A stretch of 64,000 nucleotides of DNA, taken from NCBI RefSeq assembly GCF_025766255.1, contig NW_026516766.1, forward strand, positions 1 through 64,000, in the 5' to 3' direction. Below are positions 1-64,000 of the stretch, piece by piece (positions within the stretch are counted from its first letter, which is position 1; every line of letters begins with the position of its first letter). Source of the stretch: Zychaea mexicana. Its lineage: Eukaryota > Mucoromycota > Mucoromycetes > Mucorales > Lichtheimiaceae. Under the pieces are notes generated by a model. The model was not told the DNA's origin. It did not search any database and saw only the letters and a list, made by a program, of their open reading frames with translations. A program made the position numbers and the translations under genes.

Positions 1-1188
1 ATCGAGACCTGCTGTTGCACGTGGTGGATGCAGTAAAGCAGCAGGACGATTATTTCGTCCAGAAACGCGACGCCGCGCACAAACTCGGCCTGTCATCGTA
101 TCAGAAAATAAGTTCAGTGATGAGACAACTCACTTATGGTGTCCCAGCAGATGCAACCGACGAGTATGTGTGCACAGCCAAGTCGACGGCGCTCCTCGAA
201 TGCCTCAAACGATTCTACACAGCGGTTATTGCTGCTTTTGGCGTAAGATCGTGGCGTTCAATGAGAAGTGTGGCTTTCCAGGCATGCTCAGGTCAGTGGA
301 CAGCATGCACTAGAGATGGCACAGGCAGTATTCTGGTAAGGAGAAGGCACCTACTGTGGTATTGGAAGCTGCTGCCACTCATGATTTGTGGATCTGGCAT
401 GTGTTTTTTAGGTGCCCCGGCACATTGAATGACTTCAATGTGCTTGAGCGATCGCACCTCTTCACCGATCTTGCTGCTGGATGTGCCCCACCAGTGAATG
501 TTTCCATCAACGGCCACGAGTACAACATGGGGTACTATCTTGCTGATAGAATCTACCCTTGCTGGGCGACGCTGGTCAGGCCTCTTTCGAACCCACATAG
601 AAGAAAACAACAGGTATGAAAAAAACTTTCTTGTTCTTTTACTCATGATAAATGATAGATTACTAGAAGGACAATGGCTAGTTAAGGCTGCTTTCTGTGG
701 AGCATATCTACGAGTATTTGTGTTTATTTAAAATGTAGACATTAGCATCAATATGAAAAGAAAATGAGTTAACAGTATTGTGGAGATCATGCTTTTTTCT
801 CTTAATTTGAATGTTCGCGATGTAGCTTTTTCAAACAATGCAAGAGGCCGTACGAAAGGACATTGAACGAGCTTCTAGTATCCTTCAAGCTCGTTACAAA
901 ATTGTTAAGGAACCAGCTCGATTGTGGAAGCTAGAAGAACTCACCATGGTCCTGAAGACATGTGTGATTCTTCATAACATGACAGTTCAAAACGATCTGG
1001 ATATCTCGCGCGTATTGCATGAATGGAGATACTTGCAAGAAGTCTTCGATCAAGCAAGAGAAAATACATTCATCTTGCAAGATTTCATCCGACGTCACAA
1101 AGAAATAAGGGATGTAAACACGCACGATCGTTCGAGACATGATATCATGGAGCATCTTTGGCAAACAGAAGGTGAACGGGATACATAA
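1..1188 (+). mobile_element. Decayed PIF/Harbinger transposase, copy 1 (5' end outside window)
   Basis: Remnant of a Harbinger (DDE_4, plant-transposon-protein type) transposase that enters from the left edge. In order one can read the helical region DDYFVQKRDAAHKLGLSS, a degraded first catalytic segment SVDSMH followed at once by a stop codon, then after a frame change DLWIWHVFF and GTLNDFNVLERSHLF (second catalytic Asp region), GYYLADRIYP (third catalytic segment), and after an intron near 613-825 the C-terminal block MQEAVRKDIERASSILQARY and VILHNM. Family knowledge: these blocks are the standard Harbinger signature. The in-frame stop and at least one frameshift between about 270 and 410 make it non-functional. 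A second, differently decayed copy lies on the opposite strand at 2683-3700. Confidence 0.85.
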
Positions 1189-1339
1189 GCCTTACTTCCG
1201 TCCTCACACTTTTCTCTCCTTTTCCCTCTTTTCTTTTGTTCCTTTCGTTTTTTTGTTTTACAAACCTCGACCCCGGCTTCTTTTCCTAAAAACCATCGCT
1301 TTATTCTTCTCCTTAACTCTTCTTCTTCATCGCTTTCTT

Positions 1340-1394
1340 CTACTTCTTGTTCTTCTTGCTGTTGTTGTTGTTGTTGTTGTTGCTGCTGCTGCTC
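1340..1394. repeat. GTT/GCT trinucleotide microsatellite
   Basis: A run of GTT then GCT triplets (about 1357-1392), preceded by TTCTTC-type pyrimidine-rich repeats. It lies just past the ORF1 remnant and may be its decayed Gln-rich tail, since the reverse strand reads CAA/CAG triplets. Confidence 0.7.
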
Positions 1395-1423
1395 ACCAAC
1401 AACGCGGGCCAGAATCCGAGCCT

Positions 1424-2290
1424 TTATAGCCGTGAATTAGGCACAGGCGAGGTCGTCCATGCCGTCCATGGGGGTCGCCATAATTTCCTGTCAGCCATTT
1501 GAGCGAGAGCAGCAGATCGTTCTCGTGAGAGAGCGAGCTGCTCACGCTCAATGGCCAACGACTCGGCACACATCGTCTCCCATTGGTTGTTGTCGGTGGC
1601 CTGGCGCTTAGCCTGTTTGCGGCCAATCGGTCGGCTATGGCCATCGTTGTCGTTTTCCTCGCCGTCACTGCCATTGGTAGTGGCGGCAGCAGGTCTTCTT
1701 CTTCTTCTTGTACTTCTTTCGGTCTGGTTGCGCCACTTTTCTACATAGCGGAGAACCTTCCAGCAGTGTTCCAGTTTGATGCCACTGCCAATACAGGCTC
1801 TTGGCTGCCGCAATCTTCCGGTAAAATAAGATTATATTGGTAGTAAGGAGATGTTTTCTTTATATAGCATTACGTACAATAAAAACAGACACACTTAAAG
1901 AATACTAATTACTACAAAATTACCTGGTCATCTGGTTTCGTGCCACTGGCATTGACTCTTTCGATTTGAGCCAAGCAAACACACAACTTTGAAACTTTTG
2001 GGGTGAATTGCGCTCGACGGCGTTGTTGCTATCCTGGCGGCGAGAGACGAAATTAGTGTGAATCGAGCCCACAGATGCGAGGCAGTCTGGTCGCTCCTAT
2101 CGATGGGATCGACCGAGACGTTGAGCCACAAGGCGCACAAATCTTCGTCCTAGTCTTCTGTCCAGTTACGCCCACGGGTGGTAGGGGGACGAGAAGCAGA
2201 GTTAATAGTGGTGGTTGGTGAGGAGGAGGAGGACGAGGCTTCCGAAGACGAGCGAAGGGACTCGCGAGATGTGTTGTTGTTGTTGCTCAT
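1424..2290 (-). pseudogene. Harbinger-associated Myb/NAM-type ORF1 remnant
   Basis: Starts at ATG 2290 with a Ser/Asn-rich leader followed by RGRNWTED, then an in-frame TAG at 2150-2152, then DEDLCALWLNVSVDPIDRSD. This is the Myb/SANT-like DNA-binding head found in ORF1 proteins of PIF/Harbinger elements and in NAM-associated proteins. After a probable intron (about 1814-1930) comes the second half: HCWKVLRYVEKW, the hallmark RPIGRKQAKRQ, and a Glu/Arg coiled stretch, ending at 1424. ORF1 partners the transposase in DNA binding and nuclear import in characterised Harbingers. The in-frame stop and unclear reading frame around 1930-2060 show decay. It converges with transposase copy 1, so both may come from one element. 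Confidence 0.65.
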
Positions 2291-2346
2291 TTCACTCAAG
2301 GAAAAAAAGGTTGACGGAAAGAACTGAAAGATCACAAGAAGATCTT

Positions 2347-2489
2347 TTAGCGAGTCTATCAAAGTCTGTCAACTTTAGCTATCCTTTAATTTTACTACGT
2401 ATCTTGGCGAGTCTGCTGGACTGTCAACTAGCTATTATTTTCTGTTAAATTTAGCAAAATTGGTGATTTAGCGAGTCCGCTGGACTTGC
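2347..2489. repeat. Short direct repeats between the Harbinger remnants
   Basis: The string GCGAGTC occurs three times (about 2350, 2408 and 2471); the last two are extended as GCGAGTCYGCTGGACT. They lie between the ORF1 start and the second transposase remnant, where an element end would be expected. They could be worn subterminal repeats. No clean terminal inverted repeat or target duplication was found. Confidence 0.4.
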
Positions 2490-2682
2490 TCCAAGACATT
2501 TAATTTATCTGGGGAGATCACGATCAATCCATTGCCATTAGTATCTTCTCTTCTAAGCTTTGATATTTACTATCAACTTATCAGTAGATATACATGTTTA
2601 CAGTATACTCGAGTGGACTCCACCAACATATATGAGCTTTTTATAAAACATATGCCTACTGTAAGCCAGCAAAAATAATAGT

Positions 2683-3700
2683 CTTCATACCTGTTGTTTT
2701 CTTCTGTGCAAACTTGACAAAAGCTGCCCAGCGAAAATAGATGATATCGGCAAGGTTGTAGCCCAGGTTATTTATATTTATGGTCGTTCACAGTGGAACT
2801 GACCGGTGGTGTCCATTGACCAGCAAGGCTAGCAAAGAGATTCGATCACTTGAGCACATTGATATCGCTCAATGTACCAGGGCAGCCGAGTATAATGCGC
2901 CAGATTCACAACTTGTAAGCATTAGCCGCTTCTAACGCCACTGTTGGTGCCTTCTCCTTACCAAGCATATTGTCCATACTATGCAGTAGGACAATTTTTC
3001 CGTTTCCAGCCCATCCAGTAACCGATCAGAGCATATCAGGAAAGGCACATTTCTCGTTGAAGGCCAATATCTTCTTGGTACCTTCTTCTGTTGGCGTGCG
3101 CAAGTACACGTCCCTAAAATCAGCAATTGCCGCAGCCCGAATTGGTACATATTCGTCTGTGGAATCTGCAGGTATACCCTTTGCAAGTTGTCACACATAG
3201 CCGATATCATTTTTTGATGCACCGATAAACCAAGCTTTTCGGCAGCGTCGCGTTTCTGCACAAAGTAATTGTTATACTGCTTGACACCTTCCAAGACATA
3301 TGAAGGCAGAACACAATGTATTCGACACCGAGTATAAAACATATGCTCAGCATAAACTGGATGCTCGGTGAAATAATCCTCCATCAACCTTGCATCGGTT
3401 GCAATACGATCACGATCAAATCTTCAAGTGTTTCACGACCAGGAATGGATTCCACATGTTTTTCCTGGACAAATGCTCGTATTGGATCCTGTGGTTAAAC
3501 TCTTCCATGAGTTCTTCGGATACAGCGATATGACGCGGCTCTTCCTCTTCGTCAATTGCTTGTCAAGAATTGTAGCGTTCATGATAGCACAAATGGTAGG
3601 CATAGGGTGTGGGGACATAAGGTCTGCTGACAACGACTCCTTAAAAACGTCATGAAGATACACTTTTTGTCATTGCCTCAGCGCCATCGCCTCCATTAGC
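2683..3700 (-). mobile_element. Decayed PIF/Harbinger transposase, copy 2
   Basis: Reading the minus strand from about 3700 downward gives, in shifting frames, EEEEPRHIAVSEELMEEF, then MEDYFTEHPVYAEHMFYTRC, VKQYNNYFVQKRDAAEKLGL, and at the low-coordinate end a DNA stretch clearly alignable with the NDFNVLERS and LADRIYP blocks of copy 1. It therefore covers the N-terminal part missing from copy 1. Frame changes occur at least around 3390-3430 and 3000-3200, and stops interrupt the C-terminal half. It is an independent, older copy on the opposite strand. Nothing suggests it is expressed. Confidence 0.8.
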
Positions 3701-4041
3701 CCCTTTATCAGAACCCATTCATAAAGGCTCATGATACGAAATTCATGGGCCATCATTGCTGGTTTGGCGGGCAACACATTTAATGTAAAGTCAAGAAAAA
3801 TCAGGCATTACTGAGTCTGCTTTGGCTAATTAGCTAGTCTACTACAAAAATTGACATGTCAAAAGAAGCCTTCGGGATAGCAGGTGAGAAAAATATAGAA
3901 ATAAACTTCAGCTGATCCGCTAAATGGATTGATGCAGCAAGATTCAACCGGTATACATATAGCTCGAGATACACGTAAACCAAATGCCTTTTATTTGAAG
4001 GCAATATCCCCAAGGATAGGGGCAGGGAACGAGTAAAAATT
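3701..4041. other. Gene-free stretch between Harbinger remnant and RMD1-like gene
   Basis: No supported gene. It probably contains the 3' untranslated end of the DUF155 gene (minus strand) and the worn outer end of the second Harbinger copy. Confidence 0.5.
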
Positions 4042-5782
4042 CTAATCGTGCGAAAGGCTGAATGCATCTAGACAGGTGGTTATTACAGCGACAACGATTT
4101 CCATTGCAATCAGCCAGATAACGATCCACTCCAAGTGTTCACCTATTACCCCAAAACATTCTTGTTTTAGTATCCATGTATCTCATATTCCCTCCACCGT
4201 ATCTGATGCTTACCATGAGAACTATTTAAATGATCTTTCAACATCTCTAAAAGATCGCTGATAACCTCAACTCGCTGGTTTAACAGCTCGACGCGTTGAG
4301 ATATTTCTAGATAACCTCTGATTGCACTGTACAGTGGTTCGAGAGCAGGCTCAGACCAGAATATTTCGGGTGTGTCAAGAATATTGGATACTAGGTTCAC
4401 GTTGATCCGCATAATGAATAATTGACCAATCTTCTTGGTTATAGCCGTTCTGTATGCACAAGGAAACTATGAGTCGTCTTACCCAGGGTAAGAGTTATTG
4501 ATAAGCCGCTAAAAACATATTATATACCTCGACATGCGAATATTTCCGCTCTCAGCCATCACTTGCGGTATATACTTGGTCTCGTTAATTGTGTCATCGA
4601 TTAAGCGTTCAAAGAGGGTCATTTTGACGCTTTGTGCAATCGCGTGAGCGATAGTTAGCTTGACTAGATAGTTGGACGGATGCCGCAGCGTAATAATATC
4701 GTTGTAAATGCTTTGATATGAATGTAACAAAAGGAGTCAATCACAAAGCAATGCATCAAAATTACACCAAAGGTTTCCTACCGTGGCTGGCACCCTTCGT
4801 CATAGTAATAGTGAAATTCTTCAACCTCGATGTCGTTCAGATCTAGTAGATAGGTGTCAGCATATGATATCCGCAGGAACAGCAAAAACAAACCATCTTC
4901 ACACATTTACATACCTAACTTGGCCTCCTCGTATGGCTCCAAATCCTTTAATATCCGCTGCTCCTCTGCCAAAGTCATTCCCCAAAAGACCACAACACCG
5001 TAGTCGAACAAAAATATTTCGGGTAAAACTGGCTGCTCTCTTTGGATGTTACTCCCAGTGTCGTCGGAACGTGGGGGGAGTAAAGGATAATTTGATGCAT
5101 AAGTGGTATACAGGCTTTATGCATATAGCTTTTAGTGATCCAGCATAAAAGTCAGCAGTAATTTATATCATCGGCAGTCCTCTTACCATTCGTCAAAGCG
5201 TTTTGGTGCGCATCCGTTCGTACTTTTCCTTGCTTTCAGATACTTGATCAACTGATCCATAAGGTACGCACTATCATTTTCCGAAAGATAAGCTGTTTCA
5301 TACTGAGGCAAAATAAAAAGGCAAGGGAGTAGTTTGCTGACTTACGATGATGTGCAGTATGCAGTAACTCGCGAAAGCTCGTCTTTGTTCATTTTGCTGA
5401 TCTTCTCGGCCTCCACTTTCGCACTACCATGTGGGATCTTTGCGAGTTGGCTGTATACGTCGGCGTCAAACTCTTCAGGCATAAGCAATGTCTGATTGCC
5501 ATCTTCCGGAAACAGCTTTAGTTTTTGGGAGGTTTTGGTGGTACGATTGGGCTGTTTCGTTTTGGTTCGAGCATTTGCGACCGTGGGGGTTTGAAACGTG
5601 CTGTAGACGTTCCGATTGCTGCTGTCATGTGCATAGTGGCGTACACCGGAGCTTTTACTCGCGGGGGATCGTTCATTTGCGGATCCCAACAGCGGTTGTG
5701 TAGCAGATTGATCGTCTTGTGATTGGGAATACTGAGGAAGCTTGGACATATGGGATAAAAAAGAACTGAAGTTTTTATGCAC
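4042..5782 (-). CDS. DUF155 family protein, RMD1/RMND1-like
   Basis: Multi-exon gene, ATG at 5782 (an internal ATG at 5749 is possible), stop at 4042. The N-terminus is Ser/Gln-rich and low complexity. The conserved domain (PF02582) begins with KLKLFPE, DVYSQLAKIP and RVTAYCTSS, continues in the next exon with AYLMDQLIKYLKAR and CAPKRFDEW, then IFLFDYGVVVFWGM with EEQRILKDLEPYE, EEFHYYYDEG, SNYLVKLTIAHAIAQSVKM, and RINVNLVSNILDTPEIFW. The end is LEWIVIWLIAMEIVVAVITT, the C-terminal membrane segment typical of the family. Human RMND1 supports mitochondrial translation; yeast Rmd1 was found through sporulation and meiotic division phenotypes. The leader is not clearly mitochondrial, so it may match the Rmd1 rather than the RMND1 branch. 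It is divergent from RPA190. Confidence 0.88.
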
Positions 5783-6472
5783 GCAATTTCCTAGACTAAA
5801 ACTTGGCGACGCTGAATGTCCGATCCATCAAAGAGGAGGCTCAAGGCTGTCCAGCTTCGTTTCTACGTCATGCCCGCAACTATTATGATCACAGAGCTTC
5901 GTTAGACGTAAGCCATGATATACGGCAATACGGGTGTTGTCTCTCATATTTACTTTTAAGATACTGTAGAGCAGGCTATTCTTTCACGGAGCTTTATAAA
6001 GTGTTATATCAGAGAATGTCACATCCACGCTTACGCAATCTTGGAAAAGACATGGTTTTCTACTACGAGGGAGAACTGCACTAGACAAACAAACACGGCT
6101 TCTTTTGGTATCAGAAGCGTGCTCCAAAAAGCTACATGGCGAGTGCGTAAGGATATGACTTTACTGTGCAGAAACGAAACCTTTCTATTGTTTTGATTCC
6201 ATAATGTAGCGCCAAGAAGAAGCAACAGAAGTAGATAAAAGTCCCAGATATAATGATCAAGTCATTCTAGTGGTACAGTGCTCAACCAGTGTGGATGGTG
6301 ATTGAAAGCTCCGGGACAAAAAAATCACCATTCCTCGGGACAATCGGAACAAATCCCGAGTGCGTGGCTTTTTTGGGTAGACTGCTCTTCCTTGTACTTT
6401 CTTAGCACTCCTCCCGTTTTTTTAATCCAGTGTGTTCCCGTTGTTCCACTCGTTGCAGGACCGTCGATCGCC
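5783..6472. promoter_or_regulatory. Divergent intergenic region, RMD1-like (-) and RPA190 (+)
   Basis: 690 bp between two divergent start codons. An open frame at 5803-6084 begins 20 bp from the neighbouring start and shows no family resemblance, so it is not called. Pyrimidine-rich tracts around 6380-6425 sit before the RPA190 start. No unambiguous TATA element was identified. Confidence 0.5.
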
Positions 6473-9400
6473 ATGAACATCTCATGTCCAATTGGATCCG
6501 AGATCAATTCGGTCTCGTTTTCATTTTACCAGCCACATGAAATCAAGAAAATTTCGGTCAAACAAATTGTGAATCCTGTGCTGTTTGATGCTCTCGGTCA
6601 TCCAACGAAAGGTGGTCTATACGATCCAGCACTTGGCCCTTTCCAAAAGACACAAATGTAAGACTTCCGCCGTTTCCTACTATCCAAGTTTTCTAGGGGA
6701 GCTCAAGTTCTTACCCTTTCTTCTGTTTTCAATTCCTTAGCTGTGGAACTTGTTCTCAGAGTCACCACAACTGCCCAGGCCACTTTGGTCACATCGAACT
6801 TCCCGTGCCGACGTATAACCCAATGTTTTTCGATAACTTGTATGCCCTTATTCGAGCCAAATGTGCATACTGCAACAAGTTCCGCATGGGACGACATATG
6901 GTAACTGGCGAAAGAAAGCAAAGCTTTTTTGAATGAGCAAAGTGATTTGTAGCCTAATATTAATTATCTCCCTACTTTTATTTTTGACAGATGCACAAAA
7001 CCGTTGCGAAATTGACGTTGCTTCAACATGGTCTGATCCGCGAAGCCCAGGCTTTGGATGAAATGAATGTTGAAAGCAAAAAGACCGGAAAAAAGTCAAA
7101 GGATGGCGAGCATACTCTCGAAGACGAGGTGGAAGTAAACGGAAAGGAAGCCGAAGAAGCAGACAAAGCACTCGACCGTATGGGTATGTATAAAGGATAC
7201 TTTATACCGTTTAGAAAGGGATAAATGACTCACAGTAAAACCTCTTCTCAACAAAATGAAATAATTTAGACAAGTACGTCAAGGATTGTATGGCCGATAC
7301 AGCCGCCCGCAAATTCGCCAGCGACAACTATAAAGTGACAGTTATCAACGATGCCCGTAAACGGGTCATGATGGAGTTCATGAAATACTGCGTCACGTCA
7401 AAGCGCTGCGGCAACTGTGGAGGCATCTCGCCACCCATTCGACGTGATGGCGCTGCCAAACTGTTCGAGCTCAATCTTTCGAAAAAGGACCAGATGACAA
7501 TGCGAGCACGAGCCAGCGCTACTACTACGAGGGATGCATCGGACAGCGATAGCGACGACGATTCATCCTCAGGAGCAAAGAAGTCATCGTCAGCACTTGG
7601 CAGCCAACGATACTTGAATCCGATCGAAGTACGCAAGAGCATTCAGGATTTGTTCCAGGAGGAACCAGAGATTACGACATTGTTGTATGGCGCAAGAAAC
7701 CCCAGCGTCCCATCCCAAGTTAGACGAGCAACATACCACATGTTCTTTATCGAAGTCTTGTCTGTTTCGCCCACACGTTTCCGCCCACCTTCGGTCATGG
7801 GTGACAAATTGTTTGAATCACCTCAAAACGAACTCTTGAGCAACATCTTGAATGGCGCACATCAAGTCCGAGACGTCTCCAGCAATCTGCAAGAGGCTAG
7901 CAAAGAGGATCCCGTCAATAAGAGACAAGTTACGCGTCTTCAGGACATGTTTGTCAACAGCCTCATCACGTTGCAGCACGCCGTCAACTCCTTCATCGAT
8001 TCGACAAAAAACCCGCAATCATTTGGTCAGAACGCGCAGCCACCAGCTGGCATCCGTCAGGCTTTGGAGAAAAAGGAGGGTCTGTTTAGAAAGCACATGA
8101 TGGGTAAGCGTGTTAACTATGCTGCGCGCTCAGTCATTTCGCCCGATCCAAATATCGACACCAACGAAATCGGTGTACCTCCCGTCTTTGCCAAAAAGCT
8201 GACCTACCCTGAACCCGTCACGGCACACAACATCAAGGAACTGCGACAAGCTGTGATCAATGGTCCCCTCAAGTGGCCAGGTGCAACCCACGTCCAGCAC
8301 GAAGACCAGTCAATTGACGTACTTGCCAATTTGTCGGTGGAATCGCGTATCGCTCTTGCCAACTCGCTGTTGGCACCACAGAGCTCGCAGGCAGCACAAG
8401 GCAGCAACAACCCTTATGCTACGCGTACCCAGACGATCAACAAAAAGGTGTTCCGTCACTTGCGCAACGGTGACATGCTTTTGCTCAACCGCCAGCCTAC
8501 TCTTCACAAGCCATCCATCATGGCTCACAAAGCGCGCGTGTTGCCTGGTGAAAAAACGATTCGTATGCACTACGCCAACTGTAACACGTACAATGCCGAT
8601 TTCGACGGTGACGAAATGAACATGCACTTTCCGCAAAACGAAATCGCTCGTGCTGAAGCCGCCCTGATCGCCAATACTGACAACCAGTATCTCGTACCAA
8701 CCAGTGGTAACCCTTTGCGTGGTCTGATTCAAGACCACGTTGTTTCCGGTGTGTGGATGACATCGCGCAACACTTTCTTTACCAAGGATGAATACCACCA
8801 GCTCTTGTATGGATCCCTGCGTCCTGAAGCCGACAATACTGGCAACGGTCGCATTTTGACCATGCCTCCGACCATTTGGAAGCCTGTTCCCTTATGGACC
8901 GGAAAACAAGTGGTAAGTTTCGCTCTCTTGTAATGTAAGCTTCAAAGAAGGAGTGAGGATCTAATCGTAACCAAATGTCATGCAGATCTCCACGATTCTT
9001 CTGAATTTGACCGTTGGCAAATCTCCACTCAACATGAAGTCAAAGAGTAAGGTCCCAGGTCGCTTCTGGGGTCCTGATGCTAAAGAGGAAGAAAATGTGA
9101 TGGTGATGGATGGCGAACTATTGATCGGTATTCTTGACAAGTCGCAGTTCGGCGCTTCCGCATATGGTCTGGTGCACTCGATTTATGAATTGTATGGTCC
9201 TGAATCCGCGGGCATGATCCTCAGTATTTTTGGTCGCCTTTTTACCAAGTATATTCAGTCGCATGGTTTCACTTGTCGTATGGACGATTTGCGATTGACT
9301 ACAGAAGGTGACAAATGGCGTCGGGATTTGCTGACGGATGGTCAAGGCCTTGGTCGGGAAGCACACCTTGAGTTCCTTGGTCTCACTGAGACGGCCAAGA

Positions 9401-12193
9401 CGGCTTCGAAAGAATCACTTAAGAAAGGTAAAACTTTTAGAAGCAATTTTTCTTAATAAGCGTAAGTGTATCTAACGAGAAGCAATACTTTCCTTTGTAG
9501 AATTCAACTTGCGTATGGCTGAAGTTGCTCGTGATGATAACAAACTGGCTGGTCTGGATAACGCCATGAAATCCAAGGTTAACAAGCTTACATCGTCTAT
9601 CACTGAACAGTGCTTGCCCAACGGCTTGGTATGTTTTCTTTTTCTCAAAAACGTTTGAAACTATAGTGGTGATGATTGTTTTAACCACCCCGCGGCTGCA
9701 TATAACAGGTTCGTAAATTCCCTGACAACGACATGCAAATGATGACGGTGTCTGGTGCCAAGGGCTCCAACGTCAACGCAGCCCAGATCTCATGTATGTT
9801 GGGTCAGCAAGAGTTAGAAGGTCGACGTGTACCGTTGATGGTATCGGGTCGCTCTCTGCCATCCTTCAGACCTTACGACACAAGCGCACGAGCCGGTGGT
9901 TTTGTTGCTGGCCGTTTTCTGACTGGTATCCGTCCACAAGAATACTATTTCCATTGTATGGCTGGTCGTGAAGGTCTTATTGATACTGCTGTCAAGACCT
10001 CTCGTTCTGGTTATCTGCAGCGTTGTTTGATCAAGCATATGGAAGGTTTGCGTGTACATTATGATCATACTGTTCGTGACTCGGATGGCTCGATCCTGCA
10101 ATTCCATTACGGTGAAGACTCGCTGGACGTCATCAAGGCCAAATACCTCAACGAATTCAGCTTCTCTGCCCACAACTATGAGATGCTGTCCAATAAATAC
10201 AACCCCAAGGCTGCGCTCTCGTCGCTCGATACCAAGATTGGTGAAGAGTATGCCAAGAAAGCCCTCAAAAAGCCTAGCAAGTACGATCCACCGCTTTCCA
10301 AGTTCAATCCTGCAACTCATTTGGGTGTTGTCTCTGAAAAGTTCGCATTGGCCATGAAGAAGTACGTTGAAGGAAACCCAGACAATATGCCGTTCGACAA
10401 GAACAGCGAAATGACCAAGAACAATGAACGATTCGCATCGCTCACCAAGGCCAAGTTCAAGGCATTGATGCACTTGAAATACCTGCACAGCTTAGTCGAT
10501 GCTGGTGAAGCTGTTGGCTTGTTGGCTGCACAATCGGTTGGTGAGCCATCCACACAAATGACGCTCAACACTTTCCATTTTGCCGGTTACGGTGCTGCCA
10601 ACGTCACCTTGGGTATCCCTCGTCTTCGTGAAATTATAATGACTGCCGCCAAGGTTATCAAGACACCTACCATGACCATGCCTATAAAACCTGAAGTATC
10701 TCCCGAACAAGCCGCCGACTTTTGCAAGGTTGCTACCAAGCTCACTTTGGCACAGATCGTGGACGATGTTTCTGTTACTGAGTCGATGACTTCCAAATCT
10801 GCTGAAAACAACTACCGCCGATCCAAGGTCTACACAATCCGTCTCAACCTGTTTGACGAGAAGGAATATGAGGAAGAATACCGAGTACATGCCAAGCGTA
10901 TCAAGGAAGTCCTGGCGACTACCTTCTTGAAGCAGCTTGAGGAGGTCATTCGTAAGGATATCAAGGGCTCACGCAAGGTTGTCAACATTGCAGAACCATC
11001 CAAGGTCAGCGACTCAAGCAAGGATTCGGAGGAGGATGACAGTGCAAATGTTGCAGCAGCATATGATTCCGATGAAGGCGACCAGGACGCCACAAACACT
11101 CGATTAGCATCGAAGACAAAGGAGAAGGCCAGTTACGACGAGCCGGATGATGAAGATATAGAGGTGGCAGAAAAGTTAAAGACGCTCGAAGACGAAGAAG
11201 CTGAATTGGAGGCAGTTGCACAGAGCGGACAAGATGACGAAGAGATGCAAGAGGCGGCTGACAGCACAGGGGAGAAGAACTGGGGTCAGAGTGCTATCAA
11301 CAATAGCCAGTATGTGACCCGATGGGACTTTGATGCCGAGAACGGTGCATGGTGTGAAATTGATATGAAGGTAAAAAAAGATGTAAAAGAACTGCTCGTT
11401 TGCATACGATGGATTGCTGACGACATCCCGGCAAATTTGTTTATAGTTCCCCGCAGATACCAAGAAGATTTTGATGGCGAGCTTGATTGAAAAGGTCTGC
11501 CCTCGTGTTGTTGTACATGAAATCAAGGGTATCCAGCGCTGCTTTGAATATCTCAACCGCATCGAGAACGACACTTCGGTAAGTTTGACAGCACAGCAAA
11601 AAGCGAGTGCAAAAGGAACGCAATGTCCTAATTTCTTTTATTTTCGCTTAAACATAGAAACAATTACAAACTGAAGGTGTCAACCTTCGCGGCATGTGGA
11701 ACCACAGCGACTTGCTTGATATCAACTTCATCGATACCAACGACATTGCAGCCATTCTCAACACATATGGTGTCGAGGCTGCCCGTAATGCCATCATTAA
11801 GGAAATAGCTGGCGTCTTTGAAGTATACGGTATCAAGGTGGACCGACGCCATTTGACTCTGATTGCAGACTACATGACATTTGAAGGTGGTTACAAGCCA
11901 TTCAACCGCATGGGTCTTGCATCCAACACCTCGCCCTTTTTGAAAATGAGTTTCGAATCAACTTGTAAATTCTTGACGGATGCCACATTGTAAGTTATTA
12001 CTACTACAGTCTGCGATATATGTTATATTTGAAAGGGATGGTTTGTGCTCACGCCACGCACACACATTTTTACTCTAGACACGGCGACTTTGATACGCTG
12101 GAATCCCCATCTGCGCGTATTGTGATGGGCAAGGTCGTCGAAGGTGGCACCGGCTCATTTGAAGTATTACAACCTCTCACCAGCACAGCATAG
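6473..12193 (+). CDS. RPA190: DNA-directed RNA polymerase I largest subunit
   Basis: Ten exons (6473-6657, 6741-6900, 6991-7183, 7270-8912, 8986-9427, 9501-9628, 9709-11370, 11447-11578, 11658-11989, 12079-12193) give 4992 nt, 1663 residues, normal for the Rpa190 family. It forms the catalytic core that transcribes the 35S rRNA precursor in the nucleolus. Visible: start MNISCPIGSEINSVSF typical of Pol I, zinc-binding CGTCSQSHHNCPGHFGH, the acidic Pol I-specific insert, RQPTLHKPSIMAH, the Mg-binding NADFDGDEMNMH near 8590, the bridge-helix/trigger-loop region GREGLIDTAVKTSRSGYLQR, QSVGEPSTQMTLNTFH and a long acidic jaw insertion (about 11020-11270) characteristic of Rpa190. Stop TAG at 12191. 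All key residues are intact. Confidence 0.97.
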
Positions 12194-12584
12194 ACTAATT
12201 TGCATCTTCTCCCCCGCACAAGCACACTCTCTCACCCTCTCCAACTCTCCATATAAATTTTTTATCATTTCTCTAGCGTTTGTTATTCTTTTCATTCATT
12301 GTATCTATATATAAAAAGCAACACATTTCTTTTTGCCTCCTCTGCAATCATGCAGGCTGCTGTGTAACGCTTGTCGCACTTGCACATTGTTGTAAAGAAA
12401 TTACGCCTTTCTTTGCAAAAAGAGACTAAACAAATAGCATCATCCCGTTTCCAAATATGAAATAGGATCCACAAAGATCATTTGACTCTCTCTTCGTTTC
12501 CGGAAATCCCGGCTTCTTTTTTTCTTATATTCTACTACTCGCAGCCCTTTACCGCTTTATCCTTTTCTTCCTCCTTTACCACAA
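12194..12584. other. 3' end of RPA190 and promoter of the ML-domain gene
   Basis: Tandem plus-strand genes separated by about 390 bp. Contains the RPA190 3' untranslated region and CT-rich tracts (12225-12245 and 12490-12575) leading into the next start codon. No additional gene was seen. Confidence 0.5.
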
Positions 12585-13238
12585 ATGCGATTCGCTTCAT
12601 GCACACTGTTGCTTCTTGCAAATGTCCTTCTGGCATCTGCACAGCCAATCGAGCAACAACACTCCTTTATGAGCCCTGAACAACATGGCGACATTTGGTC
12701 CTTGTGTGAAGATCCGGCTTCTCACACTTTGAGAGCATACGAGAATGGTGTCTACATCTCTCCGCACATTCCTCGTACTGGGGAAGATATTAACGTCAAG
12801 ATTAACGGCAATCTATGTAGTTGTCTACAAATAAGCGGAGGAGAGGGGGACGTTTCCACAATAGATAGACAACTTATTAACCAAACAACATCATCTTCTA
12901 GTGTCTGAGGTGACGGGCGGCACCGTTTCAATCGACCTAAAGCTGCTTTCTATGATCAAAGTGAACAAAAACTTGGACCTGTGTAGTGTGCTCCAGTCGG
13001 ATGTAATGGGCCATAAAAGCTGTCCCTTGAATGCTGGCGATCTGTTATTGGAAGCAACAGGTATATGTTTCTAGCAGCAAGAGGGCCTTTGATCCGTTCA
13101 ACTGACACACATATAATTTGGATAATAGCATATATACCTCGTGAGATTCCAAAGTTGCCGTTGGATGGTACGATCCGCATCTCAGATCAAACAGGCAAAA
13201 CCGTTACATGCATTCGTCTCAACTTTAACTTACAGTAA
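12585..13238 (+). CDS. Secreted ML-domain (NPC2-like) lipid-transfer protein
   Basis: Three exons (12585-12816, 12902-13060, 13129-13238) encode 166 residues. Residues 1-20 (MRFASCTLLLLANVLLASAQ) form a clear signal peptide. The mature part fits the MD-2-related lipid-recognition fold: early SLCEDP, central GGTVSIDLKL and LDLCSVLQ, then HKSCPLNAGD and the closing strand TVTCIRLNFNLQ. The Cys residues are placed to form the usual disulfides. Fungal members include the phosphatidylglycerol/phosphatidylinositol transfer protein Npc2, acting in the vacuole lumen or secreted. The ligand cannot be read from sequence. It converges with LTO1; about 200 bp separate the stop codons. Confidence 0.85.
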
Positions 13239-13444
13239 ACAAGTGCATATAATGTTCGGTCAAGTCTTCTTATTACAGTCATCATAACAGTCTCCTAATC
13301 GTTGTATAACAAGTGTTATTCTCTACCAAATCCCTCTTTATACATTACTTACAAAAAAATACCATTATTATCAATAATAATAATAACTACTTATGTTCAT
13401 CAGAAGTCTATCATATATACAAAGTTTCTGTTTTCTAGCCTTTA

Positions 13445-14051
13445 CTAGTAGATCAATTCTGACCGTTTTTCCATGTTGAACTTTTGGTTGACACCCAGCA
13501 GAGAAGCAATGACCTTCATTTTGGCTGCCATCTTGTCTCGTGCAGCAAACATGTCGGTATTCGGGCAGTTATCACGAGGAAATTCGTCAACCATCTTTTC
13601 CAACGCTTGGATATTCTTGAGTACCCTTTATATATAGTAGATACGTTATTTTAGCGTGGATGCATCATGGTGACAAGTCGTCAACTGACTTACCTTGAAG
13701 AAATTTTATCTTGGTGTCGCTCGGCAAGTTCTCTCCAAGTCTTTGCACAACCATCGTAGAATCCAATCTCGCGACCAAGTTCAAACGACTTTTCACAGCC
13801 AAAGATTCGACCTTCCAGTACTCCTGAGTCTTTGCCATCGCGCATGCCATCCTCATGGCCGTATTGCTGGAACCTGTTGTGTGTGTAAAAGTCAAAGGTT
13901 AATCGAGAAAAAAAGGCTCTCTTGCGATCGATTCTCTTTTCTATTTTTATTTTTCTCTCTAAGCAATTGAATAAATAACTTGTTACATTTCTTCCAGGTA
14001 AACCAAGGAATCCATGTTTGCTTTATCTGTAGGTTGGGACGGTGCGGCCAT
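13445..14051 (-). CDS. LTO1: LTO1/ORAOV1 homologue, deca-GX3 adaptor for Fe-S maturation of Rli1/ABCE1
   Basis: Three exons (14051-13987, 13873-13694, 13625-13445) make 141 residues; a stop lies just upstream of the chosen ATG in the same frame. The signature is a string of Gly every fourth residue: GHEDGMRDGKDSGVLEGRIF, then SFELGREIGFYDG, the deca-GX3 motif shared by Yae1 and Lto1. In yeast the Yae1-Lto1 pair recruits the ABC protein Rli1 to the cytosolic Fe-S targeting complex, and a C-terminal Trp of Lto1 is used for docking. Here the protein ends SELIY, with Tyr in place of Trp. The rest (FPRDNCPN, helical tail) agrees with the family. It is transcribed away from the phosphate carrier, 196 bp downstream of that gene's stop. 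Confidence 0.88.
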
Positions 14052-14247
14052 GTCGAATGATCGATCACAGGGTAAGTAAGTTTAGAAAGAAGATCACCAA
14101 AAAAATATTTATGCGCTGCTGCTGACAAATGTAACCAGCACAATAGCGCTCGTCGGAAAAGTGCAGGTGCTCCTCCTATGCTACTTTAACTGGACAACAT
14201 ATGAAATCAAAAGTACTTTATTTTATGTACAAGGTTGCAAGTTTGAC

Positions 14248-15529
14248 TTAATTTGTTTCTAATTCTTTTGGTGCGCTTTCGTCTGTAGCGCCGGTTGTTG
14301 GAAGGCCAACGTAGACCTTGAAGGTATCGTAGACGAGCCATTGAAGAGCAGTGAGCGTACCGATCATGACAATACGTGGACCCAGTCCTCTCCAGACGCC
14401 CTTCCATCCCAACTCTTTTGCGACGTCTGCAAGGCCTGCTTGTTTGTGCCCTGCCTCGGCCTTGGGCAAGTTGTTCAGTTTGGACACAATCACGTCTGCT
14501 GGATGGGATACGGTGGCACACAAGATACCAGCGATATAACCGCCTGCGAAACTGACGCCAAGCTATACAAATTACACACGTGCACAATGAGTTACTATCT
14601 GTCTTGTCACAACAACCACACTATCCCCTTTTTACTTGCTTCTCTTTGTTCTTACCTGTTGCACTTTGTTGTATTCGTTCTTTGGTTTTGTCAGGAACGT
14701 CTTGTAGATCATTTCAACTGTAGCCTCAAAGGATGCAAACTTCATCATGGTGTACGGGATCTGACGGCCCCAGAGTGGCACGAGACCCTTGTAGAATCCA
14801 GACAATCCTTCGGCTGCCTTGAGCTTTTGGAAACCTTCGACCGTGCCCTTTGCGAATGGAGGATAGGATGTTTGTTGACGCACTTTTAGGGCCTCCATTG
14901 GACACAGGAGGATATCAGCAAAGAATTCAGCCGATGCTGATGCAGACAGATAGAGAATGCTTCGGTACTTGTGTGCATTGTCCTCGCCGACAATTTGGCC
15001 ATACTTGTACTTGAAATATTCGTACAGACCGTATTTGCCCGCACCTTGCAACGAGTAGCCGATAGCAGTGGGACCGAGACCGACAAAGACACCGCCGAAA
15101 CCTTCGCTGCGGATGATGGTCTTCCAGCCATCAAAAATGCCCTTGTATAAATCAGGTTTCACCTAAAAAATGTATGATTGTTTTAGCATGCGAATCAATC
15201 TTACCGTCAACAACCCGAACTTTGACCGTTTTCTCTTATTCTTTACCTGTAGACGGCATTTCACCAAATCCAAAGGCGTCATTAGCGAGTGCGTAGAGCT
15301 ATTAAAGTGTACAGCTGTAGTGTGAGTATGATAACCATCCTTGTCTTGAAAACGCGCTTCATTCGAATGAAATAAAAAGCTATGTTTACCCGCATGCCAA
15401 GACACCACCGAGACCACAGGTGAGAAAGTACTTGTTGCTGTTTAATTCAATAGGAGCCTTCGGGGCAAGAGGGCGCTTTTCCTCGATAGAGGATACAAAG
15501 TATTTCGATACTGGGTGAGAAGAAACCAT
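14248..15529 (-). CDS. MIR1: Mitochondrial phosphate carrier
   Basis: Four exons (15529-15390, 15298-15247, 15162-14656, 14562-14248) give 337 residues, the usual carrier size. It belongs to the SLC25 family; the closest group is the phosphate carrier (yeast Mir1, human SLC25A3), which imports inorganic phosphate with protons into the matrix. Visible are the three repeats with their signatures: [21 protein letters not shown] and [12 protein letters not shown], each followed by the usual aromatic/glycine blocks ([57 protein letters not shown]). The N-terminus is short with no cleavable presequence, as in yeast Mir1. It is divergent from PMS1. Confidence 0.93.
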
Positions 15530-16526
15530 AGTAATTATTATATTATGAAGAGAAGCACAACATGGGCGGTAGCCGCATGACGTTTTTATATCTTTGCAGG
15601 ATCCGGATGATTTCGTCCCGAAAGGGCTAAGCTGCCCTTTTTCCTCTCCGTTGCAGCTTGATAATTATGATGTTATTTTACCCGTCATATCGTCACTTTC
15701 TTCTATCGATTTCTCAAAACTGTAGAGAGCCATAGGGGACCACATTCTCGATTCGTTGGCGCCCATTTCCTCCCGTATCAGATTTTGTCGCCTTTACAGA
15801 TGCTCAACATTGTAGTAGCTTGAACACCATATCGCGACTCTGTCCTATGGAGACGTTTACGCGGAGGCATATGACTCAAAGCATATAAGATTCCGAAGGA
15901 AAATTTCGGCTTTCTATTTTAGTACTTTTATCTTTATTCAGGGTTCAAACCTATTTCGTACGGATGAATTCGGAAGAATGAATTAGCCCTGCTTTCTTTC
16001 GAAAAATAGGGACAAGTGTGTCTAAGGGGTTATCAAAACATCAGTGCTTTGTGCTAGTACGTTCTCCCCTATGCGCATGTTACTTTTACCCACCATCTTG
16101 TTCATTGCCGGAACACTTTCTCGGATTACAGTACAACGTCGTTAGCGGTGTTCCTGCCACCCATCTGTTACTGTGAATACAGAAACGCTGATCCGTATGT
16201 GCGTGTAACGTTGCCTGCCTATGCTGTGCGTGTATGCAATAGACAAGACTGCGATTGTAAATATGAAGACCTACAGTTTCGAGGAACCGACCATGTGCCT
16301 TCAAAATGCCCTCTTTTGTGGGGACTATATGCACAGAAGTGCTACAGATAACGACTTTGTGTCTTGTTGCCATGGTATCTTGTTGCCATGGTACAACTCA
16401 AATCGTGCAAGCTGCTGTGTTCAAACGCGTCGAAGGTCAAAACGCGAAAGACCTCAAAGCGCGAAATTTTTCTCTAGTAGCACCTTTCCTTTTCAGCGTT
16501 TCAGTGCCCCTTTTGCAATAAAAAGA
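15530..16526. promoter_or_regulatory. Divergent intergenic region, phosphate carrier (-) and PMS1 (+)
   Basis: About 1 kb. It holds a perfect 16-bp tandem duplication at 16362-16393 (TCTTGTTGCCATGGTA twice) and a cluster of G1/S-type motifs at 16425-16466. Open frames here show no family resemblance. A tRNA-like B-box string at 15942 was considered and rejected. Confidence 0.6.
16425..16466 (+). promoter_or_regulatory. Putative MBF/E2F site cluster upstream of PMS1
   Basis: ACGCGT (an MluI cell-cycle box) at 16425-16430, AACGCGAAA at 16441-16449 and GCGCGAAA (reverse complement of the E2F consensus TTTCGCGC) at 16459-16466, all 60-105 bp before the PMS1 ATG. The motifs are seen directly. Control by MBF or E2F is inferred from the known S-phase regulation of mismatch-repair and replication genes. 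Confidence 0.55.
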
Positions 16527-19500
16527 ATGAGTGCCATTGCTGCCATTGACAAACAAACTGTGCATCGGATATGCTCTGGCCAAGTCGTCCTTGATCTCGC
16601 CACGGCTGTCAAAGAACTTGTTGAAAACAGTCTTGACGCTGGTGCAAGTTCCATTGGTAAAAGCATCCGGAGCACCCCGTTTTTCTTAATTCTCTGTACA
16701 TAAACTCATGACAGATTCGTTAAACTTCTTTTAGAAATCAAGTTTAAAGAAAATGGACTTGAAGGGATTGAAGTGATAGATAATGGATATGGAATTGCAC
16801 CTGAAAACTATGAACACTTGGGTAAACTCTCTTTCTCTTTCTCTGGCCTCCTGTCCTCGGCTTCCTCTCTCCACGTCTATATCTGACACCTTATATATAA
16901 AATATAGCATTAAAGCACTACACGTCAAAAATACAGCGGTTCGAAGATTTGGAAAGCGTAAGAACGTTTGGCTTTCGAGGCGAAGCGTTGAGTTCATTAT
17001 GTTCCTTGTGTGAAGTCGTCGTTGCGACAGCTACGAAAGAACAAGCACCAAGAGGCGTCAAACTCGTTTATGATGCAGAAGGACATCTTGTATCACAATC
17101 ACCGTTTGCTCGTGCCGTATGTTTCTCTTTTTCTCTGTTTTGCCTAAATGCATATAAGTACACTAAAATTAAGTGGGCGTTTAACAGATGGGTACCACGG
17201 TCCAGCTATCGAAAATTTTCCATGCTTTGCCAGTACGACAGCAAGAATTTCAACGCAATATCAAACGTGAATATGGCAAAGCACTTGCAATCATTCAAGC
17301 TTACGGCATCATTGCCAAAAACACAAAGATTATTGCCACAAGTCAGCCTGCTCGGGGGTAAATTATTTACTGATACATGTACCAACATTACACGGTGGGG
17401 TTTACGTATCAAGCCTAATTCAACTATGTTATTCTCACAGTAATAATACACGCGCAATTGCTACAAGTGGAAACAAGGCCGTTCGTGAAAATATCTCGAA
17501 TGTTTTTGGTGTCAAGGTGCTGTCCCAAATCACTCATTTTCAAGTCGACCTCGCCCCCGTGCTTAGTAGAGTAGGGCGCCGTGCCGATGAAGAGGATAGT
17601 AACGGTGCTTTGTCAGAGTAAATATCCCTTGTGTTATTCAAAGCTTATTATGGACAAATTCGGAATATGCTCTAATTGCTATGATGTTTTATAGATCACA
17701 ACCAGCGATTCATGGGTTTATATCCAAACCAGATTTCGGCCATGGACGTGGTAGTGGTGACCGACAATACTTCTTTATTAATGGCCGGCCCTGTACGCTT
17801 CCAAAGGTTAGTAAAAAAATGGAAAAAGTAACTTGAAAAGGCCACTGACAATTTATCTTTGGACTTATTAGCTTGCCAGAGCCTTTAATGAATTGTATCG
17901 CTCCTTTGTTTCCAACCAATACCCATTCATTGTTGCAGACATTCTACTTTCACCAGGTAAACCAAGGCCATTTTGTTTTGATGAATGGTCAATTTATTCA
18001 CTGATTTTTCTCTTTAATCAGACATGTACGATGTCAATGTCACGCCTGATAAGCGAACTATCCTTCTTCACAACGAACAACCTATCATTGAATATTTTAT
18101 CGTATGTATAGTTAGACTGTTAAATTGAATATGCTACTAAATTTGGATTTGTAACACGCATTAGGATGAGCTTCGCGAACAGCTTGAACCATCACGATCC
18201 ACATTTGTAGCAGAGCCTCTTGTACTATCCAATTTAAGGCAGGGTGACTCAGATCCATCAACGACAGCATCATCCAATGTGTTGTCTGAGCTGAGACACC
18301 AAGAAGATCCTAACTCTCTTATACCCGAAGCTACCACACCAACACCCACACCGTCACCATCGTTCACCACCACAACCACTTCGGGAGCATCGTCATATCC
18401 AATCACATCTATGTCATCATCTCGAGTAAAAAACGCACCACAACCTGCACCTACGCGCATGTCACTCGCATCTTTTACGTACTCGAACCAACGGACATCC
18501 TACACAGCAGGCAGTAGCCGGAAACGACCAAACAGCAGCATCACTGATTTCTTGAGCAAACGACCGCGCCCCCAGCAAGGACCTGTGGATGACGTTCTTG
18601 AAGAGCTTAGTCGGAAATCAGTGGAAAGCGAGAACGATGAACTAGCGGATGACGAGGATGGCGATGATACACCGAAAACCACAGCAACTACTACCAATTC
18701 AACAGCGATTGACGATCAACAGCCATTGACGATACATTTTGAGGACGGACAACAACAAGAAGAAGACGAGGATGATGGAGAAGAACCGATGGATCTGTTT
18801 CAAGACAACGATGCAATGATTTTGAGCACTCCTGGCCCATGGTATACACGCGGTACAACACGATCAGCCTCTATCCGACCTGAGATGTTACAAAGCTCAG
18901 TGTATTGCAGGCAAAGACTACGACGATTTTCCAATAAAACAAACAGATCAATATCTCAGGACATTGGTGATAGTAATAACAGTACACCCACGACCGTTGT
19001 TCTCGAAAGTGCAGATCTGACAAATACGGACGACCATGAAATAGCAGCAGCAGCACTCAACCGGGTGATCAAAAAGACAGACTTTGCAAAGATGAAAGTG
19101 ATTGGACAGTTCAATCTCGGGTTCATCATCACAATGCTTGACGGCCATGATCTGTTTATAGTGGATCAGCACGCGTCGGATGAAAAGTACAACTTTGAGA
19201 CTCTGCAGTCGACAACAATCATTGATGGACAACGTTTGATTATGCAAGTACATGGTTGTGCGCACATCGTCAAGAAGAAAGAGAGGGATATTAACAGCAA
19301 AAGCTATGTTTGTAGGCCAAAAAACCCTGAACTGACGCCTTTCGAAGAACAAGTCGCTATGGCAAATGAAGATATTCTGCGTGCCAACGGCTTTGAACTG
19401 GAAATCGATCCAAGCAAAGAATCGACACAACGCATTCGTATCCTTTCCCATCCAACTTCCAAGAATGTAGAATTTACTGATAAGGGTAATCATGTTTGCT

Positions 19501-20015
19501 GCTCTGTTACGATGAAAAATGGAAAAGTAACTAGTCAAATTCATTTGTGCTCTGCTGATATATGTAGATTTCAGCGAACTAGTGCATGCTCTATCCGAAC
19601 GTCCAGGTCAAATGGTACGATGTTCCCGCGTCCGCGCCATGTTTGCTTCAAGGGCTTGTCGAAGTTCAGTCATGATAGGGCATTGTCTTAACATGCGCAA
19701 AATGTCCCAGGTAAGTTTGTTGCTGTTTTGTCAGGTTTTTTTAAGAATCATGACCAGTCTTAAATGGATACGAAAACTGACAAACGGAAACCAAATAGAT
19801 AGTTCAACATATGGGTGAAATCGATCAGCCTTGGGTAAAGAGCACAAGCCTTTCATTTTATATCTTTTCTAATGGTTTTTTATCTGTAATAGAACTGTCC
19901 GCACGGAAGACCTACCATGCGTCACCTTTGTAGTATAGCAAATGCGTCAACAAAAGGGATCATGCCAAGAAAGCCAGAAAGGGCGATCGGATGCAAAGGG
20001 TCGTTGTTCCGATAG
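16527..20015 (+). CDS. PMS1: DNA mismatch repair endonuclease, MutL homologue PMS1/PMS2
   Basis: Multi-exon gene from ATG 16527 ([20 protein letters not shown]) to TAG 20013. It is the endonuclease subunit of MutL-alpha, which nicks the new strand after MutS recognition. N-terminal GHKL ATPase motifs are intact: [35 protein letters not shown]. The transducer domain contains YFFINGRP and [10 protein letters not shown] long Ser/Thr/Asp-rich linker (about 18190-18900) precedes the C-terminal dimerisation domain with [10 protein letters not shown], the endonuclease motif [12 protein letters not shown] (DQHAX2EX4E), ACRSSVMIG and [11 protein letters not shown]; this C-terminal metal-binding set identifies PMS2/yeast Pms1 rather than MLH1. 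At 19248-19315 a GT...AG-bounded AT-rich stretch sits in frame; removing it would break the frame, so it is left in. The last exon ends 57 bp before a transposon. Confidence 0.95.
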
Positions 20016-20070
20016 TAAACCGAGCTACTGCCTTTCTTAAAGTGTGTTCCGTTTATGAGAAGAGCATTTA

Positions 20071-20072
20071 TA
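20071..20072. repeat. TA target-site dinucleotide, left side of element
   Basis: TA immediately outside the left inverted repeat, matched by TA at 26275-26276 outside the right one. This is the target duplication expected of Tc1/mariner transposition. The flanking TTA on both sides makes a 3-bp reading formally possible. Confidence 0.75.
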
Positions 20073-20251
20073 CAGGATTTTTCCTAATGATTGGCGGGGC
20101 TTTTTTTCCCATCATGGCGGGGCTTTTTTTTCACTTTGTCGTTGGGGGTGTTTGTGATTGGCGGTGTGATTTTCGTGAATGGCAGGAGGAAAAAAATACA
20201 ATGGCGGCCGAGTTACAGGTTGATGGCAGAATAATAAATTCATAATGGCGG
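20073..20251 (+). repeat. Left terminal inverted repeat
   Basis: Pairs with 26096-26274. The first ~135 bases look identical, including GATTGGCGGGGC, a second ATGGCGGGGC block, and the GTCGTTGGGGGTGTTTGTGA stretch. A few differences appear in the inner 45 bases (GTTACAGG here against ATTTCAGG). Internal TGGCGG motifs recur six or more times and are candidate protein-binding sites. Confidence 0.92.
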
Positions 20252-20289
20252 CCGTAATTTCAGGTTGATGGCAGAATAGTAAATCCATA
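20201..20289 (+). repeat. Tandem 44/45-bp subterminal repeat, left end only
   Basis: Two units, 20201-20244 and 20245-20289, each beginning ATGGCGGCCG and containing CAGGTTGATGGCAGAATA. A third partial unit starts at 20290 with ATGGCGGTTG. The right end has a single unit, so the left end has gained one copy. Confidence 0.9.
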
Positions 20290-20464
20290 ATGGCGGTTGG
20301 GTAATTATGGTAATCGTTTTGCTTTCTTTTTCTCAGCATGACAGTTAATGATTTTCGACAACTCTATATTTTATTAAAAAAAACATATATATATATATGA
20401 AAAAAAAAGTAAAAGGAAAAAATATAGAAGGGCAGTAAAAAAACATATAAAATATGAAAAAAAA

Positions 20465-22024
20465 CTACAGCATCTTCTCTCCTTCTATACACCTAGGCAC
20501 AAACGTAAGGGAGTGGCGAATCCATCCTTGGCAATCTTGGGCGGTGACTTCATGGGCGGAGTTGATGATGCGCGGCAGCAAGGTGTCGTCTGTGGTCAGT
20601 AAATGGCGTTTGACACCTGCCTTGAGCTTTGACCAAAATTCCTCAATTGGATTGAGGAATGGGCTGTAGGGCGGGAGAAAGAGGATCTCGAATCCTTGCT
20701 TGGCAATGGCATCCCGAACTTCATCAGTCTTGTGGATAGCGGCATTATCCAATACCAAGGTCCTTCCACCCATACCATTTTCGGTGAGCACCTTCATCAT
20801 CACTTCCAAAAATTCGATAAAATGCTCCGCCCGAGTGCCGATTTTGCCCATCACCTTTTCTTCACCGTCACGCGTCTTGCGTTTCTTGGAAGCGACAACC
20901 GCTTGAGGTCTCCGGAGACTCAAGTTGATTACACCTTCACCAGTGATGGCACCCAAGATCGTAATATTGACCCCACGCGACTTAGAAACCAAGGCCTTGG
21001 CGGGCTCACCTCGTCTCGATCGACCAAAGTTACGCTTGATGTGCATGTTGAAGCCAGCCTCATCAATAAAGACGCATTTGTGGTAATTAATGCCACTGGC
21101 TTCAAATGCGTGTGCCCAGTTGATCCGGGAAGCGATCGTTTCATCGGAGTTGCGGTACTCAGAGATCCGTTCCAACTTCTTCATAGTAAGCCCGCATTTG
21201 CTAACAAGGTGCTTCTGGAGGCCACTTTGAGTGATGCTGATGCCGAATCGATCAACAAGCGATTGCTGTGCTTCTTTGAGGGTCGCATCTGACTTGGTAT
21301 CGTAATACGCCTGGAGAAATGCTGTGTGTTCGGGTGTCAAGGTTGGTGGAGGACCGGGAGATTTACCCATTGTACTTGGGAGATATGGCTCACCGTCGAC
21401 AAATCGTTTCCAGTATCGCTGTGCGGTTCGTTCAGGGATCAACAAGTCGCGCCCAGCCTCTGCAGCGTTTAAAGTGACATTTTGGATTCTATCGATCAAT
21501 TGGATAATTTCTGGATCTCGATACACTCGATGAGCTCCTATAGGAATTAAGAGTTTTGGATTAGATATCAGAAGCAACTAGAGGTTTAATGTTATTAAGT
21601 AAGGTTTAGTAATAGTAAGTAGCATACTTTTTGGGATGACAGGCTCTTTTGGAGGGTTTTTGCGAGGTCTTCCCCTTCCCTTTTTCACTGATTCCGTTTG
21701 GTTTTCTGCGGCTTCAGTACCAGGCGAAGTGGACGTTGGAGGATCGATTACCTTGGATGTAGAAATTTCCTGTGAATTACCAACCATTAATTAATAAAAT
21801 ATATAGAATACATATCATGTTCTACAGAATTATTGACCAATATATTTTGTAAGTACCTGCGATGTAGTTTTTATCTTGGTCATCGATACAAGGGAGTGTA
21901 CACCACCAGTATGGCCACTAAATTCATCGGATACGATTTGGTACACGTCGTCTACTTCCATCTCCTCTTCATGCATATCAACGTCAGTATTGTATGGTAG
22001 CGTTAAATTTTTGATGGATAACAT
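20465..22024 (-). CDS. Tc1/mariner (IS630-type) DD34E transposase with AT-hook
   Basis: Three exons (22024-21857, 21769-21628, 21537-20465) sum to 1383 nt, 460 residues. Exon 1 is acidic. Exon 2 carries an AT-hook, KKGRGRPRKNPPKE. Exon 3 opens with a paired-type HTH (LNAAEAGRDLLIPERTAQRY) and a second HTH (LVDRFGISITQSGLQKHL), then the RNase H-like core with FIDEAGFN, TLVLDNAAIHK and PPYSPFLNPIEEFWSKLK. The last Asp and Glu are separated by 34 residues (DD34E). All three catalytic acids are present and no frame is broken, so it may be active. It binds the terminal repeats and moves the element by cut-and-paste at TA (family knowledge). It lies about 200 bp inside the left end, reading toward it. 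Confidence 0.93.
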
Positions 22025-22347
22025 GGTGATAGTTGATGTAAAAAATCGAGTGATAATAATACTGTATGGACAAGTACAATAAATAAAATGATTCAGCTTT
22101 ATACATACTTTTCAATTCTGTGAATTTGTTATTGAACAGAACTTGTAAGGTAACACCAAATGGGACAACAAACAGTAGTTTTTTTAAATCCATTAGATCA
22201 ACTCGCAATAATGTCACCCATGTTAAACCCACTAAGCAAGATACAGTTTGTAGCTAATTATAAAAAGTATCCCACCATTGTTACATAAAGCAAGTATTTG
22301 TTTAGAGACAACCAGCAGAGAAAAAAATATTTATTAATAAAAAAAAA
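22025..22347. other. Spacer between transposase and HTH gene
   Basis: AT-rich 323 bp holding the transposase promoter and the 3' end of the next minus-strand gene. No further gene was recognised. Confidence 0.5.
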
Positions 22348-22848
22348 CTACGGATGTTGTAAAGCTGCCTCCAGAATACCATCATTAACCTTCGTCAAGA
22401 AGTGGTTACTCTTGGGAGCACGGGGCCGTTTGGGTGGTGGTGGCATGTGGGGGCGGTAGATGCGGATGAGTCTTGATGCCGTTCCCTTCGGCATCTTCAC
22501 CTTGGCGCCGGCTTGCTCGATTGTAAGCCCATCCCAAAAATAGGCGCGCAGCACCACTACGACCTCGTCTTGGTTGTACCCGCGGCGGGGTGCTCGTTGC
22601 CGTCTTCGTGGTGGTGATGGCGATGATGGGGCAGAGGAGGCAGAGGAGGCGGAGGAGGATGGAGACCGCGATGCTGATGATGATGATGATGATGGTGATG
22701 TTGTAGTGTCTTCTTCAAAGTCACCAAAAGGAAGAGCCTTGCTCAATTCCTGAGTATTGTATACATCGAGACTGCCTTGCATGTCCACGTCTAATTCAAA
22801 CTGCATGAGGTCGAGGGAGGAGTCGTTTGTAGAAATGATATCGGACAT
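22348..22848 (-). CDS. Element-borne small HTH protein 1
   Basis: Single-exon frame of 166 residues. The first half is acidic then Ser-rich (about residues 53-75). Basic RRRQRAPRRGYNQ is followed by a predicted helix-turn-helix: VVVVLRAYFWDGLTIEQAGA then KVKMPKGTASRLIRIY. The pattern A-G/A-x-x-x-K-[IM]-P-x-x-T-A-x-R matches the first HTH of the element's own transposase (AEAGRDLLIPERTAQRY). A basic Pro/Lys tail follows. There is no catalytic domain. Function unknown; a repressor, end-binding cofactor or DNA-targeting subunit are all possible. It points away from the repeat cluster at 23088-23664, which is likely its promoter region. Confidence 0.65.
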   Translation of the reverse strand: MSDIISTNDSSLDLMQFELDVDMQGSLDVYNTQELSKALPFGDFEEDTTTSPSSSSSSASRSPSSSASSASSAPSSPSPPRRRQRAPRRGYNQDEVVVVLRAYFWDGLTIEQAGAKVKMPKGTASRLIRIYRPHMPPPPKRPRAPKSNHFLTKVNDGILEAALQHP

Positions 22849-23087
22849 GATTAATAGTAAATTTAGAATGAGTTATTACAAGCAATGGATTTGAATCATC
22901 GGTTTATATACTTTTTTGTTCCGTACCTACAGATATATATAATTAAGCAATCCACAATGGTATCTACAACAGATGACAACATTCCATTATAACGCATAGA
23001 CTTGAAGTTTCAACATAGAGTATATATGAATGCTACACCAGATGGGACAAAAAAATCACAGCAAAGCATAATTACGTGTATGTGTGA

Positions 23088-23664
23088 AGATCTAGTAAGA
23101 AGTATAATGCAGTGTTGCACGAACTGGGACGGCATAAAGTAATAGCGGAGGGTGATTCCATTCCATCTTATGTGGTTCCATTCCATTGTTTGAATAAGAA
23201 AATAAAATATAACAGCAAAGCATAGTAGCGTGTATGCGTGAGGATCTACCAAGAAGTATAATGAAGCGTTGCACGAAGTGGGACAAAAAACCGACAGCAA
23301 AGTATAATTACGTGTATGTGTGAGGATCTAGTAAGAAGTATAATGGAGTGTTGCACGAACTGGGACGGCATAAAGTAATAGCGGAGGGTGATTGCATTCC
23401 ATTTCGTGCAACGCTTTATACTTCTTACTAGATCCTCGCTGTGGTTTTTTTTTGTCCCATTTCGTGCAACGCTTCATTATACTTCTTGCTAGATCTTCAT
23501 ATGGATACAAGCTATTAAACTTTGCTGTGATTTTTTTTGTCCCATTTCGTGCAACACTTCGTTATATTTTATTTTCATATACAGATAATGGAATGAAATC
23601 ACCTTCCGTACTTTATGCCGCCCCATTTCGTGCAACATTTCATTATGCTTCTTGCTAGATCTTC
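23088..23664. repeat. Cluster of direct and inverted ~40-bp repeats inside the element
   Basis: A motif reading GATCTAGTAAGAAGTATAAT then GTTGCACGAA and TGGGAC occurs forward at about 23088-23130, 23241-23284 and 23322-23367, and in reverse at about 23401-23438, 23455-23499, 23539-23570 (partial) and 23618-23664. Linking sequences (GGCATAAAGTAATAGCGGAG, and poly-A with ACAGCAAAGCATA) also recur. Forward copies face reverse copies around 23385-23400, so the locus could fold as a large hairpin. It separates the minus-strand from the plus-strand cargo genes. Confidence 0.9.
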
Positions 23665-23818
23665 ATGTGGATACTCTACCCTATTCTTCTACAGTACTGT
23701 AGGTTTGCAAGGATCATATCTTACTTATAGTTTATTTATTTCCTACCTGAAAATTTCTGATTATAAACTTTCTTTTTACTCTATCTGTCTGAATTCTCAC
23801 TACGTAGTCCTTTCCAGC

Positions 23819-24289
23819 ATGGCAAGCATTGTCCTTTCTCATAAAGAAATACGTGAAGCTGTCAATGTCAGTGAGGGAGAAGACCCTTACATTGGTATGT
23901 TTATATAATCGAAGATTATATCCTTTGGCCACTATTCTAATGCTTTAATAGAGGAATTTATAAGAACCTTAGATGCAATGCGGCTGGAAGAAGATTACGA
24001 ACCAGTCGACGAGCTCCCCTGTGTTAAGGCAGTTCAAGATCTAGTGCAACTGGTGGAACAGCTCCAAGAAGAAATCACAACACTGACAACTGTCAAAAAA
24101 CGAACATATACTAAATGGAACAAGGATGATGAAGAAATCAAGAAAGCAATTAAAGATTGTGCCCTTGAAAGACGCGACTACGGTAGAACCAAAGTTCCAG
24201 CAGCTACAATGCATCGCTGGGTTATGCAATTTATCGATACTGAGGAAGGTCAAGCAGTTTTGCGAGAGCATCATTTGAAAACCAAATAA
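23819..24289 (+). CDS. Element-borne small HTH-like protein 2
   Basis: Two exons (23819-23894, 23952-24289), 414 nt, 137 residues. The N-terminal half is acidic and helical with a probable coiled coil (VQDLVQLVEQLQEEITTL). Then KKRTYTKWNKDDEEIKKAIK leads into a possible HTH, with RTKVPAATMHRWVMQF resembling the recognition-helix part of the other cargo HTHs ([IV]P-x-x-T-x-x-R/W). The splice is clean (ATT G|GTATGT ... TAATAG|AG GAA). No known family was recognised. Its promoter would fall in the repeat cluster immediately upstream. Confidence 0.55.
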
Positions 24290-24654
24290 ATGCATTTCTT
24301 TTGTCAAAAAATAATTTTTTTTCTTCATACAGTAGTCTGTCTCTTTATTTTTGTGAATCATCACAAATACTGGATAAGATAACCTTACAAACATCTATTA
24401 CTGGATCTTTTTGGTGGTGTCACAAACCAGCAATATAGTTTAACGGCATATGCGTAAGAAAACTAAGCCGTTTGTAACTATTTTGTATCCCGAAAGCATG
24501 TGGTTACATAAGAGAAAACCATAAACTATTTAAACCAAAGACAAGTCTATTTTCCGAATGTATAAATCACTCTATCTTTTTCGTAACAAAGAACAACAAC
24601 AACAACAACATCTCCTTTACAAAATTTCTGGAATTTGAATTGTGGGATGAATCC
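24290..24654. other. Spacer between cargo genes 2 and 3
   Basis: 365 bp, AT-rich, with a short (AAC)n run near 24592-24609 just before the next gene. The frame of gene 3 remains open upstream across part of this run, so its true start may lie further left. Confidence 0.45.
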
Positions 24655-25138
24655 ATGTTGGAACCATTCGATCCGAGTAAGTTCAACTAAACATTACTAT
24701 CAAAAAACAGCGCGTTACTCATCTATTTCCATTATATATAGCTACACCTACGGATATTCTTCCGGAAGAAGACCTGGGCAACCTGGTTTACCTTGTAGTT
24801 GACAAAATGGAAACCAGTACGTCCCAAACACATTTTACCATTATTTAAAAGATGCGTGCAACTTGTTAATTTTTAGTTTACTGATGTAACAAAAACATAT
24901 CTTCTGTCTAGGTCAACTGGTCCATAATCAAGGTAGCCAGGAAGACCAGGTCAGCAACAACAATTATGGGGTTAACAGAACCTTTCATACTGACTCCAAA
25001 CAAGCATACTTGATCCACCTCTACTTTAATATGGGGTGGTCAATACGAAAGGCAGCGGAGGAAGCAAAGATCCCGAAATCAACAGCACAAAGATACATAA
25101 AAAATAAAAAAAATAAAAAAAATAAAAAAAATAAATAA
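24655..25138 (+). CDS. Element-borne small HTH protein 3
   Basis: Three exons (24655-24676, 24742-24816, 24912-25138) total 324 nt, 107 residues. An acidic N-terminus (PTDILPEEDLGNLVYLVVDK) precedes an HTH-bearing C-terminus: KQAYLIHLYFNMGWSIRKA then AEEAKIPKSTAQRYIKN. This closely parallels the transposase HTH (AAEAGRDLLIPERTAQRY). It ends in a Lys/Asn run from an AAATAA-type microsatellite, which reads as (KNK)n. No other domain is present. The small size and lone DNA-binding fold suggest binding to the same repeats as the transposase; this is inference. Confidence 0.6.
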
Positions 25139-25415
25139 ATAAGCTTTCTTGGAAAAAATTACTTTGACTGGTTTGAGTCATAGATAAATGGTGGTGGTAT
25201 GAGTGAGTAGGACTATAGGAATATTCAGGGACAAAATGGTTGTAGATAGCAATAATGATCAATTAAAAATATGATATAACATCTAGTCTTACTATTTTTA
25301 TATATTCCTGTAACCATAGATTTATATTGTGGTATGAGTGTGGGTGTGGGTGTGAGTGACATGTGAGATTGAGCTTGGGTTACATTTTAAAAACATATAA
25401 AGCAGCATACCTGCA
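25139..25415. other. Spacer between cargo genes 3 and 4
   Basis: About 280 bp with GTGTGGGTGTGGGTGTGAGTG purine/pyrimidine-alternating repeats near 25337-25361. No gene was recognised. Confidence 0.4.
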
Positions 25416-25822
25416 ATGGCAAGAATTGTTTCACTCATTCTCAAGATGTCGCTTAATCTCTGGCGTTACTTCATTACGTCGTATCACATCGTCACAGCTC
25501 TGCAAATAAAAGGTATTACATCTATTCTTATTAATCTTATTTATTCTTCTTTTGTTTATACTTCTATTATAGAGCGCCATCAAACAGATCTCGAATATCG
25601 CGTATACTTCGACAAAGAACTATATTTCCTACTAGATGAAATAGATGGAGAGGAGCTGCTGGATGTAATCTGGCGACGACCAGTCAAGCTGCCAGTGAAG
25701 ACCAAAGAACCGTTCACCGAGTTTTGGCCGAATGGAATGAAGTCCGCTGGACATTGCTTCTAAAGCAGGATCGGCTTTTGTGGATTGAAGAAATTTTCGC
25801 AAGATTGAAGTTTCTCTTGTGA
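25416..25822 (+). CDS. Element-borne small protein 4, probably frameshifted HTH protein
   Basis: Two exons (25416-25512, 25573-25763) read as 95 residues in the open frame: MARIVSLILKMSLNLWRYFI, then an acidic helical stretch ending ELLDVIW. Past that the open frame turns into an unpatterned Pro/Lys/Phe tail. Another frame over the same bases reads LATTSQAASEDQRTVHRVLA EW and continues to a stop at 25820-25822. That alternative tail looks like the same HTH type as its neighbours (A-x-S/E-x-x-R-T-V/A-x-R). The simplest reading is a one- or two-base indel near 25665-25680 that cut off the HTH. A missed tiny intron is also possible. Confidence 0.45.
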
Positions 25823-26095
25823 TGTGAAGTACCTCTTGTATTGTAAATAAAACCTTTTACATACACATGATCATTATTTTTCGTTTGCGATATCTTTTTT
25901 TGCGATTCTTTTATGGTTCTCAGAGCATCTATGTTGCTATATAAGGGTGATGTGCTAATCATCTAGTAGAAACTTGCCACTCCTATTATCATGTCTCATA
26001 CATCTTCCCATGTTTGTGATGTATTTAATGAGATGAACTGCTTTAGTATCTAATGTCATTTTTTAAAAATGATGCCGCTAATGATATAATTCAAA
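25823..26095. other. Right subterminal spacer of the element
   Basis: AT-rich 273 bp between cargo gene 4 and the right inverted repeat. No gene was recognised. Confidence 0.4.
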
Positions 26096-26274
26096 CCGCC
26101 ATTATGAATTTACTATTCTGCCATCAACCTGAAATTCGGCCGCCATTGTATTTTTTTCCTCCTGCCATTCACGAAAATCACACCGCCAATCACAAACACC
26201 CCCAACGACAAAGTGAAAAAAAAGCCCCGCCATGATGGGAAAAAAAGCCCCGCCAATCATTAGGAAAAATCCTG
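26096..26274 (-). repeat. Right terminal inverted repeat
   Basis: Reverse complement of 20073-20251, ending GGAAAAATCCTG next to TA at 26275-26276. It has one ATGGCGGCCG subrepeat unit against two at the left end. Confidence 0.92.
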
Positions 26275-26406
26275 TATTAAGAAAAAAACTATAATCACAT
26301 GTCTTCTATTACTACACACTACCACTATCGCCTTCAGCCGTACTCGCCTCTCTCTCTCTCTCATTTTTCTTTCTTTTTGTGTACATAATATACTCTTCTC
26401 CTCCAA

Positions 26407-28437
26407 ATGCTAGTTGGAATTCCACAGCTACCGTTGGCACTCGTAGTGGTAGTTGTATGTCTTGCTTTATTGTGCGGTGACCGAGTGTTGGTGTCGGTGG
26501 AAGCTCAGTCAACGACGACAACGACAACGGCGGCGTGTCAGAATCTTTGGAATCACTTTGTCGGCCCCAGCAACAACAGGATTGATTCTTGTTGCAACGT
26601 AACGTATGGAACTCTCCATGTCGGTTGTAATGACCAACAAGAAATCACAACCTTAGACTACAGTTCACCAGGAGGACAACAAAGCAGCAACAACGATAGT
26701 AATAGTAACAAGTGCAACAATGCTACTCTTCCTGTTCTCTCGGAATTGGTCATGCTTGAACACTTGACGTTGAACTATTATGTTGATCAAACTGCATGTC
26801 CGTCGTTTTTCTCTTTTGCTTTATTCAACAATCTTACTCGGTTGTCGACGCTAGCAATCCGAGGCACTCAATTTTTGTCGTCGTTGTCTGGTGATATAAG
26901 CAACAACACAACCAACAACAACAGCTCGGTGAGAACCCTCGACCTCTCCGACAGCAACATGTTTCCATCATGGATACGTGATATGTTTCCATCTGTCAAC
27001 AACTTGATCATGCTAGGCAATAGTTGGCAGCAAAGCAGCAGCAGTAATGCAACTTTTACGGCTATTTCTTCTTTTTGCAAACTATTATCGAATCTTACAC
27101 TGGATGTCACTTCAATGGCGGCATCGACGACGTCAACGACCGCGAGCAACAGTACTACATGGTTGTCGAGTTGTACAAACTTGACACAGCTGGACATTCG
27201 ACTCGACCTACCAAACTATGACGTCTCTGAGTGGCTCGGATCCATCATTCCACCACTCTCGGCTTTGCAAAATCTCACAGTTATAGCCAGCAATTCGCAA
27301 CGACACGCGACGTTTCCGATATGGCTGAGCCAATTGACGCATCTGTCGTCGCTCACATACCATGCCAGCATTGTCGATAGGATGCCGTCCAACGTACTTG
27401 CTAGCTTGCCGTTGACAGAATTGGATTTGGCTGGTGGTGGTAATGGCATATACGGCGACTTACCTGACGCCCTGTCAAGTGTACAGCTGAGCAATGTTGA
27501 TTTGTCTGGCAACGACTTATCAGGCAAAATACCAGCTGGATTGAGCGACACGGGCTCTTGCGACTTGGACGGCAATCCCATCATGTGTTCCGGAATTGGC
27601 AATTCGTGGGACGTATGTCAGCACTGCAATTTAGTGCCAGGTTTTGGCAGTATCATGCGACGCTACATGATCCAATGGATCGTCATTGGGACGTGCCTTT
27701 TCTTGATTTTATGCATATGGACTTACATCACAATGAAAAAGCATCAGCAGACATCATTCGCCGTTTGGCTCAGCATATTCTATTCTGCTTTCAGTGCTGT
27801 GAACCTTTTCACAACCATTGTCCATCTCGGTTTACGGATCCCTTCCTATACTACGTCGTTTTGCGTGCTTGTCGTCACCACCATCATTTACCTTCTTGTT
27901 AACGCATATCTCTACCGTTACTGCTGTCGACGTTTCAGTATTCTCGTTATTCGGCGCACCTGGCCCGTATTTCTGTTTTGTACACTCGACTTGAACAATT
28001 TCGGCCTCTATGAGATCCGGATGCTCAACCTCTCTGCTTATCGGTTACCGATCGATCATCGCGTGCCAACAGTTTTGAGCTGGATCAAGGTGCTGATTGC
28101 AGATGTGCCGCATACTGCTGTGGCCATTTTCTTAATGATGCTGCATGCCCCTGTAGCATCCGTGCTACTGACCTGTATCACCAGCGGACTCGGCATCGTG
28201 CGCGCTATTGTCCAGATTTTCATGATTACCTGTCTCGCACGTAGTCATCGCAGATTTCATCCAATGACCCGGTCGTCTCCGGGCGACGATGAAGATGAGG
28301 ATCACCTTCATCATCATGATCATTGTCAAACAGCATCACCCGGTAGCAAGGACGAAACCAAATTTACTACCGCCGAATCATCCATCCCCAACAATACCCG
28401 AAATGACCAAGTAGAGTTAACTCATCTGATAAAGTAG
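26407..28437 (+). CDS. LRR membrane protein, receptor-like, multi-pass
   Basis: Single-exon gene of 676 residues. Residues 1-34 form a signal peptide (LPLALVVVVVCLALLCG). The ectodomain (about 35-415) has a Cys-containing cap (CQNLWNHFVG, DSCCNVTYG), many N-glycosylation sequons (NNT, NNS, NAT) and leucine-rich repeats, clearest at the end: LTELDLAGGGNGIYGDLPDA and LSNVDLSGNDLSGKIPAGL, of the plant-type LxxNxLxGxIP class. A Cys-rich junction (CDLDGNPIMCSG, CQHC) leads into a membrane part with about six hydrophobic segments (first IVIGTCLFLILCIWTYI). The cytoplasmic tail is acidic and His-rich. No kinase domain. Ligand and signalling partner are unknown. The start codon is only ~130 bp from the Tc1-type element, so its promoter may have been displaced or replaced. 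Confidence 0.75.
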   Translation: MLVGIPQLPLALVVVVVCLALLCGDRVLVSVEAQSTTTTTTAACQNLWNHFVGPSNNRIDSCCNVTYGTLHVGCNDQQEITTLDYSSPGGQQSSNNDSNSNKCNNATLPVLSELVMLEHLTLNYYVDQTACPSFFSFALFNNLTRLSTLAIRGTQFLSSLSGDISNNTTNNNSSVRTLDLSDSNMFPSWIRDMFPSVNNLIMLGNSWQQSSSSNATFTAISSFCKLLSNLTLDVTSMAASTTSTTASNSTTWLSSCTNLTQLDIRLDLPNYDVSEWLGSIIPPLSALQNLTVIASNSQRHATFPIWLSQLTHLSSLTYHASIVDRMPSNVLASLPLTELDLAGGGNGIYGDLPDALSSVQLSNVDLSGNDLSGKIPAGLSDTGSCDLDGNPIMCSGIGNSWDVCQHCNLVPGFGSIMRRYMIQWIVIGTCLFLILCIWTYITMKKHQQTSFAVWLSIFYSAFSAVNLFTTIVHLGLRIPSYTTSFCVLVVTTIIYLLVNAYLYRYCCRRFSILVIRRTWPVFLFCTLDLNNFGLYEIRMLNLSAYRLPIDHRVPTVLSWIKVLIADVPHTAVAIFLMMLHAPVASVLLTCITSGLGIVRAIVQIFMITCLARSHRRFHPMTRSSPGDDEDEDHLHHHDHCQTASPGSKDETKFTTAESSIPNNTRNDQVELTHLIK

Positions 28438-28704
28438 ATAACCGTACACACGTCTTTGTAAATCTATATTCACTCATACATCTATATATATATGCATACC
28501 TTACCATTATCTTCCCTAGTCACACTCAATGTTTCATAACCATCAACATCTTCTTTTTCTTATATTTCTGTATAGTCATTTTGCATTAAACATTACTTCT
28601 TCTTTTTTTAATGATACAGACGAAAAGGTGCTCTTATTAATATTTTGTAGTAGAGTAAGGGGAAAAGATTATAGAGATGCGTGCTTTTGTTCTTGTTGTT
28701 TCTA

Positions 28705-31700
28705 TTATGCTACAGATCCAAATGCTGTGTTATTCAGTCCTCTGCATTTGATGGAGAATTCATGGGTGCACTGTTTGAATCGCTTCAACGACCGAGTTCT
28801 ATACAATAGTTTTACCAAAAATCAGATGAGTTTCGTTGTCTCTTTCTATACGCCGAACCTCTTGCAAAATATACTGATAGCAACATCATACCCAGTGATT
28901 CCTTTCATGAATGCTTCTTTATCTGCCTGCTGTACTAATCTGGATGGGAATCCCTCCTATAAACAGTTCCGTATTTTAAGTGGAAAGCATTCTTTGCCAA
29001 AAAGAGAGAGTATGTATTATTTACCTGCGCAAGCAGTTGGTTCAGCCAGTGTCTGCATCCCTCAATGTAACGACCCGTCAATTTATAAAGAACATCTACA
29101 AGTGACCCTGAAAACGAGCGTGGTACTCGGCCGCCAATACCCTTAAAAATTGGAATTTGTATTGCAGGGATAGATCTAGGTTAGAAGCGAAGAAAATAAA
29201 TGAAGATACATAAAAAAGCAATAACTTACAGCTAATAATCGCTCCGTAATTTGCAATCCCATACCCATGACCAGGGAATGTGTGGTTTCTGCCAATTGAC
29301 TACCTTCATCATATTCTTGTGTAACAAAGTCCGCCTACAACAAACCACAGGTTATTATTATTATCAGCTAGCTTGTCGCATGATCTGAGCTATCAGTTAC
29401 ACACCATAAAGTTCAAAGCTGCTTTCAACGCCAACCGTTCCTGTAAGCCCATGCCGGCGATAGCAAACATGAAGATGGTGTTTATCATTTCGTGGGGCAA
29501 CTGGTAAAAGACAACCGGACATCTTCCAATCGTCTAATATACACAGAAAAAGAAAACAATTGATCAATTACTGGCCTTTGCTACTTTTTTAAGTTTTCTT
29601 TAATTACTTACTCTTGATAGAAGCTCAAAGTAATTATCTATGACATCTGGATATTGTTCCATGGCTTTCATATGTAAACAGGGACGATTAATAACCGTTT
29701 GGTTAATTATCAAGGGCAAAGCTTTTTGACAATTTGCTTTACCTTCAACCGTGCCAATAAATCCCAGCGTCTTTTCTGTCAAAGAGCCCAACAAATCACG
29801 TAATCGAGGATAATTTGTCTCGTGACCTCCATAGACTGTCATGATCAATGTGGCCGTGTGTAACCAGCACGCAAATCCAGTACTTTGATAATTTGTCACT
29901 GTCAGTACAGCCAGATCGTCGAACGCCAGCGTTAACAATGGGCTGATGGACCGTATGCCTGCCTCAATATAATGTGATAATGTCTTCATGATCTCTTCAT
30001 CGTCTCGCCACGTTGCCGCAATATGTTGGACCGAATCATATATAGCTGACGTGAATTGATGGAAGCCGTCGACCTTGGCATACATGGCTGCGAGTTGACC
30101 GTTAGCAAAATTGTCATAGTTGGAGTTTCGTGCTGATAAGGATTGATAGTCGTCGTTTGGGGACTGAATCCCTCGACAGCAGGCGGATAGGTATTGTAGT
30201 TGTGCCAGAATCACCTCACGTGCTTCTGCTGGTGCTTCTTTGGCAACCGTTAGAGCTTTTCCTACTCCTTGAAGTATATCTCCTGCTAATGCCTAAAATA
30301 GCAGGAGTAAATATGAGAACATGTAGAACAGAATGTGCTATACTACTTACCATGAGTGGCGCGATTGCTCTATCGGGAGGTAGCACCTGAATAACATCTG
30401 CAACAGATTCTACAACTTTTTGCATGATATTGGCCTATGAGAGCAGATGGTCAATGACATCAAAGTGTTTTTCCACGAGCAGAAGAAATGACTCACCTCA
30501 ATCATGGAGTTCGCCATTGCACCATATACGTGCATGAGACTATCCAAAGCATCGGTCAACGATTCTCGGCATGTGTCACAAATATCAGAAAATGCGGTAG
30601 CTGCAGACATGGATAGTCGTTGGACGCTGAGACATGGCACGATATAGTTCATGACAGGTGGAAGAAACTCTGGATGTATTTTTAACCATTCGGCCAATGC
30701 ACCTAAATTGACACCCATTTTTTTCTATTAACACCTTTCACGAGAGCGTTGCATGTCAAAGTTGCATTTTACCAGTCAAAAGCAGAACAGTATTTTGTAA
30801 TCGAAAATCTTCGCTGGTCGGTAATCTTTCAAGTACTTTTGGACCAAAAAACTGACGGATATAGGTATCCTCATCCGCTGGAACTTCTTCACAAATACTT
30901 TTCAAACAGAACATGGTTGCTTCCAAGTCCTAAAGCCAGAATAAATAAAGCAAAAGGTTAATCATCCACCTTTTTTACTGCTGGAAACCGTCGCGATGTA
31001 TTACCGGCAGCAATGATGGTGCATTGCCCAATTGATCCAATATCGCAGTAGTGTGATTAAGAAGAATATCCAGCAGTTCGTTTCGAAGAACATAATATGG
31101 ATTAATCATAGTGTCGCCTAAATCTCTTCGGCATCTTCTGAACTTTTCCTTGATGTCTACATTTTATTTTTCTCCTTTTAGCTTTTTCTTTCTCCATACT
31201 CATCAGCCAATTCTTGCTTTTTGCCGGGGTACTTTACCTTTAGGCCACGAGCGCCATACGGAATCTTCTGGAAACGCAGCTTTCCGTTTGATGACAGAGA
31301 CAAGTTCTCGATACACAATCATCGCTTCTTCTCCACACTGACGATTCCATATGGCTTGCTCTGCATGTGTTGCTGTTGTTGTTGGACGACTATCATCATC
31401 ATCTTCCAAATTCACGTCGTCATCCGCATCGGTTACAATAGCAACTTGTTGTCGGATAGGAATGATACCATCGTCAAACAACGTCTCTTGCAACATGTAC
31501 CAAAAATTGAGCGGTACCTCACTCACTTCTTGATCCGCTGGAAAATGGCCTGGGAAATCTGTGAGTTGCATGATCATCTCAAGTAAGACGCTGATTTTGG
31601 GTGATGCGAATTGGCTTGCAATAAAATCAGTAAATGTTTCTCCAAAGCCGGTGAGCAATTTGGCTAGCGATATTGCCGTTTCATCATCCTCCTCTAAAAA

Positions 31701-33178
31701 TATGATAATAAAAGAGTGAATAACAATGAACCTTTTTTTTTCCTTGTCCTCTCCAAAAATATACATGACACGTGTAATGTACCTGAGATGCAGTCGGTAA
31801 GCTTCAATTTCATTCCATCTGATGAAAAGCAGTCGAGCAAGTCATTCCGTAATGTGTTGTATCTGGTGTATGATGGTTGCTGCATGGCTTCCAATAGGAC
31901 ATCTGTGGCGGATTGAAATAGATCGTCGTTGCCAAGAAGCATCATTGATTGTCGAACGAGAGGATATACTTCTCTTTTACGAGGTGGGAGGGGTATGTCA
32001 TTAGCCTTTCAAGAAGGAAATCCAGTATTTACACACGCATCAAATTGGATGGTATTTCTGGCACTTACTGAAAGTCAACACCATACTGTATCCAGCTCTG
32101 CAAACATCCAAGTGCCTTTTGGTGTAGTGTAGATTCGCCACTGTTCTCTGTTATCGAAATGAGAAATGACGACAAGGTCGATATTACCAAAGGTATACTT
32201 TCTTTAAGTTCTTGCGTGATTTGTGCTCTGAAAAACATGTCAGCCTGTCAATTTCGATCTACAGAAGAAGAGACACATAGCGCGCTTTCACATGTATGAC
32301 TGAACACAAACCTTTTCCCTCCAATAATTTCCGTATTGGCCACTTCTTCTGGCACCAGGGTCAAGAATTCAAGGATTGTCATGCTGATATGATTAGGTGG
32401 TATACCGAGCGTTTGTGCTCCATTATGCATCGTGTGTACGGATTCCGCAATAAAGTTCTGCCAGTGCTGAGGGACAGTGTGGAATGCATAGGTAATAAGC
32501 TGGCGAATATATATAAAAGAGTTGTTTTAGCTTTCCAAGAAATTCGCTTGGAAACTATACATGTGTACACGTCCTTCTCACGTTGAGATATGCTTACGTA
32601 CAGCAAGACATAACTTTGTGGTAATGAACAAAGGGCCAGTAGACGATCGCACGATCCAGGACAATAGTTCTTCTCGGAGCCATTCGACTCGATCGTCAGG
32701 GAACGTATTCCTATCAAATTTTTATTTCCATACGCGTGTGTTATCAATCAGTACAAACTTTTTGTCACTTGATTGAAAAGAAAAACTGTGTGTTCATACC
32801 AGTCGCGTGCAATTTTAACTTGGAACGTGTGAGCGCCAAAGAATCGACACTGGTCCGACTATATTCATGACAATGGCCCCCAATGAGAGTTCTTCCCCTT
32901 TTGAGGTATATTATGCGTTTGAGAGAAAGAAAAACAACAAGATATATGTACCGGAATCGAAAGCAGTTGTGACGCGATCTGCCATGCTTGTGGTTGTCGT
33001 TGAATGGTCTGCAGTTGTTCTTGGATTTCTTTGGCGACACCTGGGCCACTCGCGCTGTAAAGCCCTTCAATCAACTAAAGTTCTGGATGTAGCCAAAAAT
33101 AAAGAATACTGCTTTTTGAAGGAATTTGCCAGGATGTATAGAATTATTCGTTACCTTTTGTGCGTGTTCCACCTCCAT
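28705..33178 (-). CDS. Importin-13-like karyopherin (importin-beta family)
   Basis: About a dozen exons from ATG 33178 (MEVEHAQK) to TAA 28705. The N-terminal importin-beta region reads VAKEIQEQLQTIQRQPQAW and FFGAHTFQVKIARDW. HEAT-repeat exons follow, for example DFPGHFPADQEVSEVPLNFW with an acidic insertion (about 31390-31450), then MINTIFMFAIAGMGLQERLA. The C-terminus GIGGRVPRSFSGSLVDVLY, EGFPSRLVQQADKEAFMKGI and HEFSIKCRGLNNTAFGS matches IPO13 family ends better than transportin-3. It carries cargo between cytoplasm and nucleus with Ran-GTP; IPO13 works in both directions, and the yeast relative is Kap122/Pdr6. It converges with the LRR gene; the 28529-29146 plus-strand frame is antisense to its last exons. 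Confidence 0.85.
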
Positions 33179-34402
33179 TGTATATGCGAGTGGGGGCAAG
33201 GAGAAAGGTCAAATAAGAAAGTAAAGCGCAAAAATGAGAGGCCGCTTTCTTTGTGCGGTGGTGTAACATGGTGGGCACGGCGTTGGTGACTGGAGTGAGA
33301 AGACAAGGGCGTAGTACATTGACCGACGAGCACAGTGCAATATCTGTAAGGCCCATGGCATGGCTTTACTTTTACTTTCAGGTCTAGTATACCAAGTGTA
33401 GCAGTATGTGGCTAGCTTTTTTAGAGTTTCCTTCCGTTAGTTAAAAACGCTGTGCTGCTCAACATGAGGTAAGTATACATCTACGACAAAAATAATGAGC
33501 TTATTTTTTCTTGTGTTGCAGCACCTCAACTTGATCCTTGCAGGTGTGATGGATAAAGCGTTGATGTGTATACTTGCTCTTCATATGTCTAAAAAAAACG
33601 CTTTTGAGACTTTTTTGAGAGACGCCAGCAGTGTTTCAAAAGAGAAAGAGAGAAGAAGAAGAGAGCAGGATATGCTTGTCAAGCAAGGCCTTGCGCATTT
33701 ATAAACTCGCATGGATTGTTACCCCAAAGGAGATTTTCCAAGTAGCCCCGTAGGTATTATATCTTCCAACGTATTGGTGCATAGCGCACTGATATTACCG
33801 TCGACGCGGCGTGAATCCTTTTCAAATACAGAAATTACTTTATAGCAGACATCAACTACTATCGATCTAGGTCTACAAGAGATGGTAGCGCTAGACCAGA
33901 TAGTAAGCTTTTGAGATTTTACAGCCACTGAGCATATGCATGGTTGACCATAATATGACAGACAATTGAACCACTGCAACTCTGAAACCTTAACTATAGT
34001 AACTTTCTATCGTTCAGGAAATAGACGTAGTAATTCTCTACTTGTTCCTGCAAGTATCCAAGAAAACAAGCCCTGTCGCTTGTTTAGCAAAGATGATTGA
34101 TTTCATTTTACTTGAAACTTACTTGTTTACTGCGTTTCAATAGCTCTCATTATTGTGCCGTGATTGTGTTTTTGTCGCTACAGGATCCATAGGGTGAGTC
34201 AATGTGTTGCTCGAAGCGTAAACTGATGTCTGGGGATATCCAATTCCGATCAACCAAAATAAGCATAATCGAGGTTCAGATTATCCAATCGACATGCATT
34301 AAATCGTAAATGGTGGCTTATTGGTGAGCTTGGTAAGCGGGGCCTGTCCTTCCCAAAAGCGGTTCATATTATACACTACTAGCACCATTGAAACGCACAA
34401 AA
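33179..34402. other. Intergenic region, importin-13 (-) to NAA10 (+)
   Basis: 1.2 kb. Besides the tentative small frame at 33495-33704, a minus-strand frame at 33719-33979 and its flanks have coding-like composition but no recognised family and no clear splice plan. The rest is AT-rich promoter-like sequence. Confidence 0.4.
33495..33704 (+). CDS. Possible small membrane protein (unidentified)
   Basis: A 69-residue frame with one hydrophobic segment near the N-terminus (LFFLVLQHLNLILAG) and a basic helical tail (AFETFLRDASSV, KEKERRRREQDMLVKQGLA). The charge pattern resembles small single-pass organelle proteins. An upstream ATGAG|GTAAGT looks like a donor site, but joining it to the nearby acceptors gives early stops, so the start at 33495 or the internal Met at 33549 is used. 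No family was recognised; it may be spurious. Confidence 0.3.
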   Translation: MSLFFLVLQHLNLILAGVMDKALMCILALHMSKKNAFETFLRDASSVSKEKERRRREQDMLVKQGLAHL

Positions 34403-35365
34403 ATGAACATTCGTCAAGCAACGGTACACTACTCTTCTTTAGCAGGCTTACACAACTGGCTCTTTGGACTAACTCACGCACCACATTGTACTATGCTAGG
34501 TTGAGGATTTGTTGGAGATTCAAAACTGCAATCTCTTGGACCTTCCAGAGAACTACCAAATGAAGTATTGTAAGGTTTTTTTAAGTATAGTGTTATGGGT
34601 TCCTGAAAAGTTCTTTAGTTTTTGAAAACAAAACACTGACACTTGGCAATACGTGATATCTTGTATAGACTTGTACCACGCCCTTACCTGGCCACAACTG
34701 TCTTATATTGCTGAGGACAGTAATGGAAAGATCGTTGGTTACGTATTGGCAAAAATGTAAGGTCTTTTTCTTTCCTTTTCTACCATGGAGATATGGGTGT
34801 AGTAAAATAAATCTTGGAGAAACTGATAGTTGGAGCTGTTATGATAGGGAGGAGGAGCCTACGGACGTTCCTCACGGCCACATCACATCGTTATCGGTGA
34901 TGCGTTCGTACCGACGACTCGGTTTAGCACAGAAATTGATGACCCAATCAACGAAGCAGATGGTCGAAGCCTTTGATGCTCACTATGTCTCCTTACACGT
35001 ACGAAAAACCAACCGTGCTGCCATTGGTCTTTACCGTGACACATTGCAATTCGAGTATGTCATTTGTATTTTTCTTTTACAATGATATGTATATACATTG
35101 GTGAGGGATATGGCTGTGGGTGTCGGTGCAAGGATGTATGTGTGTCTGTGGTTGGAGAGAGTGATGAGATGCAAAAGATGTGGTCTGAAAGTAAAGAGAA
35201 CTAACATGGATAATCTGATAAAAAAAAAGGGTGCATGATATTGAAAAGAAGTATTATGCTGATGGCGAGGACGCGTATGCAATGCGGTTGACCATGAAGG
35301 AGGATAAAAAGCCAAAAGGAGCCAGCATTGTTGAACAAGTGAACACGACAGTGGCAGCCAACTGA
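34403..35365 (+). CDS. NAA10: N-alpha-acetyltransferase catalytic subunit NAA10/ARD1
   Basis: Five exons. Start MNIRQAT (34403), then [39 protein letters not shown] with [31 protein letters not shown], and the acetyl-CoA binding loop [11 protein letters not shown], followed by [17 protein letters not shown] and, in the last exon, [20 protein letters not shown]. The stop is TGA 35363-35365. This is the full GNAT fold of the NatA catalytic subunit, about 176 residues, with the short C-terminal tail seen in lower eukaryotes. NatA acetylates Ser/Ala/Thr/Gly N-termini at the ribosome together with NAA15. It converges with SUS1; 137 bp separate the stop codons. Confidence 0.95.
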
Positions 35366-35502
35366 GATTGATGGATGCTGTAAGGAAGTATATAGAATTT
35401 GCCACCACGACCACCACCTCTTCCTCCTTATCTCCCTTTCCAAAGTAATCGATGATGAAAACAACCGTCCTTCTCTTTCTCTCGTCGCCCCTTTTCTTTG
35501 TT

Positions 35503-36084
35503 TTAGTCGAACGCAGAGTCGAGATATTTCTTGATCTGCACAAGCAACTCCTTCTTGATGTTCTCGTTCACTGTACCTATGTAACAAAAATATATACAAA
35601 AAAAGCAAGAATATCCATTAATAACATGCAATGCATTATTACACACATGCTTTTTTTCTATATCTTATTTGTGTGTGTGCTTCTTACTGCGGCCATAGTC
35701 AGAAGCTTCCTTGGCTAGTTCATCCAACGTGACGTTTTCGAGTTTTCGCTGTCGAACGGTATCTACAAAACGCGCAAATACAAAAGAAATATGTGAGTAC
35801 CCACGCCCCAACCCAATTTCTTTTTTGTATAAAACGAAACTACACATACCACGACAGTGTGCATACAAGGTATCGTTCCACCCAGCTTCAGCTAATCGAG
35901 TGCGTAGAATACCCATCAATCTTGATTTGAGTAATAACAAGCAATAAAAACAAGACGGAATTCAGCAATCACGAGAATATTGAAAGAACAGCAGCACATA
36001 GGTTGTGAGTGCTTACCTTTCTTTTTCACCGGAATCAACAAAATGTCTGCTAAGGGCAAGTCGTAGTTTTTCGGAATCAGACAT
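35503..36084 (-). CDS. SUS1: SAGA/TREX-2 subunit SUS1 (ENY2)
   Basis: Four exons (36084-36017, 35920-35850, 35762-35688, 35576-35503) encode only 95 residues, the family size. Motifs: GEKERLMGILRTRLAEAGW, NDTLYAHCRDTVRQR, VTLDELAKEASDYGRST and VNENIKKELLVQIKKYL. It is a subunit of the SAGA histone H2B deubiquitinase module and of the TREX-2 mRNA export complex, tying transcription to export at nuclear pores. Three introns in fewer than 300 coding bases is dense. Yeast SUS1 is also known for its introns and regulated splicing, so splicing control is conceivable here. Confidence 0.94.
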
Positions 36085-37101
36085 TGTGTAAGGAGTAACG
36101 AAGTAGTTGGTAGAAAAAATCAGTATCTGGATAAGGCGGAGCCGATTGGCTAACACAAAGTGTTTCCATTTCCGACAAGCATGAAGGTTCAACAAGACAT
36201 CGCATGGATGCACAGTATCAATGATCAAGAGTGTTCTCGGCAAGAATGGTATATTGAGACACTTTTACATAGCAGAATACAGGCAATCAAGTCCGTACAG
36301 ATGAATTAGCATGAAGAGATGTGATATGAATCATGGTTCCCAACTTTGATACAAAGCTGTGTGAATCATGGGCATTATCAAAGTAGCGAACGATGCCTTT
36401 GACCTATCTGGTTTTTCACAAATACTTCATGAACGTCGCACCCAATTAATGCCAATCTGTTTTATGTGACTCAACTCGGCAATTTACGCATATTCAAAAG
36501 CATAGCTTTAACGGATTGGATGGTAGTTATGAGTCGATCCTCCGTCAACTCCTCGTGGACAAGTGATGGAATTTCTAACTTGACTATTGCCGTGCTAAAG
36601 ACGAAATCTTCGGTAAATCCATTGCTCGATGCCTTCAATAATGAGCATGTCTTTAAAACCTCATATAAAATGAAACCAAGATATAGTGCGTATAGTTCTT
36701 ATGTTTTTAAGGTGCAAGCAGTGAGCTCCAAGAAGCTCGATCTTGAAAATAAAAGGGTACGTTTCTCGTCAATCAAAACTCTGCGTCTCTTTTACTCTAC
36801 AAGGTGTTTTAATAAATAGCAAAAAGAGTTTTATAGACGTTTTCCAGCCGGGTTCTCATAATACATACCGCGTTCGCACTTCGAAGACCACACTAAGCTG
36901 TATTTAGTTACCGAAATAGCAACACACCAAAAATCGCAGGAACCGTTCCTTCAAACGGAAAAAGAAAACAGATCTGACATTCCTGGAACACATCAAATAA
37001 TCAGAATGATTGAACAAGTAACCGAACAACTTGCGTCTATACAACTTAAAGGTGAGCTCGCTAACATTGTTTAATCTTGAAAAAAAAGGTTGTCAAGAAA
37101 C
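36085..37101. other. Intergenic region with possible unassigned exons
   Basis: About 1 kb between divergent SUS1 and CCDC43. Plus-strand segments look coding: from ATG 36368 (MGIIKVANDAFDLSGFSQIL), around 36505-36560 (SFNGLDGSYESILRQLLVDK), and 36895-37055 (KLYLVTEIATHQKSQEPFLQ ... EQVTEQLASIQLK). No splice plan joining them kept one frame, and no family was recognised. They may be a small unidentified gene or a decayed one. Confidence 0.35.
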
Positions 37102-38017
37102 ATGGAGAAGAAAGCTGATCATGGCCGTTGCGTACATATAGATGAAGATGTAGCTGCGTATATTGCAGGCATTGTCCAAGACGATTCGATAGCTGACGAT
37201 GAAAAGCATGAAGTTATTGCCGAGTTTTTGGCTGCAACGACCGTAAGTATAATCTATAGATAAATATACTCTATTGTTTACATCGAAAAAGTCCCAATAG
37301 AATATTATTGTGTACTGATGGCTTGCAGGATGAAAATACGGATAAAGTGATTGAAAACATTCTCAATGAATGGAAAGAGCTACAGAGTAGCGAGGAAAAG
37401 AAACGCGCAGAAGAGAAAGCAAAGGCATTGGAAGAAATCCATGGTGAGACGACAATCTTAGTGCGATACCGACAAAAAAGAATGTGATTACTGACGAAAT
37501 AAGAGGAAACGATAAAAAAAGAACGCCAAAAGGCAAGACAGGAACAGTCAGCTAAAGAAATGGAAACCAATGCCGAGTTAAGACGAAGCAATCTGTCAAA
37601 ACAGATGAGCAAGGAAGAACGCGCTCAGCGTGAACGTTTAATGCAACAGTACGGATACGATTCGAATCAAGTGGTGCGAGAAACTGCAAACGGCGAAACG
37701 GAAATTGTGTACAAGGAGCGTGGCAGTGGTGGTGGAACAGGAGGTTCAGGTAAAAGAAGAAAGAAACATTATCATTAAAAAAATAAGGAGGGGGTAGACA
37801 AATAGAGTAACGCAATACTGCTACTACGTGCAGCAGATCCATTGATGACAAGCAACCGGAACGCGGATATCATTAAAGAACAAGATCAAAAGCGACGAGA
37901 GCAAATGAAAAAGCAATCCGATGCAGAGAAGGAAAGAAACAAAATGCTGCTGGAGAAGCAGCGGCAGAAGGAGGAAAAGGACAAACGTCGCACGGTGAAA
38001 AAGGAGAAAAGACGCAT

Positions 38018-38021
<4 letters not shown>
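37102..38021 (+). CDS. CCDC43-family coiled-coil protein
   Basis: Four exons (37102-37242, 37329-37443, 37504-37749, 37834-38021) give 690 nt, 229 residues. The N-terminal helical domain (VAAYIAGIVQDDSIADDEKH, EVIAEFLAATTDENTDKVIE, ILNEWKELQ) matches human CCDC43. The middle and C-terminal parts are charged coiled coil with the conserved NRNADIIKEQDQKRREQMKK and a basic Lys/Arg end (KDKRRTVKKEKRRM). The molecular role is poorly known. Two nearby features are notable: the third intron ends in CAGCAG, a tandem acceptor that would add or drop one Ala, and the TAG stop is the first unit of a (TAG)n microsatellite. It converges on the ligase gene with 65 bp between. Confidence 0.8.

Positions 38022-38060
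<39 letters not shown>
38019..38060 (+). repeat. (TAG)n microsatellite starting at a stop codon
   Basis: About 14 perfect TAG units. The first is the stop codon of the CCDC43 homologue, so the repeat is a run of in-frame stops. It fills most of the gap between two convergent genes. Confidence 0.95.
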
Positions 38061-38086
38061 GATTAGAGATAGAGTACAACAACAGC

Positions 38087-39667
38087 TTACACTGTACGCT
38101 TGCCTTCTTCATAAACGGCCTTGACGGTTGGAAACCGGAGGGATGTTTGTCCGCTTTCGCCCATCGATTCGGAAAAATAACGTACAGTGATGGGCTTTCC
38201 AATGATGAGTTCGGGATGTCTAAAATATCGGATGCGTTGCTGTAGTGTAAAGCCTGACCCAACGCTAACGAAATTGCCTTTGTGCTCAATCACGACGCTG
38301 GTCATGACCTCGGTATCTTGACCCGTAGTAGCCAGTCGCATGCGTCCCGTCTCGATGCTTTTTACAGTATATTCGTTGTCTTCCCATTCTTTGATCTTGA
38401 GCATGTTGCGACTAAAGCGGTTGTAATCCATTTGAGATATGTAAGTCGGATACGTCTCAAAAAGTGGGTGAAAGGTTGGATCCTGACAGTGTTATCTATA
38501 TTACCTTCGTTTTCCTTCATAACCAACGTTCTTTCGCAGGATAAGACCTTCCCATCCATTCTTTACAGCCTTGGATTTCAAAGCGGCCAGCTGCTTTGGA
38601 CTGTCGACCTTGATCTGCTCCACCATACGAAGATGCGGTTGTGGTGATTGGATAAACTGCGCTAATCGCTCCTGCCGTTCCTTGAATCGTGTCAGATCCT
38701 TGCCCTCGCGGAACCCTTGCACGCCCACCATATCAAACACCTCATAGACAGGGTTTTCCATAGGTTGTTGTAGTGTTCGTATCTGCCGTAAAGTTTTCAA
38801 AAAATCCTCCATGCTGCTGTCTTGATTGAATACGCAAATCTCACCGTCTAGAACAAATGGTGATGGCTGTCGTTGTTGTTGCTTATCATTATTATGATCA
38901 CTGTCTTCCAATAAACGACTCCGAATCGCGTCTCGTACTTTTTGGAGCGCATGGAAAACGCGCCCAGTACGCGAATAAAACGTGATGCAGTCTGGATCGC
39001 GTACATAGGCAATACACCGTACACCATCCAACTTGCGCGACGCGTACCATTCACTGTTACTTTCATCCGGCGTCGGTTTCCAATTTGCTGCTGTGCTCGC
39101 CAGAGCAACGCTTTTAAATTGTAGGTCGCCGCTATCGCTGCCGCTTTGCATATCGTTGTTTTGTTTCTGCAGTAGCCGTTGAATCGTTGTGACCGACATG
39201 CCCATTTTCAAATTACGATCCAGTATACGACAAAAGATCTGACGTTGTTCGTCGGTTTTGCAATATGTAGAGTAGAACGTCGCCGCAGCGTTCAAAGCTG
39301 CTTTGCCAGAAAGACGACGTGAAGAAAGCGCGTCCAAGAGTTCCTCTAAACTTGGCAATGTCGTCGTCGATTCTGATGTCGTAGCTGTTGCTGTTTGTAG
39401 TTGTTGTTGCTGTTTGATGTGAGCAAGTACAGTGCGTGAAGAAATGTAATGTCGCAGGTGTGGATCATAGATCCGTCGCAGAATGTCGTGGCATGCCGGG
39501 TATTCGAGTAGTCGCTCTGCCTTTTCAAGTGTACTTGATGTGCCATTTATTATAGTAGCGAGCTTATAGAGTTGATCCAACTCTAGTGTCGGCTTGCATT
39601 GTCGACTTGTGAAAAACCGCTTGGCAACGCTTCGACGGACACAGTGAAGGACAGAATAGGAATGCAT
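38087..39667 (-). CDS. ATP-dependent DNA ligase, T4-like, probably mitochondrial
   Basis: Two exons (39667-38505, 38411-38087) total 1488 nt, 495 residues. The leader MHSYSVLHCVRRSVAKRFFTSR is basic, hydroxylated and free of acids, as in mitochondrial presequences. The N-terminal domain (TLEKAERLLEY, RRIYDPHLRHYISS, LKMGMSVTTIQRLLQK) resembles the T4 phage-type ligase head. Nucleotidyltransferase motifs are complete: I KLDGVRC with the adenylated Lys, III FVLDGEICVF, IIIa VYEVFDMV, IV GWEGLILRK, V NMLKIK, followed by an OB fold (GSGFTLQQRIRYF, GKPITVRYF). It is much shorter than Cdc9/LIG1 and lacks the BRCT domains of LIG4. It seals nicks using ATP; a mitochondrial site is inferred from the leader. 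An upstream in-frame ATG at 39727 would bury the leader and is less likely. Confidence 0.88.
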
Positions 39668-40260
39668 GCTGGTCAAAAAAACACCATATTTCATGCTCCA
39701 CTCTATTTGGATTTTATATGTTGTCAAATGCTTATGGGTCCAAACAGCTGCTGAACGAAGCCAATTCGATAGCCATACTCCTCGTATTAAAACGAAGGTG
39801 AAGATACCGAGATGATTCTCATATCTAACTGTTTGTAGTCCCTTTTGAGAGTCATCGTATAAAAGTAAATAGGCTTTTCTATTTTGAGCACTTTTGTATG
39901 CGCTGACATAATGCTTCGTTGAAAAAAAGGGTAACGCGACATTTTATTTAGGGTGACGCAATTAGGGTCGAGCTTAAGCATCCTGCTGCTCCATTTGGAC
40001 ACTTGGAGTAGTGCATCTTGTGGTGTGCTTTAGCTGCTTTAAAGTATTGTCTTGCTCAAGACTTTGCCTGCAGATACGTGTAGAATATGTAAGTAAATGA
40101 ACTGATTATTATGATCTTGTATAATTCCAAGTCGACACTTTGCATCCAACATCATAAGTCGAAAAACAATAAGGTTTGTACCTTAAATTCTGGGTGAGTA
40201 TAATTGATACTACATACAAATAAGCTGTATCCCTATCTAAATGTACAACAACCGACAAGA
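39668..40260. other. Intergenic region, DNA ligase promoter and F-box gene 3' end
   Basis: About 590 bp between two minus-strand genes. No gene is supported. The frame at 39787-40002 has no family resemblance. Confidence 0.45.
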
Positions 40261-42164
40261 CTAGCTTGTCCATTGCTTTTCTTTTTGTTGAAGCCTATAC
40301 TCTTCATGTGTCATTGCTATAATATGTGTATAATAAAAGCTCCATTCCTTTGCCACACCATCCAGTTTTGCCAAAACCTCCTTGCATTGAACATCAATAT
40401 CGACCGGTTCTGACGACATGCTATAGAACGCGCTATAGTGGAAATAGAATCTGTTGATGCGCCATTCATTTTTCCTTCTGCTACAGATGGGAGCAGCAGC
40501 AATGAGTGTGTCCAGAAACACACTCAGATCGTTGACTGAGACGCTAAGATCGACGAGTGTCAATTCGTCAATCATTATCCTATATCTGCTGATAGCATCC
40601 AAAACTTGAGAGTTAACGGCATTGAAAGCGTATTTGAATTCAATGATACGTAGCGCGGGCAGTGCACGGCATGAGGAGCAAGAAGAAGGTGATGACATGG
40701 GATGACGAGTACAGCAGCTGGTGTTGTCATGGTTGCAATGTTGATTTTGTGCTATTGTCTTGAAAAAACAAAGCAACTGTTCTGTGGTCACGTTGAATCC
40801 ATAGTCGATAGTCAGTTCTTGCAATCGCTTCAAATTTGCAAGCGCAGAAAGCGTGTCGTTGTTCTCTTCTTGTGCGTTGAAACTGTCTTCAAAGTAGAGT
40901 GATTCCAAATTGGGTACAGAGTGAGTGAGAAAATTATTCACCATGGACATTGGCATGGATCTCCCGTCGTAGGTCTCGAATTGTAAGCTCAAATGCGTCA
41001 GTGAGGGATACACGTGCTGGGACAAACGTGACATTGCGGCACGGGCAAGTGACATGCCTGAAAGGTATACATATCGCAGTTTCTCATGTTGTTGCTCGGC
41101 AAAATGATACAGTAACGACTGTGTACTCTGAGAGCTTCCCGCCTGATCGTATAACAAAAGCTCTATGATTCCTTTATCCTTGTCATTTTGTTCGCGTCGT
41201 TCTCGGCCTCGTCGTAAAAGTCGTTGCTGTTGCTGCTGACGTTCGCTGCGTCGGTGTACTACGGTGGTGATGCCAAACATAGCACGACCATACAACTCGG
41301 TTAACGCGAGTGACGCCAGCTTTGGACAATAACGGCTCAGCATAGAAGCAAATGATTCGGCGGATATGCTTTCATCGAGATGGAATAAAGCCAAGTGTTT
41401 CAAGTTGGGTGCCACCTGAAGAAACGGTTCTGGATCCAACTTGTAGTTAAAAGTCGTAAGGGCCAGATCAACAAGATGTTTGTTGGGTTGCGATGGCAAT
41501 CGTGGCTTCCAATTTTTTATAAATGACGAAGAGGACGACGGTTGATACGCAAACGTGAAACTGGTGAGGTTTGGGCAATGCCGGAAAAACAGGTCGGGCG
41601 TGATGTTTTCTGTCGAATAAGCACCGTGGAAACCCGCCGGTGCAATCAAGAGACGTGTCAATGTATCACCACATGCGGTAAGTAATGGGGATATGTACTC
41701 CATCATCATATATCGTGTACATAGCTCAACTACATATATACATTTACATCCGTCCATATATAATGTAAGCATTGATCTATAATCTTTCTTAGCATTAGCA
41801 CGTTACCTTCTTCAATTGCGTTGCATTTTTTCTGATTTATCAAAAAGTCGACTACTCCAGGCCAATATTGTTTTGGTGTTCGATACGCATCATCAAATAC
41901 ATTGTATACCACCCGCTTGATGGATGATGGATCCATGTAGGATTGATACGGTAGCAGCTCAGGTACAATAACGTGTCCATCGTCTGTAGACAAAGTATGC
42001 CACATGTCTTGCCCATTGAGAATCATGGATCGCCATTCCTTGGATACCGCAGTACATTGCAAGCGTTCTCGAAATGTCAAAAAGTTGAAAACTGTCAGCT
42101 GGATTTCCGGCGGCAGTAAAGATAATAGGTTGAACCTTTTGTTCACTTTAGGGATGGCTGCCAT
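40261..42164 (-). CDS. F-box/LRR protein A
   Basis: Two exons (42164-41807, 41729-40261) give 1827 nt, 608 residues. The N-terminal F-box reads LLSLLPPEIQLTVFNFLTFR, ERLQCTAVSKEWRSMIL and DMWHTLS. The rest is irregular leucine-rich repeats of the RNI type: LTRLLIAPAGF, LFFRHCPNLTSFTFAY, DPEPFLQVAPNLKHLALFHL, SRYCPKLASLALTEL, YPSLTHLSLQFET, with a Gln/Arg-rich insertion (about 41195-41250). F-box proteins link Skp1 of SCF ubiquitin ligases to substrates; the substrate here is unknown. A clear paralogue with the same intron position lies at 60945-62750 on the same strand. Confidence 0.85.
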
Positions 42165-42390
42165 CTACAGATGGGAACTTTAGACGATCAAGCACAAAGC
42201 ACGGTTTCGTGTCACAAGTTGACTATTATGTAGACAAATCGTTTTGGTGACACATTCCTGGACAAATGTGATGCATTACAAAGTGTCAGGCACAGATATA
42301 TGCAAGCCATCCAATACCACACGATATATTAAAGCAGTGATACATTTTAATTATGTACAAAAATATTCGATCAATGTTGAATAACCTAGA

Positions 42391-46141
<3,751 letters not shown>

Positions 46142-46329
46142 TGTAGTTGTGGAAGAAGAAAAAAGAAAGGTTCAGTGGGCAAGTTCGTTTCCCCATCCGC
46201 GCGCGGCTATAAAAAAAGAACAGCGGGGCTTTTTGTGTGTGTGTGTATATATACACTTTAGATTTCTGCACGCTGTTGTTATTTACTATTTGATTATTTT
46301 TTTTTGGCTATTTCGCTCCAACGTCAAAA
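46142..46329. promoter_or_regulatory. Compact bidirectional promoter, U2SURP (-) and SLS1-like (+)
   Basis: Only 188 bp separate the two start codons. A GTGTGTGTGTATATATAC run at about 46236-46256 supplies a TATA-like element about 75 bp before the plus-strand ATG. Confidence 0.6.
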
Positions 46330-48985
46330 ATGTCAATGTCATTCACACGATCGTGGCTGCTTCGACTACCTAACACGCGATTGGCGACTATGCGAAACGC
46401 ACAACATACCCTTCAACCCCGTCCATGTTTCGATCGTTATAATCGCCAGCGCCAGTTAAGCTCATGCTGTCACTTGCGACAGCAACACAACAACAACACC
46501 TTTGACCAAGATCTACTCGAGTCGATCGAATCCCATCGACCCAGCGGTATACCACGAGCCATTAAAGACAAAAACTACCAAGCGATATGTTCAGCACTCG
46601 AGCAATCGTTTACTGTCCCACAGTTACGCCTTTATTTAAAGACACATTGCAACAAGCGCGTGATCGTACCCTATAGGGCGAAAAAAGCCGACTTGTTGAG
46701 ACTTATTGTCAGCGACCATTGGGGGTTCCCGTCGCGAGAAATGATCCAACAAGCCGAACTGAAGCGGAAACGTGACGCCGTCGCGATTTATTTCAAGACG
46801 ACCAAGCCAGAATTGTTCTTATTCATTAGCGATGAAGGCGTGACGCTTCGAAATATCGAGCAAGCCAATGATGTGCATATCTCCATCATGGTGGATGAGG
46901 GTCAATATGTCGTTGAAGGATTACCGCAAAATGTCGCCAAGGCGCAGCAAGAAATTAAAAAGAATTTGAAGCTTATTCAAGAAGACGTGTCATTGTCATC
47001 TCAGTTGAAGCAAGGGGTCACATTTGAAGACGTGGTTGCCAGGGTGATGCCGATTATTCCCAACGTATCCAAGCAAAGCGGAACGTATATTTCTACTAGC
47101 AACGACAAGGTACATAGTAAGCGAAGGGGGGGTGGAAGGAGGAGTATGCATAGATACTCACATGGATGTACTGTGCTCTAGTTTACATTCACAAGCTTGT
47201 CGTACCAATCCATGGATCAAGCAAAGTTGCTGATGGCACAAGCATTAAGTGAACTTGATATCACGAAAAAAAGCTCATTAGGTGCCGCAGACTATACCTT
47301 TGCGAACGTTACACAGCTCCATCAACAACTCGAGTTTGTGCCAGTACATGATTCCCAAGCAATGTCACTTACAAGTAAACCCTTTGGTTGGAGTCGAGTG
47401 AGAGCTCTTCCGGATAAGAACAATGTAAGATGATTGCTCCTTACAGTGGCTTGATGAAAATGGTAAAGGTTAATAACACGTTTCCTTCTTTGGCGGTTAA
47501 AGCCACACATATCAAGTCCAGGACAGCTTTCCTTTTATAACATCCTTGGAAACTGGAGCAGGTATGTTTGTGTTATTATGCTCATTATGAAAGTATACGG
47601 ATGTGTAAAGTGCGTACAAAGCCTCAAATAGCTAATAATGGGTAGTAGTAATCAAAACGCGGCATCTGGAACCGATATCAAAGCGTTGCTGAAGCAACAC
47701 ATCGGCTCTGAAGATAGCGACTCGAACGTTCATCTGGAAGCTAGGTAAAAATAAACCTTTTTCTCGACGGGCAAAAAGCGTACACAAAGATATCTAACTC
47801 TATCATCCACGAAGATTCGGTGCAGTTCTTTACGAAAACCTAAAGTCGAAGACGTCACCCATGCTTACGGCTCCTCAAAATACCATATTCGATGCTCAAG
47901 CACTCCAAAAATACACTGCTAACACGTCCCGTAGTCGACGTATATTCTTTGGCATGTAAGTTTTATATAGAAAGCATCCTTATCGGTTTCCTGTTTTACT
48001 CAAATAACATATTTATTGGGGCAGGCAACCTCCTTCAAATATCACTGCACCATTACTCCCAGTCACCAGTGACCATGGTATCCATAGACGATCTGTTGTA
48101 TTGGAATATGTCAACAGGAATGATCTGGTGAACTTGGAAATGGCGTCTCTGTATACACCACCACCACCTCCTCCCAGTAGTAACAACGACGCTAATGCAC
48201 TGCATCGTGTTCGAGTCGAGTTTTTGGTTCAAGAGGATGGTTCGCTCTTGTTGGAAAAGGCAGAAGGAGAACGAAAGCGCGCAACGATTGATCTGATTGC
48301 GCTAGCAGGGTAAAAAGTCGATGAACACGCTTAAAGTAGCACATTCTTACTGAATCCTTTGATCCCTATTCTATAGCAACGTCGATGTGCGGTTACTGGC
48401 CAAAACATACATTGCTTTCAATGGGAAAGATATGGGAAAAGTACCAGAGTTTTATTCCCAAGCAAACCTTCCCGCCTCTCTGCATTCGCTTGTTGATCAA
48501 TGCGAACTTACAGGGTAAAAACCGAAAAAAAAACGTTGGATGCGGATTGAGTCTATTTACATAGTGTCTCAACTGACATACATACCATGGAAACTCTTTT
48601 AGTTATTCAGACTTTTATTGCCCGCCATCGTTCGATTTGTCTAAATCAACTACCATGGATCTCCTTGAAGTCTCGTTCCGGGATGAAGCCCGATATCTGG
48701 CAGATCAGACTTTGGTGACTGTGAGCGATATCGATGCACAATATTCACAAGCAAGGCGAACTGAACTAATGGTAACACAGAGAGAGAGAGAGAGAGATAT
48801 ATACGCGTTGACACAAAAAAAAGAGACTCATCTACTCGAAATAGGTCACGCCAGTTGAAGATGATGGAAATTTTGGACACTCATTGCGAGGATACATGCA
48901 GCCTCGTAATGGATTGGAGAGATGGGATAGTTTCACAGAAACAGTAAGACATATTGCAAAACGATGGTGCTATTCCTTCCGATGA
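46330..48985 (+). CDS. SLS1-like mitochondrial inner-membrane-bound regulator
   Basis: About eight exons from ATG 46330 to TGA 48985. The leader MSMSFTRSWLLRLPNTRLA is basic and hydroxylated, a mitochondrial presequence. The body has SFTVPQLRLYLKTHC and KKADLLRLIVSDHWGF (a SAP-like helical module), a KH-like segment (VTLRNIEQANDVHISIMVDE), later PGQLSFYNILGNWSR, FGAVLYENL, SRRIFFGMQPPSNI, VLEYVNRND, and a C-terminal domain with LLEVSFRDEARYLADQTLV. The order agrees with the SLS family (PF14611): yeast Sls1 couples mitochondrial transcription to translation at the inner membrane. The identification rests on remembered family features, so it is moderately sure; a generic mitochondrial RNA-binding protein is the alternative. 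Confidence 0.65.
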
Positions 48986-49214
48986 TGGTACGGGTCGTGA
49001 TGACGATAAAATATAGAAAATTTAGACCTTTTTCTTTGTAATGCAATTCAGTATAAAGAAGATGTAATACGTAAATAACAAAAAGAACAAATAATAATGA
49101 AGGGATTAATGGATGATGGATGATGATTAATATACAAGCTTTCTGTTACTTTTTCGCTAATTACGGGTATATATATACAAGTAACTATTACATACACTTT
49201 TTCCTTTTCTTTCT

Positions 49215-50038
49215 TTAAACCTTTAGACTGATTTTTGTCTTGTCAGCCAATGCATCTATCACCTTGTCCTTCTTTTCCTCGTCGTCGTCGTCGTCGTAAT
49301 CACTATCGTCATCCTCTCGGTCTTTGCTAAAGTCGCCGTCTTCTTCTTCTTCTTCTTCCTCACTGTCGAAATCACTGCCGAAATCGAAATCGCTATCCTC
49401 GAAATCATCGGGATTGAGCTCTGGCACATCGTCACCGCGTTCGAGTTTTCGTAAATAGCTTCGCTGCTGCCGCAACGGCATCATCTTTAACAAGCGTTCT
49501 TGTTCCTGTTGTTCTCTAACCTCATCTTCATTTGTTTTGATATCCTCTTTGCTATTATATTCAAGAAAGATTATACCATTAGAAAACTCTCTCTCTCTTT
49601 ATCCTCACCCAGTGACTTTCCTTGCAATCAAGTCTTACTTTGTAATGATCTCTTTGCTTTCCAAACATTTCGCACACACTTTTTTATCGCTTGCACAATT
49701 GTTGCAAAGGACATGGTAGGCTTCTTTAATTGCTTTTTCTTGACAGTTCGTGCTATTATTGAATCCTGTCAGTAAAACGTACCCAAAAGAAATCCCCCAA
49801 AAAAAAAAGAAACTTACCACTTTTTTAAAGCAGTCAAAGGCTTGTATTTGCGATACTTTTTGCGCCACAGAATGACATCGGTGCATCGTTGACATAATCC
49901 ATATACTGGTAGGGCATTGATCTCGCGCGTCTTTTTCGAGTTTTTGTTGGGTTTCCATGCTGTTGTGTTTTGGTGAGCTTGTGCCTTTTTACGGTTGTTG
50001 CCTTTGCGGTAAGTTCCTTTCTTTTCGTATGTAGACAT
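49215..50038 (-). CDS. C9orf85-family (DUF2039) zinc-binding protein
   Basis: Three exons from ATG 50038. Exon 1: MSTYEKKGTYRKGN, HQNTTAWKPNKNSKKTREIN, VYGLCQRCTDVILWRKKYRK, YKPLTALKK. Exon 2: EKAIKEAYHVLCNNCASDKK with VCAKCLESKEIITK. The Cys pairs CxxC...CxxC...CxxC suggest zinc binding. This matches human C9orf85 along its whole length. A fungal C-terminal extension adds RQQRSYLRKLERGD and a long Asp/Glu/Ser-rich tail (about 49240-49400). Function is not established; the acidic tail and basic head are like nucleolar or ribosome-biogenesis proteins, which is only a guess. It converges with the SLS1-like gene. Confidence 0.82.
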
Positions 50039-50466
50039 TTTTTTCTTTCCTGGTCTCTCTCTGTGTGTGTGTATATAAAGCGAAATGTCTGATCCCCAAT
50101 AGTAAAGAGAAAAAGAAAACCCTTAAAAGCAGAAAAAAAAAGTTTCGGGTAGAATCCTCCTTCCTGGGGTGGCTTACTGTTCGGCTCCCGTTCCTTCTCG
50201 CCCCGTTCGGCGCTTCTTTTTCCAGACCCGACCCAGGGGCGCCTCGATGCATGCATGAAAACGATTTTGTTTTGGGATGCAGATCAACAGCCACAGTCTA
50301 CTTTCTTTGTGCGTATGTGCGTATATAAGAACCCTAAACATCGCCCCCTCTCACAAGAGGGACAATCTTGTCCTCCTTTCATGTATACTTTTCTCTCTTT
50401 ATCTTGACTTAATAATCCTAGTACACAACCCTATTCATCATCACCTCTCCTGAAGAAGGCAACAAA
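50039..50466. other. Divergent intergenic region, C9orf85-like (-) and MFS transporter (+)
   Basis: 428 bp with a GTGTGTGTGTATATA tract near 50062-50076 beside the minus-strand start and pyrimidine-rich sequence (50340-50410) before the transporter. No gene is called. Confidence 0.45.
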
Positions 50467-52402
50467 ATGTCGATGATAAAGTACTACAGTTGACAGGACA
50501 TCGTGTGCTCTCTGCAGTTAATATTAACTTTTGAAATATATGTACTTACTAGACTCAAGGAAAAGGTCCAAGAAAGCAAACAAGAACAAGAAGAATGTCC
50601 TTCCACGCGTGGATATGTCGATGATGAATATGACAAGGAAGCCGATCAACGACTTTCGAGAAAGATCAGCTGGGCCTTGTTTCCTATTCTGATGGGCGTA
50701 ACCGTCATTCAGGTAAGTTTTTTTTCTGATATACTATAGTTCGTATGTGTAGAAGAGCTCGCTGGACTAAAGCCACTTACTATCTCCTTTGTTTTAACAT
50801 ACATACCGTACTTGAACTGATTATACAGTTTATTGACAAGTTCGCATTAAACTACTCTGCCGTTCTTGGACTCTACGAAGATGTCGATTTAACTGGCACT
50901 CAGTTCAGTCTATCGAGTGCTATCTTTTTTATTGGACTTATGGTGGTTCAAGTAAGTTCTCTATACCTTTTCCCTGCCAACCTGTAAACTTCGTGTTCTA
51001 AACATTTACATGTCCTACTTGTTTTGTACCTCCCCTTTTTAAAAAGATTCCCAATATATACTTATTCCAAAGACTTCCCATTGCCAAATATTTTGGGACG
51101 TTCACTGTTTTCTGGGGCATCTCCGTAGGGTGTACAGCTCTAGTAACTGATTATCCTCAGTTGTTAGCTTTGCGGTTCTTGATTGGATTCTTTGAAAGCA
51201 CCAGCTTATGCAGGTAATTTATGTATATTAATAGCATACAGAAAAAGAAACATGTCAAACAAACGTCCTTTATTTTTTTTTAGTGGCTATCTGCTCGTCT
51301 CTATATTTTATCGCAGACACGAACAAGTATTCTGGCTTGGCGTGCTGATGGCCGCAAACTTTATCGGCATGTCCACCTCTGGTTTATTCGGATACGCCAT
51401 TGGCTACATGGACGGTCTCGCGGGCATGCGTGCGTGGAAATGGCTCATGATCATCTGGGGCAGTATCACTGTCCTGTTCGGCATCTTGCTATTTGTGTTT
51501 CTACCAGATACACCTTATTCACGCTGGTTCCGACTTTCTGAACAAGAAAAAAAACTGATGGATGCACGCCTATTAGAGAACGGTACGGTCGTCACCCATC
51601 GTATCAACCTTGATCATATCAAAGAATCCTTGCGTGATCCTCGTTATTACTGCTACATCCTTATTACAATGTTATTTGTCTTGCAAGTGGCCTGTTCAAC
51701 TACGTTCAGTTCGCAGATGATCCATAGCATGGGGTTCTCGGTAAAAGCATTGTGCTTTCTTTTTTTGCCTAATAGACATGAAGCCGCCCATCCCACCCCC
51801 ATCTATTTCTCTCGATTGAACGGTGCTAATGATATATGATCCTATAGCAATTAAATTCCGTTCTGTTGAATGTTCCAATCGGTGTCGCGACAATTCTGCT
51901 TATCTACCTTGCCATATTCCTCAATCGCTATTTCCAACAATTCTGCTTCGTCATTATCATCATGCTAGCTATCACCATGACGGGTTTGATACTAATGTGC
52001 GTTGTGCCGCTGGGTCCAGCCCAAATGGCTGGTATTATTCTCAGTAATCCTGCCCCGTGTTCCGTTGTCATTGAAGCATGCATCCTCAACAATATCTCCG
52101 GATTTACCAAACGGACGTTTTTCATGACCTCGTTCCTTATTGCGTATTCGATGGGGAATTTTATTGGACCTATTATGCTGTTGGCCAGAGAAGCGCCAAG
52201 ATACTATTCTGGATTGATTGGATACCTTGTTGCAGACCTGATTGTTTGTGGATTGCTTTTGGTTGTTCGGTATCTAAACAAGCGCGAGAATAAAAGGCGT
52301 GATACGTTGCAAGATCAAGGGCAAATGCCTCCAAAAACCGAGAACCGTCAAGAGTTGGATTGGACGGATGGAATGGATTTACATTTCCGTTATCGGTTGT
52401 AG
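50467..52402 (+). CDS. MFS transporter, allantoate permease (Dal5/Tna1) family
   Basis: Six exons. The first is tiny (ATG 50467, MSMIK) and splices at about 50552 into LKEKVQESKQEQ. The body follows the anion:cation symporter fungal group: ADQRLSRKISWALFPILMG, FIDKFALNYSAVLGLYEDVD, LTGTQFSLSSAIFFIGLM, RLPIAKYFGTFTVFWGI, FLIGFFES, SIFYRRHEQVFWLG, FVFLPDTPYSRWFRLSEQE, and in the second half SGFTKRTFFMTSFLIAYSMG, NFIGPIMLL. About twelve membrane segments are expected. Relatives import allantoate, nicotinate, pantothenate or other carboxylates with protons at the plasma membrane. The substrate cannot be told from sequence. Confidence 0.87.
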
Positions 52403-52696
52403 TAAAGTTCCCTCTTCTTTCTTCTTTATACCCTCTACACACAGCATGTATAGTACATACCTACGCGCATGATGTAAGCTTGGTTTGAATATAATGAATA
52501 GTAATGCTTATTATTAACGTCTAGAAACAGAACGTCCTCTTATGCTAAACTTTTTTTTTCGGTTTGATCATGCTTTTGCATTGGTTGTGGTACATGTTTT
52601 TGTGATGATGCATGTTAAAAAGGTGGGGGATGAAAGATGGATGAAGGAGAAGGAGAAGGAAAAAAGAGGGTGGTGGAAGACAAAAAAACAAAGAGC

Positions 52697-53517
52697 TTAT
52701 TCTTGAGTAGCTAATATGATCTCTTGTTCCAAATTCGAGAAAATGTCGACACCAGCTTGGAGTGAATCAATGAGGATAGGCAATTGTGAAGCATTGAAAG
52801 TAGGTTCCTAAACGATAAAGCGAAAATGTTGTTGTTGTCTTCATCTTTCAGTACATGACCTCTTACAGATATCCTTGTACTCTTTTCCCCACTCCCACTC
52901 CCCTCTTTTACCTGTCTAATCTTGTCGAGATCTGAGCCAAACGCGCGCGTCATTTGACCCATATAATGATCACTGAACTTTGGTTTGGATGCTGGCTTTT
53001 TTATCCGTTCATCTTCTTCTTCTTCTGAAGGAGATTGTTCGTCTTCACTCATCGCCTGTACGTCGTCTTCGTCGTTGTCGTTGTCGTCGCCGTCCTCTTC
53101 TTCTTCTTCTTCTTCGTCATCACTGCCTTGTTCGAGCTCTCGTACAATATCGTCGAGTCCTGAAGGATCCATTTCCTCATCGAGATTGTCAAACAAGCCT
53201 TCTGCATGATCTAAACAATCCAAGCAACCCATTTAAAAATTTATATTCTTATATAATTCGCGCGAATCCTTTCTTTTTTATTTACCTAATGTAGTAGCAG
53301 TAGTAGCGGGTTCGTCCTACGTTAAAAGGTAGACAATAGAGGGCTCCAAATTTAGTTGATCGCAATCACAGAATCCCACCGCATTCTATCAACAAAGACG
53401 CCTTACAAGAGAAGGAGAATCGGGTATCGTTGTTTGTTTCTGTTTTTTGTTTTGTTTTTCTAAAGCGATTGACTGTTGTTGCTGTTGTCGCTTTTGTCCT
53501 GCTTTTGCTTTTGCCAT
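52697..53517 (-). CDS. RSA3: Ribosome assembly protein 3
   Basis: Four exons from ATG 53517 to TAA 52697. The start MAKAKAGQKRQQQQQ is basic and Gln-rich. A long acidic centre (GSDDEEEEEEEDGDDNDNDE) is followed by the conserved Rsa3 domain split by an intron: FSDHYMGQMTRAFGSDLDKI then FNASQLPILIDSLQAGVDIF. This matches the Rsa3 family (YM...T..FG.DLDK.R ... LP.LI..L..G...F), a nucleolar factor for early 60S assembly that associates with the helicase Dbp6 complex. It is on the strand opposite to the upstream MFS gene, converging with it. Confidence 0.85.
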
Positions 53518-53676
53518 TGGGTTGTTTAAACTTATGTAGAGTGTGGGGGTGAAAAAGGAAAAATTTAATGCGTTGTGTGGCGGGTGTTTTTCCTTAAGTT
53601 TTAGCTGAGTTGCATACACATTGGTGTAAAGTGTCTCATATCTCAGGTTATTTCTTGTGTAGTCATGACTCTTCTG

Positions 53677-53921
53677 TTACCCTCGCAGGTTCAGCAAGGA
53701 GCCACATTCTTCTTTGCTGTCGTCTTGTAATAGCTCGATATTGAAAGTTAGCCATACATTATCTTTTGATGTTCTGGAACCAACGTCTTGATGTAACGTA
53801 CCATATAGGAGACAAAGACATAGAAGGTAGCGGCTAATGAAGAAGTGATCTGCACCTTCATCGCTAATAAGCTTTCTACACTGTAAAAAACATAGCTTTG
53901 CCCCTGTAGATCATCACCCAT
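53677..53921 (-). CDS. Possible spliced microprotein with one membrane segment
   Basis: Reading from ATG 53921: MGDDLQGQSYVFYSVESLLA then VQITSSLAATFYVFVSYM, a donor GTACGT, a branch-like GGCTAAC, an acceptor before LLQDDSKEECGSLLNLRG, and stop TAA at 53677. About 58 residues with one hydrophobic helix. The intron features are convincing but no family was recognised and the length gives little statistical support. Confidence 0.35.
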
Positions 53922-54918
53922 TATGGGAACAAGATATTAGAGTGCACCTTATACGTCACAGAAAGACTCGATTTTGTATACAAGTGTAGTATCCTCGTAT
54001 ATCATACCACAAGTACAACACGTATCTGTACAAGATATGTGAGGAAGATGTAGTAGCTGTCGTGTTCTTTGGACTGCGGGCACCCAAGGTATTGGCTGTG
54101 CGTAACCCCAAAGAGAAAAAAACTGATCGAGTCATTTTGTGCTACGTCGAGACCACGCGGTCCCTTCTCTCTCCAAGACATCAACACGCCTTTGCGCTGT
54201 ATAAGTAATATAAAGTGGATAAGTTAATAATGAAGAAGAAGATGATGATGATGATGATGAAATGCAAACTCAGTTTGGGGGTGCACCCAATTAAAGTGAT
54301 ATTCATTAGCTGTTTTGTCGTTGTTGTTGTTATTATTGTCGGGGTTAGACTACTAGGTGGCACTTTGTCTTCTTCGTTGTAGATCGATGGCACTCTATGC
54401 CCTCTTTGTTTTCAAGAGTAACAGAGTATTACTGTATAGCCTGGCACATCTTGATCTGCATTACCAGTATAGCAGAGCCATCAGCCATTGTAAAAGAAAT
54501 ATGGCCTGTCGTCTTTCTATTGTTCATGTTGTGTTGGAGTATAGTAGAGGATATAAACGTGTGACAGCTGGCGAGTCTGGGCGCGTGGAATGGTGCTACG
54601 TCAAATAGTTCAAAAACGTCAATGGATCATGTGAAGTAGCGAAGGGGAAAAAAAAGTGGGTCCCGTATATATAGAAAAGGCGCACGTCCTTTCTGGTTTT
54701 CGAGAACTCTTTCTTTCTTTTTTCTTCTTTACACACGCGTGCAAGGTGTGGGCTTTCTATACCATATATACCCCCTTGCTTATAGTACATGTATTACATG
54801 CTGCAGTAAACAACAACAAAGGCTTACACTATAAACAAACATCATCCGTCCTGAAGCGTCTCTTTCTCAGCCTCACAGCACCAACGAACACCCAAACAAC
54901 AACAAACAACTACACACA
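53922..54918. other. Upstream region of the Ras GEF gene
   Basis: About 1 kb. Contains a GAA/GAT microsatellite (about 54231-54259) and, near the 3' end, a TATA-like run (54662-54672 and 54764-54772) followed by CT-rich and (AAC)-rich tracts, a plausible core promoter and 5' untranslated region. No gene is recognised. Confidence 0.45.
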
Positions 54919-57900
54919 ATGGATGCTGCTGAAAATAGGTTTAATGATGAACGGCCCATTTCGCCATGGACCAGGACAATGGATCGTCTCTATTCAATGC
55001 CACCCAACAGCGATGCCGCAAGGTAAAGTGCTACGAAAACGTGTTCGCGCGCGCTCTCAAATAATTATCATATACAGACACGCACGTAAACGCGGTTGAG
55101 GTTATAATTTATAAACGCTCAAACACTTTGAACTAACGGCCCCTCTCTCTCTCTCTCTCATTTTCCTCTTATCCTACTACCAACCAACAACCCCCCTGCC
55201 TGCCCCTGCCCCCTCCCATGGCCATTACTTTCTCCTTTCTTCCAACAAAAACCAGCAGTAGCAACGGCGCTGGCGCCCGCGGAAACAATCACGCTTCTTC
55301 CGAAATGATACCGCCGCATAATAGCGACAACAACGACGACACCGAATCGCAACAACAATACAATAAAGCCGCGGCCATGACAACAGACATTCCACTTCCG
55401 CAAGAGACCGCCATTCCCGGTCCACGTCGCAAACGCAACAATTCCCTCATTCCTCCAGAGCTCATGAATGACAACAGTGAAGGAGGTCGTGAACGAGCAG
55501 CACTGGCAACTGTGTTTGGTGTGCGAGAATATACAGAATCAAAAATCTTTTGGGAACGTCAAGTCGCGGCTTATCATCAGCAACCCTCGACCAGTAGTAC
55601 TTTGGAAGAAACAACAGAACAAGCGCATGGAGAGGAGGATGGGTTTGTGTCGATCACAAGTCGATCTGTGCAAAGTAATGCGATCCCACCAGCGTCAGCT
55701 TCCTTGTTGGTACAAACACCCACTCCAAGTACAAGCAAAGAAAACAACAAGCAAGCGATTACAAATCTTGTCGATTCTGCTTTCGAGAATGTCGGTCATA
55801 ATAGCCATGCAAGAGGAACGATGATGGATCCATCCACATCGTCAGCGTCATTCAACAATTATACCACGACCACTACAGCCATGATACCATCATTTTCATC
55901 GTCGTCGACACATCCACAGCAGCAACCAGCAGCATCATCTACAACAACAACAACAACAAAGCCTACAGTGAGTTTCAGTTTGCCGGATATACCCGTCGTC
56001 AGCGAATTCAGCGACTTCTTTGATGAAACTGCATTCACAACAAAAACGCCTTCTCCTCCTCCTCCTGCAGCATCTTCATCAGGAGCAGTAGTAGTGACAA
56101 GACGAAATCTCGAAAAGAAACCACGGCCAGTATCATTTTCATCCTCCATATTCACTGCCAACGACCCATCCCATTACCACGAAATTGCATCTATTCCACC
56201 ATCCATTACATCTGAACAACATCCCGGTCGACGCTACGATATTGCTCCTCCACTTGTTTTCATTGGCTATCCACCCGCCATTTTCGACTTGTTGACATCA
56301 GACGATGATGACCGGATCATTATGTGGGGATTAGATCCACAAGTGCTTTCAGCATCCATGGCCACCACATCAGCAGCGGGCAAGAAGCTATCCACTTTTG
56401 ACTATCATCCACCTTCAACAGCATTGACAACGCCATCTCTTACTTCCATGCAATCTTCATCAATCCCTGCTTCTGCTGCTGCCAGCAGCAACAAGACAAT
56501 CAAGGGGTTCTCGTCGAATACAACAACTGCATCCTCTCTCGATCCTTCCGCTGCACAACCGAATGGTAACAACAAGTCTCGTATGCCTCGATGGTCGAGC
56601 CAATTATTGCTTCCATTACGAAACAAAAGTAAACAGCATCTGCCACGACCCGACAGTGTGCTTCGATTTGGAAACAGCAGCAGTAGTAGCAGTAGTACGG
56701 ACCCTAATTATTATGGGGATAAGGAACGAGGTGGATCCATGTTGTTCAAGTTTGGTCGGAGAAGTACGAGTAGTAATGGCAGCAAACGAGATAAACAACA
56801 ACACCGCCAGCATCGTCGTGTGATTGACGACGATCAGGCTTCGGTGCAGTCGGTGGATGTTCCCAAAGTCATTGAAGCTGCGACGGTCGAGAAACTTGTT
56901 GAAAAGCTGACAATTTCATTAGGTAAATTATTTTCTGCAGTTGTTGGAACCTGAAACTGTCAAGTTTATCATCAAGTGTAACGTGCGTGTATATATCTAA
57001 CCGCTGGTCTTACAAAAAAAAAGATTATACGTTCATGACCGACTTTTTCTTGACATACCGCACATTTATTTCGCCTACTCAACTGTGCAAGCTGCTTATA
57101 CTGCGATTCCGATGGGGTCTAGAAAGCGAGGAAGCACAAAGAAGTATTGTTCGCGTCAGGTAAATATAATCAATTCATTGGCCAACGCTCAAAAGAGAAA
57201 TATAACACTAATCCTTTTTATATATGTATATATAGAACATTTGTGGTGATGCGCCATTGGTTATTGAACTACTTCGTACACGACTTTATACCCTCGCGCG
57301 ACTTACGTATCATCCTAACCTCGTTTCTCAACTCCCTACCGTTCCATCCTTTAATCAAACAATCTCCCCGGGACCAGCGGATCGTCAAGAGTCTAAAACG
57401 AGTAGTGCGTCGGCTTAAAAAAGTATATTATCTCAGCTCGGCCGAATCGGAACGTGTCAAAGTCATTGCCCCGCCACCACCGACCCAGGAACAGGAACGG
57501 GTGGAAGAAATGGTTCGGGCCAAACTGGCACAAAGCCCGATACGACGCAAGACCGCCATTGTAAGCAGTGTCAATATCAGTGATCGGCACCATGGGAATA
57601 TGGCAGTACAAGATACCGGGTCGGCGCCTGTGGTAGTGGTAGGTAGTGTGCGTAATACTGCTACGGCCACCGGTGCGGCTGCTGGTGTGGAGCGTGCATT
57701 GACACCCAGTCATTTCAATGGTGTTAGCGGCAACAGCAACAACGACACTGCTGGTATGAATGGTGGTAGTGGTGGTCACCCACCCATTCGACGGAATGTA
57801 TCGAGCACGTCTATCACGAGATTTGGAAGACATAGCAAGCAACAGGATATTGAGGCGGTCAAGGCATCCTATCTGCGTCGGATGGAACAGCAAAAGAAGG

Positions 57901-60184
57901 CTATGGATCAGCAAGCACACGATACCGCCACTTTACCAGCATCCGCCGAGGGTGCTGACTTGTCTTCTCAAGCAAGTGTTGTTACGGATGACTCATTGGA
58001 AAGTGCCTTGTCGCCAGGAACAACGGATGATGAGTTGAGTCAAGACGACTATTCGGAAGATGAAAACGAAAAGACAACGACGACGACGCCAACAGAAGAG
58101 CAATTGGCGATCCGGTTGGAGCGCGAAAGACGAAGGCGGGAAGAGGAAGAAGAGCAAAATCGTGCCGAGTTTTTCTCTCCATCGTCGGCTGTTTCAGGGG
58201 AAAGCTCTTTGTTGGCCAAAGTGCCCACGTCTTCGGCATCGATTCAAAGCGGTTCTGAACTTGTCAACAAGCCATCGACATCACCATCAGAGGAAGATAT
58301 TGTACAGGAATTATCTGTGAACGATCATCCTCGACGTCAGCCGTTAGAAGAGGCTGCCTCTGTCACCGCGCGAGCACGACAGCAACAGCAACAAAGCCCA
58401 GTAGCCGCACAGAGTGACGTACCGGGAACAACGACCAAGACGCCGACAAAGCGAAATGTGAAGGAAGGGTGGAAGTTTGCTTATCCACAACAACAGCAGC
58501 AGCAGCAGCAATCCACGCGACGGATCTTGGGTCCAGCTCGTGACACCCACGTTCATCCTACTGAAATTGTGAAAACTAGCAACGGCCAGTCGCAGCAACA
58601 ACAACAACAACAGTCGACCGTTAACATCGTTGCCCAACAACTACGTGCTGGAGAGGGTAGCCAGGTCAGCGATAGTGTTGCTGGTGAAGACGAAATTAAC
58701 GGCAGTGACAACCAACTACAAGCTCGTCGTACATCAACGATCCAAAGACGGAAAGGACACAGCGGCCCCGTGTATCTCAGTCAACTTGCACGACGATCCA
58801 TTACATCGGGTGATCTTGGTGGTGTTGAAGGAGAAGAAGAAGAAGGACCCGTACTACAGATCCAAGAAGTGGACACGACGACAACTGAAGGAGGAGATGA
58901 GACAACAACAACAATGACTGCGAGTGATAGTAACAAGACGCATCAAGCACGCATGTCGGTTACGTCTGCTGAAGTCGGATTGGGGACACCACCGCGAACA
59001 CCTCAACGCATTGTTGAATTGGACTTGCCCAAACCTCAACTCATGAACAGCAATGCACCTTCCATGACAACAACACCCTCCATGATGATGCGTAGATCAT
59101 CCGACCATCCAAGATCGTTTATCCTGTACTACCGATCCGAGCGTATGGCGCGTCAGCTTTGTTTGGTCGAAGCGCAGGTGTTGTTGAACATTGATTGGGA
59201 GGAAATGGTACATTGTCGATGGACCAAGATGGGCAATACGGATGCTCTGGATGATATGAGCGAGTTTACTGCCGAAGAAGAAGAGGACGAGGATGATTTG
59301 ATTGAGCGTGATCGGATCAATTATACGCGACGGACACGACAGATGCGTTTGGCGCGTGGCGAGAATCATGGTGGTATTGAACAAGTCATCAAACGGTTCA
59401 ATGATGTTTGCCAATGGGTTGCGAGCGAGATTGTGCATACCCGAGCTTTGGATGAGCGTGTCAAGGTGGTCGAAAAGTTCATCCGTCTTGCTCAGGTAAA
59501 AGTTACCCCAGGATTATGTAACTAATAAGAACTTACTCATGTGTTTGTTTGTGTAAACAGAAATGCAAGCTTTACTGCAATTTTGCCACATTGGTGCAGA
59601 TCCTTCTGGGTCTCCAATCACCCGCCGTATCTCGACTGAAAAGAACATGGGACCGCGTCGGATCACACGAGATGCGCATCCTCGACCAACTCTCTGCTTT
59701 CACCTCGCCCATGAAGAACTGGAAGAATATTCGTGACAGCATGACCCAAGTGGCCGAAGACTACGGCATGTCCCCTGTCGAAGTCCAAATCGAAATGCCA
59801 GGCACGAACCACCACGCATTCACAAAGACCAAGATCAAGATCCCCTTTGGTGGCTGTATCCCCTTTCTGGGTATCTACTTGTCGGATTTGGTGTTCAATT
59901 CAGAACAGCAGCCTTATATCCAGCCAAGTCATGACCATCATCGCATTTATCAGGCCAACAATGTCACCAACTCGCATTTCACGTCGCCCGTTTTGAAGCA
60001 ACCGTTGGTGAACTTTAGAAAACATCGGATTACTGCTACGGTCATTAAACGTGTGCTGACGTTCCAGAACTTGGCCCGTCGGTACTCGTTTGAACGGGAT
60101 GATGAGGTGTACTTTTTGTGTGCTGAGCTTCATTCCTCTAATGCTGATGAAGTTCGCAAGCTTAGTCATGACATTGAACCTTGA
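54919..60184 (+). CDS. Ras guanine nucleotide exchange factor (CDC25/LTE1-like)
   Basis: Exon 1 (from ATG 54919) reads MDAAENRFNDERPISPWTRT and splices over about 225 bases into a long exon from ~55249; an in-frame ATG at 55218 could serve a second isoform. After a Ser/Thr/Gln-rich region comes the RasGEF-N domain (VIEAATVEKLVEKLTIS | DYTFMTDFFLTYRTFISPTQ, FVVMRHWLLNYFVHDFIPSR). A very long disordered linker (57500-59080) with CAA/CAG-encoded Gln runs follows. The catalytic Cdc25 homology domain has ARQLCLVEAQVLLNIDWEEM, VIKRFNDVCQWVASEIV, RVKVVEKFIRLAQKCKLYCN, FATLVQILLGLQSPAVSRLK, IPFLGIYLSDLVF and VNFRKHRITATVIKRVLTFQ. It activates a Ras-type GTPase by GDP release. About 1,600 residues; the exact Ras partner is not evident. 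Confidence 0.9.
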
Positions 60185-60944
60185 ATGAAAGCAGAAAAAA
60201 AAAGTAATAGTAGTAGTTCTATATAATACATCATTGTAGTAGCCCTTTTTGTTTCTTTGTCGTGTACTTAATAATTTTCTTTCATGTAGAGCATATCCAC
60301 TCCCTCTCATACTATTATCTGTATATCTTATACCATACATATATAATACATATTTTCTGCACCAACGCAATCGTGCTGTTTCAGCTGAAAAAGTCGCTTG
60401 ATCTGCTGTTATAAAAGATAGGGAAGCAGTTCATTGCAAGCAACCGCGTGTACGAAATCATGTCTAGCGAACCCACTGTGGTCATTGAATAACTATCTGC
60501 TAAGAAGACACCAGATTCAGGGGTCTATCTACATTTCGTGATTATGTTCAGTATTATTCATCGATGAGCTATGCGCCTGTACTTGTATGATTGTGTACTT
60601 TGATCTATATAGTGTAACTTATATGGTATACAATAAAGCTATGGTACAGGTTGCCAGAAAAGCATCATTAGTCAAACATACAGTATCTTGTTATGTATCA
60701 AACATCATCCAGTAGGCCTATAAAACAGCATCAAAAAGGATAGAAACGGGAAAAAAGAATCACGTCAATGAGTATTTCGACTACCACGATTGCCCGACTC
60801 TCGTTAACTTTCAACCCTCAGTAACTTCAATCTTTTCAGAGATAGTTTTATACGGGGAACCTCTGTGTGCAAAAACGAAAACTTCCTTTCATGCATTCTT
60901 CAGCCTAGGATTAATCCATTACACAGGTACAAAGTATAATTTGT
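60185..60944. other. Intergenic region, Ras GEF 3' end to F-box gene B 3' end
   Basis: About 760 bp between convergent genes. AT-rich with polyadenylation-like AATAAA at about 60632. No gene was recognised. Confidence 0.45.
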
Positions 60945-62750
60945 TTACTTGGTTCTTTTTCTCTGTCTATATTCTTCATGGGTGATGGTACCCCAGTTGT
61001 CAAAATGAAATCTCCATTCCTGTGCCACACGATCCAACTTGTTCAGGAACGTTTTGCCTTGCACGGATTTAAGAACGTTGGACGGATTCCAGCAGGTTTC
61101 ATCAAAACTGAGCTGAATATTTTGCATCCGCTTACCCGCTTCCAGCATAATATCGTAAAACTTGATCATATGGGGCACAAGTGTTAAAACAGTACCAAGA
61201 GGATGATCAATGATCAACTCGTCAATAACATTGTCTGAGGAAGCAATGGCATGATGCAGCACATCGGGATCGAAAGCTCGTACCGTTCCTATAATGCCAA
61301 TCTTGCGCAGTGTCGTACGGCGTGATTTCAAGAAACGAACAAGCCCTTCTTCCGTTACATCATAGGAATCCTCCAAAATGAACTCTTCAACCGTGTAGGG
61401 TACACCAAGCAGCAGATCATCGGTGAAAGGGCCTAAGTCTTGTATATGTAGCGACCGGAGATTGGGAACACAGCGAGGTGAAATGAACTGTTGTATCAAA
61501 TTCATTGCGTCTGCGCTGCCGTGACGTACAGTCAGATGTGTCAATGAAGGACATTCGTAGCGACATACTTCTCTCATTAACTGGTGCTCGGAAAACGTGT
61601 TGCCCGAGAGGTCGAGCCGTTTCAAAACGCTGTGCTGGTGTTGGACAAAGTGATGCAATAGGAAAACACCCATTTGGCGGAATAAGTTCACAGAGTCATG
61701 TAGCAAGAGATCCGTCAAACCTCCACGCGTTGTTGCTGCTAGTCTATTGTCTATGAATTGCTGGTGCGAAGATTGTAGTCGTTGTCGTCGCGGTATATCA
61801 CTTTTTCTTGGAAGATGCAACTTAGTGATATCAAATTCACCAGGATGGTCTGTAAAATACGTCAATAGAAGCGACGTTAACCGTGGACAATGCTGACCCA
61901 ACAGTGAAGCAAATGCTGGACCAGTAAGCATGTTGATATCGGGAAATAGTAGTGCAAGTTGTTCCAAATTGGGTGCCGCTTGAAGAAACGGTTCTGGGTC
62001 AAATTTTCTATTTACACCGAGCGTAAGTTCCGTCAAATGAGAGTTCTTGATCGATGATGGTATTGTCGGTGCCCACTCTTCCCGATCATTGAGATTTATC
62101 GAAAATACAAATGTAAAGCTTGTCAAGTTCGGGCATTGTCGCATGAATATATCTGGCGTGACATCGGTTTTCCATCGGGTAAGTATTGTTTCGTTGCGGC
62201 GTGGAGGAGCAAAATAGATGCGAGTCAACGTCTTGCCGCATCTGTCAAGTAAAGACCTGACGATGTTTTTTGTAAGGCACTCTGACCGCACGTGAACTAT
62301 ATGAATATTGATCGTTAGTATATAGGGAGCAATCATCGCTGATAGTTTTCTACAAAGCTGGTGTGCGGAACAGAGTTATCAAGACATAGTAGATTATGTA
62401 AAAGCGTAAAGAAAAGAAACGCTACCATCTTGGATCGCATCGCATTTTAGCTCTACCAACAGAAATTTGGCTACGGATGGCCAACAGTCTTCAGCAAACT
62501 CTCCTAAATGTACGCGTCTAACAGATGATGCTTCGATATAGCGCCGGTAAGGTACCAAGTGAGGCACTATAGTATGCTGGTCGTCTGTCGACAGGTTTTG
62601 CCACATATCGTGTCTGCACAAAATCATGGCTTGCCAGGATTTACAAACAGTGCTACACCGTATTCGCTCTCGAAATGTCAATAATGTCAAAATGGGATCT
62701 TGAATTTCAGTTGGTAAGGATGGTAACCGATTGGTCTCATTGATCGTCAT
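60945..62750 (-). CDS. F-box/LRR protein B, paralogue of protein A
   Basis: Two exons (62750-62426, 62296-60945) give 1677 nt, 558 residues. The F-box reads LPSLPTEIQDPILTLLTFRE, RIRCSTVCKSWQAMIL, DMWQNLSTDD; the LRR part reads LDRCGKTLTRIYFAPP, IFMRQCPNLTSFTFVF, DPEPFLQAAPNLEQLALLF and YECPSLTHLTVRHGS. It parallels protein A at 40261-42164 throughout (for example HDMWQNLSTDD against QDMWHTLSTDD). The intron interrupts the same place, in the same phase, just after AIQD here and AIEE there. It probably acts as an SCF substrate receptor; target unknown. Confidence 0.85.
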
Positions 62751-63808
62751 GACTTTTGCGAGTTATTTATTAAGTAGACAAAAAAGAGGAGGAAAAGGTA
62801 GAACAGTTTCAGGCTAGCAATGCATCTATACAGTATGCATTGTTTTTAGGTGACGCAAGTTTTGTTTATAAAATTGAATGTGGCGCATCAATGATCCCGT
62901 AGTGTGCACACGATGACATTCTCCCTACTCGGTATTCATCATGAATCTAAAGTAACTCGCAATAATACGCGCCCAAAATCGCGTGTTACAGTAACAAGAA
63001 TCACCAATGTCAAGATTGTATGAAAAGTGGCTATGCTTATTGATTAAGGTTCCTGATCAATATCGTCAGGTACACAAAGTGCACATGATTCGATAGAAGG
63101 GTGCAATCATCATTAATACGATGCGGAATACTTTATTCGTGTGTGCTGAGTGCTGTCCTCATAGTACTACCACTAACAAAACTGGTATCTGTCTAGTCCT
63201 ACTGTTGATAAGCAAGATGGTGTTTTTGCGAACAAGTGGTAGGCAAATAAAGCGATATTATATATGCAGCAACGGACCGGACGTGATCAGCCTTAACACA
63301 GCTTATTTCTTACTTTCTATGTTATTAGTTAAAAGGAAAACACCCTATTTCACTTTTAATCTTTCAGTGGGGTCGGCGGTTCGATGTTAAAAGAGGTAGA
63401 ATACCTTACAAGGAAAATATACAGTATGCGCTATAAAGTCGCCATCTAGTATTCATTTATTCTCTACAGAAAAACGTCAGCAAAAAGATCATACACATCC
63501 ACTGCAACAAATGATGAACTCAGCTTTTAATCTGATTACCACCATTCCCTGAAGCACATTGTAAAGCAATCAATGTTGGCTACGGACTATGATATCACGC
63601 ACCGCAACCATAAATAACCTTCATTTTTTTTTCATATGTGAATATACCAAAAGGTATAATAGCGAAGCTATTAGATAGACACTCATACTTTAGGGTATCA
63701 CATTGATCACCCTCCAAAATCTGCTATATATGATCTACTTTTAGCTGTTTTTCTTTATTTTGTTCTTGGATATGATTATACTATACACATTTGGAGGTTT
63801 GTTTTTTT
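62751..63808. other. Gene-free region before the right-edge gene
   Basis: About 1.06 kb. A frame at 63121-63390 has no recognised family. Two adjacent short inverted repeats lie at 63643-63658 and 63658-63672. The rest is AT-rich. Confidence 0.45.
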
Positions 63809-64000
63809 TTACAATCTAGCATCAGCTGGGAACTTCTTCATGGCCTATTATTTTTTTTATAAAAAGGTTTGGGGGATGTTAGAAAGTTTACAGCAGTCTT
63901 TCGCAAGAAGTATAAAAAACTGTAGTATTACCTGGCGCACACCCAGATCAGCCATGATTTCCTCAGAACCACCCAGAATGGCATTGAATTTGTACGTGCG
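63809..64000 (-). CDS. Acyl-CoA dehydrogenase, C-terminal end (gene runs off the right edge)
   Basis: The last two exons only (64000-63932 and 63844-63809). They read RTYKFNAILGGSEEIMADLG then VRQ | AMKKFPADARL and stop at 63809. The GGSEEIM block matches the GGTNEIM-type end of the acyl-CoA dehydrogenase fold, at the FAD/dimer contact. The protein ends in ARL, which resembles a type-1 peroxisomal signal. The family call rests on about 34 residues, so the substrate class is unknown; fungal peroxisomal or mitochondrial beta-oxidation are the candidates. Confidence 0.6.

What the first reader, a model, noticed from the sequence alone, without database searches (positions are those of the whole stretch)
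20073..26274. Tc1/mariner-type element carrying four small HTH cargo genes
Seen: ~179-bp near-identical inverted repeats, TA on both sides, an intact DD34E transposase, and four extra small genes (22348-22848 -, 23819-24289 +, 24655-25138 +, 25416-25822 +). Known: Tc1/mariner elements are normally 1-2 kb with one gene. Inferred: each cargo protein seems to contain an HTH like the transposase's own first HTH (core pattern A-x-x-x-[IV]P-x-x-T-A-x-R), so they may be derived from it and compete for, or co-occupy, the element ends. This could be a self-regulated or multi-subunit Tc1 system that I do not recognise as described.
Basis: partly seen in the sequence, partly recalled or inferred. Interest (0 to 1): 0.87.

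Follow-up and report, generated by a model that had tools for sequence, protein, structure and literature searches.

The report
Multi-gene Tc1/mariner transposon in a fungus
A jumping gene of a type that normally carries a single gene here carries three more small genes, two of which look like stand-alone versions of the transposase's own DNA-gripping part; relatives of the set are also found in a related genus of moulds.

Summary
The element at 20073-26274 is real: TA-flanked, long inverted repeats, DD34E transposase, in Zychaea mexicana (Mucorales). Nine other near-identical copies share its gene order. Diverged relatives (transposase 87-97% identical, cargo 29-56%) keep cargo1 and cargo2 in the same places, and a cargo3-type HTH. 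Cargo1 and cargo2 show purifying selection between subfamilies, and Circinella minor has both, apparently linked to each other or to a transposase. The fourth cargo gene (25416-25822) is not supported. Three larger elements with the same kind of ends have no cargo match. By profile comparison cargo1 and cargo3 share the transposase's first HTH (96-97%); cargo2 does not. Most likely the cargo proteins bind the element's own repeats and help or limit transposase; which repeats, and which effect, is untested. Multi-gene Tc1/mariner elements are known in ciliates, so this is a new variant, not a new kind.

The parts
20071..20072 (.). TA target-site duplication, left
   Evidence: 15 of 15 elements cut out have TA just outside both ends, allowing one changed terminal base in C244
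20073..20298 (+). left terminal inverted repeat with nine TGGCRG sites at offsets 20, 43, 87, 108, 130, 152, 174, 197, 219 (22-bp phase, all facing inward)
20465..22024 (-). DD34E transposase; exons 20465-21537, 21628-21769, 21857-22024 (GT-AG introns placed by eye, about 460 aa)
   Evidence: Pfam DDE_3 4.9e-27; catalytic residues; relatives in Mucorales
22348..22848 (-). cargo1, 166 aa: acidic N-terminus, Ser/Pro-rich linker, trihelical HTH (93-134), Pro/Arg-rich tail
22968..23680 (.). central intergenic array of direct and inverted repeats between the divergent gene pairs; 236 or 472 bp longer in three other copies
23819..24289 (+). cargo2, 137 aa, exons 23819-23894 and 23952-24289; its Circinella relative is modelled as helical with a long coiled-coil-like helix; HTH not shown
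24655..25138 (+). cargo3, 107 aa, exons 24655-24676, 24742-24816, 24912-25138 (by eye); C-terminal HTH
26090..26274 (-). right terminal inverted repeat with seven TGGCRG sites; the nine other C6-type copies hold 45 bp more here
26275..26276 (.). TA target-site duplication, right

Best explanation
A recently active, multi-gene Tc1/mariner (DD34E) transposon lineage of Lichtheimiaceae. Besides the transposase it encodes three accessory proteins. Shown: the gene set and order in ten near-identical copies and, less completely, in diverged relatives; purifying selection on cargo1 and cargo2 between subfamilies; relatives of cargo1 and cargo2 in a second genus; HTH homology of cargo1 and cargo3 to the transposase's first HTH by profile; phased arrays of sites at both ends. 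Inferred: cargo1 and cargo3 arose from copies of a transposase HTH; they bind the element's own repeats, most likely the 22-bp-phased TGGCRG arrays, beside or in place of transposase. There they either help to build the transpososome over a long element or cap transposase activity; cargo2, with its long helix, may bridge subunits.
For: Ten near-identical copies with one gene order. Diverged relatives C237, C36, C101, C76 keep cargo1 and cargo2 in the same places and a cargo3-type HTH after cargo2. Between subfamilies, cargo1 dN/dS 0.29-0.31 (Fisher p 1.4e-8 to 4e-8), HTH part 0.26 and 0.11; cargo2 0.17, 0.22, 0.47; cargo3 weak. Third-position excess in nucleotide alignments of cargo1 and of cargo2 C6-C101. 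Circinella minor: cargo1 and cargo2 with consecutive locus tags on a contig of 6,368 bp; transposase and cargo2 on contigs of 44,717 and of 39,555 bp (same contig inferred from equal length and near tags). hhalign cargo1-transposase 96.4%, cargo3-transposase 96.7%, cargo3-cargo1 94.8%. Cargo1 trihelix at pLDDT about 90. Nine TGGCRG sites in the left 320 bp against 0.285 expected; 0 of 1000 random placements as regular. The recognition helix is the most invariant part of cargo1, 8 of 14 positions (8 sequences, some near-duplicates), while TIR arrays are found in all six element types examined.
Against: No binding, expression or transposition data. Cargo2 has no detectable profile match to the HTHs and only weak fold matches. 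Three of the 15 elements cut out (C244, C4, C251) have the same kind of ends but no cargo1 or cargo2 match, so the arrays also occur without these genes. In C237 the transposase (dS 0.16) and ends are close to C6 while cargo1 is far (dS 1.16), so the ends follow the transposase, not the cargo. Cargo2 is interrupted by about 1.1 kb in C237 and changes frame in C36; cargo3 is not an unbroken frame in C36, C101 or C76. Among the close copies C36, C101 and C76 dN/dS is 0.39-2.7 on few changes. HTHs of this class are common, so origin from this very transposase is not shown. Third-position excess is absent for cargo3 and for cargo2 C6-C237. Circinella DNA was not seen.
Confidence: 0.5

Rival explanations
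1. The accessory proteins bind the central intergenic repeat array and control the element's own expression, as autorepressors or as sequence-specific anti-silencers like VANC of Arabidopsis VANDAL elements.
For: The array sits between the two divergent gene pairs, where promoters should be; genes run outward, so the ends are not promoters. The C6, C237 and C36 types each have their own tandem or inverted array, and array and cargo diverged together in C237 while the ends did not. VANC targets often form tandem repeats that differ between related elements (PMC5735166, abstract).
Against: The cargo1 recognition helix is conserved while central arrays are unrelated between the three types. Array and cargo are contiguous, so joint divergence may be only linkage. 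The hexamer TGGGAC shared by the arrays was not tested against an array-aware null.
Confidence: 0.27
2. Transposase alone occupies the TIR arrays; cargo proteins act on host targets and travel as selected passengers.
For: Ends track the transposase, not the cargo, in C237; arrays also occur in C244, C4 and C251, which have no cargo match. Long-TIR Tc1 elements carry up to three transposase-bound direct repeats (PMC3828361, passages).
Against: Homology of cargo1 and cargo3 to the transposase HTH; 18 of 22 cargo1 loci lie within 3 kb of a transposase match, and 3 of the other 4 are weak matches.
Confidence: 0.13
3. The extra ORFs are captured or spurious sequence without function.
For: The fourth ORF behaves so; cargo1 is broken in 3 of 10 C6-type copies; cargo2 and cargo3 are disrupted in some relatives.
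Against: dN/dS well below 1 at dS about 1 or more, third-position excess for cargo1 and one cargo2 pair, conserved order, and relatives in a second genus.
Confidence: 0.06

Closest known systems
Ciliate TBE (Oxytricha) and Tec (Euplotes) elements
   Same: Tc1/mariner DDE transposase plus extra ORFs; in TBE all three genes have dN/dS much below 1, the 22kD ORF is reversed, and a tandem-repeat region lies between the 22kD and 57kD ORFs (PMC4724952, abstract and passages)
   Different: TBE extra ORFs are a 22kD protein of unknown function and a 57kD zinc-finger/kinase protein, Tec has a site-specific recombinase (PMC7325037, passages); TBE ends carry telomeric repeats. No direct protein comparison was made.
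Long-TIR Tc1 elements (Bari, Sleeping Beauty, Minos, Paris, S)
   Same: Tc1-like, direct repeats in the TIRs that are bound by transposase in Bari1 (PMC3828361, passages)
   Different: Three direct repeats per end; here up to nine sites per end and three further genes
VANDAL elements with VANC (Arabidopsis)
   Same: Element-encoded, evolving DNA-binding accessory protein; repeat arrays differing between related elements (PMC5735166, abstract)
   Different: VANDALs are Mutator-like (recalled); here a DDE_3 transposase and HTH-type accessories
En/Spm TnpA, Harbinger Myb-like protein, Tn7 TnsB arrays (recalled, no call)
   Same: Second DNA-binding protein on subterminal repeats, or 22-bp site arrays at ends
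   Different: Unrelated transposase families; not compared here

Membership tests
Tc1/mariner (IS630-Tc1-mariner) | DDE_3-type catalytic domain | tested here: met
   PF13358, E 4.9e-27, above its cut-off
Tc1/mariner (IS630-Tc1-mariner) | DD34E catalytic triad | tested here: met
   D159, D264, E299 nearly invariant in a 30-sequence alignment; 34 residues between
Tc1/mariner (IS630-Tc1-mariner) | TA target-site duplication | tested here: met
   15 of 15 elements cut out, one with a changed terminal base
Tc1/mariner (IS630-Tc1-mariner) | Terminal inverted repeats | tested here: met
   185 nt, 98%
Tc1/mariner (IS630-Tc1-mariner) | N-terminal HTH DNA-binding region | tested here: inconclusive
   HTH_32 E 0.0017, below its cut-off
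Tc1/mariner (IS630-Tc1-mariner) | Single gene, 1-2 kb (typical, not defining) | tested here: not met
   6.2 kb with three further genes
Ciliate TBE/Tec | Homologous accessory ORFs | not tested
   TBE/Tec proteins were not compared
Ciliate TBE | Telomeric C4A4 repeat in the TIR | tested here: not met
   none seen by eye in the TIR sequences
pogo/Fot | DDxD triad (recalled) | tested here: not met
   third residue is E
VANDAL/VANC | Mutator-like transposase (recalled) | tested here: not met
   transposase is DDE_3

The most novel reading that the evidence does not exclude
A eukaryotic cut-and-paste transposon in which the transposase's DNA-binding HTH has been copied into stand-alone subunits (cargo1, cargo3) that assemble, with cargo2 as a bridging or dimerising partner, along arrays of about nine sites two helical turns apart at each end, forming a multi-subunit, self-regulated transpososome that allows a Tc1/mariner element to grow well beyond its usual size.
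Probability: 0.3. Interest if true: 0.85.

Novelty: new variant of a known kind. Interest (0 to 1): 0.63.

Why it matters
Tc1/mariner elements are the model of a minimal, self-sufficient transposon: one gene, short. A lineage that has kept accessory genes, two of them kin of the transposase's own DNA-binding domain, would show how a one-protein transposition system becomes a multi-subunit one, and would give a compact, testable case of self-regulation by domain duplication. The phased end arrays give a direct binding target to test.
Full report
What is there. The window lies in a 50.3-Mb, 305-contig genome. A protein hit on a contig of 346,526 bp, the length of C237, is named Zychaea mexicana, which is in the Lichtheimiaceae, Mucorales. 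The element has a 185-nt inverted repeat, 98% complementary, TA on both sides, and a transposase with Pfam DDE_3 (E 4.9e-27) and a DD34E triad.

Copies. The 179-bp repeat has 40 scored matches in the genome, a lower bound. I cut out 15 elements with two ends; TA flanks all 15, allowing one changed terminal base in C244. Ten of them (window copy C6, C291, C247 twice, C289, C146, C124, C118, C68, C123) are close to 99% identical and align gene by gene; C123 also carries inserted DNA. Two more, C237 and C36, are diverged relatives with the same layout. The last three (C244, C4, C251; 9.0-12.1 kb) have the same kind of ends but no cargo1 or cargo2 match, and only C251 has transposase matches, in pieces. 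One search gave 24 rows for cargo1, which I merge into 22 loci; 18 of 22 have one of 20 closely related transposase matches (picked from the 118) within 3 kb. Of the other four, C101 has a TIR and cargo2 but no transposase match, and C21, C39 and C262 are weak matches, of which the two fetched (L065, L066) look decayed. Of 17 cargo2 loci, 16 lie within 6 kb of cargo1.

Diverged relatives. C237 (7.7 kb) and C36 (5.05 kb) were read in full, C101 and C76 in part. All four keep cargo1, a central array and cargo2 in the same places, and a cargo3-type HTH follows cargo2. They are not all intact: cargo2 is interrupted by about 1.1 kb in C237 and changes frame in C36, and cargo3 is not an unbroken frame in C36, C101 or C76. 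Against the window, transposase exon 3 is 97% identical in C237 and 88% in C36; cargo1 is 48-52% and cargo2 29-56%. Between C6 and C36 the transposase has dS 1.68 and dN/dS 0.04. Between C6 and C237 the transposase has dS only 0.16, while cargo1 has 1.16: the left module (end and transposase) and the cargo module have different histories, which points to recombination between subfamilies.

Selection. With pairwise local protein alignment, cargo1 dN/dS is 0.29-0.31 in three comparisons (Fisher p 1.4e-8 to 4e-8); the HTH part is 0.26 and 0.11. Cargo2 exon 2 is 0.17, 0.22 and 0.47. Cargo3 exon 3 is 0.42-0.43 in two comparisons with p about 0.03, and saturated in the third. An earlier multiple alignment gave 0.23-0.36 for cargo1 and 0.17-0.64 for cargo2 between subfamilies; among the close copies C36, C101 and C76 the ratio is 0.39-2.7 on few changes, so recent constraint is not visible there. 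A count by codon position in nucleotide alignments, free of protein alignment bias, has third positions above the others for cargo1 (0.49 against 0.25 and 0.29; 0.61 against 0.30 and 0.27) and cargo2 C6-C101 (0.49 against 0.26 and 0.32). This is not so for cargo2 C6-C237, cargo3, the fourth ORF or a noncoding control. Cargo1 and cargo2 are thus genes under constraint between subfamilies; cargo3 is likely, on position, splice signals and HTH; the fourth is not supported.

Second genus. Cargo1 found 4 proteins (of 7,979 candidates scored, a capped list) and cargo2 found 9 in a database of 5.8 billion. Circinella minor INT45_008647 (cargo1) and INT45_008648 (cargo2) are each on a contig of 6,368 bp. 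INT45_009645 (transposase, 76%) and INT45_009652 (cargo2) are each on one of 44,717 bp, and INT45_013961 (transposase, 74%) and INT45_013965 (cargo2) on one of 39,555 bp. That these are the same contigs is inferred from equal lengths and near tags; Circinella DNA was not read, and selection was not tested there. Circinella umbellata has a cargo2 relative. Transposase relatives at about 45% occur in other Mucorales (Mucor, Rhizopus and others).

Ends. TGGC[AG]G occurs nine times in the left 320 bp of the window element against 0.285 in shuffles; in the eight elements examined all sites in the terminal 320 bp face inward. In the window's left end spacing is 21-23 bp, or 44 where one site has decayed. 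That end alone is more regular than all of 1000 random placements; over 12 ends of six element types the best period is 22.03 bp (76 sites, R 0.905). Bari and four other Tc1-like elements are reported to have three direct repeats per end (PMC3828361, passages only). The sites are absent from the four central arrays examined. An exact 14-base end, TACAGGATTTTTCC, occurs 51 times in the genome against 1 for the backwards pattern.

Centre. Genes run outward from the middle. Between the two pairs lies a repeat array that differs in sequence between the C6, C237 and C36 types and is 236 or 472 bp longer in three of the other nine C6-type copies. TBE elements of ciliates also have a tandem-repeat region between their 22kD and 57kD ORFs (PMC4724952, passages).

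How it works. I think it most likely (about 0.5) that the accessory proteins bind the element's own repeats, with the end arrays as the first candidate, because cargo1's recognition helix is its most conserved part and the end arrays are the sequence that the types share. Whether they help or limit transposase cannot be told from sequence. The main rival (about 0.27) is control of expression through the central array, as a repressor or as an anti-silencing factor like VANC (PMC5735166, abstract only). Two results weigh against the end-array reading: in C237 the ends follow the transposase rather than the cargo, and C244, C4 and C251 keep arrays without any cargo match.

Novelty. It is a Tc1/mariner element by the defining features that gave a clear answer, with a new gene content. 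Multi-gene Tc1/mariner elements are known in ciliates (PMC4724952 abstract and passages; PMC7325037 passages). I found no account of this in fungi in the ten searches listed, but a key fungal survey could not be read.

Noticed in passing
L025+L026 (C251), L023+L024 (C4), L021 (C244): Elements with the same kind of ends (9.0-12.1 kb) hold very long inverted repeats: 4.7 kb at 99.8%, 4.0 kb at 99.98%, and 2.1 kb at 98.8% at the very ends of C244. They could be real giant palindromes or partly an assembly effect.
   Followed up: partly
G000: C68:300118/309589, C240:742894/748353, C52, C57, C168, C263, C14, C305, C24, C147, C102, C235: Distant transposase matches (29-38% identity) often come as inverted pairs about 2-15 kb apart, as in composite elements or elements with transposase inside long inverted repeats.
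   Followed up: no
L020 (C237) against the window element: End plus transposase and the cargo block have very different divergence (dS 0.16 and 1.16), a sign of module exchange between subfamilies.
   Followed up: partly
L014 (C124) and L015 (C118): Two copies share the left 20-bp flank but not the right one: ectopic recombination or an assembly join.
   Followed up: no
C4 element, ORF 9277-10725 (L024): A 12.1-kb element with this family's ends carries a large ORF that by eye resembles another DDE transposase with a chromodomain-like tail; no family search was run.
   Followed up: no
L065 (C21) and L066 (C262): Decayed cargo1-like sequences without a transposase match on the same contig.
   Followed up: partly
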